Of a stretch of DNA of 38,472 nucleotides, positions 1 to 38,472 are shown piece by piece. Positions within the stretch are counted from its first letter, which is position 1, and every line of letters starts with the position of its first letter. The stretch comes from Planctomycetota bacterium (GTDB taxonomy: Bacteria; Planctomycetota; UBA1135; GCA-002686595). Made by a program: the position numbers and the translations under genes. Below the pieces are notes generated by a model, which had not been told where the DNA came from, did not search any database, and saw only the letters and a list, made by a program, of their open reading frames with translations. The stretch lies in the NCBI GenBank assembly GCA_026692705.1, contig JAPLOE010000120.1, forward strand, positions 1 through 38,472, given 5' to 3'.

Positions 1-24
1 CTGGCTCGGTATTTCGCGCGCTGA
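1..24 (+). CDS. possible 3' end of an upstream gene
   Basis: From base 1 one frame reads Leu-Ala-Arg-Tyr-Phe-Ala-Arg and stops at TGA 22-24, 16 bases before the next gene. It would fit the C-terminus of a gene entering from the left on the same strand. Seven codons are too few to name a product, and the frame could be open by chance. Confidence 0.25.
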   Translation: MARYFAR

Positions 25-40
25 GTAGGATCGCCGGCCG

Positions 41-1783
41 ATGCGCGTCGTCCTCGCTCTCGCCGCACTCGTGCTCGCGACCTTCGCGCTGCGCCTGGTC
101 GGCATCGACCACAGCGTGCCGCACTCGAAAGAGGCGGACGCGCACATGGCGCTGCACGTGGAGCTGATCCGCTCCGGCGTGACGAAGCCCGACCCGCACC
201 ACAACGACGCGCAGTACCCGATCATCTTCCCGGGCCTCCTGTCGCTCGTGCCCGACACGACGCCGCACCCCGGGCCGACCGACCCGCTCGACGAGCACCT
301 CGCGGCCGCCGCGCACGCCTACGTCGAGCTGCGTGTCGCGATGGCGCTGCTGTCGGCGCTCGCGATCCCGCTCGCCTACCTGCTGGCGCGACGCTTCCTC
401 TCCGAACGCTGGTCGCTGCTCGCGGCGGCGCTCGTCGGCGCGAGCTTCCTCGTGCAGTTCTTCGCGCAGCAGGCGCGCCCCCACGCCGGCGCGTCGACGG
501 TGTTCCTGCTCTCGGTGCTCGCGTCGATGCGTTTCGCGCGCGAGCCGAACTGGAAGAACGCGCTGCTTGCCTGCGCGGGCGTCGCGCTCGGCATCGGCAC
601 GTTGCAGAGCGGCCTCGCGCTGCTGCTGCCGTTCTCGGTCGCGTGGGTCTTCGCCGCGCTGCGTCGCGTGCACGAGAGCGCACCGCAGCTCGCGCTGCGC
701 GTCTGGGGCTTGCCGCTCCTGCTCGCGGGCCTCGTCGCGCTGTCGTTCGTCGTCTTCTATCCGTACCTGTTCTTCGAGGGGCAGGAAGCGGGCTACGGCT
801 CGCCGCAGATCGTCGGCACCAAGCTCATCTGGGGCGACCACACGCTCGACCTGCACGACTGGAAGGGAATGGGGTTCCTCACGCTGGCCCGCACGCTCGT
901 GTTCTACGAGCCGGGCCTGCTCGCGTTGCTCGTGCTCGCGCTCGCGGCGTGGTTCGCGCGCAAGCTCGAGATCTACCGGCCGTGGGAGCGCTGGAGCGAC
1001 TTCTGGGTCGCCGCGAGCTTCGCGCTGCCGTACCTCGTCGTCACCGGGCTCTTCCGCAACACGTTCGAGCGTTTCCTGATCCCGCTCGTGCCCTACCTCG
1101 CGGTGTGCGGGGCCTGGGGTGCGTCGTATTGGTGGGAGCGCGGCGGGCGCGCTGCGAAGGGCGCGGTCCTCGCGCTGGCCGCGCTCGCGCTCGTGGTGCC
1201 GCTCGCCGCCGACGTGCGCCTTGCGCAGCTGCGCAGCGCCGACGACACGCTCGAGCGCGCCGCGCATTGGCTCGCGGAGCAAGCCGACGGCACGACCACG
1301 CCGATCTACGTCACGCCGTTCTTCGACCTGCCGCTCGCGCGCTCGAAGGACAGCCTGCAGCCGCCCGACAAGCGCCCGGCCGCGATCCTGTCGCGCTGGT
1401 CGATCTGGCAGAAGCGCGCGGGGCCCGACGCGCTGCCGCAGCCGCGTTTCGACCTGCGCTACCTCGTGCCACGCCCCGACCTCGGTTTCGGCGGCCCCGT
1501 GATGGAGCGCGACCCTGCGGGGTACGTCGCCGCGCTCGGGCCGGGGTACTTCGTGCTCGACATGTCGCTGCAGCCCGCGCGGCCGGCGCTCGACCGCCTG
1601 CGCGACGAGGTGCGCGCGCGCGGCGAGCTCGCGGCACGCTTTGCGCCCGAGGATTCCGGCGCGACGGCCGCGTGGGGCTTCCCGTTCGAGGACGAGCTGC
1701 TCCCGGGCTGGCCCAACGTGCTCCTGCGCACCTTCCGCGCGCAGGCCGTCGGTCCGGTGATCGAGATCTACCGGCTGCGCTGA
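41..1783 (+). CDS. ArnT/PMT-like membrane glycosyltransferase (GT39/GT83 type)
   Basis: A 580-residue polytopic protein, probably an inner-membrane glycosyltransferase that uses a polyprenyl-phosphate sugar donor. The N-terminus is a single hydrophobic helix (about residues 1-20). It is followed by a periplasmic-type loop with acidic and His residues (HSKEADAH, about 28-35), the place where PMT/ArnT enzymes carry their catalytic acid. Several more hydrophobic segments follow to about residue 400, then a soluble C-terminal domain of about 170 residues. This architecture is typical of the family, but no residue identifies the sugar or acceptor. The start ATG has only a weak upstream purine stretch. 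The gene converges on a methyltransferase and their 3' ends overlap by 16 bases, leaving no room for a shared terminator. It could also be an uncharacterised membrane protein of the same fold. Confidence 0.65.
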   Translation: MRVVLALAALVLATFALRLVGIDHSVPHSKEADAHMALHVELIRSGVTKPDPHHNDAQYPIIFPGLLSLVPDTTPHPGPTDPLDEHLAAAAHAYVELRVAMALLSALAIPLAYLLARRFLSERWSLLAAALVGASFLVQFFAQQARPHAGASTVFLLSVLASMRFAREPNWKNALLACAGVALGIGTLQSGLALLLPFSVAWVFAALRRVHESAPQLALRVWGLPLLLAGLVALSFVVFYPYLFFEGQEAGYGSPQIVGTKLIWGDHTLDLHDWKGMGFLTLARTLVFYEPGLLALLVLALAAWFARKLEIYRPWERWSDFWVAASFALPYLVVTGLFRNTFERFLIPLVPYLAVCGAWGASYWWERGGRAAKGAVLALAALALVVPLAADVRLAQLRSADDTLERAAHWLAEQADGTTTPIYVTPFFDLPLARSKDSLQPPDKRPAAILSRWSIWQKRAGPDALPQPRFDLRYLVPRPDLGFGGPVMERDPAGYVAALGPGYFVLDMSLQPARPALDRLRDEVRARGELAARFAPEDSGATAAWGFPFEDELLPGWPNVLLRTFRAQAVGPVIEIYRLR

Positions 1784-2697
1784 ACGCAGCGGATCGAGTA
1801 CTCGACGACTTCGGGGTGCTCGAGGTCGTCGGTGATCACGTCGCCGCGCTGCACCTCGTCGAGGTAGGCCTGCATGCTCGACAGCAGCGGCAGCTTGAAC
1901 GGCCGCGAGAGCCGCGCGGGATAGTGCCCGAAGATCGACTTGTAGCCGAAGGACAGGAACGCCGGCGGCATCCACAGCTCCGCGAGGCGATTGCCGCGCG
2001 CGGAGCCGAGCCCGTGGAATTCGCACGTGAAGCCCTGCGCCTCGAGCAGGTGCTGCCACACCCAGGCGGGATAGAGGTGGTGGTGCTGGTAGAAGCCGTC
2101 CCACATGCCGCCGTAGGTGCCCGCCGCGCGCGCGCCGAGCTTGCGAAGCAGGCGCTTCACCACGAACGTGTCGCTCCAGCGCGGCGCCGGCACGAACAGC
2201 CAGAGCTCGCCGTCGGGTGCCATGTAGCTGCGGATGTTGACGAGCGCGTCCTCGAGCCGCGGGACGTGCTCGAGCGAGCAGTTGGCGATCACGGTGCGGA
2301 AGGCGCCCCTGCGTTCATCGAGCGCGGGCGCGCGACCGGAGCCGGAGATGTCGAAGTTGAGCACCTCGCCACCGAGCGCGGAGAGCCGCAGCGAGGCGAG
2401 GCGCAGCTCGCTGTCGGAGATGTCGACGCCGACCAGCCCCGCCACTCCGCTCGAGCTGCCGGACGCGATGTCGCGCGTGAGCACCTCCCAGAACAGGCCG
2501 TCGCCGCAGCCCACGTCGAGCAGCGGCGCCGCCAGCGTGCCGCGCTCGGCCAGCATGCGCATGCGCAGGATCTCGCGCACCGCGAGCGACACCGGCAGGT
2601 AGTGCAGGAGCGCACGGAAGGTCTCGCGGGCGTCCTGCTTGCAGAAGGACACGTTGAGCCGGCCGGCGGGGGCGGCTTGCGGGGGAGGCGTGCTCAC
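1768..2697 (-). CDS. class I SAM-dependent methyltransferase
   Basis: A 309-residue protein with a Rossmann-type methyltransferase core. The SAM-binding motif I is LLDVGCGDGLFWEVL (about residues 65-79), followed by an acidic motif II (GVDIS) and a motif-IV-like region (VIANCSLEHVPRLEDAL). The order resembles the Methyltransf_11/UbiE group, which act on small molecules or sugars. The C-terminal 100 residues are rich in Trp, Tyr and His and may bind substrate. I chose GTG 2697 because a TAGGCT hexamer lies just upstream at 2710-2715. An in-frame GTG at 2718 would add seven residues but puts that hexamer inside the gene. The 3' end overlaps the convergent membrane glycosyltransferase, which hints at a joint envelope-glycan role, but the substrate is unknown. 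Confidence 0.75.
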   Translation of the reverse strand: MSTPPPQAAPAGRLNVSFCKQDARETFRALLHYLPVSLAVREILRMRMLAERGTLAAPLLDVGCGDGLFWEVLTRDIASGSSSGVAGLVGVDISDSELRLASLRLSALGGEVLNFDISGSGRAPALDERRGAFRTVIANCSLEHVPRLEDALVNIRSYMAPDGELWLFVPAPRWSDTFVVKRLLRKLGARAAGTYGGMWDGFYQHHHLYPAWVWQHLLEAQGFTCEFHGLGSARGNRLAELWMPPAFLSFGYKSIFGHYPARLSRPFKLPLLSSMQAYLDEVQRGDVITDDLEHPEVVEYSIRCVQRSR

Positions 2698-2738
2698 GGG
2701 AACGGCGAAGCCTAGCACGCTGCGCGGGCCGAGGGCGC

Positions 2739-2760
2739 GGCCGCGGGCGAGCCTGCGGCC
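2739..2760 (-). terminator. hairpin after the sigma/anti-sigma/DUF3106 operon
   Basis: GGCCGCGGG and its near-perfect complement (one G-T pair) face each other around a very short loop, 12 bases past the stop of the DUF3106 gene on the reverse strand. No T-run follows, so it would be a weak or factor-assisted terminator, or only an mRNA 3'-end stabiliser. Confidence 0.3.
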
Positions 2761-2772
2761 GTCGAACCGGAA

Positions 2773-3936
2773 CTACTTTCCCTTGCCGCCGGAGCGATTG
2801 CCCGGGGGCGTGCCCGGCGGGGCGGCGGGCGGCACTCCACCCGGAGGCGGCTCGCCCTTGCGCGAGTTGCCGCGTTCGCCACGTTCTCCGCGTTCGCCAC
2901 GGCGTTCGCCGTCGTGCGACCACCACGGGCGGCCGAGATCGGGCACCGCGCGGCCCAGCGCCTCGAAGAACTCGCGGCCCTGGAGCTTGCGCAGGCCTTC
3001 GAGCGTCGCTTCGTCGAGCCCCGACGGTTCGCTGTCGAGCGCCGTGAGCACACGCTCGCGCAGGCGCGAGCCGAACAGCTCGGCACGCTCCTCGAAGCTC
3101 TTGCCCGCGAGCTCGACGAACCACTCGGGGTCCGCGCGCATCGCGTCGCGCAGCCGGCGCGCGAGCGGGCTCTGCGGCTTGTCGTCGCGCCCGCGCTCGC
3201 CACGCTCGCCACCGCGGCGCGGATCGCCGAACTCGTGGCCTCGCGGCTCGCAGCCACGCTTGGCCTCGTGCAGCTTCATCCACTGCTCGTGCGGCGGCAG
3301 GTTCTTCCACTCCGCCCACTGCTCGGGCGTCACGTAGGACGGCGGGCCCTCGCGCTCGAGGCGCTCGCGGAAGCGGCGCGACTCGATCTCGAACAGGCCG
3401 CGCGCGAGCTCCTCGGGCGAAGCCTGGCGCAGGCGCTCGGCGTCGGCCGCGGCGAGCACGCCTTCGCCCGCGAGCTGGTCGATGCGCTTGAGCGCCATGC
3501 CGTGCATGCGCTCGCGGAATTCCTCGAGCAGCCGCGCGCGTTCTTCCGGCGTCGACTTCTCGAGCGCGTCGCGCCAGTGCGGCGGCAGGCGGTCGAGCAG
3601 CTCGCGACCGCGCTCGCGGATCTGCTGCGTCGCGACGCCGGCGAGCACGTCGGCCTGCGCCTGCGGCCCCAGGCGCGAGAACTCGTTGCGCGCCTTCTCG
3701 GGCAGGCAGGCGTGCGCGTTGCGGCGCATCGGGTCGACCTGCTCGAAACGCTCGCGCAGCCGCGCGCGCTCGTCCTCGGGCAGCGACTTCCAGCGCTCGT
3801 AGCGCTCGACGATCTCGCGCCGGCGATCCTCCGGCAGGTCCTTCCAGCGCGCGCGGGCGCGCTCGAGGTCCTGCTGGAACGCGACGGCGGTGAGGGCGAG
3901 CACCACGAGGCCCGCGGCGACGGCGAGGAGCTTCAT
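2773..3936 (-). CDS. secreted DUF3106-type protein, Arg/Glu-rich
   Basis: A 387-residue protein beginning with a hydrophobic export signal or anchor (residues 1-20). Next come tandem helical segments of the type RWKDLPEDRRREIVERYERW and WKSLPEDERARLRERF, which are the hallmark of DUF3106. Variants of this W-x-LP-x-E/D-x-R unit recur throughout, for example WKNLPPHEQW near residue 210. The last 60 residues are low-complexity: Gly-Glu-Arg triplets, then Pro/Gly-rich and basic. Function is unknown. It is third in an operon with an ECF sigma factor and its anti-sigma factor; its ATG overlaps the anti-sigma stop (TGATG), so translation is probably coupled. By analogy with Zn-finger anti-sigma operons it could be a periplasmic sensor or modulator of the system, but that is inference from position. 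Confidence 0.7.
   Translation of the reverse strand: MKLLAVAAGLVVLALTAVAFQQDLERARARWKDLPEDRRREIVERYERWKSLPEDERARLRERFEQVDPMRRNAHACLPEKARNEFSRLGPQAQADVLAGVATQQIRERGRELLDRLPPHWRDALEKSTPEERARLLEEFRERMHGMALKRIDQLAGEGVLAAADAERLRQASPEELARGLFEIESRRFRERLEREGPPSYVTPEQWAEWKNLPPHEQWMKLHEAKRGCEPRGHEFGDPRRGGERGERGRDDKPQSPLARRLRDAMRADPEWFVELAGKSFEERAELFGSRLRERVLTALDSEPSGLDEATLEGLRKLQGREFFEALGRAVPDLGRPWWSHDGERRGERGERGERGNSRKGEPPPGGVPPAAPPGTPPGNRSGGKGK
2873..2909 (-). repeat. 9-bp tandem repeat coding Gly-Glu-Arg
   Basis: Tandem 9-base units of the form cgttcgcca / cgttctccg encode repeated Gly-Glu-Arg in the DUF3106 protein tail. A related pair of units lies further upstream in the same gene near 3195-3212. 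Such runs expand and contract by slippage, so the length probably varies between strains. Confidence 0.6.
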
Positions 3937-4898
3937 CAGCCGTTCCTCACTTCCGTGTCCGCGGGATGGGCCTTGGGACGCTCGACGCCGTTGCCTTCGC
4001 GCGGCGTCTCGCCCGCGGGCTCGGTCTCGAGCTGGTCGCCGACCTCGAGCAGCAGCGCGTCGTAGGCGCCGAGCGAGAGCACGTCGGTCTCGACCGAGTC
4101 GTCGAGCACGAGGTCCCAGCTCTCGAGCAGGTCGAGCGACGCGAGCAGGTCCGCCGGCGGCTCGTCGATCACGCGCTCGCGCGGTGCGACGGCGGGGCCG
4201 GGCTGCTGCGGCTGCGAACCCTGCGCGACGGCCGGATCGACGTCCTCCACGGGCGGCGTGAACGCGGCGCGGCCGAGCAGCCAGGCACCGACGCCAATCG
4301 TCACGAGCGCCGCGGCGGCGAACGCGAGTCGGCGCGGAGCCGCACGGCGCACGGCAGTTTCCTGCGGCAAGTTCGCGGCGGGCTTGCGGGTCACGCTCGC
4401 AGGCTTCGCCGCGACTTTCTGGCGCCGCGCGAGCGCGAGCCGCGTCAGCGTGCGCTCCGCGAGATCTTCGGGCGCGTACGGCTTCGGCAGGCGATTGAGC
4501 ACGCGGTCGAGCCGCGCCTCGTCGCGTTGCAGCTCGCGCGCGGCGTTGAGGCGCTCGAGCATGCGCTCGGCGAGTTCAAACGGCACGCTGACCTCGCGCG
4601 TGCGGTCGAGCAGCGAGTCGAGCGAGGGTTCCGCCTGCACGCCGTCGGTGCGGTGCGGCTCGAGCCGCGCCAGCAGCCGGCGCGCGAGTTCCGGCGGCAA
4701 CTGCGGCTCGGGCAGCTGCGAGAGCAGTTCCTCGAGCGCCTGTTCGGTCTCGATCAGCGCACGGCAGTCCGTGCAGCCGAGCAGGTGCTCGTGCCACGCC
4801 AGCCCGCCGAAGCTCGCGTCGTTCGCGCGCGGTGCGGCCGCCTCGCCGCCCGAGAGCAGCTTCGCGAGGCGCGAGCGGAAGTCGCTGCAAGCGCTCAC
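3936..4898 (-). CDS. zinc-finger anti-sigma factor with three internal repeats
   Basis: A 320-residue single-pass membrane protein expected to hold the neighbouring ECF sigma factor inactive. The N-terminal zinc-binding anti-sigma signature is His-x3-Cys-x2-Cys (H38, C42, C45). Residues 54-154 hold three copies of a 26-residue unit ending in LARRLLARL, LAERMLERL and LAERTLTRL. One hydrophobic helix lies at about 191-209, and an acidic, Pro-rich tail of about 110 residues would be periplasmic. The start is GTG 4898, which overlaps the sigma stop (GTGA), so sigma and anti-sigma are probably made in fixed ratio. Ordinary anti-sigma factors of this class lack the repeats between finger and membrane helix. 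Confidence 0.8.
   Translation of the reverse strand: MSACSDFRSRLAKLLSGGEAAAPRANDASFGGLAWHEHLLGCTDCRALIETEQALEELLSQLPEPQLPPELARRLLARLEPHRTDGVQAEPSLDSLLDRTREVSVPFELAERMLERLNAARELQRDEARLDRVLNRLPKPYAPEDLAERTLTRLALARRQKVAAKPASVTRKPAANLPQETAVRRAAPRRLAFAAAALVTIGVGAWLLGRAAFTPPVEDVDPAVAQGSQPQQPGPAVAPRERVIDEPPADLLASLDLLESWDLVLDDSVETDVLSLGAYDALLLEVGDQLETEPAGETPREGNGVERPKAHPADTEVRNG
4437..4739 (-). repeat. three 26-residue repeats in the anti-sigma factor
   Basis: Residues 54-79, 92-117 and 129-154 align without gaps as L-x2-LL-x8-P-x2-LA-x-R-x-L-x-RL, spaced by 38 and 37 residues. The DNA copies have diverged, so this is an old protein-level duplication, not a recent DNA repeat. Each unit reads as a helix pair. 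Confidence 0.7.
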
Positions 4899-5491
4899 GG
4901 GGCCTCCTCCTGCTGCAGGAACGGCGCCAGCCGCTCGCGCAGGTTCTCGCGCGCGCGGTGCACCATCGACTTGATCGCCTTCTCGCTCGAGCGCAGCACG
5001 ACCGCGATCTCCGCGTAGGGCATCTCGTCGTACTTGGCGAGGATCAGCGCCATGCGCTGCGCCTTGGGCAGGCTCGCGATCGCCGCGCGTACCGCCACCA
5101 CGACGTCGCCGCGCTCGAGCACGTCCGTCGGCGCCTCGATGCGCTCGTCGGCCATCTCCGCCCAGGCCGGCCCGTCGTCGTCGAGCCCGTCGTCGAGGCT
5201 CGCCTCGTCCGTCCCGCGCTGCGTCCGGTTGACCGCGATGTTGAACGCGATCCGGTACAGCCAGGTCGAGAAGCGCGCCGTCGGCTGGTAGCGCTCGCGC
5301 GCCCGGATCACGCGCAGGAACACGTCCTGCACGAGGTCCTCACGCTCCGGCGCCGGCCCGAGGAAGCGCGTGAAGAGCGCGAACAACTGCCCCGAGTAGG
5401 CCTCGACGATGCGGTCGAAGGCCGCCTCGTCGCCCCTCTGGTAGGCGAGCATCCAGCCGACGCCGGCGTCGCTCTCGTAGTTGTGGCTCAC
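4895..5491 (-). CDS. RNA polymerase ECF sigma factor
   Basis: A 198-residue sigma-70-family factor. Region 2 (about residues 13-85) holds the -10-recognition helices, with EDLVQDVFLRVIRARERY and FSTWLYRIAFNIAVNR. An acidic linker follows (residues about 90-120), then region 4 (about 130-185) with the helix-turn-helix MPYAEIAVVLRSSEKAIKSM that reads the -35 element. Length and domain order are normal for an ECF factor. I chose GTG 5491: it starts just before region 2, whereas upstream in-frame starts would add about 48 low-complexity residues. The anti-sigma gene overlaps its stop. The target regulon cannot be read from the window; autoregulation from the 330-base upstream gap is plausible. 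Confidence 0.9.
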   Translation of the reverse strand: MSHNYESDAGVGWMLAYQRGDEAAFDRIVEAYSGQLFALFTRFLGPAPEREDLVQDVFLRVIRARERYQPTARFSTWLYRIAFNIAVNRTQRGTDEASLDDGLDDDGPAWAEMADERIEAPTDVLERGDVVVAVRAAIASLPKAQRMALILAKYDEMPYAEIAVVLRSSEKAIKSMVHRARENLRERLAPFLQQEEAP

Positions 5492-5802
5492 GGTTCCCAA
5501 CGATGGTGCAACCCCGCCCCCAGGTCCAGGTGACGCGCCGCTTCCGGTCGGCTTCACCTTGTCGGGCCTGGACGAGCTCCTCCCCACCTCTCCCGGCCAT
5601 TCCTTCCGCGCGTGCGACGCCGCGGGCCGCCCCACCTGTCACCCATGTGCCCGGACAGCGCTGCCGCGCGCGCCGGGACCGAATGTCGTAACCACTTGTC
5701 AGCATGCGCCTTACGTCGGAATCTTGGGATTGCCCACGCTGGGGGTCATCGTCGCCCGCCGCGCGGGCAGTTTGCCAGCACCCGGCCCGGCCCGCCTTGC
5801 CC
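5492..5802. other. noncoding gap between sigma factor and yaeQ
   Basis: About 310 bases between divergent genes with no convincing gene. It should hold the sigma-operon promoter. The only feature I can point to is a short inverted pair CGTAA (5686-5690) / TTACG (5710-5714) in the least GC-rich part, which could be an operator half-site pair. I cannot assign a -35/-10 pair for the reverse strand. Confidence 0.35.
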
Positions 5803-5808
5803 TATCCT
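5803..5808 (+). promoter_or_regulatory. TATCCT -10-like element of yaeQ
   Basis: TATCCT lies ten bases before the yaeQ ATG and is one of a recurring set in this window. A start point 6-8 bases downstream would give an mRNA with almost no leader, and no Shine-Dalgarno sequence is present. No clear -35 is visible. Confidence 0.4.
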
Positions 5809-5818
5809 CCCCCGCCCC

Positions 5819-6367
5819 ATGGGAACTGGCGCCACGCTGTACCGCTTCGAGGTCGAGCTCTCCGACTCGGACCGGCACGTCTACGAGACGCTCGAGCTGC
5901 GCGTCGCGCGCCACCCGTCCGAGAGCACGGCCTTCCTGATCGTGCGCGTGCTCGCCTACTGCCTCGAGTTCGCCCCCGGCCTTGAGTTCTCCAAGGGCGG
6001 CATCAGCGACACCGACGAGCCCGCCCTCTCGCTGCGCGACCTCACCGGCCAGCGCCTCGCCTGGATCGAGATCGGCGCCCCCTCCGCCGACCGCCTGCAC
6101 CGCGCCTCCAAGTCTTGCCCGCGCGTCGCCCTCTACACCGACCGCCGCCTCGAGCTGCTCCGCACTCCCCTGGCCGGCGAGCGCATCCACAAGGCCTCCT
6201 CGATCCAGGTCCTGTGCTTCCCCCAAGCCTTCCTCAAGGCCCTCGAGCCCACCCTCGACCGCAACCCGCACTGGCAAGTCTCGATCTCCGACGGCCACCT
6301 CTACGTCACCGCCGCCAACCAGTCCTTCGACATGCCCCTCGAGCGCTCGCCGCTGATCGAGGAGTGA
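5819..6367 (+). CDS. yaeQ: YaeQ family protein
   Basis: A 182-residue protein, close to the 181 residues of E. coli YaeQ, with the family's opening (LYRFEVELSDSDRHVYETLE) and its conserved SESTAFLIVRVLAYCLEF, TGQRLAWIEIG and SFDMPLER segments. The fold is PD-(D/E)xK nuclease-like. In the literature the protein has been linked to compensating loss of RfaH, but its activity is not settled. ATG 5819 gives the family length; an upstream in-frame extension would run through a promoter-like region. It stands alone, divergent from the sigma factor and convergent with an AAA ATPase. Confidence 0.9.
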   Translation: MGTGATLYRFEVELSDSDRHVYETLELRVARHPSESTAFLIVRVLAYCLEFAPGLEFSKGGISDTDEPALSLRDLTGQRLAWIEIGAPSADRLHRASKSCPRVALYTDRRLELLRTPLAGERIHKASSIQVLCFPQAFLKALEPTLDRNPHWQVSISDGHLYVTAANQSFDMPLERSPLIEE

Positions 6368-6424
6368 ACGTCGGGTCGAATCGCTTGGGCCCGATGGAGC
6401 CGCGGGCTCCCGCGTCGAACTTGC

Positions 6425-7606
6425 CTACTCGAACTCCGGGATCATGCGGCGCATGAACTCGTCGAACAGGGGAACCGTGAACGCGGTGTCCCCATGGCTC
6501 GGACTCCAGATCATCCCCTTCTTGATGAGCGAGCTTCGGGTCGGGCCGAGCGCAGTCACTTGTCGATTCAACGCTTCCGAGATGTCCCCCGACCTGTGCG
6601 GACCAACGCCAAGCTCCGCCATGGCACGCAGGTAGCGCTTCTCGCCCGGGCTGAGTCGATCGAACCGCACCCGGAAGAAGCTCGCGTCGAGAGCAGCAAC
6701 CGTCGCCCTCGACGCCTTGTCGACGTCCTCGAGCGTGATCGGCGATGACCTCGCGACGTCCCAGCAGTGCTTGCCCCACTCTTGAATGAAGTAGGGGTAG
6801 CCGCGCGTCTTCTCCATGATCCGGTCGAGCGCAGCTTCCGTGTAGTCGACGCCTGCCGTCTTCGCGGGGCGCGAGATCGCCTGCCGAGCGGCAAGCTCGT
6901 CGAGAGGTCCCACCTCGGGAAACTCGAAGAGCCGCTCGGCGTAGGACTTCGCCTGCCCGGTCGCGGCACGCAGCTGAGGCAGGCCAGCTCCGATGAGCAC
7001 GACAGGCAGCCTCTGTTGCGCCGCTCCGTGAAGCGCCGTGATCAGCGCCGCGAGCTGGTCCTCGGCAACGTACTGGAGTTCATCGACGAAGATCGCCAAA
7101 GCCGTGTCGGCCTTGAGCGCGGCTTCGCCTGCGGCCGTCAGCAGTGCCTGCAAGTCAGTCTGCAGGTCTCCGTTGTCTGCCAGTCCCGGAAGTGCTTCGA
7201 GATCGAGACCGACTTCGATGTCGGTGTACTGGAGCTTGAAGACCTTTGCGAACCCGGCGAGCCCCCGCAGCGCCCGCTCGGCAAGATCCTTGGCCTTCTC
7301 GACGTGGGAAAGCCGGATGAGCGAACGCCTGAGTTCGGGGGCGAGCATCGCCGGCAGCGACCTGTCTTCGGGGGCTTCGATCCGAAGGGTGTGAATGCCC
7401 GCGTTCTCCGCGTTGGTTCGCGTGGTATCGAGCAGCACGGTCTTGCCCACGCCGCGAAGGCCGACCATCAAGACGCTCTTCGTGGAGTTGCGTCGCCTCA
7501 CGCGTTCGGTGACGACGCGCACCCTTTCGATCAGCTCGTCACGCCCCGTCAACGCGGGCGGTGGGGTGCCAGCGCCAGGCGAGTAGGGGTTGGTGACCGG
7601 GTCCAC
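6425..7606 (-). CDS. AAA ATPase, ORC/CDC6-like (AAA_16 type)
   Basis: A 393-residue P-loop ATPase. Walker A is GLRGVGKT (residues 49-56) and Walker B is LAIFVDEL with D175-E176. The sensor region and helical lid (VVLIGAGLPQLR, then GYPYFIQEWGKHCWD) match the single-protein ORC1/CDC6-like bacterial ATPases. A C-terminal winged-helix-like domain (about 310-393, with LIKKGMIWSPSHGDTAFTVPLFDEFMRR) probably binds DNA or a partner. The role is unknown; relatives are often solitary and patchily distributed. The start is GTG 7606 with no ribosome site. Compared with its neighbours it has fewer G/C third positions and an AT-rich upstream region, so recent acquisition is likely. No partner gene, toxin or transposase lies next to it. 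Confidence 0.75.
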   Translation of the reverse strand: MDPVTNPYSPGAGTPPPALTGRDELIERVRVVTERVRRRNSTKSVLMVGLRGVGKTVLLDTTRTNAENAGIHTLRIEAPEDRSLPAMLAPELRRSLIRLSHVEKAKDLAERALRGLAGFAKVFKLQYTDIEVGLDLEALPGLADNGDLQTDLQALLTAAGEAALKADTALAIFVDELQYVAEDQLAALITALHGAAQQRLPVVLIGAGLPQLRAATGQAKSYAERLFEFPEVGPLDELAARQAISRPAKTAGVDYTEAALDRIMEKTRGYPYFIQEWGKHCWDVARSSPITLEDVDKASRATVAALDASFFRVRFDRLSPGEKRYLRAMAELGVGPHRSGDISEALNRQVTALGPTRSSLIKKGMIWSPSHGDTAFTVPLFDEFMRRMIPEFE

Positions 7607-7614
7607 GGGCGAAG

Positions 7615-7653
7615 TTATAGCGAGTTTTGGCAGTTTATAGTGAAAACATAAAC
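7615..7653 (-). promoter_or_regulatory. AT-rich promoter/operator of the AAA ATPase gene
   Basis: This is the most AT-rich stretch for many kilobases. It has a 6-bp inverted repeat, GTTTAT (7633-7638) and ATAAAC (7648-7653), around a 9-base centre. It also has two direct copies of TTATAG(C/T)GA, at 7615-7623 and 7635-7643, exactly 20 bp apart. On the reverse strand TATAAA and TATAAC offer -10 choices. The layout suggests a self-repressed or regulator-bound promoter. Confidence 0.5.
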
Positions 7654-7740
7654 CGGCTAAACTCGATCAAATTGGCCCGGAATCTGCCCGGAGGGTGGCG
7701 GGAGGCGACAGCGAGCGATGATGACGCCGAAGGCGAGCGG

Positions 7741-8892
7741 TCACAGGTCGCGGGCGCGGGGGCGGGGCCAGACGACGGAGTCGGGGATGCCGATGACGGA
7801 CGAGAGCGGGATCGGGCCCCAGTCGCGGCTGTCGCGGGACTCGGCGGAGTTGTCGCCGAGGACGAAGATCTCGTCGGCGCCGAGCACGAGGGAGTCCGAG
7901 GTGGCGAAGCGGCCGAGGCTGAACCAGGTGGTGTCGCGCTCGAGGCGGACGCGGCGCAGATCGAGGTCGAGGTCGTCGCCGCCGAACTCGGCGCGTGGGA
8001 GGGCGTGGGTGGTGCCGCCTTCGGGGGTGCGCTGGGAGGGCGTGTTGGCGACGTAGCGGTGGCGCAGCAGGCCCTCGCGGCCGTCGACGTCGAGGCACAG
8101 CTCGTTGTCGCGGTTGGAAAAACGCAGGGTGTGCCACTGGGCGGGCTCGAAGTCGAACTCGGTGGCGCCGAGGGCCGTGGGCGGGCCGTCGCCGGAGAGC
8201 GTGCGGACGCCGCGGAAGAGCTTGGCGCGGGCGCGGCCGGTCTCGGTGCGGACGAGCTCGACCCAGAACAGGTCGCCTTCCTCCGAGAGGCGCAGCAGGA
8301 GCTGCCCGAACTGGGGCTGGGGGCGCACTTCGAGCTCGAGCGCGGCGTCGTTGACCGGCGCGCGGCCCTCGGCACGCTGGCCGGAGGGCAGCAGGTAGTC
8401 GTCGAGGATGCGCGCGCGCAGCTGGGCGAACAGCCCGCGGGCGCCGCGGCCGTCGACGTGCCAGACCCCGTCGCGCTCGACCCAGCGCGCGCGGTCGAAG
8501 TGGAAGATGTCGGGGAATGGCTGCAGCGTCGTGTCGAAGATGGGCACCCAGGGCGCGTGGCGCACCTCGCTCGAGAGCAGCGCTCCGCCGACGTACAGAT
8601 CGCCGCCGGAGAGCAGCACCGTCTCGCCGGCGAGGCCCGCGACGCGCTTGACGACCGGGACGCGCTCGCCGGGCCGGGCGATCACGACCAGATCGAAGCG
8701 GCGCAGGGGCGGGCGCTCCTCGAAACGCACGAACACGCGGTCGCCGTCCTTGGGGTCGCCGTGCAGGACCGGCTCCATCGAGCGGCTGTCGACCAGGAAC
8801 ACGTCGCCCACGAAGGCGCGCAGGCCGAGCACGGCCAGCGCCCCGGCGGCGGCGGCGGCTCCGGCGATCCTGAGCCAGATCCCCCACCTCAT
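7741..8892 (-). CDS. lepB: signal peptidase I with large inserted domain
   Basis: A 383-residue membrane-anchored protease that removes Sec signal peptides. An N-terminal helix (about 8-28) is followed by the catalytic serine in SRSMEP (Ser38) and the general-base lysine in PVVKRVAG (Lys82). The closing family box GDNSAESRDSRDWGPI begins at about residue 346. Between the lysine region and this box lie some 240 residues, far more than the usual cap. They include beta-rich stretches (ALELEVRPQPQFGQLLLRL; EFDFEPAQWHTLRFSNRDNE) that read like a jelly-roll sugar-binding or LamG-like domain. Start ATG 8892 gives a short cytoplasmic tail before the helix. Both catalytic residues are intact, so it should be active; the insert may sense or bind an envelope ligand. 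Confidence 0.85.
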   Translation of the reverse strand: MRWGIWLRIAGAAAAAGALAVLGLRAFVGDVFLVDSRSMEPVLHGDPKDGDRVFVRFEERPPLRRFDLVVIARPGERVPVVKRVAGLAGETVLLSGGDLYVGGALLSSEVRHAPWVPIFDTTLQPFPDIFHFDRARWVERDGVWHVDGRGARGLFAQLRARILDDYLLPSGQRAEGRAPVNDAALELEVRPQPQFGQLLLRLSEEGDLFWVELVRTETGRARAKLFRGVRTLSGDGPPTALGATEFDFEPAQWHTLRFSNRDNELCLDVDGREGLLRHRYVANTPSQRTPEGGTTHALPRAEFGGDDLDLDLRRVRLERDTTWFSLGRFATSDSLVLGADEIFVLGDNSAESRDSRDWGPIPLSSVIGIPDSVVWPRPRARDL

Positions 8893-8936
8893 GGGCGGGG
8901 CCGCGAGGGCGCGGGAAGGAACGGGAGGACAAACAT
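8889..8936 (-). CDS. possible 15-residue upstream reading frame of lepB
   Basis: An ATG at 8936 opens 15 codons (MFVLPFLPAPSRPRP). Its TGA overlaps the lepB ATG as ATGA. It sits 8 bases after TATCCT, the same spacing as at kdsD. It could be a leader that couples translation into lepB, or chance. Only its position supports it. Confidence 0.25.
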   Translation of the reverse strand: MFVLPFLPAPSRPRP

Positions 8937-8944
8937 CGGGCCGG

Positions 8945-8950
8945 AGGATA
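8945..8950 (-). promoter_or_regulatory. TATCCT -10-like element of lepB
   Basis: On the reverse strand TATCCT is followed by CCGGCCCG and then an ATG. This nearly matches the arrangement before kdsD (TATTCT, CTGGCCCG, ATG). It lies in the divergent gap between lepB and the exonuclease gene. Confidence 0.4.
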
Positions 8951-9009
8951 CGTTCGGGAGCGCGCCGGCGCGGGCGGAGAGTCCGCCGTGGCCGACCGAG
9001 CGCCCCCCG

Positions 9010-9609
9010 ATGTCGACCCGGATGCTGCTCGTGCTGGACCTCGAGGCCACCTGCTGGCCGCGGGGGGAGCACGTGCAGGCCGAGATGGAGACGATCGAGA
9101 TCGGGGCCGTGCTGCTCGGGGGCGGCGGGGAGACGGCCGGGGAGTTCCAGAGCTTCGTCCGGCCGCGGCGCCACCCGCGCCTGAGCGACTTTTGCACCCA
9201 GTTGACCTCCATTCGGCAGGCCGATGTGGATCCTGCGCCGGTGTTCAAAGAGGCGCTGGGGAGCCTGTGCCGCTGGCTCGAAGAGCGGGCGGGCGGCCCG
9301 ACGGCGGTGCGGCTGGCGTCCTGGGGCGCCTACGACCGCGGGCAGCTCGAGCGCGACTGCGGCTGGGCGGGCATCGACTACCCGTTCGCGGCCGACCACC
9401 TGAACCTCAAGCACGCGGCCAGCGCCAAGCTCGGGATCCGGCCGGTCGGCATGGCGCAGGCCCTCGAGCGCGCGCAGCTCCCGCTCGAGGGCACCCACCA
9501 CCGGGCGCTCGACGACGTGCGCAACATGGCGCGGCTCGTGCGGCACCTGTGGCCCGAGGGTTTGGCGGAGCTCCACCTCTACCCAGCGACGCCCCCACGC
9601 GGGTTCTAG
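9010..9609 (+). CDS. DEDDh 3'-5' exonuclease, ERI1/KapD-like
   Basis: A 199-residue exonuclease of the DnaQ superfamily. Exo I is LVLDLEATCW with D10 and E12 as metal ligands; the Exo II region includes SWGAYDRGQLERDC; Exo III is HHRALDDVRN, giving the DEDDh histidine and last aspartate. The Cys-Trp after the first motif and the text EIGAVLL, FVRP, LSDFCTQLTSI are typical of the ERI1-like group, which trims RNA. The exact bacterial substrate is not known. The protein is short and single-domain. ATG 9010 is the last start before Exo I and gives the family length. It is divergent from lepB. Confidence 0.85.
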   Translation: MSTRMLLVLDLEATCWPRGEHVQAEMETIEIGAVLLGGGGETAGEFQSFVRPRRHPRLSDFCTQLTSIRQADVDPAPVFKEALGSLCRWLEERAGGPTAVRLASWGAYDRGQLERDCGWAGIDYPFAADHLNLKHAASAKLGIRPVGMAQALERAQLPLEGTHHRALDDVRNMARLVRHLWPEGLAELHLYPATPPRGF

Positions 9610-9634
9610 CGCTGGTCCGGCCTTCCTTGCGCAG

Positions 9635-9650
9635 GCGGAAGGGCTTCCGC
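9635..9650 (+). terminator. hairpin after the exonuclease gene
   Basis: A perfect 7-bp stem (GCGGAAG / CTTCCGC) with a two-base loop lies 26 bases after the stop. There is no T-run. It may end the exonuclease transcript before the transporter operon. Confidence 0.35.
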
Positions 9651-9740
9651 ATGCTCGCGGGCGCCAGGTCCACCCCGGCGCCGCCTCCCCCCGGCAGCAA
9701 AGCCCCCCGCGCCCCCGTCCCACACTGAGAGGCCGATCCG

Positions 9741-11219
9741 ATGATCCGTCGATTGTTGCGGCACGCTCCCCCATCCCTCCTGCGCCCCGCGACCCTGCTC
9801 GCGCCCGCGATGCTCGCGCTCCTGTCCGCGACCGCGCGCGCCGAAGAGCACGCCCCCGGTGGCGTCGGCATGGGCGCCGGGATGCCGCTTTGGACCCTGA
9901 TTCCGTTCGTGGCGATCCTGCTGGCGATCGCGGTCCTGCCGCTGTTCGCCGGTCACTGGTGGGAGCACAACTCCAACAAGGGCATCGTCGCGGCGCTCTG
10001 CGGCGTGCCGGTCGCGGCCTACATGCTGATGTCCCACGGCTCGGCCGGCGGGCACGTGCTGCTCGAGAAGCTCCACGAGTACGTCTCGTTCATCTGCCTG
10101 CTCGGGTCGCTGTTCATCATCACGGGTGGCATCTACATCCGCGGCTCGCTGTCGGGCACCCCGCTGCTCAACACCGCGATCCTCGGCATCGGCGCCGTGA
10201 TCGCGAGCTTCATCGGCACCACGGGCGCCTCGGTCCTGCTGATCCGCCCGCTGCTGCGCGCCAACGCACCGCGCGCGCGCAAGGTGCACATCGTGGTGTT
10301 CTTCATCTTCATCGTGTCGAACTGCGGCGGCTTGCTGACGCCGCTGGGCGACCCGCCGCTGTTCCTGGGCTTCCTCAAGGGCGTGCCCTTCGGCTGGACG
10401 CTCAACCTGTGGAAGGAGTGGCTGCTCGTGAACGGAGCGCTGCTGCTCATCTTCAACTTCTGGGACCAGCGCGTGCTCGCCAAGGAAGAGCTCGAGCGCC
10501 CCGGTTCGCAGCTCGAGGAAGTGCAGAAGCACGAGCCGTTCGGCATCGAGGGCGGCCTCAACTTCCTGTGGCTCGCGGGCGTCGTGTTCGCGATCTACGG
10601 CTCGGGCTCGGGCCTGTTCAACGACGGCAAGCCGTGGCCGATCGGAGTGCAGGAAGGCCTGATGGTGCTGGTCGCGGTGCTCGCCTGGTTCACGACCAAG
10701 GCGTCCAACCGCACGGCCAACAAGTTCAGCTGGGTCCCGATCATCGAGGTCGCGGTGCTGTTCGCCGGCATCTTCGTGTGCATGGCTCCGGCGCTCGAGA
10801 TCCTCAACTCCTGGGGCAAGGGCGACCGCCTGATCGCCGGCGCGGGCTTCGGCATGACGCAGCCTTGGCAGTACTTCTGGGGCGCAGGTGCGCTGTCGAG
10901 CTTCCTCGACAACGCGCCGACGTACCTGACGTTCGCGGCGACGGCCGCGGGCCAGGCGGGCATCGCGGTCGAGGGCTCGACGTACCTGGGCGAGCTGCTC
11001 GCCAAGGGTGACGCGGCGCAGAAGCTGATGATGGCGATCTCCTGCGGCGCCGTGTTCATGGGCGCGAACACCTACATCGGCAACGGCCCCAACTTCATGG
11101 TCAAGGCGATCGCCGAGGAGAACGGCGTGAAGATGCCGGGCTTCTTCGGATACATGGCCTACAGCCTGGGCATCCTGATCCCGCTGTTCGTGATCGTGAC
11201 GGTCGCGTTCTTCCGCTGA
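9741..11219 (+). CDS. NhaD/CitMHS-like sodium:proton antiporter
   Basis: A 492-residue polytopic protein of the ion-transporter superfamily, closest in my reading to the CitMHS_2 group annotated as sodium:proton antiporters. It starts with a cleavable-looking signal (to about residue 34, ending TARAEE), then 11-12 hydrophobic segments. The family segments SNCGGLLTPLGDPPLFLGFL (about residues 194-213) and LSSFLDNAPTYLTF (about 385) are clear, with the two half-helix regions expected of this fold. GAGAGG-like purines lie just before ATG 9741. It heads a four-transporter run. Substrate is inferred; an organic-anion carrier is the alternative. Confidence 0.75.
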   Translation: MIRRLLRHAPPSLLRPATLLAPAMLALLSATARAEEHAPGGVGMGAGMPLWTLIPFVAILLAIAVLPLFAGHWWEHNSNKGIVAALCGVPVAAYMLMSHGSAGGHVLLEKLHEYVSFICLLGSLFIITGGIYIRGSLSGTPLLNTAILGIGAVIASFIGTTGASVLLIRPLLRANAPRARKVHIVVFFIFIVSNCGGLLTPLGDPPLFLGFLKGVPFGWTLNLWKEWLLVNGALLLIFNFWDQRVLAKEELERPGSQLEEVQKHEPFGIEGGLNFLWLAGVVFAIYGSGSGLFNDGKPWPIGVQEGLMVLVAVLAWFTTKASNRTANKFSWVPIIEVAVLFAGIFVCMAPALEILNSWGKGDRLIAGAGFGMTQPWQYFWGAGALSSFLDNAPTYLTFAATAAGQAGIAVEGSTYLGELLAKGDAAQKLMMAISCGAVFMGANTYIGNGPNFMVKAIAEENGVKMPGFFGYMAYSLGILIPLFVIVTVAFFR

Positions 11220-11229
11220 GAAATCGAAA

Positions 11230-11264
11230 GCCGGCGGCGCGCGTCACCGACGTGCGCCGCCGGC
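11230..11264 (+). terminator. 11-bp perfect hairpin just before the APC permease start
   Basis: GCCGGCGGCGC (11230-11240) pairs perfectly with GCGCCGCCGGC (11254-11264) around 13 bases. The right arm ends four bases before ATG 11269, so the hairpin covers the place of a ribosome site. There is no T-run. It may be a terminator or attenuator for the antiporter gene, or a translational gate for the permease. Confidence 0.5.
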
Positions 11265-11268
11265 GTCC

Positions 11269-13155
11269 ATGCAGCCCGGCCCCGCTTCGACCCAGGAACT
11301 GGCGCGCTCGTCGAGCGCGTCGTTGCGCCAGCTCTCGCCGCTGCTGGTGTGGGCCGTCGTGTTCTCGGACATCGGCACGTCGATCTACTACGTGCCGGGC
11401 ATCCTGTACCAGCAGGTCGGCGACGCGGCGCCGCTGTTCATCCTCGTCGCGCTGGTCGGCTTCGTGCTGCTCGCCTCGAAGTACGTCGAGATCTGCTGGC
11501 GCCATCCCGAGGGCGGCGGCGTCGTCACGGTCGCGAGCGACGTGTTCAGCCCGCGCATGGGCCTGCTCGGCGGGCTCCTGATCTCGGTCAGCTACTTCGT
11601 CACGAGCGCGATCTCGTCGCTCTCAGGCGTCGTCTACCTGTCGAGCCTGTTCCCGATCCTCGAGGAGCACGTGCTCGGCTTCACGGTGCTGGCGCTGGTG
11701 CTGCTGGCAGCGGTGAACGTCGTCGGAATCCGCGAGAGCGCGTTGCTCGCGCTGGTGATGGCGGCGACCGCCTTCACGGTCAACATCGGCGTGATGCTGG
11801 TCGTGATGCTGCGCATCGGGCCGAGCGAGTGGGGCCGCATGCTCGGCCAGCTCTTCGACGGCGAGTCGCTGTCGACGCGGAACCTGCTGATCGGCTACTC
11901 GGGCGCGTGGCTCGCGTTCTCAGGCCTCGAGAGCATCAGCCAGCTCAGCCCGGCGATGAAGCTCCCGATCCGCACGACGGCGCGCAAGGGCATGTGGTTC
12001 GTCGTCGGCTCGATCCTTCTGACGTCGCCGCTGCTCACGCTGTTCTCCGTCGAGCTGCTCGACCTCGCGGTCAAGTCGGACACGCTCAAGCAGGAGCGCT
12101 TCATCAGCGAGCTCGCCAACCTGTGGGGCGGGCTGCCGCTGCAGGTCGCGGTCGTCGCGTCGGCGTCGTCGCTGCTGCTGTTCGCGGCGAACACCGCGAT
12201 CATCGGCGCCTACCACGTGTTCCTCGCGCTGGCCGACGCGCACTTCCTGCCCGAGCTCGTCACCTGGCGCAACCAGCGCTTCGGCACGCCGCACTTCGCG
12301 ATCCTCGTCGCCACCATCGTGCCGATCCTGCTGGTGCTCGCCACCGGCCGCGACCTCGTGATGCTCGGCGACCTGTACGCGTTCGGGCTGCTCGGCGCGT
12401 TCCTGCTCACGTCGCTCGGGCTCGACCTCGTGCGCTGGCGCGAGCGCGACCGCGGCCTCAAGTTCGGGCTCGGCGTCTTCGCCACGCTGATGATCGTCGT
12501 CGCGTGGTTCACGTCGCTGATGGTCAAGCAGGAGGCGACGATCTTCGGCGGCATGCTCGTGCTGATCGGGCTCCTGTTCGCGATCGGCACGCAGCAGAAG
12601 TGGTTCACCGACTGGCTGTACGCGACGCCGATGTTCCGGCGCATGGCGGCGGCCGCGATCGAGAAGTCCGAGGGCGTGCTCGAGAAGGGCGAGACGGAGA
12701 TCCTCAGCCTGGCGCAGGCCGAGGAGATCGTCGCGCTCTATCCGTCGCACACGCTGATCGGCATGCGCTCGAGCAACGACTCGCTCCTGCAGGAGGCGAT
12801 CCTGCGCGAGAAGGGCCTGGGCGGGCGCAACCTGTACGTGGTGTTCGTCGACGAGCGCGCCGGGCTGTTCGTGCGCGCCGCGGACTCGACGGATGCCGTC
12901 AAGCGCGCTGCGGAAGTGCCGCTGCTCGATGCGGTGCGCAAGGCGGAACGCCAAGGAATCCAGCTCTTCCCGATCTGGACGGTCTCGCACAACGCGGTCG
13001 AGGGCATGGTGCGCGCGGCGGAGGCGCTCGGAGTCGACGCCGTCATGGTCGGCGCGAGCCAGCGCAGCGCGGTCTACCACCTCATCCGCGGTCACATCGT
13101 CAACGGTCTAGCCAAGCGCCTGCCGGCGCATATCAAGATGGTGCTCTGTGGGTGA
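11269..13155 (+). CDS. APC-superfamily permease with C-terminal USP-like domain
   Basis: A 628-residue protein. Residues about 20-445 form a 12-helix amino acid/polyamine permease, opening with the family text VFSDIGTSIYYVPGI (unwound first helix) and containing SYFVTSAISSLSGVVYLSSL. The last 180 residues are cytoplasmic. They end in DAVMVGASQRSAVYHLIRG and LPAHIKMVL, which match the nucleotide-binding end of a universal-stress-protein domain. That domain probably regulates transport. The substrate is unknown, perhaps an amino acid or cation. ATG 11269 is preceded by a strong hairpin instead of a ribosome site. The end overlaps terC by 8 bases. Confidence 0.8.
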   Translation: MQPGPASTQELARSSSASLRQLSPLLVWAVVFSDIGTSIYYVPGILYQQVGDAAPLFILVALVGFVLLASKYVEICWRHPEGGGVVTVASDVFSPRMGLLGGLLISVSYFVTSAISSLSGVVYLSSLFPILEEHVLGFTVLALVLLAAVNVVGIRESALLALVMAATAFTVNIGVMLVVMLRIGPSEWGRMLGQLFDGESLSTRNLLIGYSGAWLAFSGLESISQLSPAMKLPIRTTARKGMWFVVGSILLTSPLLTLFSVELLDLAVKSDTLKQERFISELANLWGGLPLQVAVVASASSLLLFAANTAIIGAYHVFLALADAHFLPELVTWRNQRFGTPHFAILVATIVPILLVLATGRDLVMLGDLYAFGLLGAFLLTSLGLDLVRWRERDRGLKFGLGVFATLMIVVAWFTSLMVKQEATIFGGMLVLIGLLFAIGTQQKWFTDWLYATPMFRRMAAAAIEKSEGVLEKGETEILSLAQAEEIVALYPSHTLIGMRSSNDSLLQEAILREKGLGGRNLYVVFVDERAGLFVRAADSTDAVKRAAEVPLLDAVRKAERQGIQLFPIWTVSHNAVEGMVRAAEALGVDAVMVGASQRSAVYHLIRGHIVNGLAKRLPAHIKMVLCG

Positions 13156-14074
13156 CGGAATCCTGTGGGCGGTGTTCGGTGCCATCGTGCTCATCTCGAT
13201 GGCGCTCGACCTCGGTGTCTTCCATCGCACGGCGCACGCCATCGGCTTCAAGGAGTCGCTGGCGTGGACCGTGGTGTGGATCGTGCTCGCGGCGGGCCTC
13301 GGCTTGTTCGTGTGGTACGAGAAGGGCGCGGAGTCGGCGGCGGCCTACGCGACCTGCTACCTGACCGAGAAGGCGCTCAGCGTCGACAACCTGTTCGTGT
13401 TCGTCGTGCTGTTCCGCTTCTTCCGCATCGCGCCGGAGAACCAGCACCGCGTGCTCACCTGGGGCATCGTCGGTGCGCTCCTGATGCGCGCGCTGTTCAT
13501 CTTCCTCGGTGTCGAGCTGGTCGAGCGCTTCCACTGGACGACCTACGTGCTCGGCGCGTTCCTGCTGATCACGGGCATCAAGCTCGCCGTCGCCGAGGAC
13601 AAGGAAGTCGAGCCCGAGAAGAACATCGTGCTGCGCCTCTCGCGGCGCTTCCTGCGCGTGACGAGCGATTTCGACGGCGCCAAGTTCTTCGTCGTGCGCG
13701 ACGGGCGCAGCTTCGCGACGCCGATGTTCCTGTGCCTGCTCGTGGTCGAGGCGACGGACGTGCTGTTCGCGGTCGACTCGGTGCCGGCGGCGCTCGGCAT
13801 CACGCACGACCGTTTCGTGCTCTACAGCTCGAACGTGATGGCGATCTGCGGCCTGCGTGCGCTGTACTTCGCGGTCGCGGGCCTGATCGGCCTGTTCCAC
13901 TTCCTGAAGCACGGCCTCGCGCTCATCCTCGTGTTCGTCGGCGTCAAGATGCTGATCGCGCACTGGTACAAGATCCCGATTCCGTGGGCGCTGGGCGGCG
14001 TGCTCGGGATCCTCGTGGCGGCGGTGTTGCTGAGCATGGTGTTCAAGCCGCGCAAGGCGGAAGGCGCGGAATGA
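13148..14074 (+). CDS. TerC/Alx family integral membrane protein
   Basis: A 308-residue membrane protein with about nine helices and the TerC landmarks: SMALDLGVFHR near the start, CYLTEKALSVDNLFVFVVLF (about 74-93), and EATDVLFAVDSVPAALGIT (about 201-219). The buried acidic residues in these helices are thought to handle Mn2+ or other metal ions; E. coli Alx is alkali-induced and exports manganese. The start is GTG 13148, overlapping the permease stop, and its own stop overlaps the next ATG (ATGA), so the three genes are translationally coupled. I see no yybP-ykoY manganese riboswitch, which would be out of place inside an operon. Confidence 0.9.
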   Translation: MGDGILWAVFGAIVLISMALDLGVFHRTAHAIGFKESLAWTVVWIVLAAGLGLFVWYEKGAESAAAYATCYLTEKALSVDNLFVFVVLFRFFRIAPENQHRVLTWGIVGALLMRALFIFLGVELVERFHWTTYVLGAFLLITGIKLAVAEDKEVEPEKNIVLRLSRRFLRVTSDFDGAKFFVVRDGRSFATPMFLCLLVVEATDVLFAVDSVPAALGITHDRFVLYSSNVMAICGLRALYFAVAGLIGLFHFLKHGLALILVFVGVKMLIAHWYKIPIPWALGGVLGILVAAVLLSMVFKPRKAEGAE

Positions 14075-15366
14075 GCGGCGGCGGCGGCCACAACAAGATC
14101 CTCGCGGGCCTTGGCATCGGCGCGGTCGCGGGCGTCGCGGCCAACACGCTCGTCGGCGACTCGCCGCAGGCGCGCGCAACGCTCGACACGCTGATCGACA
14201 CGGTCGCGCATCCGATCGGGCAGATCTTCCTGCGCCTGCTGTTCGTCGTCGTGCTGCCGCTCGTGTTCGCGTCGATCGCCGTCGGCGTGTCGAGCCTCGG
14301 CGACCTGAAGAAGCTCGGGAGCCTCGGCGCGCGCACGCTCGCCTTCTTCGTGCTGACGAGCGTGATCTCCGCGGTGCTCGGCATCACGGCGCTGCACCTG
14401 CTGCAGCCCGGCGCGGGCTTCGACCCGCAGACGCTGGCGGAAATGCAGGCGAAATACGCCGGCGACGTGCAGTCGCTCGCCTCGAAGGCCTCGGCCGGAG
14501 CGCCGACGGACCTGCTCGGCCGCGTCAACCAGATCCTCGACATGTTCCTGCCGCGCAACCTGCTGAAGGCCGCGGTGGAGATGCAGATGATCCCGGTGAT
14601 CGTGTTCGCGCTGGTGTTCGGCGCCGCGCTCACGCTGATCGACGCGCGCAAGCGCGAGTCGATGAACACCGTGCTCGAGTCGCTGTCGGACGCGATGGTG
14701 ACGATCGTGGGCTTCGCGATGAAGCTCGCGCCGCTCGCGGTCGGCTGCCTGATCTTCGGCGTCACCGCGCGCTTCGGGTTCGGCCTGCTGCAGAAGCTCG
14801 GCGCCTACGTCGCGATCATCCTTGTCTGCTACGTGATCCAGCTGGTCGTGCTGTATCCGGTGCTGCTGACCGTGCTCGCGCGCCGCAACCCGTGGCAGTT
14901 CCTCAAGAGCGCGATGCCGGTGATGGTGACGGCGCTGTCGACCTCGTCGAGCAACGCCACGCTGCCGACCTCGATCCGCGTCGCTCAGGAATCGCTCGGC
15001 ATCCGGCCGCAGATCGCCGGTTTCGTGCTGCCGCTGGGCGCCACGATGAACATGAACGGCACGGCGCTGTTCGAGGGCGCGGTCGTGCTGTTCGTCGCGC
15101 AGGTGTTCGGCATCGAGCTCGCCCTGCAGACGCAGGCCATGATCGTCGGCATGTGCGTGCTGACGGCGATCGGCGCCGCGGGCGTCCCGGGCGGTTCGCT
15201 GCCGCTCCTGATGGGCGTGATGGCGCAGGCCGGCGTGCCGCCCGACGGCATCGCGATCGTGCTCGGCGTCGACCGCGTGCTCGACATGGGCCGCACCGTC
15301 ATCAACGTCATGGGCGATCAGGTCTGCGCCGCCTACATCGAGGCGGTCGACCGCCCGCGCGCGTGA
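14071..15366 (+). CDS. DAACS-family dicarboxylate/amino acid:cation symporter
   Basis: A 431-residue GltP/GltPh-like symporter for glutamate, aspartate or C4-dicarboxylates driven by Na+ or H+. The serine-rich hairpin TALSTSSSNATLPTSIRVAQ (about 289-308), the NMNGTALFEG segment of helix 7 and the GVPGGSLPLLMGVM hairpin 2 are all intact, as is DRVLDMGRTVINVMGD in helix 8. Substrate choice is not certain. It ends the overlapping transporter run; with NhaD-like, TerC and APC partners this looks like a set for pH, cation and amino-acid balance. Confidence 0.9.
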   Translation: MSGGGGHNKILAGLGIGAVAGVAANTLVGDSPQARATLDTLIDTVAHPIGQIFLRLLFVVVLPLVFASIAVGVSSLGDLKKLGSLGARTLAFFVLTSVISAVLGITALHLLQPGAGFDPQTLAEMQAKYAGDVQSLASKASAGAPTDLLGRVNQILDMFLPRNLLKAAVEMQMIPVIVFALVFGAALTLIDARKRESMNTVLESLSDAMVTIVGFAMKLAPLAVGCLIFGVTARFGFGLLQKLGAYVAIILVCYVIQLVVLYPVLLTVLARRNPWQFLKSAMPVMVTALSTSSSNATLPTSIRVAQESLGIRPQIAGFVLPLGATMNMNGTALFEGAVVLFVAQVFGIELALQTQAMIVGMCVLTAIGAAGVPGGSLPLLMGVMAQAGVPPDGIAIVLGVDRVLDMGRTVINVMGDQVCAAYIEAVDRPRA

Positions 15367-15391
15367 GCGAGCGCCCCGCGCCCCAAGCTGC

Positions 15392-15416
15392 TACTCTCTT
15401 TCGAACACCACGGAGG
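15392..15416 (+). promoter_or_regulatory. -10-like element and strong ribosome site of the FKBP gene
   Basis: TACTCT (15392-15397) is followed at 15412-15416 by GGAGG, six bases before ATG 15423. This is one of the few textbook Shine-Dalgarno sequences in the window and suggests high translation of the isomerase. Confidence 0.55.
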
Positions 15417-15422
15417 ATTTTC

Positions 15423-16601
15423 ATGAAGCTCTTCGCACCCGCCCTGTGCGCGCTCGTCGCGCTCGTCACCCCGCTCGCCGCGCAGGATGCGCCGAAGGTT
15501 CCCGCCGACACCGAGATCGTCACGCTCGAGTCCGGCCTCAAGTACTCGGTGCTGCGCGCCGGGGACGGCAAGACCAAGGCGAAGACCGGCGATGTGGTCA
15601 AGATGCACTACACCGGCTGGCTCACCGACGGCACGGTGTTCGACTCGTCGGTGACGCGGGGCGAGCCGTTCTTCTTCGAGCTCGGCCGCGGCAAGGTCAT
15701 CAAGGGCTGGGACGAAGCCGTCGCGAAGATGTCGAAGGGTGAGAAGCTCAAGCTGACGATCCCGTCCGAGCTCGGCTACGGCAGTCGCGCGACGGGCAAG
15801 ATCCCGGCCGGTGCGACGCTGATCTTCGAGGTCGAGATGCTCGACGTGCCGTGGAGCTTCGCGCAGCTCGACGCGGGCCTGAAGAAGTCGACGCCCGCGG
15901 GCATCGGCTACCAGGTGCTCTCGGGCACCGCGCCCGCTCCGAAGGACGGCGATTTCGCGCGCTTCACCTTCGCGGTCTGGCGGCCGTCGGGCGACCTCAT
16001 CACCTTCGGCGAGGACGAGGCGATGCGCGCGCGCAAGTCGCCGTCGAAGGGCCTGAGCATGGTCGTCGGTGACGCGCCCTCGCCGGCGCTCAATGAAGCG
16101 CTCAAGCTCTGCCCCAACGGCGGCTCGGTGCGCCTCGAGATTCCCGCGTCGGTGTGCTGGCCGAACAAGCTGCCGCCGGACCTCAAGCCCGAGCAGCTCG
16201 TCACGTGGCAGGTCAGCGTGTACGAGGTCTCGCAGCTCCCCGCGTTCTCGATGCCGGCCGACGACAAGCTCGTCAAGCTGCCGAGCGGGCTCGCCTACGA
16301 GGTCATCAAGGAAGGCACGGGCAAGCAGCCGACCGCGAACGATCGCGTGACGGTGCACTACATCGGCTGGCTCGACAACGGCAACCGCTTCGACTCGAGC
16401 TACACGCGCGGCCAGCCCGCGTCCTTCGGCCTGAACGGCGTCATCAAGGGCTGGACCGAGGGCCTGCAGCACATGAAGGAAGGCGGCATCGCGAAGTTCG
16501 TGATTCCGGCCGAGCTCGGCTACGGCGCCGCCGGTGCGGGCGCGGACATCCCGCCGAATTCGACGCTCGTGTTCTACATCGAGCTGATCTCGGTGCCCTG
16601 A
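15423..16601 (+). CDS. exported FKBP-type peptidyl-prolyl isomerase, multi-domain
   Basis: A 392-residue exported protein with signal peptide (residues 1-20, cleavage after PLAAQ likely). FKBP domain 1 spans about 38-140 with VKMHYTGWLTDGTVFDSS, FFFELGRGKVIKGWDEAV and IPSELGYGSRATGKIPAGAT. A middle segment (about 143-275) keeps the spacing but not the active-site residues and looks like a degenerate FKBP fold. A final FKBP domain (about 285-392) has VTVHYIGWLDNGNRFDSS, GVIKGWTEGLQHMKEGG and IPAELGYGAAGAGADIPPNS. The outer two should catalyse proline isomerisation in the periplasm, aiding folding. It follows the transporter operon by 56 bases but has its own promoter-like element and ribosome site. 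Confidence 0.9.
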   Translation: MKLFAPALCALVALVTPLAAQDAPKVPADTEIVTLESGLKYSVLRAGDGKTKAKTGDVVKMHYTGWLTDGTVFDSSVTRGEPFFFELGRGKVIKGWDEAVAKMSKGEKLKLTIPSELGYGSRATGKIPAGATLIFEVEMLDVPWSFAQLDAGLKKSTPAGIGYQVLSGTAPAPKDGDFARFTFAVWRPSGDLITFGEDEAMRARKSPSKGLSMVVGDAPSPALNEALKLCPNGGSVRLEIPASVCWPNKLPPDLKPEQLVTWQVSVYEVSQLPAFSMPADDKLVKLPSGLAYEVIKEGTGKQPTANDRVTVHYIGWLDNGNRFDSSYTRGQPASFGLNGVIKGWTEGLQHMKEGGIAKFVIPAELGYGAAGAGADIPPNSTLVFYIELISVP

Positions 16602-16606
16602 CGCGC

Positions 16607-16625
16607 CTGCGCGTTCGACGCGCAG
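16607..16625 (+). terminator. hairpin after the FKBP gene
   Basis: CTGCGCG and CGCGCAG pair perfectly around TTCGA, six bases after the FKBP stop and in a convergent gap of 45 bases. It could end transcription in both directions, though no T-run follows. Confidence 0.45.
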
Positions 16626-16646
16626 CCTGACGAGCCCGCCCGGGAG

Positions 16647-17168
16647 TCACTCCTCGGCGGGCGCGGTCGTTTCCGCGGGAGCGTCGCGGCGGCGGCGCCA
16701 GCTCTCGCGAGTGAGGGCGCCGGTCGCGTCGAAATGCAGCGTCGTGCGCTGGTCCCAGTCGCCCTCGTGCTGCAGGAGCACGAGCGAAAACGGCTGCACG
16801 GAGCCCTGGGGATCGACGAGCACCGAGTGCTCGCCCTTGCGGCGCGTCTGCGCGCCCAGCTGCAGCGCCTGCAGCGCGAGTTCGTCTGGAAGCGGACTCC
16901 ACGGCGCGTCGCCGCGCGCCTCGAGCACGCGATACCCCGGCGTCGCGCCGCCGCCGGAGAGCCGGTACTCGAGTCGCACCGAGCCGCCACTCGACTGCGC
17001 AAGCGCGCGTGCACGTTCGACGGCGACCGTGAGCGCCTCGACGCCGTCCTCGAGCCGCTGGCGCGGCCGCAGCAGCGCGAAGCCTGCGAAGGACGCGACG
17101 AGCAGCGCCGCGCCGACGGCGAGCGCCGGCGCGCGCGAGCGAGAAGCGCCTGTGGAGTCGGGTTGCAT
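16647..17168 (-). CDS. single-pass membrane protein, GspH/pseudopilin-like
   Basis: A 173-residue protein I do not recognise by name. One hydrophobic helix (about 14-33) is followed by LEDGVEALTVAVERARALAQ and then a beta-rich domain (SVRLEYRLSGG, YRVLEARGD, PFSLVLLQHEGDW). That order, helix then a tail of the type that precedes a beta-sheet, is like minor pseudopilins of type II secretion (GspH). The prepilin cleavage motif (Gly before Phe-Thr-x3-Glu) is missing, and no secretion genes are nearby. The tail is basic then Ala/Glu-rich. It is divergent from a membrane protein with only 39 bases between starts. Confidence 0.5.
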   Translation of the reverse strand: MQPDSTGASRSRAPALAVGAALLVASFAGFALLRPRQRLEDGVEALTVAVERARALAQSSGGSVRLEYRLSGGGATPGYRVLEARGDAPWSPLPDELALQALQLGAQTRRKGEHSVLVDPQGSVQPFSLVLLQHEGDWDQRTTLHFDATGALTRESWRRRRDAPAETTAPAEE

Positions 17169-17178
17169 CCGCGGGCGG

Positions 17179-17188
17179 AGGATACAGT
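17179..17188. promoter_or_regulatory. overlapping divergent -10-like elements
   Basis: The ten bases AGGATACAGT read as TATCCT on the reverse strand (10 bases before ATG 17168) and TACAGT on the forward strand (19 bases before GTG 17208). Two polymerases could not use them together, so the two genes may compete for transcription. Confidence 0.4.
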
Positions 17189-17207
17189 CTCGCCGAGGCC
17201 CTTCGCC

Positions 17208-18191
17208 GTGAACTCCGAACGCTCTCAAGGATCGTCGCGCGTGCGCGAGTTCGGGTTGATCGCGCTCGTCGCGCTGCTCGCGCTGTTGCTCGACGCCGCG
17301 CGGCTGCACTTCAACGACGAGTTCGGGCCCGGCTCGATGCTGCGTGTCGCCGGACTCGCGGAACCCGCGGCCGCGACGCCGTTCCAGTACCGCGTGCTGA
17401 CGCCGTGGCTCGTGCGAGCGCTGCACGCCGCCACCGGAGGCACGCTCTCGCCGCTCACGCTGCTGCGCGCTGTCGATGTCGTCGCGCTGGTCGCCGCGTG
17501 GCTCGCGCTGCGTTCGCTCGCGCGCCGGCTCCTCGCGAGCGACGCCGACGCGCACTGGACCGCGTTCCTCGCGCTCGCGCTGCTGCCGTTCCACTTCGTC
17601 TTCTCGCGCGAATACCCGTTCTGGTACGCCTGGGACCTGACCTCGTTCGCGGTGTTTTCCATCGGCCTCGCGCTGCTCGAGCGCCGCTCGTGGCTCGCGT
17701 ACTACGTGCTGTTCGCGCTCGGCACGCTCAACCGCGAGACGACGTGTTTCCTCACGCTCGTGCACGCGACGACGGGCTGGAGGAGCACGCCCCGCGCGCG
17801 CCTGTTCGCCCATCTTGCGGCGCAAGTCGCGCTGTGGATCGCGCTCAAGCTCGCGCTGCGCGAGCTCTACACCGGCTCGCGCGGCGCTGACGTTGCGCAG
17901 TGGACGTGGCGCGAGAACTGGGACGCGCTGCGCGATCCCGCGAGTTGGCGCTGGTTCCTGCTGGCCTTCGGCGGCACGTGGATCCCGCTCGCGCTCTTCT
18001 TCCGGCGCATCACGAGCCCGTGGATCCGTGCGGCGCTCGTCGCGACGCTGCCGATGCTCGCGGGACTGTTCGTCGTCGGCGTGTGGACCGAGCTGCGCAT
18101 CTTCGGCGAGCTCGTGCCGCTCGTCGCGCTCGGCGTCGCGGCCGTCGTGCGCGGCGAAAACGCTAGAGAGTCCGCACTTTCGGCAGGCTGA
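17208..18191 (+). CDS. polytopic membrane protein of unknown function
   Basis: A 327-residue integral membrane protein with about eight hydrophobic helices. The early text PFQYRVLTPWLVRALHA and later LFALGTLNRETTCFLTLVHA resemble a group of uncharacterised bacterial membrane proteins with a glycosyltransferase-C-like layout, but I cannot identify catalytic residues. The start GTG 17208 is chosen because it follows the TACAGT element and begins just before the first helix. The last 29 bases overlap the convergent lipoprotein gene. Confidence 0.55.
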   Translation: MNSERSQGSSRVREFGLIALVALLALLLDAARLHFNDEFGPGSMLRVAGLAEPAAATPFQYRVLTPWLVRALHAATGGTLSPLTLLRAVDVVALVAAWLALRSLARRLLASDADAHWTAFLALALLPFHFVFSREYPFWYAWDLTSFAVFSIGLALLERRSWLAYYVLFALGTLNRETTCFLTLVHATTGWRSTPRARLFAHLAAQVALWIALKLALRELYTGSRGADVAQWTWRENWDALRDPASWRWFLLAFGGTWIPLALFFRRITSPWIRAALVATLPMLAGLFVVGVWTELRIFGELVPLVALGVAAVVRGENARESALSAG

Positions 18192-18777
18192 AGCTGGTGC
18201 TCGCGTCGGCCTTCGTCCACAGGCCGACCTTGCCCGCCTCGGTGAACGTCGTGTCCTCGACGCCGAGCGACAGCGTGCCGCACGTGACGAGGATGCTCGC
18301 GCCCTTCATCGTGACCGTGAAGTTGAGCCAGCCGCCGGGCAGTTCGCCCGAGATCGACGCGAGCTGCGTGCGCTTGCCGGCCTCGACCTTGTAGATGCGC
18401 AGGTTGTTCTCGAGCGGATTCCAGCGCGACAGGTAGTAGTTGTTCGCGTCCTTCGCGCGCCACAGCACGCCGCCGCCCTGATCCTCGAGCCCACCGTCCG
18501 CGCGCAGGCGCGTCACGATCTCGACGTCGGGTCCGTAGGTTTCGAACGATTGCTCGACGTTGTACGTGTGGCCGGTGTTGCCGGAGACCACGCGCAGCAC
18601 TTCCCCATCGATCGGATCGGCGACGAACAGCCAGCTCGCGGGCTTGCCAGCTCCGTTGGTCTCGCCCGGGATCCAGCCCTTCGGGGCCGTCGCAGTGGCG
18701 CCCGCACCCTGGCCGCAGTCGGTGCAATTGCAGGCGGAAGCGAGGAAGAGCGGCAGGGCGAGCCAGAGGGACTTCAT
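18163..18777 (-). CDS. lipoprotein with DUF1080/LamG-like domain
   Basis: A 204-residue exported lipoprotein. The signal peptide ends in a lipobox-like LASAC with Cys16; further cysteines follow at once (CNCTDCGQG). The rest is a beta-rich domain: ASWLFVADPIDGEVLRVVSG, a central VLWRAKDANNYYLSRWNPLE, then LNFTVTMKGASILVTCGT and KVGLWTKADASTSF. This run of Trp, Asn-Tyr-Tyr and GKVGLWTKADA is characteristic of the jelly-roll family called DUF1080 or 3-keto-disaccharide hydrolase, which binds sugars. The catalytic role of this short version is unclear. It lies just after the aspartate kinase start region on the same strand with a 23-base gap, but no link in function is evident. Confidence 0.7.
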   Translation of the reverse strand: MKSLWLALPLFLASACNCTDCGQGAGATATAPKGWIPGETNGAGKPASWLFVADPIDGEVLRVVSGNTGHTYNVEQSFETYGPDVEIVTRLRADGGLEDQGGGVLWRAKDANNYYLSRWNPLENNLRIYKVEAGKRTQLASISGELPGGWLNFTVTMKGASILVTCGTLSLGVEDTTFTEAGKVGLWTKADASTSFSLPKVRTL

Positions 18778-18800
18778 CGGCGTAGGGTGCGGAAACGGGC

Positions 18801-20108
18801 CTAGATCGGGACTTTTTCGAACAGTTCGGAGTGCAGCGTGCGGGCAGCTAGCGCGAGTTCGCGCTCGGGCAACACCAGAACCCGCGTGGCCGGCGGGCCG
18901 ACCAGCCACTGGGCGCGCACGTCGACGCCGACGGTGGCGAGCTGGGCCAGCGCGCCCTCGGCGGCGCCGCAGCCGACTGCGGCGACCGTCGCGAGCTCGC
19001 GCTCGAGGCTGACCCGCGGCGCGGCGGCGACCAGCGCGCGCGCGAGGCTCTCGCTCCACGGCACGAGCAGCTCCAGCGTCGCGCCACGCTCTCCCAAATG
19101 CAGCGCCTCGACACCTTCGTGCGCGAGCGCCGCCTCGACCTTCGTGCGCACGGCCTCCGGTTCGTTGCCTTCGAGGCGCGCGAGCATCACGTTGCGACGG
19201 CAGGCGATGCCGACCGCCTCGCGCCCCGCTCCTTCGGCCGCGACCAGCGTCCCCGCATCCTGCGGCTCGCGCACGCACAGCACGCGCCCGGGGATGCGCG
19301 CGCGCGCGAGCGGCTGGATCGACTCCGCGTGCAGCACGCCCGCACCGTGGCGCGTGAGCTCCGCCGCCTCGGCATAGGACATGCGCCGCAGCGTGCGCGC
19401 TTCCGGCACGAGCTTGGGATCGGCGGTCATCACGCCACCGACTTCCTTCCAGAAGCAGACCTCGCCCGCGCCGATGGCCTCGCCGATCAGCGTCGCCGAA
19501 AGGTCCGAGCCGTTGCGACCGAGCGTCGTCAGCCGGCCGTTGGCATCGGCCGCGACGAAACCGGTGATCACCGGAATGCCGTCGAAGCGCGCGAGCGCAT
19601 CGCGCACGCGGACCGCGCTCTGCGAGAGCACCTTCGCGCGCCCGTGGTTCGAATCCGACTGCAGCCCGAGGTCGTAGGCGTCGATCGGCACGGCCTTGAG
19701 GCCGATCGAGTTGAGGTACGACGCGACGATGCGTGCGCTGGCGCGTTCGCCGAAGCTCAGCACGTGGTCGCGCTCGAGCCCGGTCAGGTGGCGGTGCGCG
19801 CGGATCGCGCCCAGCACGGTCGCGAGCTCGGCGAAGTGGCGGTTGAGCATCTCCGGGTCGAGCTCGAGCTGCGCCAGCAGGCTGCGATGGCGCACGCGCA
19901 CCGGTCCGAGCTCGTCGCGCCCCTCGGCGGCGGCTTGGGCGACCTTGTCGAGCGCTGACGTGACGCCTTCGACCGCGCTCACCACCGCCACGGGACGCTC
20001 GTGGACCCGCGCCGCGAGGATTGCACCGACACGGCGCACCGCGGGGCCATCGGTCAGGGAGGCTCCGCCGAACTTGTGGACGGGACGCGGGGACGGATCG
20101 GGGGGCAT
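18801..20108 (-). CDS. lysC: aspartate kinase
   Basis: A 435-residue aspartate kinase, the first step from aspartate to lysine, threonine and methionine. The N-terminal phosphate-binding text is HKFGGASL (residues 11-18); the substrate region is LSFGERASARIVASYLN; GRNGSDLSATLIGEAIGA and GGVMTADPKLVPEAR form the nucleotide-binding core. Two ACT-like segments at the C-terminus (about 300-435) provide feedback control; which amino acid inhibits cannot be read. ATG 20108 places the kinase signature at the normal distance. It is divergent from an isopropylmalate-synthase-like gene, so the two amino-acid genes share an 80-base control region. Confidence 0.9.
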   Translation of the reverse strand: MPPDPSPRPVHKFGGASLTDGPAVRRVGAILAARVHERPVAVVSAVEGVTSALDKVAQAAAEGRDELGPVRVRHRSLLAQLELDPEMLNRHFAELATVLGAIRAHRHLTGLERDHVLSFGERASARIVASYLNSIGLKAVPIDAYDLGLQSDSNHGRAKVLSQSAVRVRDALARFDGIPVITGFVAADANGRLTTLGRNGSDLSATLIGEAIGAGEVCFWKEVGGVMTADPKLVPEARTLRRMSYAEAAELTRHGAGVLHAESIQPLARARIPGRVLCVREPQDAGTLVAAEGAGREAVGIACRRNVMLARLEGNEPEAVRTKVEAALAHEGVEALHLGERGATLELLVPWSESLARALVAAAPRVSLERELATVAAVGCGAAEGALAQLATVGVDVRAQWLVGPPATRVLVLPERELALAARTLHSELFEKVPI

Positions 20109-20148
20109 CTTCGGGGGAGCCGGCGGGCCAGATCCGCGGCGCGGGGCC

Positions 20149-20154
20149 TATGAT
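20149..20154 (+). promoter_or_regulatory. TATGAT -10-like element of the isopropylmalate-synthase-like gene
   Basis: TATGAT matches the sigma-70 -10 consensus at five of six bases and lies 34 bases before ATG 20189. It overlaps an in-frame ATG at 20150, which argues against that upstream start. Confidence 0.45.
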
Positions 20155-20188
20155 AAGGCGCTTCTCGACGCGCAACGAACTCCAGACC

Positions 20189-21412
20189 ATGACCTCCATC
20201 GACCGCGACAGCCTGATCTACGACTGGAACACCACCGGCGAGGCCCCCAAGAAGCCCGCGGGAGCGATCCAGTTCGACGACGAGACCCTGCGCGACGGCC
20301 TGCAGAGCCCGTCCGCGCGCGACCCCGAGCTCGCCGACAAGATCGCGCTCGTGCACCTGATGGACCAGCTCGGGCTGCACACCGCCAATGTCGGCCTGCC
20401 CGGCGCCGGCGCGCGCGCGCGCGAGCACATCACCGCGCTCGTGCGCGAGATGGCGGGCCTCAAGATCAAGGCCAACGTCGCCTGCCGCACCGTCATCACG
20501 GATATCGCGCCCGTGGTCGACGTCGTGCAGGCCACCGGCCAGCCCGTCGAGGTCTGCGCCTTCATCGGCTCGTCGCCGATCCGCCAGTACGCGGAGAACT
20601 GGGAGATGGGCACGATGCTCAAGCTCTCGAAGGACGCCGTCGAATTCGCCGTGAAAAACGGCCTCGACTGCATGTTCGTGACCGAGGACACGACGCGTGC
20701 GCACCCCGACGACGTCCGCGCGCTCTACGCGACCGCGATCGAGGCCGGCGCCAAGCGCGTGTGCGTCTGCGACACGTGTGGCCACGCGACGCCGGTCGGC
20801 ACCGCCAAGCTCATTCGGCACGTGAAGAGCATCGTCGACGCGACCAATCCGAAGGTCGGCATCGACTGGCACGGCCACCGCGACCGCGGGCTCGGCCTCG
20901 CCAACGCGCTCGCGGCCCTCGAGGCCGGAGCGACGCGTGTGCACGCGACGGCGCTGGGTGTCGGCGAGCGCTCGGGCAACGCCGAGATGGACCTCCTGCT
21001 CGTCAACCTGCGCCTGCTCGGCTGGATCGACAACGACCTGTCGGTCCTCGGCGACTACGTGCGCCTCGCCCACAAGGCGATCGGCGTTCCGCTGCCCTCG
21101 AACTACGCAGTTTTTGGCTCCGACGCCTTCGAGACCGGCACTGGCGTCCACGCGGCCGCCGTCATCAAGGCCTTCAAGAAGGGCGACCCCTGGCTCGCCA
21201 ACCGCGTCTACTCGGGCGTGCCCGCCGACATGGTCGGCCTCGAGCAGGTCATCAAGGTCGGCCCGATGTCGGGCAAGTCCAACGTGATCTGGTTCCTCGA
21301 GAAGCACGGCGTCCAGCCGACCGACAAGGCCGTCGACGCCGTCCTGCAGCTCGCCAAGACCACCCCGCGCCTGCTCGAGACCTCCGAGATCCTCGCCGCC
21401 GCGCGCGGCTGA
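20189..21412 (+). CDS. 2-isopropylmalate synthase-like enzyme (HMGL family)
   Basis: A 407-residue TIM-barrel acyl-CoA:oxoacid condensing enzyme. The signature DDETLRDGLQSP (about 29-40) supplies the metal-binding Asp and catalytic Arg. HGHRDRGLGLAN (about 228-239) gives the His-x-His metal ligands. GVGERSGNAEMDLLLVNL and TGTGVHAAAVIKA (second-domain His) complete the family set. There is no C-terminal leucine-sensing domain, so it is shorter than LeuA and closer in length to homocitrate or short IPMS-like enzymes. The exact oxoacid is uncertain. Start ATG 20189 lies downstream of a promoter-like TATGAT. Confidence 0.8.
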   Translation: MTSIDRDSLIYDWNTTGEAPKKPAGAIQFDDETLRDGLQSPSARDPELADKIALVHLMDQLGLHTANVGLPGAGARAREHITALVREMAGLKIKANVACRTVITDIAPVVDVVQATGQPVEVCAFIGSSPIRQYAENWEMGTMLKLSKDAVEFAVKNGLDCMFVTEDTTRAHPDDVRALYATAIEAGAKRVCVCDTCGHATPVGTAKLIRHVKSIVDATNPKVGIDWHGHRDRGLGLANALAALEAGATRVHATALGVGERSGNAEMDLLLVNLRLLGWIDNDLSVLGDYVRLAHKAIGVPLPSNYAVFGSDAFETGTGVHAAAVIKAFKKGDPWLANRVYSGVPADMVGLEQVIKVGPMSGKSNVIWFLEKHGVQPTDKAVDAVLQLAKTTPRLLETSEILAAARG

Positions 21413-21455
21413 CGGTGCGCGATCGGTGACCCGGTCGGCCGGGCACACGAGGCGT

Positions 21456-21995
21456 TCATTTCTCGAGGACCGGAGCTGCCGGCTGCGTTGCGCAGCCGCA
21501 GGAGCCCTCCGCGTGAACCCAGCCCTGCGCGCGCATGTCGTTCACGTGCCACAGCGTCACGACGAAGACCAAGACCACCGACAGCGCCGCCAGCAACCAG
21601 GCCGAGCGGTAATGGCGGGTTCGAGAGTCCCGCAGGGCGAGCAGGGTGACCGCGTGCGCCTTCTCGTCCGCGAGTTCGTCCGTCGACTCCCAACGGATCC
21701 AGTTCACGGAGAGGCAGAAGCCGCTCGAGACCAGCGAGAGCAGGAAGGCCGCGTCGAGCAGCATGTGCTGGCCGCCCTTGGCTGAACCCTCCATCCAGAT
21801 CGCGAGCGCCGCCAGCGCGATTCCGTTGAACGTCAGGAGCGCTGAAGCCTTGGCGTCGAGGATCCCGAGCGACTGGTAGAGGAAGTTGAACTGCGCGGGG
21901 TAGCCGGCTGCGACCTGCGTGCGCTGCAATTCGCCGAGGTGTCGCAAGCGATCGTCATCGCTGCGGTGAATGCCGTGGAAGAAGGGACCGGTCAT
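21456..21995 (-). CDS. small membrane protein, DUF5706/Pycsar-TM-like
   Basis: A 179-residue protein with a soluble N-terminus, then three hydrophobic helices at about 52-70, 80-100 and 130-150, and a short cysteine-containing tail. The segment LGILDAKASALLTFNGIALA, where an Asp-x-Lys-Ala leads into the first helix, resembles the membrane module (DUF5706) of Pycsar effectors that open membranes on cyclic-nucleotide binding. The loop WIRWESTDELADEKAHAV and the third helix fit this order. No cyclase or nucleotide-binding partner lies nearby, so it may be only a relative, or an orphan. Base use is like its neighbours. It lies beside a decayed transporter, a sign of a fluid region. Confidence 0.5.
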   Translation of the reverse strand: MTGPFFHGIHRSDDDRLRHLGELQRTQVAAGYPAQFNFLYQSLGILDAKASALLTFNGIALAALAIWMEGSAKGGQHMLLDAAFLLSLVSSGFCLSVNWIRWESTDELADEKAHAVTLLALRDSRTRHYRSAWLLAALSVVLVFVVTLWHVNDMRAQGWVHAEGSCGCATQPAAPVLEK

Positions 21996-22275
21996 GGGTG
22001 CGAGCCTCGGATCGGGGTTGGGATCAGGTCCCGTGATTCTTGCGGCAGCGCCGGGAGAAAGCGCCCGTTCTCGCCGGTTTCAGGCGCAGTGGCGCTTCCC
22101 GCGCGCGGAGCACGCACGAGCTCCCTTTTGACCGGCCCCGACGGCGCGCGTGGCCTCGACATCACGACGCGTCTGCGCGAGCGCCAGGATTCGCCGAGCC
22201 TGATGCTGGGCAGGCCGCTCGACGGCCCCGGCGCGCGCTTCGAGGCAAGCTGGAGATACTCCTGAGTCCGGGAAG
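21996..22275. other. noncoding or decayed region upstream of the membrane protein
   Basis: Some 280 bases with no convincing intact gene. One frame ends in the text GARFEASWRYS at 22265 and may be the tail of a lost gene, but I cannot match it. The promoter of the reverse membrane-protein gene should lie at its left end. The whole run 21996-22661 separates two intact genes by 666 bases, the largest such gap in the window. Confidence 0.4.
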
Positions 22276-22546
22276 GTGGCAGCGACCGCCGCGCTGATGA
22301 CGCCGATCGCGCCGCAGCTCTCGAAGAGCCATGGAAGTGAGCGAGCGCCCGTTCCTCGTCGCGATCCTGTTCTCGGCCTCGTTCGCGTTGATGACGCCGA
22401 TGGGCTACCCGACCAACTCGATGATCCACGTGCCGGGTGGCTACCGTTTCACCGACTACGTGAAGGTCGGTACGCCGCTGAACGTGCTCACCTGGAGCGT
22501 GTCGCTGGTCGTGATTCCGCTCTACTTCCCGTTCGCGACGACCTAG
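22276..22546 (+). pseudogene. 3' remnant of an SLC13/DASS-type permease
   Basis: Only the last two helices of a citrate/dicarboxylate/sulfate-type permease remain. The first part, AATAALMTPIAPQLSKSHG (from 22276), is in one frame. The rest, SERPFLVAILFSASFALMTP then MGYPTNSMIHVPGGYRFTDY and VGTPLNVLTWSVSLVVIPLY (from 22331), is in the next. The family order is helix, then GVSxRPFL, then TPIGYxTNxMVYGPGGYRF, so a single-base shift near 22330 joins them. Everything before about 22276, most of a 450-600 residue protein, is gone. The stop is at 22544-22546. It is a dead fragment, not a small gene; the promoter is absent. Confidence 0.8.
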
Positions 22547-22607
22547 TCGGAAACGCCGCGTGAATGCCGGGGAAAAGCGCGCGTAGGGGCGCGGCCAAAC
22601 CTGCGCC

Positions 22608-22625
22608 GCCGGAACTCCTTCCGGC
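22608..22625 (+). terminator. hairpin upstream of lemA
   Basis: GCCGGAA and TTCCGGC pair perfectly around CTCC. It lies between the permease remnant and the lemA promoter element and may insulate lemA from read-through. No T-run follows. Confidence 0.35.
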
Positions 22626-22641
22626 CGGTGCGGGGTTGTCC

Positions 22642-22647
22642 TATAGA
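22642..22647 (+). promoter_or_regulatory. TATAGA -10-like element of lemA
   Basis: TATAGA lies 14 bases before ATG 22662. TTCCGG, 17 bases upstream of it, is a poor but correctly spaced -35. Confidence 0.4.
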
Positions 22648-22661
22648 GTGCACCCAACGCC

Positions 22662-23315
22662 ATGAAGCAACTCAACCACGCTCTCCCTCCCTCGAACCGT
22701 CGCGGCGCCATCGGCAAGGGTTGCCTGATTGGCCTCGGGATCGTCGGCGCACTCGTGCTGGTGACCGTGATGCTGCTGTGGAGCGGCTACAACTCGCTGG
22801 TCGGCACGCAGGAGGACTCGCGCCAGAAGTGGGCGCAGGTCGAGAACCAGTACAAGCGGCGCTTCGAGCTCGTGCCGAACCTGGTCGAGACCGTGAAGGG
22901 CGCGGCGAACTTCGAGCAGCAGACGATCACGCAGGTGACCGAGGCGCGTGCGTCGGTCGGGCGCGTGCAGCTGCCGGCGGACCTGCCGACGGACCAGGCG
23001 CAGCTCGACGCGTACATCAAGGCGCAGGCGCAGCTGGGTGGCGCGCTCTCGCGGCTGATGGTCGTGGCCGAGCAGTACCCGCAGCTCAAGGCGACCGAGA
23101 ACTTCCGCACGCTGCAGGACCAGCTCGAAGGCACCGAAAATCGCATCACGGTCGCGCGCGAGGACTACACCAAGGCCGTCGCGACCTACAACAAGACCGT
23201 GCGCTCGTTCCCCAAGAACGTGCTGGCCGGCATGTTCCGCTTCGAGACGCTGCCGCAGTTCACGGTGCCCGCGGAAGAACAGGTGGTGCCGAAGGTCGAC
23301 TTCGGCACGAAGTGA
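22662..23315 (+). CDS. lemA: LemA family protein
   Basis: A 217-residue membrane-anchored helical protein. A short basic N-terminus precedes one transmembrane helix (about 19-40). LemA landmarks follow: YNSLVGTQEDSRQKWAQVEN, YKRRFELVPNLVETVKGAAN, TEARASVG, LSRLMVVAEQYPQLKATENF and YNKTVRSFPKNVLAG. The cellular role of LemA is not settled; it nearly always sits next to TPM-domain proteins, as here (the next gene starts 8 bases on). It is intact and of normal size. Confidence 0.92.
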   Translation: MKQLNHALPPSNRRGAIGKGCLIGLGIVGALVLVTVMLLWSGYNSLVGTQEDSRQKWAQVENQYKRRFELVPNLVETVKGAANFEQQTITQVTEARASVGRVQLPADLPTDQAQLDAYIKAQAQLGGALSRLMVVAEQYPQLKATENFRTLQDQLEGTENRITVAREDYTKAVATYNKTVRSFPKNVLAGMFRFETLPQFTVPAEEQVVPKVDFGTK

Positions 23316-23322
23316 GCGCGCG

Positions 23323-24093
23323 GTGAGCGCCCTCCTCGCGCGCTGGCTCTGCCTCGCCGCGCTGCTCCTCGGTTCGTTCGGTTCCTTCGCGCGTGCGCAG
23401 GAAAGCGAGCTGCCGCGCAATGACGGCTGGGTGACCGACACCGCCGGTGTCCTGAGCCCGACCGAAGAACGCAAGCTCGAGAGCCTCCTCGAAAGCCTGC
23501 GTCGCAACACGACGAACGAGATCGCGGTCGTGGTGCTGCCCGACCTCGGCGGGCAGCCGATCGAGCGCGTCGCGCTCGAGCTCGGCCGGCGCTGGAAGGT
23601 CGGCGCGAAGGACAAGAACAACGGCGTCGTGCTGTGCGTCGCGATCGCGGAGCGCAAGCTGCGCATCGAGGTCGGCTCGGGCCTCGAAGGTGACCTGACC
23701 GACGCGGAGGCCGGACGCATCATCCGCGAGGAGATCGCGCCGAGTTTCCGCGCGGGCAAGCTCTACGAAGGCCTGTTCAACGGCATCGCCGCGATCCACA
23801 CGCGCATCTCCGACCAGCCGCTGCCGGCGGAAGTCGCGCAGGCCCAGCGCCAGCGCAAGAGCGGGGACCCTGTCCGCGCAATCCTCGGGCTCGTCGGCGC
23901 GCTGTTCCTGTTGTTCATCCTGCTCGGCGGCATGGGTCGAGGAAGGGGCGGCGTCGGTTCGGCGTTGCCGTGGATCCTGATGGCGAGCGGCCACCGTCGC
24001 GGCGGAGGTTTCGGCGGCGGAGGTGGCGGTGGCTTCGGCGGGTTTGGTGGTGGCGGCGGATTCAGCGGCGGCGGCGCCTCGGGAGGCTGGTGA
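23323..24093 (+). CDS. TPM-domain protein, YgcG-like
   Basis: A 256-residue protein: signal peptide (1-25), TPM domain (about 33-165) and a C-terminal transmembrane helix (about 188-205) with a Gly-rich tail of about 35 residues (GGGGGGGFGGFGGGGGF-type). The TPM core has WVTDTAGVLSPTEERKLESL, EIAVVVLP, NNGVVLCVAIAERKLRIEVG and SGLEGDLTDAEAGRIIREEI. TPM domains have been linked to phosphatase activity and photosystem repair in plants; in bacteria the role is unclear. It starts at GTG 23323. Its stop overlaps the next start (TGATG), giving a tight lemA-TPM-TPM operon. Confidence 0.88.
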   Translation: MSALLARWLCLAALLLGSFGSFARAQESELPRNDGWVTDTAGVLSPTEERKLESLLESLRRNTTNEIAVVVLPDLGGQPIERVALELGRRWKVGAKDKNNGVVLCVAIAERKLRIEVGSGLEGDLTDAEAGRIIREEIAPSFRAGKLYEGLFNGIAAIHTRISDQPLPAEVAQAQRQRKSGDPVRAILGLVGALFLLFILLGGMGRGRGGVGSALPWILMASGHRRGGGFGGGGGGGFGGFGGGGGFSGGGASGGW

Positions 24094-24878
24094 TGCTCAC
24101 GATCCTGCAACCGGCGAACGACTGGGTCGCGGCGCACGCGAACGAAGGTTCGTGGCTCGCGCGTGGGCTCGAGCTCGCGCCCTGGCTCGGTTTGGCCTTG
24201 CCCGCGCTGCTCGTCGTGCGCGCGCTCGTGCAACACCGGCGCTACCGAGCGGTCAACGTGCTCACGCCCGCCGACCTCGATGCGCTGCACGAGGCGGTGC
24301 GCGCGGCGGAACGCCGCACCGTCGGCGAGATCGTGCCCGTGGTCGTCGAACGTTCCGACTCCCATCCGCAGGCCGCGCTCGCGGCGGCGCTGGTGTTCGC
24401 GTTCGCGGTGCCGATGCTCGGCCTCGGGCTGCTGCCGTGGGGCGAGCCGCAGTGGATCGTGCTCGCGCAGCTCGCGGGTGCACTCGCTGGCTGGCTGCTC
24501 GCGCGCGCGTTGCCGGGTTTCGCGCGGCTCTTCGTGAGCGAGGCGCGCGCGACACACGTGGCGAACGAACAGGCCCTGCAGGAATTCACAGGCCTCGGCT
24601 TGCACCGCACGGCGGCCGAGAGTGGCGTGCTGGTGTTCGTCAGCCTGTTCGAACGGCGCGTGATCGTGCTCGGCGACCGCGGCATCGACGCGAAGGTTGG
24701 CGCGGAGCACTGGAAGAAAGTCGACGAGGCCGTGCTGGCCGGAGTTCGTGCGGGATCGCTGCGTGGCGGGCTCGTCGAAGGCATCCGGCTCGCGGGCGGG
24801 GTGCTCGCCGAGCACTTCCCCTCCCCCGACGGCGGCCGCAACGAACTTCCCGACCGCGTCGTCGTGCGCGCGAGCTGA
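24093..24878 (+). CDS. second TPM-like membrane protein
   Basis: A 261-residue protein, third gene of the lemA operon. A first helix (about 26-45) is followed by LTPADLDALHEAVRAAERRT with VGEIVPVVVERSDSHPQA, a TPM-type start. Two more helices (about 97-140) interrupt the domain before the second half (LFVSLFERRVIVLGDRGIDA, KKVDEAVLAGVRAG, GLVEGIRLAGGVL). The split by a helical hairpin is known in the TPM group that pairs with LemA. A GTG at 24090 next to ATG 24093 would add one residue. Confidence 0.85.
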   Translation: MLTILQPANDWVAAHANEGSWLARGLELAPWLGLALPALLVVRALVQHRRYRAVNVLTPADLDALHEAVRAAERRTVGEIVPVVVERSDSHPQAALAAALVFAFAVPMLGLGLLPWGEPQWIVLAQLAGALAGWLLARALPGFARLFVSEARATHVANEQALQEFTGLGLHRTAAESGVLVFVSLFERRVIVLGDRGIDAKVGAEHWKKVDEAVLAGVRAGSLRGGLVEGIRLAGGVLAEHFPSPDGGRNELPDRVVVRAS

Positions 24879-24881
24879 CCG

Positions 24882-24909
24882 ACGGGGCTTGGGCCCCGTG
24901 CTATCTTTT
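24882..24909 (+). terminator. intrinsic terminator of the lemA operon
   Basis: ACGGGGC and GCCCCGT pair perfectly around TTGG, four bases after the stop, and GCTATCTTTT follows. This is the best intrinsic-terminator shape in the window. The T-rich end overlaps the -10-like element of the next gene. Confidence 0.6.
24902..24907 (+). promoter_or_regulatory. TATCTT -10-like element of the candidate selenoprotein gene
   Basis: TATCTT lies six bases before GTG 24914, inside the tail of the terminator of the lemA operon. If used, transcription would begin at or next to the start codon, giving a leaderless mRNA. Confidence 0.4.
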
Positions 24910-24913
24910 GCGC

Positions 24914-25270
24914 GTGGAACAGCAGCCCGATTACGCCGTCGTCGCCCAGGGAGACATGCACCTCCTGCGGGAAGTGCAGACCGTGCTCAAGCGCAGTGGC
25001 ATCGACGCACGCATGATGTCGCCGCCGGGTGGCTGCGGCTCCGGCGGCGGGTGAAGCTCGACCCTTTGGCTCGCGGTCGCGAGCCACGAAGGTCCGACGG
25101 CGGCGAAGCTGGTGTTCGACCACTGGGGCCGCGAGCTCGACCCTGAATCGCTCCAGCGCGCGCTGGGTGCGATCGATCTCGACGCGGCCGAAGGTGGCTG
25201 CCCGGCTTGCGGAGCGCGTTTCCCGACGACGGCGAAGCGCTGCCCGGAGTGTGGGCTGCGCTTCGGTTGA
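24914..25270 (+). CDS. candidate selenoprotein with C-terminal zinc ribbon (TGA at 25052-25054 read as Sec)
   Basis: If TGA 25052-25054 is read through, the frame encodes 118 residues with selenocysteine at position 47. The N-terminal part (1-38) is YAVVAQGDMHLLREVQTVLK then RSGIDARMMSPPGG, a beta-alpha-beta start like DUF2007 signalling or metal-binding domains. Then comes the motif Cys41-Gly-Ser-Gly-Gly-Gly-Sec47-Ser-Ser. The downstream half (48-118) continues in the same frame: TLWLAVASHEGPTAAKLVFD closes the fold, and CPAC-x10-CPEC (96-113) is a zinc ribbon. Codon choice is the same on both sides of the TGA. A SECIS-like hairpin starts 13 bases after it. The Cys-x5-Sec pair suggests redox or metal chemistry. 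I do not recognise the family. Alternatives are a true stop giving a 46-residue peptide, or a sequencing error of a Cys TGC/TGT codon. The selA-D genes are not in this window. Confidence 0.7.
25058..25097 (+). promoter_or_regulatory. SECIS-like hairpin downstream of the in-frame TGA
   Basis: The apical stem GGCTCGC (25068-25074) / GCGAGCC (25079-25085) is perfect, with loop GGTC (25075-25078) and one extra T-A pair (25067/25086). Below it, GACC-C-TT (60-66) pairs with AAGGTC (89-94) with one bulged base, and TC/GA extends it outward. The loop lies about 21 bases after the TGA. The bacterial SECIS of E. coli fdhF has a GGUC-containing apical loop at 18-20 bases, read by SelB. Confidence 0.65.
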
Positions 25271-25303
25271 GGTTCGCGCGCGCGGCGGACAGCCCGCGCC
25301 CGA

Positions 25304-26308
25304 TCAGACGCTGAGCTTCAGCGAGAAGGCGACGAACGGCGCCGGATCGACCTCGAGCTCGGACTGCAGCGCGCCGTCGCGGTCGAGCGTCGAGAGCTCG
25401 CGCCACAGGTTGACGCCGCCGAAGAGCTCGACCTCGAAGCCGTCCCCGGCCCGGCGCGAGACGCCGAGGCCCGCGCGGATCTCCTCGTCGCGGAAGACGC
25501 CGCTGGGCAGCGGGTTGTCGTCGTTGAGGCGGAACTGGCGCAGCTGGTACTGGGCGCGGCCGAACAGGCTCCAGGCCTCGTCGAGCGCTAGCCGGCCTTC
25601 GATCGACGTCCCGCGCGCCTCGAAGCTCAGCCGGTCCGTCGCCTGCCACTTCAGGCCGAGGAACGGCCAGATCCACGGGTCGTCCTCGAGGCGCGAGAGC
25701 ACCGCGATGCCGACGTCGACCGACAGGTCCTTGCTCGCGGTGTAGTGCACGCCGCCGACGCCGCCGGCCACGAGCGAGTCGCGCGGGCTGGCCTCGTCCT
25801 CACCGCCGAGCGCGAGCTCGAACCCGGCGAACCAGCCGGCGCCCTCGTCGGAAGGCGTGCGCACGATGCCGGACACGCTGGCGCGGTAGAGGTCGTTGAA
25901 GGGCTTCGAGTTGCCCGGGACGAGCTGGTTGGAGCCGCCGAGGTTGTAGAACGAGGCCTCGGTCGAGACCTGGAAGGCCGCGAGGCGCTCGTCGTCGAGG
26001 CGCGAGCCGAACAGCACCTGCCAACCGCCGCGCTGGGAGGAGACTTCGCCGCCGCCGGTCAGGCCACCGGAGGTGCTCGCCTCGCCGAAAGCGCGCGCAT
26101 CGAAGAACGAACGCGGGCGCGGGGCGCTGGCGGCCTTCTCGAGCTCTTCCATGTAGCTGGAGGCGACCGTCGCCGTCGGACCGGAGGCGCCAGCGAAGGC
26201 ATCGGGCACGGCCGGCAGCGGGCGGAAGGCGTTCTGCGCGAGGGCCGGAGTGAGGAGCAGCAGGCTGGCGGTGAGAGTCGAGGTGATTCGCAAGTTGGAG
26301 GGTCGCAT
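25304..26308 (-). CDS. outer-membrane beta-barrel protein, DUF6268-like
   Basis: A 334-residue exported protein with signal peptide (1-24, ending PALAQ). From about residue 85 it is a run of alternating amphipathic strands (FYNLGGSNQLV, WFAGFELALGGED, LSVDVGIAVLSRLED, LSFEARGTSIEGRL, FEVELFGGVNLWREL) ending in APFVAFSLKLSV. The final strand fits a barrel recognised by BamA, although it ends in Val instead of Phe. The layout resembles the DUF6268 outer-membrane proteins of planctomycete-type genomes. Function unknown. A nested hairpin precedes its ATG by ten bases. Confidence 0.7.
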   Translation of the reverse strand: MRPSNLRITSTLTASLLLLTPALAQNAFRPLPAVPDAFAGASGPTATVASSYMEELEKAASAPRPRSFFDARAFGEASTSGGLTGGGEVSSQRGGWQVLFGSRLDDERLAAFQVSTEASFYNLGGSNQLVPGNSKPFNDLYRASVSGIVRTPSDEGAGWFAGFELALGGEDEASPRDSLVAGGVGGVHYTASKDLSVDVGIAVLSRLEDDPWIWPFLGLKWQATDRLSFEARGTSIEGRLALDEAWSLFGRAQYQLRQFRLNDDNPLPSGVFRDEEIRAGLGVSRRAGDGFEVELFGGVNLWRELSTLDRDGALQSELEVDPAPFVAFSLKLSV

Positions 26309-26318
26309 TCGGGACTGC

Positions 26319-26364
26319 GGCGACCGCTCCGTGGTTGGAAGGGCTCTCCCCTTCCTCGGTCGCC
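26319..26364 (-). promoter_or_regulatory. nested hairpin in the 5' leader of the beta-barrel gene
   Basis: The outer arms GGCGACCG (26319-26326) and CGGTCGCC (26357-26364) are perfect complements. They enclose a second perfect hairpin, GGAAGGG / CCCTTCC (26337-26343 and 26349-26355) around five bases. The structure ends ten bases before ATG 26308, so it can control ribosome access or mRNA life. Confidence 0.5.
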
Positions 26365-26463
26365 AACGAACCGTACCCCGGCCTTGCGAAGGGCGCGGTC
26401 AGCGGGAGCGCCGACTCTTGAGAGCGGCTCCCCGAAAACGTCGCGACCTGGAAAACCCTTCCG

Positions 26464-26691
26464 TCAGTCCTGCTTGGAACCGTCGCGCGCGGGCCGCGTC
26501 AGCGCCGGCGGCGCAGCCAGGTTGCGCGCGTTGTAGTGCGTGCAGGTCGGGCACTTGTGGTAGTGCTCGCGCTGCCGCTTCTGGCATTCGGCGACCGAGA
26601 TGGTCGAGGCCATGAGCGCCACGGCACCGTCCGTGCGCGTCGGGCAGACCTGCATCCCCGGGGGCGTCTGGAGTTCGCCTGCGTCAGCCAT
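26464..26691 (-). CDS. small protein with a Cys/His-rich C-terminal half
   Basis: A 75-residue protein of unknown function. It has MQVCPTRTDGAVALMASTIS (from about residue 13), then VAECQKRQREHYHKCPTCTH. Four cysteines, in Cys...Cys...Cys-x2-Cys spacing, and two or three histidines suggest a bound zinc or other metal. ATG 26691 is chosen as the last start before the cysteine-bearing core. It sits between an isomerase and a beta-barrel gene on the same strand, with 88-base and 155-base gaps, so it is probably its own unit. Confidence 0.55.
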   Translation of the reverse strand: MADAGELQTPPGMQVCPTRTDGAVALMASTISVAECQKRQREHYHKCPTCTHYNARNLAAPPALTRPARDGSKQD

Positions 26692-26779
26692 CAGCGCGCT
26701 CCTTGCATCGTGACAACCTTCGGGTGCCGGTTCATGGGCGGCATTCTGAGCGCACCCGGGGTCCGGCCGCAAGGGCGGA

Positions 26780-27652
26780 TCAGTGCGGAGAAGCGAGAGC
26801 CGCGCGCAAGAGCCGCAGGGATTCCTGGGCAGCCCATGCCCCACGGTGGCTATCGCGCGACAGCTCGACGGCCGCCATTCCGTCGTAACCGACTTCCAGA
26901 AGGCCATTTAGGACGTCGGGCAGGTTCAGCACGCCGTGGCCGAAGAGCTGGTGCTCGTGCACCCCGGCCGGACAGTCGTCGAGGTGCACGTGGCACAGGC
27001 GCGGGGCGAGCGCGCGGATGTGCTCGGAGACCGGCAGGTCGCCGGTGACGACGCAGTGGCCGACGTCGAGGCACAGGCCGAGCTCGTCGCCGTCCTTGCC
27101 GAGGCGCTCGAGCAGCTCGAGGTAGCCCGCGGGGCGCTCGACGAACATCCCGGGCTCGGGTTCGAAGGCGACGCGCACGCCACGCTTCGCTCCGTGCTCG
27201 AGCACGCGCCGCAGGCCGTCGACGAGCCGCTGCCACACCGCTTCCGGAGCCGCCGCGCCGCCGCGTCGGTCCGCGACGGCGCCACCCGGGTCCGCACCGG
27301 ACCACAGCGACACGACGCCGGCGTCGAGCTCGGCCGCGAGGTCGATCGAGCGCTCGAGGAACCTCACCCGGCGCAGGCGCTGCTCCGGGTCGGGGTCGAG
27401 CAGCGTCGGCCAGTGCTTGCGGAAGGGATCGAGCAGGTAGCGCGCGCCGGTCTCGATGGCGAGCTCGAGGCCGAGCTCGTCCGACCAGCGGCGCACGTCC
27501 TCGACGAGGCGCGGCGACGGATCGAGCGGATCGAGCTGGCCCGCGTCGGGAGTGATCGCCACGCCCTCGTACCCCAGCTCCGACAGGAGCCGCAGGGCGT
27601 CGAGCAGCCGATGGTGGGCGAGCCCGTTGGTGTTGTAGCCGAGCCGGAACAC
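26780..27652 (-). CDS. sugar phosphate isomerase/epimerase-like TIM barrel protein
   Basis: A 290-residue AP-endonuclease-2/xylose-isomerase-type barrel. Metal-binding landmarks are present: IETGARYLLDP (strand 3 Glu), VAFEPEPGMFV (Glu), LCLDVGHCVVTGD (Asp and His), and CHVHLDDCPAGVHEHQLFGH (His). VELSRDSHRGAWAAQESL closes the barrel. The fold covers sugar epimerases, inosose dehydratases and hydroxypyruvate isomerases, and the substrate cannot be read from sequence alone. The start is GTG 27652. The upstream SDR gene stops 26 bases before, so the two are probably cotranscribed. Confidence 0.8.
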   Translation of the reverse strand: MFRLGYNTNGLAHHRLLDALRLLSELGYEGVAITPDAGQLDPLDPSPRLVEDVRRWSDELGLELAIETGARYLLDPFRKHWPTLLDPDPEQRLRRVRFLERSIDLAAELDAGVVSLWSGADPGGAVADRRGGAAAPEAVWQRLVDGLRRVLEHGAKRGVRVAFEPEPGMFVERPAGYLELLERLGKDGDELGLCLDVGHCVVTGDLPVSEHIRALAPRLCHVHLDDCPAGVHEHQLFGHGVLNLPDVLNGLLEVGYDGMAAVELSRDSHRGAWAAQESLRLLRAALASPH

Positions 27653-27678
27653 GCTGCGACCAGTCTAGCCCGCGCGCC

Positions 27679-28509
27679 TCAGCGCCGCGGCGCCGTCCAA
27701 CCGCCGCCCAGGCGCTTCACCAGCATCCGGTCCGCCGTGCGGGGCGCGAGCAGGCTCAGGAACGCGATCATGCGCCACTTCCAGGCCAGCCAGACCTCCG
27801 GCTGCGGCTCGCGGTCGAGGTCGAGCACCGCCCGCGCGACCCGCTGCGGCGAGTCGGCCCCGGCGAGGTTCGGCCCTGGCAACCCGCGCGGGTTGGGCTG
27901 CGTCGCGAAGAATGCCGTGCGCGTGAGCGTGACGTCGAGCGCACACACCGCGATGCCGTCCTCGGCCCACTCGATGCGCAGGCCCTCGGCGATCGAGTTC
28001 AGCGCCGCCTTGCTCGCCGCGTAGACCACCTGCCCAGGGATGCCACGGCGCGCGACGATCGACGACACGAGCACCATCACGGGCCGTGCCCCCGCACGCA
28101 GGAGCGGCAGGCTCTCGCGCGCGACGTCGACGACCGCGGTGACGTTGGTGGCGAGCACCGAACGTGCGGCCTCGGGACTGGTGTCCTCGACCCGCGCCAG
28201 ACAGCCGTGACCGGCGTTCTGCACGACCAGATCGATCGCGCCGAAGCGCTCTTTCACCTTGGCGAGCGCGGCGGCGACCGCTGCGGCGTCGCGCAGGTCG
28301 CAGGGCAGGCACAGATGAGCCTCAGGCCGCGGCAACGACTTCGCGACGCGCTCGAGCTCCTCCGCACGCCGCGCAAGCAACGCCACCGAATATCCGGCGG
28401 CCGCCAGCTCGCGCGCCGTCGCCTCGCCGATCCCCGACGACGCGCCGGTGACCAGCGCCCGCCGGGGAACCTGCGCGGTGGCCTGCGACACTGGCGACGG
28501 GGCGGCCAT
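27679..28509 (-). CDS. short-chain dehydrogenase/reductase
   Basis: A 276-residue NAD(P)-dependent oxidoreductase of the classical SDR type. The cofactor motif is VTGASSGIG (about residues 20-28); the core is VVQNAGHG; the catalytic residues are Ser (VSSIVA) and Tyr-x3-Lys (YAASK). The C-terminal extension (residues about 215-276) includes WLAWKWRMIAFLSLLAPR, an amphipathic or membrane-leaning helix found in SDRs that act on lipids. The substrate is unknown. It starts eight bases after the preceding membrane-protein gene, on the same transcript. Confidence 0.88.
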   Translation of the reverse strand: MAAPSPVSQATAQVPRRALVTGASSGIGEATARELAAAGYSVALLARRAEELERVAKSLPRPEAHLCLPCDLRDAAAVAAALAKVKERFGAIDLVVQNAGHGCLARVEDTSPEAARSVLATNVTAVVDVARESLPLLRAGARPVMVLVSSIVARRGIPGQVVYAASKAALNSIAEGLRIEWAEDGIAVCALDVTLTRTAFFATQPNPRGLPGPNLAGADSPQRVARAVLDLDREPQPEVWLAWKWRMIAFLSLLAPRTADRMLVKRLGGGWTAPRR

Positions 28510-28517
28510 CGCGGCCT

Positions 28518-29081
28518 TCAGCGCGCGATCGACTTGTGCAGCCAGCGCACCTTGTCGATCCACTCGGTGCGGGTCTTCATGATGCGGCGCACTTCCGGGT
28601 TGGCGTCGCCGTACTTGGTGAGGAGGTCCTCCTCCCAGACGGCGGTCATCTCGAAGGCTTCGTTGAGCTTGTCGCGCGAGGCCGCGCCCTTGGAGTTGAG
28701 CAGCGGAGTGTCGCTGGCGTTCTTCGCCGCGACGGCCTCGTCGTACAGGCCGAGGCCTTCCTGCGCGATCTTGCAGGCCTTGATCCAGTTCGCATCGTTG
28801 GCGAGCCCCTCCGGCGCTTCCGCGACGAAGATGCGGCCCGAGCCCGAGCTCTTCGCCTTCGACGGCGGCGCTTCCGGAGGCAGATCGGCGAAAGGCTTCG
28901 GCTTGGTCGAGACCTCGGCCTTCGGCTCTTCCTTCTTCGGCTTGCCGCCGAGCACCGCGATCGCACCGCCGCCCGCGAGGACGACGACGACGAGCAGCGG
29001 GATCAGCGGGTTGAGGCCGGACTTGCGCTGGGGACGGCGCCCGCGTTCGGGCTCTTCCTGATTCGGCTGGGGACGAGGCAT
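28518..29081 (-). CDS. single-pass membrane protein of unknown function
   Basis: A 187-residue protein. A basic cytoplasmic start (residues 1-22) leads to one transmembrane helix (about 25-45, LIPLLVVVVLAGGGAIAVLG), a Lys/Pro/Glu-rich linker, and a helical C-terminal domain (about 85-187, with WIKACKIAQEGLGLYDEAVA and WEEDLLTKYGDANPEVRRIM). It has no motif I can name. It would expose its helical domain to the periplasm. It leads the SDR-isomerase operon. Confidence 0.65.
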   Translation of the reverse strand: MPRPQPNQEEPERGRRPQRKSGLNPLIPLLVVVVLAGGGAIAVLGGKPKKEEPKAEVSTKPKPFADLPPEAPPSKAKSSGSGRIFVAEAPEGLANDANWIKACKIAQEGLGLYDEAVAAKNASDTPLLNSKGAASRDKLNEAFEMTAVWEEDLLTKYGDANPEVRRIMKTRTEWIDKVRWLHKSIAR

Positions 29082-29105
29082 CGGGGGCTCCGGGTTGGGG
29101 TCGCG

Positions 29106-29111
29106 ATGATA
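29106..29111 (-). promoter_or_regulatory. TATCAT -10-like element
   Basis: TATCAT on the reverse strand lies 24 bases before ATG 29081 of the membrane protein and fits the recurring TATNNT pattern. Confidence 0.4.
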
Positions 29112-29144
29112 CCCCGTGGCGTACGTGCGGTGACGGACCGCGAG

Positions 29145-30482
29145 CTACGGCGCGCGCCGCAAGCGCGCGAAGTAGCCGCCATCGATCGGGCCGGCGCCGC
29201 GCTCCTGCGTCGTGTCGGTGTCGGGCAGGCTCTCGCGCTCTTCCTCGAGGGTCCACCCCGCGTGGCGCGTGAGGAACGCGTCGACCGTGCGGCGGTTTTC
29301 CTCGGGTTCGATCGAGCAGGTCGACCACACCAGCCGGCCGCCGGGGCGCACGAGCTCGGCCGCGCGGTCGATGAGCCGCGTCTGGATGGCCGCGAGCTCC
29401 GCGCGCGAGGCCGGGCCGAAGCGCCAGCGCGCCTCGGGCCGCTGCGCGAGCACGCCGGTGTTGCTGCACGGCGCGTCGACGAGCACGCCGTCGAACGTGC
29501 GCGTCCCCAGCGCCTCGCCGGCGTCGGTGGCGAGCACCTCGACGCGCTCCTCGACGCCCAGACGCTGCACGGTCGAGCGCAGGCGCTCGAGCCGCGATTC
29601 GTTGGAGTCGCAAGCAATGACGCGCGCGCCGGAGGCCGCGAGCACCGCCGTCTTGCCACCGGGAGCCGCACACAGGTCGACCAGCTCCTCGCCCGCGCGC
29701 GCCTGCAGCGCTTCCGCCGCGCGCAACGCATGCTCGCCCTGGATCGTGAGCCGGCCTTCGGTGAACGCCGCGCAGGACGTGACGGCTTCGGCCGTGGCCG
29801 AAGGCGCGAGCAACACGCGCTCGTGCACGCCGTCGCGCGTCTCGACTCCGAGCGCGCGCAGTTCGTTCGCGAGCTCCGCCCGCTCGCCCGCAACCACGCG
29901 CATCGAAAGCGGCGCCTCGTCGAGCGCCAGCTCGGCCAGCGCACGCGCCTTGGCCTCGCCGTGGCGCGCGATCCAGCGCTTGAGCATCGGCGCCGGCATC
30001 GAGAGCGCGTCTTCGGCCCACAGGAGCGGATGTTCGACCGGGTCGCGGAACACCGGCTCGCGGAACGAAAGGTTGCGCCCGACGAGATCGCGGCGCGGAT
30101 CGCCGGAACGCGCGTTCTCGAGCCGGTCGTACAGGCTGTTCAGGAATTCGCGCGCGATGCGGACCTTCGCGGGCCCCAGCGTCTGGCGCACGGCGTCCGA
30201 ACACTCCGCGAGCACCGCGTGCGGCGGGATGCGGTCGAGGAACAGCGCCTGCGCGAGCGCGATGTGCAAATGCGCGAGCATCTCGGCGTTCTTGATCGCC
30301 GGCGCGATGGCGTGGATCACGGCACGGAGCGTCGTGCGGCGACGCACTTCGGTGCCGAGGATGCGCCGCACGAGCCCGCGGTCGCGCGCGTCGAGCTCGG
30401 CCTCGTCGGAAAAGCGCTCCACGTCGCGCAAGGGCGTCGTGGAACCGGAACGCAGGATCGCGTAAGCGACGAGTCGGCTCAT
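29145..30482 (-). CDS. rsmB: 16S rRNA (cytosine(967)-C(5))-methyltransferase RsmB
   Basis: A 445-residue RNA m5C methyltransferase. An N-terminal NusB-like RNA-binding domain (about 1-140) is followed by the SAM-binding core with DLCAAPGGKT (about 260-269). The two family cysteines are in VDAPCSNTGVLA and in WSTCSIEPEENR, the nucleophile and release residues. The C-terminus ends GYFARLRRAP, as expected. ATG 30482 overlaps the fmt stop (ATGA), matching the classic fmt-rsmB gene order; the ribosome probably re-initiates here. Confidence 0.9.
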   Translation of the reverse strand: MSRLVAYAILRSGSTTPLRDVERFSDEAELDARDRGLVRRILGTEVRRRTTLRAVIHAIAPAIKNAEMLAHLHIALAQALFLDRIPPHAVLAECSDAVRQTLGPAKVRIAREFLNSLYDRLENARSGDPRRDLVGRNLSFREPVFRDPVEHPLLWAEDALSMPAPMLKRWIARHGEAKARALAELALDEAPLSMRVVAGERAELANELRALGVETRDGVHERVLLAPSATAEAVTSCAAFTEGRLTIQGEHALRAAEALQARAGEELVDLCAAPGGKTAVLAASGARVIACDSNESRLERLRSTVQRLGVEERVEVLATDAGEALGTRTFDGVLVDAPCSNTGVLAQRPEARWRFGPASRAELAAIQTRLIDRAAELVRPGGRLVWSTCSIEPEENRRTVDAFLTRHAGWTLEEERESLPDTDTTQERGAGPIDGGYFARLRRAP

Positions 30483-31429
30483 TTCGGATTCGTCGGTGGC
30501 GTGCCGACCGTCTCGCCCTTGGCTATGCGCGCACCGCGCAGGAATTCCGCGGCCGGCAGCGCGCGCTTGCCTGCGGCTTGCACTTCGAGCAGCTCGAGCG
30601 CACCGCTGCCGCAAGCGACGACGAAACGCGCGCCCGCTTCGAGCACGGTGCCCGGCGCCGCTTTCGCGTCCCCTTCGACCACTTGCGCCGCGAGCAAGTT
30701 GAGCTCGCGACCCTTCGGATCGCAGAAACGCACGAGCGGCCACGGATTGAACGCGCGCACCGCACGCTCGAGCTCGACCGCGGACTTCGTCCAGTCGACC
30801 GCGCCGCGTTCCTTGCGGATCTTGCGCGCGTAGGTCGCACGCGTCGGATCCTGCGGAGTGAACGTCGCGTTGCCGTCTTCGAGCCGATCGAGCGCTTCGA
30901 CGAGCGCTTCGCCGCCGAGCACCGCCAGCGACGCGAACAGGTCACCCGAAGTCTCGCGCGGGCCGATCGTGCGCTCCTTCGCGAGCAACACGTCGCCTTC
31001 ATCGAGCGCGAGCACGATGCGCTGGATCGAAACGCCCGTTGCCGCATCGCCCGCGAGCACCGCCGCCTGGATCGGCGACGCACCGCGCCAGCGCGGCAGG
31101 AGCGAGCCGTGCACGTTGAGCGCACCTTGAGGGCAAAGCTCGAGCAACGCCGGCTTCAGGATCACTCCGTAGCTCGCGACGCACAGCACCTCGGGCCGCA
31201 ACGTGCGCAATTCCCCGAGGAATTCGGGCGCGTGCGGGTCCGCGGGCTGGAACACGGCGAGGCCGTGGCCGCGCGCCGCGCGCACGAGCTCCGACTCCTC
31301 GACCTCGCGACTGCGGCCGCGCGGCTTGTCGGGCAAGGTCACCAAAGCGAGCGGCCGGTGCCTCGAGCGCACTAGGCGTTCGAGCACCGGCGTCGCAAAC
31401 GGCGGCGATCCGAGGAAGACGGTCCGCAA
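30479..31429 (-). CDS. fmt: methionyl-tRNA formyltransferase
   Basis: A 316-residue enzyme that formylates initiator Met-tRNA. The N-terminal Rossmann domain starts VFLGSPPFATPVLERL. The formyl-donor signature is NVHGSLLPRWRGASPIQAAV (about residues 105-124), with the active-site Asn-x-His. ALDEGDVLLAKE (metabolic Asp) follows, then a C-terminal OB-like domain (about 205-316) with ATYARKIRKERGAVDW. Its start is TTG 31429, an unusual codon chosen because the family sequence begins there and no ATG fits. It lies six bases after trxA. Confidence 0.93.
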   Translation of the reverse strand: MRTVFLGSPPFATPVLERLVRSRHRPLALVTLPDKPRGRSREVEESELVRAARGHGLAVFQPADPHAPEFLGELRTLRPEVLCVASYGVILKPALLELCPQGALNVHGSLLPRWRGASPIQAAVLAGDAATGVSIQRIVLALDEGDVLLAKERTIGPRETSGDLFASLAVLGGEALVEALDRLEDGNATFTPQDPTRATYARKIRKERGAVDWTKSAVELERAVRAFNPWPLVRFCDPKGRELNLLAAQVVEGDAKAAPGTVLEAGARFVVACGSGALELLEVQAAGKRALPAAEFLRGARIAKGETVGTPPTNPK

Positions 31430-31435
31430 CGGACG

Positions 31436-31759
31436 TCAGATCTTCGAGAGGACCGTCAGCTTGAACTTCTCGTACGGCTGGCTGCCGACGATCTGGTGCA
31501 CGACCTCGCCCTTCTTGATGATCAGGAAGGTCGGGATGGCGTTGATGCCGTAGCGCGCGGGCACGTCCGGGTTGTCCTGCGTGTTGAGCTTGACGACCTT
31601 GAGCTTGCCGGCGGTCTCGTCCGCGAGCTTGTCGACGTAGGGCGCCATCGCCTTGCACGGACCGCACCAGTCGGCCCAGAAATCGACGAGGACGGGGAGT
31701 TCGCTCTGCAGGACGGCGGTGTCCCACACGGCGTCGGTGACTTCGGCGGCTTTGCTCAT
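31436..31759 (-). CDS. trxA: thioredoxin
   Basis: A 107-residue thioredoxin with the redox site WCGPCK (Cys32, Cys35), the conserved buried Asp (VDFWADWCGPC), and cis-proline in AIPTFLIIKKGE. It reduces disulfides in the cytoplasm using thioredoxin reductase, which is not in the window. Length is normal. Placed ahead of fmt and rsmB, it would share their transcript. The upstream TATTCT at 31805-31810 gives a leader of about 40 bases. Confidence 0.95.
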   Translation of the reverse strand: MSKAAEVTDAVWDTAVLQSELPVLVDFWADWCGPCKAMAPYVDKLADETAGKLKVVKLNTQDNPDVPARYGINAIPTFLIIKKGEVVHQIVGSQPYEKFKLTVLSKI

Positions 31760-31804
31760 GGAGAGTCTTGGGGTGTCTGGGGGGAGCGGAGGGCTGAGAG
31801 GCCG

Positions 31805-31810
31805 AGAATA
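31805..31810 (-). promoter_or_regulatory. TATTCT -10-like element of trxA-fmt-rsmB
   Basis: On the reverse strand TATTCTCGGCC lies about 45 bases before the trxA ATG. It nearly repeats the element before kdsD. Confidence 0.4.
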
Positions 31811-31869
31811 TGGGACGCGAAAGGCGGAGAGTCCACCCCGCGCGCGTTCCTGCGGCTGGGGTGCGGGCT

Positions 31870-32856
31870 TCAGGCCTGCCCGGGCTCGCCGTCGAGCTCT
31901 TCCGCGAGCGTGTGGCCACGCTCTTCGGCCTCGGCCGGCTCCTCGACCGCGGCGATGCGCGGCAGTTCATAGTCGCTCTCGTCCTCGTCGTCGTCTAGGC
32001 CCTCGAACACGCTCGCCTCGGGCGGCGCGGGCTCGCTCGCGGCGGCGGAGGGAGCGTCGGGGTCCTCGATGCGCTCGTCCTCGAACTCGGTCTGGCGCAC
32101 GATGCTGTCGAGGTCGTCGCCGAGGTCCTCGCGCAGCGAGATCACGATGTCGGACTGCTTCGATTCCTGGCGCGCGCGCACGGCGCCGAGCTTGACCAGC
32201 TCGAGCAGCGCGCAGAAGGCGCCGATCATCGTGACCTTCGTGGCGCCGCCGGTCGCGACCGCCTCGTCGACGAGCTCGCGCAGCGACATCGAGCGCCGCG
32301 CCTTGACCGTGCGCACGAGCTGCTCGACGTAGAAGCGCAGCGGCCGGTCCTCGGTCGCGATCACGATCGACTTGTGCGAGAGCGTCTCGCGCATCAGGCG
32401 CGAGAAGGCCGCGAACAGGTCCCAGTTCGTGACTTCGCCGAGGTCGAGGCCGCCGTCGGCGTCGGTCGCGGGCCGGTAGCCGCGCTCGTGGATCTTCGAA
32501 CGCAGCTCGAAGCGGTCCTGCAGGTCGCGCGAGGCCTGCTTGAAGTGCCGGTACTCGATCAGGCGCTGGATCAGCTCATCGCGCGGGTCGAGCTCCTCGG
32601 CGAGGTCGATCGTCTCGCTCGGCAGGAGCGAACGCGACTTGATCGCCATCAGCGTCGCCGCCATGACGAGGAAGTCGGCCGCGAGCTCGATGTCGATCTC
32701 CTCGAGCGCCTTCAGGTAGCCCAGATAGCCCTCGATCACCCTGTGCAGGTTGATCTCGTGGATCTCGACTTCCTGCTCGCGCACGAGGTGCAGGAGCAGG
32801 TCCATGGGGCCATTGAAGACCTGTTCGAGAGAGACGGTGTAGTCGCGGCTCACCAT
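31870..32856 (-). CDS. scpA: segregation and condensation protein ScpA
   Basis: A 328-residue kleisin of the bacterial SMC condensin. The N-terminal domain (about 6-90) has FNGPMDLLLHLVREQEVEIH, INLHRVIEGYLGYL and LAADFLVMAATLMAIKSRSL, LLP. The middle is helical; the C-terminal winged helix (about 200-255) has SLRELVDEAV and GAFCALLELVKLGAVRARQE. After it comes an acidic tail of about 75 residues (DEDESDYELP and so on), which is longer than in textbook ScpA. It overlaps the protease stop by 7 bases. A GTG at 32853 is an alternative start that gives a four-base overlap. No scpB follows on the same strand; the next gene is trxA. Confidence 0.9.
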   Translation of the reverse strand: MVSRDYTVSLEQVFNGPMDLLLHLVREQEVEIHEINLHRVIEGYLGYLKALEEIDIELAADFLVMAATLMAIKSRSLLPSETIDLAEELDPRDELIQRLIEYRHFKQASRDLQDRFELRSKIHERGYRPATDADGGLDLGEVTNWDLFAAFSRLMRETLSHKSIVIATEDRPLRFYVEQLVRTVKARRSMSLRELVDEAVATGGATKVTMIGAFCALLELVKLGAVRARQESKQSDIVISLREDLGDDLDSIVRQTEFEDERIEDPDAPSAAASEPAPPEASVFEGLDDDEDESDYELPRIAAVEEPAEAEERGHTLAEELDGEPGQA

Positions 32857-33689
32857 AGGCCACCCGTGAGGAAGTCGATCGCGTCGAACAGCGCCAGTGC
32901 ACCGTCCCAGACGGCCCGTCGCAGGCCGGGGATGTAGTTCATCGCCGCCATGATGCCGACCACGAGCAACATGCCGAAGCGCTCGAGGTCCTGAAAGGGC
33001 TCGCGCAGCCCCGAGGGCAGCAACCACGCCATGACGCGCGAGCCGTCGAGCGGCGGCACCGGCAGCAGGTTGAACACCGTCAGCATCAGGTTCGCGAACA
33101 CCGCGTACTGCAGCACCCCGAACATCAGGTCGCCGGCGCGGTAGTCGCCGAACGTGTAGGACGCCTTGAGGGCGAGCAGGAACACGATCGAGAGCAGGAA
33201 GTTCGTCACCGGGCCGGCGAGCGCGACGAACATCATGTCGCGCAGCGGGTGGCGCAGGCGGTGGTAGTTCACGGGCACGGGCTTCGCGCCGCCGAAGGGC
33301 GGCTGGCCCATCAGCATCAGCGCCCCCGGCAGGATGACCGACAGGAAGGGGTCGATCGAGGCGAGCGGGTTGAGCGTGATGCGCCCGAGATCCTTGGCCG
33401 TCGGGTCGCCGCACTTCCACGCCACCCAGGCGTGCGCGGCCTCGTGCAGCGCCAGCGAGATCACGAGGAACGTGACCACGAACACCACCTCGAGGATGCC
33501 GATCGTGCCCGAGCTGAGCCGGCCCTGGACCGGGGCGAGCGCGCACAGGGCGGCTCCGCACAGGGTCGGGACGTGCTCCGAAGGCAGCAACTGGCCCTGC
33601 AGGAGCGGGCGCGAGAGCGTGGAACGCAGCCAGGAAAGCACGGGTGCAGGGCGGGCGCGGACGGCGCTCGGCCGCGATTTATAGCACAT
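32850..33689 (-). CDS. M50-type site-2 protease (membrane metalloprotease)
   Basis: A 279-residue polytopic zinc protease. The metal motif is HEAAH (H82, E83, H86) in the first conserved helix. NLLPVPPLDGSRVMAWLL, the third-ligand Asp motif, lies about residue 210. Five or six helices surround them. This short form (the rseP-lacking-PDZ group) is often found next to scpA in bacteria and is thought to cut transmembrane substrates; the substrate here is unknown. ATG 33689 is the longest start. The TATAAA element at 33678-33683 lies just inside it, so GTG 33641, 16 codons later, may be the real start. Confidence 0.88.
   Translation of the reverse strand: MCYKSRPSAVRARPAPVLSWLRSTLSRPLLQGQLLPSEHVPTLCGAALCALAPVQGRLSSGTIGILEVVFVVTFLVISLALHEAAHAWVAWKCGDPTAKDLGRITLNPLASIDPFLSVILPGALMLMGQPPFGGAKPVPVNYHRLRHPLRDMMFVALAGPVTNFLLSIVFLLALKASYTFGDYRAGDLMFGVLQYAVFANLMLTVFNLLPVPPLDGSRVMAWLLPSGLREPFQDLERFGMLLVVGIMAAMNYIPGLRRAVWDGALALFDAIDFLTGGLW
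33678..33683 (-). promoter_or_regulatory. TATAAA -10-like element of the M50-scpA pair
   Basis: TATAAA reads on the reverse strand inside the first codons of the long M50 start. If it is the promoter, translation starts at GTG 33641. Confidence 0.4.
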
Positions 33690-33723
33690 GACCCCACGCG
33701 GGGCGGGGCGGCGGGGCATGCGG

Positions 33724-33729
33724 TATTCT
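33724..33729 (+). promoter_or_regulatory. TATTCT -10-like element of kdsD
   Basis: TATTCT followed by CTGGCCCG and then ATG at 33738. The eight-base gap places the transcript start at the start codon. The CTGGCCC spacer is repeated exactly before kdsC (34782-34789). Confidence 0.45.
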
Positions 33730-33737
33730 CTGGCCCG

Positions 33738-34778
33738 ATGAGCGTCGACCGACGGACTGCCGTGGATACAGGGAAGACGATGGGTACGAGCGAAACCGGT
33801 TCTTCCCGCGCCTCCGACCGGCTCGAACGCGCCCGCGAGGTGATCCGGGTCGAGGCCCGCACGATCGCGCGCCTCGAGCAGCTGCTCGACCAGCGCTTCG
33901 TCATGGCCATCGACCTGCTGCTCGAATGCCGCGGCAAGGTCGTCTGCACAGGCATGGGCAAGGCCGGCCTGATCGCCCAGAAGGTCTCGGCGACGCTGGC
34001 GAGCACCGGCGCCGACTCGATTTACCTGCACCCGGCCGAGGCCCTGCACGGCGACCTGGGGCGCATCCGCCCGGGTGACGTGCTGCTGGCGCTCTCGAAC
34101 TCCGGCGAGACGGCCGAGGTCAAGGTCGTCGTCCCGGTCGCGCGCAAGATCGGCGCCAAGGTCATCACGCTGACCGGCAACACCCAGTCCGGCCTCGCGC
34201 AGCTCTCCGACATCGTGCTCGACATCGGCCGCGTCGACGAGGCCTGCCCGCTCGGCCTCGCGCCGACGGCGAGCACCTCGGCGATGCTCGCGCTCGGGGA
34301 CGCGCTCGCGATGGTCCTGTCGGCCGAGCGCCGCTTCAGCCGCGAGGAGTACGCCCTCTACCACCCGGCCGGGTCGCTCGGCCGCAAGCTGATGCGCGTG
34401 GTCGAGGTGATGCGCCGCAACGCCGAGCTGCCGCTCGTGCCCGTCGGCGCCACGCTGTCCGCCACGCTGCGCATCATGGGCCACACGCCGGGCAAGCCCG
34501 GTGCGGCGCTGGTCGTCGCGACCGACGGTTCGCTCGCGGGCATCTTCACCGACGGAGACCTGCGGCGGCTGGTGGCCGAGCGCGGCGAGCTCGGCCGCGA
34601 GGACCCGATCGATCGTTTCATGACCAAGAGCCCCAAGTCGGTGCGGCCCGACCAGCTGCTCGAGGAAGCCGAGCGGCTCCTGCGCGAGTTCCGCGTCGAC
34701 CAGATCCCTGTGCTCGACGAGCACAACCGCCCGGTCGGCCTGCTCGACGTGCAGGACATTCTCGACACGCGTCTCTAA
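33738..34778 (+). CDS. kdsD: arabinose-5-phosphate isomerase KdsD/KpsF
   Basis: A 346-residue enzyme that makes arabinose 5-phosphate, the precursor of Kdo in lipopolysaccharide. The SIS domain (about 55-185) has VVCTGMGKAGLIAQKVSATL, HPAEALHGDLGRI and LALSNSGETAEV (substrate-phosphate binding). The CPLGLAPTASTSAMLALGDA signature follows. Two CBS domains fill the C-terminus (about 225-346). The first 25 residues are extra and may be dispensable; an ATG at 33780 (residue 15) could serve as a shorter start. It leads a kdsD-kdsC-lptC-like set. Confidence 0.93.
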   Translation: MSVDRRTAVDTGKTMGTSETGSSRASDRLERAREVIRVEARTIARLEQLLDQRFVMAIDLLLECRGKVVCTGMGKAGLIAQKVSATLASTGADSIYLHPAEALHGDLGRIRPGDVLLALSNSGETAEVKVVVPVARKIGAKVITLTGNTQSGLAQLSDIVLDIGRVDEACPLGLAPTASTSAMLALGDALAMVLSAERRFSREEYALYHPAGSLGRKLMRVVEVMRRNAELPLVPVGATLSATLRIMGHTPGKPGAALVVATDGSLAGIFTDGDLRRLVAERGELGREDPIDRFMTKSPKSVRPDQLLEEAERLLREFRVDQIPVLDEHNRPVGLLDVQDILDTRL

Positions 34779-34789
34779 GCTCTGGCCCC

Positions 34790-35329
34790 GTGAAGGGGGA
34801 GGGTCCGGAGGCGCGTTTCGCCGAGCTCCTGAAGCCGGTGAAGCTGTGCGTGTTCGACGTCGACGGCACGTTGACCGATGGCTCCGTGCTCGTCGGGCCC
34901 GGTGGCGAGTCGCTGCGCTTCTCGGTGCAGGATGGCTTCGGGCTGAAGGAGCTGCAGAAGGCCGGCTTGACGGTCGCGTGGATCACCGGGCGGCGCTCGC
35001 CGGCGACGGTGGCGCGCGCGGAGTCGCTCGGCGTCACCGAACTCAAGCTGGGCCAGCTCCACAAGACCGAGGCGCTGCGCGAGATCCAGACGCGCCTCGG
35101 CATCACGCCGCGCGAGACGGTCGCGCTCGGCGATGACCTGCCGGACCTCTCGCTGCGGCCGCTGGTCGCGTTCCTCGCGGCCCCGGCCAACGCGCGCATC
35201 GAAGTCGCCTCGCGCGCGGACTTCGTCACCCACGCGGCCGGTGGCGCCGGTGCCGTGCGCGAGTTCGCCGAGCTCGTCCTGCGCGCCCAGGGCCGCTGGG
35301 CCGCGATCGTCGCGTCCTACGGGGAATGA
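34790..35329 (+). CDS. kdsC: 3-deoxy-D-manno-octulosonate 8-phosphate phosphatase KdsC
   Basis: A 179-residue HAD phosphatase of the KdsC type that releases Kdo from Kdo-8-phosphate. Motif I is FDVDGTLTDG with catalytic D23 and D25. WITGRR supplies motif II, HKTEALREI the lysine, and GDDLPDLSL motif IV. Length and the absence of a cap domain fit KdsC, which acts as a tetramer. The start is GTG 34790, preceded by TAAGCT and CTGGCCCC, the same start-proximal text as kdsD. Its stop overlaps the next ATG (ATGA). Confidence 0.92.
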   Translation: MKGEGPEARFAELLKPVKLCVFDVDGTLTDGSVLVGPGGESLRFSVQDGFGLKELQKAGLTVAWITGRRSPATVARAESLGVTELKLGQLHKTEALREIQTRLGITPRETVALGDDLPDLSLRPLVAFLAAPANARIEVASRADFVTHAAGGAGAVREFAELVLRAQGRWAAIVASYGE

Positions 35330-38300
35330 GAAAGCTCCTCGTCTTCCTGTTGCTCGCGCTGCTGGGTGGCAGCGCGCTGTGGTGGTTCGACCGTCGCTCG
35401 CGACGGCCGGAGGACACCACCGTGCCCGCCGGAGAAGCGGCGGAGCAGCAGCCCGAGCGAGCGGCGCCCGAGCCCAACCGGGGCGTGCTCACGGAAGTGA
35501 AGGACGGCGCCGGCAAGGGCGCGCAGGTCGCGCTGTCGGGCCCGCTCGACGTGTGGGCCAACGACATGAGCACGGGCGAGCCGCGCAAGCGCTCGCACCT
35601 CGTCGCCGCCGACTGCGCGACGCTCGAGGGCGGCCTGTTCGACCTGCGCGACACGACGCTCGAGCTGTTCGTGCCCGAGACCGGCGCCCGCGAGGCGATC
35701 GCGCACGCGCGCGAGGTCAAGGCGCGCATGCGCGTCGATCCGACGCCGGCGCTCGACGAGCAGTACCCGATCACGCTGGTCGACACCGTCGTCACGTACG
35801 AGACGGGCTCGCGCTTCGCGCCGGTCACGCTGCGCGTGCCGCGGCTGCAATCGGTCGTCGCGCTCGAGAACGCGCACTCCGACGACGCGCTCACGATCTC
35901 CGGCAACGGCATCGAGGCCTCGGGGCGTGGGCTCGACGTCGAGCGGCGCGCGGAGGTCATCCGTCTGCTCGCGGATCCGCGCGCGACCGTGCAGCTCGAG
36001 GACGGCTCGACGGCGACGCTCTCGTCGAAGGGCGAGCTCGTGCTGCGCGCGCGACCCGATCTCGGGCCCGAACATGCGGAAATCTCGCTGAAGGATGGCG
36101 CGCACCTCGTGCTCGCGGGCCTCGAGCCGCTCGACCTGCGCGCGCAGAGCATCGAGCTCGTCGGCGTGATGGAGCGCCGCGCGGGCGCGCGCTTCCGCCC
36201 CGTGTCGATCCACGCGCACGGGGAAGTGGTCGTCACTCCCGACGAAGGCGTCGCGCACGGCGACACGCTCACGATCGAGTTCGACGAGACGGGCAAGAAC
36301 GCGCGGGGCACGCTCGACGGCGCGCCGCAGCTCGACCTCGTGCTGCGCGGCGCGAAGCTCGTCGACGTGCCGATCGAGCTCCTGCGTGAGGGCGAGACGC
36401 TGACGGTCAAGCTCGATGGCGCCGGCCCGCTCGAGCTCTCGCTCGGCGACGTGCGCGACTTCACGTTCACGGGCCCGGCGCGCCTGCAACTGCCCGCGAT
36501 CGGCGCCGTGCTCGAGTGCGACACGTCGATCCGCGGCCAGGGCGTGATCGTGAACGGCGTCGAGGAGCGCGAGCTGGTCGCCGACGGCAACGTGCGCTTC
36601 AAGTACGAGGACTCGACGCTCTCGACCGCATCGCTCAAGCTGCGCTCTTACGTCGACGCGGAAGGCCGCACGGCGGCGGAGCTGGTGTGCGAGCAGGGCA
36701 CGCGCATCATGGGCCGCCTCGCCGACGGCGACGAAGTCACGATCGAGGCGCGCGGCGGCCTCGTCGCGCGGCGCTCGCGCTCGCGCACGCTGCTGCCCTA
36801 CGCGCGCAACGTCGCGTTCGATGTGCGCGGCAAGCGCCCGATCTCCGGCCGCGCGGCGCTGATCACCGATCTCGACGTTGACGAGCGCCGTTTCGTCGCT
36901 GAGGGCGACGTCGAGGTCGTCACGGCCGACGGACGCGGCACCGGCGAGCGTTTCGAGGCGCGTTCGGAGCGCAGCGGCGAACTCTCGGGCACGCTCGAGC
37001 GGCCGGCGCGACTGGAGACCGGGCAAGGCTGGTTCCAGGCGCTGTTCCTCGACGTCGACGAGCACGTCGTCGACGCGCACGGCGCCGCGCACGCCTCGGT
37101 GACGCACGGCAACCTCGCGCACGAGATCGACGCCGGCTGGATCGTCGTGCAGCGCGGCAATCCCGTCGAGGACGACCCAACGCCGGCCGATCTCGTGCTC
37201 GACGCGGGCGGCGACGTGCACATCGTGCGCCGCGCGCCCGGCACGCACCTCGACGTGCGTGCGGACCGTTTCCACGCGGAGGCCGACGAGCTCACCGACG
37301 CCGCGGGCAAGCTCGATTTCGCGCCGACGCTCGTGATCGCCGGCGGCAACGTCGCGTTCGAGATCGACCAGCTCGGCGTGCACCGCGAGGGCGCGGCGGG
37401 CCGGCTCGAGCTGCGCGGCGACCGTTCGGGCGAGCTCGAGCCCGCGCTCGGCGGCAAGGTCTCGCTCAACGGCCAGATCGAAGGTCGCCCCGGCCGCTTC
37501 GACCTGCTCGCCGACCGCATCGAGTTCACCACCGAGCGCCTGCTCGCGTCGGGCTTCGAGCTCGAGCTCGACGGCATCGTCTCGGGCCTCTCCGCGGAAG
37601 CGACGTCGCCCGAGGCGCGGCGCGTGCGCGTGATCGGCGGCCTGATGTCGCTCGATCGCTCGCTGCTCGCGCTCACGCGCGGCGTCTACATCGGCGGCAA
37701 GACGCGCGACCTCGAGCCGTGGTCGCTCGATGCCGAGCTCGTGCTCCTGCGCAGCAAGCCGATCGAGAGCGGCATGCAGGAGCGCGACGTGCCGGCGGCG
37801 CTCGTCGACATCATCGCCGAAGGCGCAGTGCAGGTTTCCGTCTCGCCGATGGGCCGCGCGCGCGCACGCCTGCTCACGCTCGACCACGACTCGCGCCGCA
37901 TCACGCTGCTCGGCGATCCCGACTCCGAAGAAAATCGCGAGGCTGTGATCGAACGCGGCGGCGTCGCGTGGCGCTCGAGCGAATTCACCTTCGACCTCGC
38001 CTCGGGCTTCCTGCAGTCCGCCGCGGGCCGCGTGCTGTCCGACCCGAGCCTGCCGGAGAGCTGGTCGTTCAGCTACGACGCGCTCGAGCCGTTGCTGCTC
38101 GAGGATCGCAACGCGCTCGTCTTCCGCCAGCCCGTGTGGCAGAGCGGCGCCTCGCTGCTGCGCGCGAACTGGGCGATGCTGTGGGTCGATCAGGCCGAGT
38201 GGAACAAGCTCGGCGGCGGCTCGCGCAAGGAGCCGCTCGTCGACGATCCCGACGCCGCCGCCGCGCGCCGCATGCCGTCGCGCATGCTCGGTGGGCTGCC

Positions 38301-38472
38301 CGTCGATCGCTTCGGCGCCTGGCTGCACGAGCTGTACCTCGACGGTGACGTCGAATACCGCATCAACGACGTGCGCAAGGCGCGCGCGGCCGGCGTGTAC
38401 GTCGACATGGTCGATGGCCACGGCTGGGTGCACGACTTCGTGCTCGACGTCGACCTGCCGATCGGCAGCCGC
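35326..38472 (+). CDS. giant LptC/OstA-like envelope protein (partial, runs off the window)
   Basis: An open frame of 1049 codons with no stop before the window ends. The N-terminus, MRKLLVFLLLALLGGSALWW, is an uncleaved membrane anchor like that of LptC, and a Pro/Glu-rich linker follows. The rest is almost wholly beta: successive strands of the type LTISGNGIEASGRGLDVERR, VRFKYEDSTLSTASLKLRSY and FVAEGDVEVVTADGRGTGER. The last of these resembles the OstA/LptA text for bridging lipopolysaccharide across the periplasm. LptC is normally about 190 residues. The place after kdsD-kdsC is exactly where lptC and lptA sit in E. coli, and the gene overlaps kdsC. A fused LptC-LptA-like bridge is the best reading, with an AsmA/TamB-like lipid bridge as alternative. 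Confidence 0.7.
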   Translation, partial: MRKLLVFLLLALLGGSALWWFDRRSRRPEDTTVPAGEAAEQQPERAAPEPNRGVLTEVKDGAGKGAQVALSGPLDVWANDMSTGEPRKRSHLVAADCATLEGGLFDLRDTTLELFVPETGAREAIAHAREVKARMRVDPTPALDEQYPITLVDTVVTYETGSRFAPVTLRVPRLQSVVALENAHSDDALTISGNGIEASGRGLDVERRAEVIRLLADPRATVQLEDGSTATLSSKGELVLRARPDLGPEHAEISLKDGAHLVLAGLEPLDLRAQSIELVGVMERRAGARFRPVSIHAHGEVVVTPDEGVAHGDTLTIEFDETGKNARGTLDGAPQLDLVLRGAKLVDVPIELLREGETLTVKLDGAGPLELSLGDVRDFTFTGPARLQLPAIGAVLECDTSIRGQGVIVNGVEERELVADGNVRFKYEDSTLSTASLKLRSYVDAEGRTAAELVCEQGTRIMGRLADGDEVTIEARGGLVARRSRSRTLLPYARNVAFDVRGKRPISGRAALITDLDVDERRFVAEGDVEVVTADGRGTGERFEARSERSGELSGTLERPARLETGQGWFQALFLDVDEHVVDAHGAAHASVTHGNLAHEIDAGWIVVQRGNPVEDDPTPADLVLDAGGDVHIVRRAPGTHLDVRADRFHAEADELTDAAGKLDFAPTLVIAGGNVAFEIDQLGVHREGAAGRLELRGDRSGELEPALGGKVSLNGQIEGRPGRFDLLADRIEFTTERLLASGFELELDGIVSGLSAEATSPEARRVRVIGGLMSLDRSLLALTRGVYIGGKTRDLEPWSLDAELVLLRSKPIESGMQERDVPAALVDIIAEGAVQVSVSPMGRARARLLTLDHDSRRITLLGDPDSEENREAVIERGGVAWRSSEFTFDLASGFLQSAAGRVLSDPSLPESWSFSYDALEPLLLEDRNALVFRQPVWQSGASLLRANWAMLWVDQAEWNKLGGGSRKEPLVDDPDAAAARRMPSRMLGGLPVDRFGAWLHELYLDGDVEYRINDVRKARAAGVYVDMVDGHGWVHDFVLDVDLPIGSR

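Follow-up and report, generated by a model that had tools for sequence, protein, structure and literature searches.

The closest described relative of the protein considered here is "hypothetical protein DG", which was first predicted by Xiao & Zhang in 2025 (deep-Sep, PMC12013277) and was found in Desulfosediminicola, where it was reported to be without conserved domains (PMC12013277). DG is listed with the motif GUxG in a 2026 review (PMC13188914), and NCBIfam holds a model named "zinc ribbon-containing (seleno)protein DG" (NF049953). A second family of importance to our analyses is DUF3343 (Se_S_carrier, PF11823), whose members are putative intracellular carriers of selenium or sulfur with a single highly conserved Cys (PMC5322559).

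The planctomycete DNA that was analyzed, a stretch of 38,472 nucleotides referred to here as the window, carries a gene that likely encodes a divergent relative of DG (Table 1). Its reading frame opens with a GTG at 24914, runs for 46 codons to an in-frame TGA, and then continues for 71 further codons to a terminal TGA. The preliminary description of this DNA had set out the same frame, and its coordinates and translation proved exact to the base. Gene finders would end the gene at the first TGA and annotate a fragment of 46 residues, where the reading presented here gives a complete selenoprotein.

Table 1. Features of the predicted selenoprotein gene, in window coordinates.
Feature	Position	Strand	Basis
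Selenoprotein gene, 118 residues, Sec47, planctomycete DG branch (predicted)	24914..25270	+	Translation, homologues, NF049953 match
Sec codon TGA (codon 47; probable)	25052..25054	+	TGA/TGC/TGG/Cys distribution in homologues
SECIS apical stem-loop, 7 bp, loop GGTC at 25075-25078	25068..25085	+	Fold, synonymous constraint, pair changes
Extended helix with bulges, enclosing the SECIS core	25058..25097	+	Minimum-energy fold, this gene alone
N-terminal domain, residues 7-72, predicted ferredoxin-like	24932..25129	+	AlphaFold2, Foldseek, profile comparison
C-terminal zinc ribbon CPAC...CPEC, residues 96-113	25199..25252	+	Invariant Cys, sub-cut-off Pfam matches
True stop TGA, no GGTC hairpin described 3' of it	25268..25270	+	Ends of homologues

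Bacterial selenoproteins are usually identified by pairs of Sec and Cys homologues. A search of 101 genomes with the read-through protein showed it to be present in 68, and nearly all the best matches had exactly one in-frame TGA. Within the home order, the gene was found in 105 of 154 genomes; 96 of these 105 had exactly one in-frame TGA, one (G102) had TGC (Cys) and eight had TGG (Trp). Beyond the order, in the same phylum, one TGA was found in G313 (family f71) and in the f23 genomes, and Cys occupied the site in two f15 genomes and in the four f49 genomes inspected. The UGA was therefore conserved at one site and paired with Cys in homologues, and both residues that the preliminary description had suggested seeking at position 47 (Cys or Sec) were present. 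A distant homologue in G360 (L167) was an outlier that has SRGLYLLAV here, without Sec or Cys, which suggests that the Sec site can be lost.

These comparisons bear directly on whether the TGA at codon 47 is simply a true stop, in which case the product would have 46 residues and what follows would be either a remnant in decay or an ORF of its own. In formal terms TGA is a stop codon, and both this gene and many of its neighbors end in TGA. However, in-frame conservation extends over the downstream half in members from across the phylum, with zinc-ribbon Cys that were invariant in a 68-row alignment, and the reading frames of the Cys and Trp homologues continue past codon 47. The ends of the homologues (TGA, TAA or TAG) coincided with the terminal stop of the window gene. 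The Pfam zinc-ribbon matches for the C-terminal part were below cut-off. A pseudogene was refuted by the Cys homologues and the comparative data, and we consider that there is next to no chance of a true stop at codon 47.

The sequence that follows codon 47 can form a hairpin that starts 13 nt after the TGA, with its loop starting 20 nt after it. The stem (GGCTCGC/GCGAGCC, 25068-25074/25079-25085) is extended from 7 to 8 bp by an optional T25067-A25086 pair, and the loop, GGTC, is that of the E. coli fdhF SECIS (GGUC). The stem, loop and spacing agreed with those described earlier, as did the longer bulged helix, whose pairs were the same in the minimum-energy fold of 25052-25100. This 49-nt fold (-21.6 kcal/mol, paired over 25058-25097) was mildly unusual, with a z of -1.83. 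For the core at 25061-25092, the energy was -17.8 kcal/mol and the z was -3.46, with 0 of 200 shuffles equally stable.

Comparison of the hairpin among relatives was more informative than its stability in a single gene. In 86 TGA genes (the codon counts leave out one TGA gene, L143), the four codons that make up most of the hairpin were CTC in 84/86, GCG in 84/84 (of Ala codons), GTC in 86/86 and GCG in 83/85, versus a use of 0.38-0.45 for the same codons elsewhere in those genes. The binomial p was <=1e-30 for each hairpin codon, although these values are not strict probabilities, as the sequences are related. The GGTC loop was present in 88 of 88 Sec genes (the 86 and two short paralogues), among which pair -1/14 was seen as GC, CG, TA and AT, and pair 2/11 as CG and TA. 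Based on this codon constraint and the compensatory pairs, the comparison shows the hairpin to be an RNA element that is conserved for its own sake. The comparative evidence, with one in-frame TGA in nearly all the genes, also ruled out chance. The short paralogues L089 (G037:C19) and L090 (G056:C105), which have no zinc ribbon, have both the TGA and the hairpin, and their stem shows a compensatory change (GCTCGTG-GT-CACGAGC).

In the Cys homologues the situation was different. The stem was broken in the five that could be placed, and their mean folding energy was -7.3 kcal/mol versus -16.1 kcal/mol for the TGA genes. The same was seen on comparing two close relatives, as G102 has TGC at the site and a broken stem and G082 has TGA and an intact one.

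The home genome (G000) was found to encode selA (488.8 bits), a tRNA-Sec with anticodon TCA, and a selD that itself has an in-frame TGA (DCAGUAGK). No selB over cut-off was found in the home assembly, which is 89% complete and in 348 contigs, whereas selB was over cut-off in 6/6 congeners and in 58/61 genomes searched. Since the assembly is incomplete and all six congeners have selB, its absence is probably an assembly gap. The preliminary description had proposed a search for selA, selB, selC and selD, of which only selB was missing, and had named the lack of selB and selC as evidence against selenocysteine; formally this applies to selB in the home assembly, but tRNA-Sec is present. Candidates for selB in the home genome were rejected, the best being EF-Tu and a match in C242 being CysN-like and beside a CysD-like gene. 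The selD gene (L092 1900-2964, G000:C167, TGA at 1951) lies on the strand opposite to the neighboring selA, and its hairpin differs from that of the zinc-ribbon selenoprotein gene.

The TGG found at the site in eight relatives would fit a reading of the UGA as Trp by a near-cognate Trp-tRNA, with the hairpin acting as a stimulator of readthrough. However, the sense residue outside one family is Cys, not Trp, the layout of the hairpin is that of a bacterial SECIS, and selA was present in every TGA genome tested beyond the order. In four f49 genomes (99-100% completeness), whose genes have no TGA, there was no match to selA. Trp readthrough seems to us very hard to credit. Together, the Sec/Cys pairs across the phylum, the tracking of Sec by the hairpin, and the selA, selD and tRNA-Sec of the genome indicate that the UGA at codon 47 is almost certainly decoded as Sec via a bacterial SECIS, as had been proposed from the window sequence; we place the probability of this at about 0.97.

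If the process resembles that of E. coli, SelA would charge Sec-tRNA-Sec(UCA) with selenophosphate from SelD, and SelB with Sec-tRNA-Sec(UCA) would bind the GGUC loop and insert Sec. The comparative data strongly support read-through of the UGA to give the 118-residue selenoprotein. Termination always competes at a Sec UGA (PMC3834832), which would be in keeping with a selenium-dependent switch that yields a functional 46-residue half when selenium is low and the full protein when there is enough. However, the 46-residue half would be without half of the predicted domain, and the Cys and Trp homologues would be unable to switch in this way, so we regard such a switch as improbable.

The eight TGG (Trp) genes all belong to family f6 (L051 in G097, L052 in G069, L122 in G106, L128 in G105, L129 in G103, L135 in G118, L141 in G104 and L178 in G121). 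In these genes the spacing was unchanged, and the six apical pairs and the GGTC loop were intact in 8/8. The four codons of the hairpin were invariant in the eight genes versus 3 of 19 other four-fold-degenerate columns (Fisher p 0.004, by our own count of only those columns in which the eight genes do not differ in amino acid). Both selA and a Sec-containing selD are present in each of the eight genomes, and tRNA-Sec had the anticodon TCA in the two checked. About three changes on the tree are needed to account for the eight genes, and a single origin is possible.

In the work of Xu et al. 2013, a UGG before a SECIS was shown to be decoded through wobble by E. coli SelB and tRNA-Sec(UCA), producing a mixture of Sec and Trp without truncation (PMC3834832). 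Based on that result and the retention of both hairpin and machinery, the TGG genes are candidates for natural recoding of UGG. The plain alternative is that Sec has been lost repeatedly and recently and the hairpin has not yet decayed, with the LAVA peptide being retained for the sake of the protein. A natural dual decoding of the f6 UGG, as both Trp and Sec and controlled by the SECIS, would be an unlikely explanation. If true, these relatives could be a natural case of SECIS-directed UGG decoding, for which the only demonstration so far, to our knowledge, has been in E. coli with an engineered system.

Turning to the possible function of the protein, the AlphaFold2 model (pLDDT 79.6) had a beta-alpha-beta unit, a low-confidence loop at residues 42-45 immediately preceding Sec47, a beta-alpha unit and the C-terminal ribbon. 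Foldseek returned ferredoxin-like folds (PrgK, PII-like SbtB and 2hfv), none of them at E <= 0.001, and when the family profile was searched against PDB sequences, the only matches were at the zinc-ribbon level or due to chance. The assignment of a ferredoxin-like fold is suggestive only. Weak matches to PF11823 were identified in 29 of 68 members (best E 2.7e-5), with scores under its gathering score of 25 bits for both the window protein (11.5) and the best member taken singly (21.1). Profile comparison of the family with true DUF3343 proteins collected from the phylum gave a distant match (probability 84.5, E 6.9e-6 as a single comparison) in which the Sec column was aligned with the conserved Cys of SSDCG. 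As in DUF3343, the Cys or Sec is in a CG motif before the third strand. We speculate that a mobile loop of the N-terminal domain exposes a single selenol at the position of the DUF3343 Cys, that the zinc ribbon has a role in partner binding or structural support, and that the whole protein is a small Se/S-carrier or transfer protein.

A redox function is considered likely for most uncharacterized selenoproteins (PMC13188914), and the protein may instead be a redox or metal-binding enzyme with Sec as a catalytic selenol or a metal ligand, perhaps acting with the zinc ribbon. The CxxxU or CxxU of some members would be consistent with such an enzyme. However, 58 of 86 Sec members had no upstream Cys within eight residues of Sec, which makes a fixed CxxU redox pair unlikely. 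In addition, the predicted fold is not thioredoxin-like and the Sec site matches the DUF3343 Cys. Our best guess, held tentatively, is a protein that carries or transfers Se/S by means of a single selenol, and a redox or metal-binding role is equally open. Because its Sec site matches the Cys of a putative Se/S carrier, the protein, which has had no assigned function, would gain a first one that can be tested.

The neighboring genes support neither of these roles. There were no selenium-metabolism genes among the conserved neighbors of the selenoprotein gene. An HMGL-like gene is upstream of it in the congeners, directly so, and in one other genus; in the window (20051-24875) the two are separated by other genes, including LemA and two TPM-domain genes.

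The preliminary description had not recognized the protein as any described selenoprotein, and this did not hold, as the family is that of "hypothetical protein DG" (PMC12013277) and NF049953. All 68 of the 68 aligned members matched NF049953, and the window protein did so with an E of 5.8e-20 and 71.9 bits (residues 6-118 to model 58-172). Members scored singly reached 42-80 bits and the curated cut-off is 130 bits, based on which we have filed the planctomycete proteins as a divergent branch related to DG rather than as members by NCBI's criterion. The named records of the planctomycete family were all from Planctomycetota or "bacterium" MAGs. Taken jointly, the selenoprotein gene and its assignment to the DG family are, judged from sequence comparison, very probable. 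The family was already known, and what is new is the large planctomycete branch, the distant DUF3343 profile match at the Sec site as a hint of function, and the unexpected UGG variant among the relatives. With these findings the family, known since 2025 from bacteria of the Desulfobacterota type, extends to a planctomycete order in which it nearly always has Sec.

The comparison with known systems can be drawn at three levels. Like the DG proteins of NF049953, the planctomycete proteins have a GUxG-type Sec site, a zinc ribbon and both Sec and Cys members, with homology over residues 6-118; unlike them, they fall below the cut-off, are without some 57 positions at the N-terminal end of the model, and have Sec nearly always within the order and Trp in one family. 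With DUF3343/PF11823, a putative Se/S carrier (PMC5322559), they share a distant profile match over strand-loop-strand-helix in which Sec is aligned with the conserved Cys, although the DUF3343 proteins compared have no zinc ribbon and the family scores below the PF11823 cut-off. Lastly, the hairpin resembles a bacterial SECIS of the E. coli fdhF type (model in PMC13188914) in being a stem-loop within the coding region with a GGUC loop 20 nt from the UGA, and it differs in that its stem sequence is nearly fixed within the planctomycete family and in that it has been kept behind UGG in eight relatives.

Follow-up and report, generated by a model that had tools for sequence, protein, structure and literature searches.

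The window (38,472 nucleotides in full) ends, on its forward strand, within an incomplete gene that follows two genes of KDO metabolism. Its features are as follows.

33741–34778 (frame open from 33249, start approximate), + strand: kdsD/kpsF-type arabinose-5-phosphate isomerase (TIGR00393, E 1.9e-81, above the cut-off; SIS and CBS domains)
34790–35329, + strand: kdsC, KDO-8-phosphate phosphatase (TIGR01670, E 2.4e-35, above the cut-off)
35326–35329, + strand: ATGA overlap of the bridge gene's start and the kdsC stop (identical 4-base overlap in 42 of 66 loci)
35326–38472, + strand: 5' part of the putative fused lptC-lptA-lptD gene, 1049 codons (contig C63, from the same genome, carries the 641-codon 3' part)
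35329–35394, + strand: predicted N-terminal membrane anchor, residues 2–23 (all 51 complete fused proteins begin with a strongly hydrophobic segment)
35668–37965 (approximate, transferred from L032), + strand: bridge of internal OstA-like repeats, residues ~115–880 (hhalign between bridge windows)
35818–35985, + strand: LptC-like stretch, residues 165–220 (TIGR04409: E 0.2 for the window's own protein, 4.1e-8 for the best relative)
38020–38064, + strand: junction linker, residues ~899–913 (junction alignment and ORF geometry; here two-gene relatives end the bridge frame with a stop codon and begin LptD with a signal-peptide-like segment)
38065–38472, + strand: start of the LptD part, i.e. its periplasmic N-terminal domain, residues ~914–1049 (C-terminal profile matches sister-family LptDs; remainder on C63)

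Gene order and completion of the gene

The bridge gene starts with ATG at 35326 and its frame is still open where the contig ends. It occupies the position after kdsD-kdsC that an LptC-type gene holds in the enterobacterial order, as the preliminary description had recognized, and the family models confirm both upstream genes. The kdsC gene adjoins the bridge gene in 54 of the 66 family loci whose N-terminus is complete, and in E. coli K-12 the kdsC/lptC overlap is likewise 4 bases. The frame is not a chance one, because its protein is conserved among the searched genomes (34 of 61 in a single-sequence search at E ≤ 0.001; 77 of 81 family genomes in a profile search). A frame of 1038 aa is also open on the opposite strand, most simply as a by-product of high GC. 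Contig scanning of the genomes returned one close relative, L031 (89% identical).

The remainder of the gene, whose stop was expected beyond the contig, is located at the extreme end of contig C63 (15,611 bp): a 641-codon frame there carries on from the window's last residues, with about three codons missing between as judged from L031. It matches the family LptD profile at E 1e-256, and in the family-wide profile search its hit covers profile positions 1049–1668; both parts together give a protein of ~1,690 aa. Because the gene is split over two contigs, we infer its continuity from relatives. Neither lptA nor lptB, whose presence downstream was a point to check, follows the gene: where checked, the next genes encode a TatA-like protein and a TIM barrel, and LptB is encoded elsewhere in the genome.

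N-terminal anchor, LptC-like region and bridge

The LptC-like anchoring proposed earlier is supported by a single strong hydrophobic segment at the protein start; a further, weaker peak elsewhere in the chain occurs in 7 of the 51 complete fused proteins. Among 65 bridge N-termini, 13 have an AxA-type site behind the hydrophobic core, compared with 9 of 15 among LptD N-termini; K/R residues after the core number 1.97 versus 0.27. One set of start codons was picked by hydrophobicity, which biases towards finding an anchor; these starts are also supported independently, because the kdsC overlap gives the same ones.

Model comparisons reveal an LptC-like signal at the N-terminal end. TIGR04409 matches 10 of 18 relatives, the window protein itself reaching just E 0.2, and exceeds its curated cut-off in none of 61 searched genomes; PF06835 matches 7 of the 18 (best 5.6e-5) and is over its cut-off in L036, at residues 161–218. 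The OstA model PF03968 matches only one of the 18 (0.0015) and none of 37 genomes, the window's included. For the 18 members, the families listed at E ≤ 1 (Pfam, NCBIfam) include no AsmA/TamB model.

Bridge windows match one another with hhalign at P up to 95.9 (E 5e-9), against P ≤ 0.3 for kdsC and P ≤ 1.3 for LptD barrel windows as controls, which reveals internal repeats; one repeat window also aligns with the N-terminal domain of LptD (P 77). Scores against single E. coli sequences are low (LptC, P 16 at most; LptA, P ≤ 4.7), as are those against TamB (P ≤ 1.5). The protein had been described as nearly all beta strands. This is partly supported: beta- exceeds alpha-type amphipathicity in residues 240–560 and 560–900 (z 2.8 each) but not in residues 24–240 and 900–1049 (z 0.7 and 0.0); the controls included E. 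coli TamB and cysQ, and TamB has a bias like that of the bridge protein.

AlphaFold2 without an alignment gave unusable models (pLDDT 31 for the LptD part of L031 and 36 for window residues 24–240), so the predicted fold is judged from sequence homology. Searches of solved structures by sequence with two profiles returned chance matches alone, and a scan of viral contigs with the LptD profile returned no relative.

LptD part and junction

LptD is a large outer-membrane barrel with a jellyroll, plugged by LptE. Profile comparisons show that the C-terminal ~700 residues are homologous to it across periplasmic domain and barrel: aligned with six sister-family LptDs (hhalign), they give P 100 and E 1.2e-69 over 726 columns. 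Four of the six score above the PF04453 cut-off, and the same ORFs are recovered by the fused-family profile (E 8e-35 to 8e-89). Against single E. coli LptD the score (P 0.6) is no better than for the controls TamB, TamA and BamA (P ≤ 0.7). PF04453 has no match at E ≤ 1 in the window's genome; it matches 8 of 37 genomes (four over the cut-off, all in sister families) and just 2 of 14 control genomes, so that this blank indicates low sensitivity and not exclusion.

Two-gene relatives are split exactly at the junction: LptD lies in the −1 frame and begins with a hydrophobic segment of its own that resembles a signal peptide. The arrangement is constant over the 14 two-gene loci examined, LptD always keeping this relative frame and either overlapping the bridge gene or abutting it. 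In fused proteins a linker, mostly of ~10–15 residues, stands in place of that start, which is not read through. The linker is poorly conserved, and it is long and of low complexity in one group. A hydrophobic peak near the junction (threshold 1.6) occurs in 1 of the 51 complete fused proteins (L119, residues 979–995).

Distribution of the fusion and of its partners

Among 81 family genomes, 60 carry the fused gene, 11 have two genes (bridge, then LptD), six are unclassed and four lack a match. The gene is complete in one frame in 51 of the 60 and incomplete in nine; the complete proteins have 1594–1956 aa (median 1702). Assembly error is unlikely, because a single-contig genome of 7.7 Mb (G095) also carries the fused gene. 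In sister families LptD is separate. Fused genes lie in blocks on the tree instead of at random, and with 74 rows labelled the best tree needs two changes. Two origins of the fusion are thus possible; a test of one fused clade on a subset of 46 of the 75 tree rows gave p 0.18, so that a single origin is not rejected either.

Of the other parts of the pathway, LptF/G and LptB are present in all 37 genomes (LptB over its cut-off in the window's genome), LpxC in 36 and WaaA in 32; the window's genome holds LptB, LptF/G, LpxC, a WaaA domain and KdsC/KdsD. Separate full-length lptC and lptA genes would speak against one protein replacing both. Searches of the window's genome turned up no LptC, OstA/LptD_N or LptD encoded separately; this absence carries little weight, since the fused protein itself is hardly detected by those models.

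Interpretation and alternative explanations

The gene very probably encodes a single-chain Lpt bridge of ~1,690 aa, an LptC-LptA-LptD fusion that would deliver lipopolysaccharide to the cell surface. The protein in the lptC slot seems to do the work of both LptC and LptA, and its layout (anchor, LptC-like start, repeated OstA-like bridge, complete LptD) looks like a natural fusion. Several results count against this reading: (i) the unusable structure models and the lack of a solved-structure match by sequence; (ii) the low scores against single E. coli LptD, LptC and LptA; (iii) the E value of 0.2 for the window protein with the LptC model and the blank PF04453 and PF03968 searches in its genome; and (iv) the division of its own gene over two contigs and the absence of the fusion from 11 of 81 family genomes.

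An LptC-LptA fusion alone, with LptD encoded elsewhere, is the version first proposed and agrees with the greater part of the 1049 residues encoded in the window. LptC models in relatives and the repeats at ~115–880 support its core, yet it is too narrow and very improbable as it stands, given an LptD-homologous 3' part on C63 and a complete fused frame in 51 relatives. A large AsmA/TamB-like phospholipid carrier is just as doubtful. Such a carrier would share the length, the beta-amphipathic character (also seen in E. coli TamB) and the N-terminal anchor, but its identity was rejected for want of a family model match among those listed for the 18 members; TamB scores against bridge windows are negligible, LptC models and LptD homology are found instead, and kdsC adjoins most of the loci. 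It is extremely unlikely that sequencing or assembly errors created the fused frames out of two overlapping genes. The constant −1 frame and the overlap or abutment of the two-gene loci mean that a single indel could join them; against this, the fused form occurs in 60 of 81 genomes from many genera, a single-contig genome among them, the linker substitutes for the signal-peptide-like start, and the fused genes form blocks on the tree.

The chain might also be translated whole and then cleaved in the periplasm close to the junction, leaving an inner-membrane-anchored LptC-LptA and a separate LptD, a machine resembling that of the two-gene relatives. A poorly conserved linker, long and of low complexity in one fused group, and the production of two proteins from two genes in 11 of 81 genomes are consistent with cutting. 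However, the linker is mostly short, no signal-peptide-like segment stands in its place, and only L119 has a hydrophobic peak nearby; we regard cutting as unlikely. For the single-chain bridge, we lean towards an uncut chain inserted in both membranes as the sole periplasmic part of lipopolysaccharide export. Such a chain would form a permanent bridge with one covalent groove and no protein-to-protein hand-over, and would set or limit the spacing of the membranes.

The N-terminal helix would remain in the inner membrane beside LptB2FG, as that of LptC does, and the predicted LptC-like beta-jellyroll would take lipopolysaccharide from LptF. An unbroken series of ~5–6 OstA/LptA-sized units would then carry the lipid A part across the periplasm in a putative hydrophobic groove. 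At the chain end, the LptD periplasmic domain and outer-membrane barrel would hand the molecule to the cell surface.

Comparison with known systems and significance

The E. coli Lpt system shares the slot after kdsD-kdsC with its 4-base overlap, an LptC-type anchor, a putative bridge of OstA-type repeats, LptD, and LptB and LptF/G in the genome. By contrast, its LptC (191 aa), LptA (185 aa) and LptD (784 aa) are separate, whereas the planctomycete fusion is one chain, with lptB not adjoining and a bridge much longer than LptC plus one LptA. Two-gene planctomycete loci of the same and sister families (e.g. L046, L083, L092 and L093) have a homologous bridge ORF directly followed by LptD, but the two are kept apart by a stop codon and a signal-peptide-like start, in place of the linker of fused members. 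TamB/AsmA-like proteins are long, beta-rich lipid bridges anchored in the inner membrane; they resemble the fused protein in length and anchoring, yet have no sequence match to it and, to our knowledge, no outer-membrane barrel of their own.

In E. coli, the bridge is joined only once LptD has folded. Many Gram-negative bacteria encode predicted fusions with up to four OstA domains, and four may be required for spanning the periplasm (PMC3944529). These Pfam-based fusions likewise have several OstA domains per chain; the passage describing them names neither an LptD barrel nor an inner-membrane anchor. Among proteins embedded in both membranes, the elongated MlaD of Veillonella parvula offers the best precedent: this transenvelope lipid bridge has an inner-membrane helix and an outer-membrane barrel in one protein (PMC10665443). 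Unlike an Lpt protein, it is described there as an MCE hexamer with an alpha-helical tunnel for phospholipid trafficking. We found no earlier report of an LptC-LptA-LptD fusion in the open-access journal literature searched.

Two reviews treat the number of LptA copies per E. coli bridge as an open question (PMC3944529, PMC10094684), and for one of them the same applies to whether the bridge is constantly present. A natural one-chain bridge would fix the stoichiometry and make the continuous-bridge model directly testable, and the fused gene would be a natural single-gene construct for structural studies. It also raises a new assembly question, namely how an outer-membrane barrel folds while the other end of the chain sits in the inner membrane; if the chain is single and uncut, the E. 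coli safeguard would need a substitute. The fused Lpt protein would then be a second type of lipid bridge embedded in both membranes, besides the elongated MlaD.

The truncated gene and its 3' part

The preliminary description had read a real frame at the 3' end of the window, and this is borne out: the frame overlaps kdsC by ATGA and is truncated by the contig end. The window comprises all of contig C120, from a draft genome of 4.95 Mb.

35326-38472, forward strand: bridge gene, 1049 codons, open at the contig end
Upstream of the bridge gene: KdsC and a KdsD/KpsF isomerase
29145-33600, reverse strand, before kdsD: by eye, RsmB-like methyltransferase, Fmt-like formyltransferase, thioredoxin, ScpA-like and M50 protease-like genes

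Searched with a profile built from 18 relatives, the window's genome gives two matches only: the frame in the window covers profile positions 1-1045, and a frame of 641 codons on contig C63, which reaches the last base of C63 and is open there, covers positions 1049-1668. The C63 frame is the 3' part of the gene, for whose stop an extension of the contig had been suggested. The last window residues are ...DVDLPIGSR and the first on C63 are LKVKADWLRSS; in locus L031 (Planctomycetaceae bacterium MAG_29), 89% identical to the window protein across residues 483-1049, three residues separate both stretches. Because C63 resumes where the window ends, the whole gene should comprise about 1,690 codons; we infer its continuity in the window's genome from relatives, the few bases between the contigs being unseen.

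Domain composition

Sequence comparison suggests an LptC-like start and shows repeats in the middle of the protein. The proposed likeness to LptC is found in relatives, with TIGR04409 matching 10 of the 18 members (best 4.1e-8) and PF06835 seven (best 5.6e-5), but the window's own protein reaches only E 0.2 against the LptC model; the TIGR04409 cut-off is passed by none of 61 genomes. Windows taken along the bridge (residues ~115-880) resemble one another (P up to 95.9, E 5e-9). In control comparisons they showed no similarity to kdsC (P ≤ 0.3) or to LptD barrel windows (P ≤ 1.3) of the same genomes. The LptD N-terminal domain is matched by one bridge window (P 77). Repeat offsets of ~150, 225, 375 and 527 residues suggest a unit near 75 or 150 residues. 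Since E. coli LptA past its signal peptide has 158 residues as cut for comparison, the ~870 residues would hold five to six predicted LptA-sized units plus the LptD domain; four OstA domains have been suggested to span the periplasm (PMC3944529).

The C-terminal part is identified as LptD by profile comparison. The E. coli LptD sequence, used singly, gives no direct match (P 0.6), and the link to it runs through sister families, which carry a separate LptD, because PF04453 (Pfam LptD) exceeds its cut-off for their ORFs in four genomes and the fused-family C-terminal profile matches the same ORFs (E 8e-35 to 8e-89). Profile-profile comparison with six sister-family LptDs gave P 100 and E 1.2e-69 over 726 columns. 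The DUF3769 model, which we take to be linked to cyanobacterial LptD, weakly matches 3/18 members (best 5.6e-4).

Fused and two-gene forms

We scored family profiles against all frames of fetched loci in the 81 searched genomes of the family; G072 was assigned from profile search of genomes alone.

Forms of the gene in 81 family genomes (G handles; G000 is the window's genome)
Complete fused gene in one frame (51/81): 1594-1956 aa, median 1702
Bridge and LptD in one frame, interrupted by contig ends, frameshift or one in-frame stop (9/81): G000, G004, G006, G024, G066, G072, G079, G085, G098
Two genes, bridge then separate LptD (11/81): G020, G021, G022, G027, G035, G036, G061, G062, G074, G092, G093
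Assigned neither fused nor two-gene (6/81): G026, G034, G078, G086, G087, G091
No profile match to either part (4/81): G023, G029, G065, G081

Both forms appear to be genuine, because single-contig genome G095 holds the fused gene and the two-gene form occurs in assemblies of one contig (G035) and of two contigs (G022). The four genomes lacking a match may reflect loss or assembly gaps, since three of their genera (g57, g60 and g24) include matching members. G064 has a second fused-looking copy (C11:87-3755, a 1256-aa frame) besides the complete copy on C35, and in locus L120 (G079) a single in-frame stop, at about residue 213 of the bridge, interrupts an otherwise complete fused gene.

Class-wide, 141 of 154 genomes match. 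Among the matches listed outside the family, none begins before profile position 906, and their frames measure 507-1207 aa; LptD is therefore encoded separately there. At least two fused/split changes are required by a tree built from 75 rows of the LptD part; on 46 of the 75 rows, the test does not reject one fused clade (p 0.18).

In two-gene relatives, the bridge ORF stops and LptD, read in the -1 frame, opens with a hydrophobic segment resembling a signal peptide; fused proteins have in place of the stop and this segment a linker, mostly of ~10-15 residues, although seven proteins form a group with a longer one. A strong N-terminal hydrophobic segment is present in each of the 51 complete fused proteins; seven also show a weaker peak, near the junction only in L119 (residues 979-995). 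Past the hydrophobic core, an AxA-type site occurs in 13/65 bridge N-termini versus 9/15 separate LptD N-termini, and K/R within the next 12 residues average 1.97 versus 0.27. These differences fit a putative anchor on the bridge and a putative cleaved signal on separate LptD.

Gene neighbourhood and Lpt pathway

Of the 66 loci in which the bridge N-terminus is complete, 54 have kdsC adjoining the bridge gene (with a 4-base overlap in 42), and the kdsC/lptC overlap of E. coli K-12 is of the same kind. kdsC is absent from the fetched stretch in the other 12, nine of them in genus g65. These nine g65 genomes (L131-L138 and L142) carry a longer fused gene (1834-1956 aa in the eight complete). Ten proteins encoded 3' of the fused gene were checked from six loci: the neighbours are TatA-like or TIM-barrel proteins, with several TatA matches below cut-off and two proteins giving no meaningful match. 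A small TatA-like protein and/or an AP_endonuc_2 TIM barrel recurs 3' of the bridge gene (L036:10259-10681, L041:10508-11929, L047 and L048).

Among 37 searched genomes, LptB and LptF/G occur in all, LpxC in 36 and the WaaA domain in 32, the window's genome included each time. One protein had been proposed to replace LptC and LptA, and the window's genome yielded no LptC, OstA/LptD_N or LptD as a separate gene in searches with models that hardly detect the fused protein either.

By homology with the E. coli mechanism (PMC3944529, PMC10094684), (i) LptB2FG would load LPS onto the LptC-like domain; (ii) LPS molecules would be pushed, one after another, along a single covalent groove; and (iii) the LptD barrel would let them out at the cell surface. 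In Negativicutes, LptA and LptC are separate, as is LptD in Veillonella parvula (PMC5007114, PMC5491611). A BLAST survey detected LptD in planctomycete genomes (PMC3422733; the words LptC, LptA and fusion are absent from it), and a large reduction of the Lpt and Tol-Pal gene sets has been described for groups that include Planctomycetes (PMC8871954). If uncut, the chain would be anchored in both membranes; the same arrangement has been put forward, together with localisation data, for the elongated V. parvula MlaD (PMC10665443). Divergence and fusion of the kind seen here may be among the reasons why such gene-set surveys overlook planctomycete Lpt genes.
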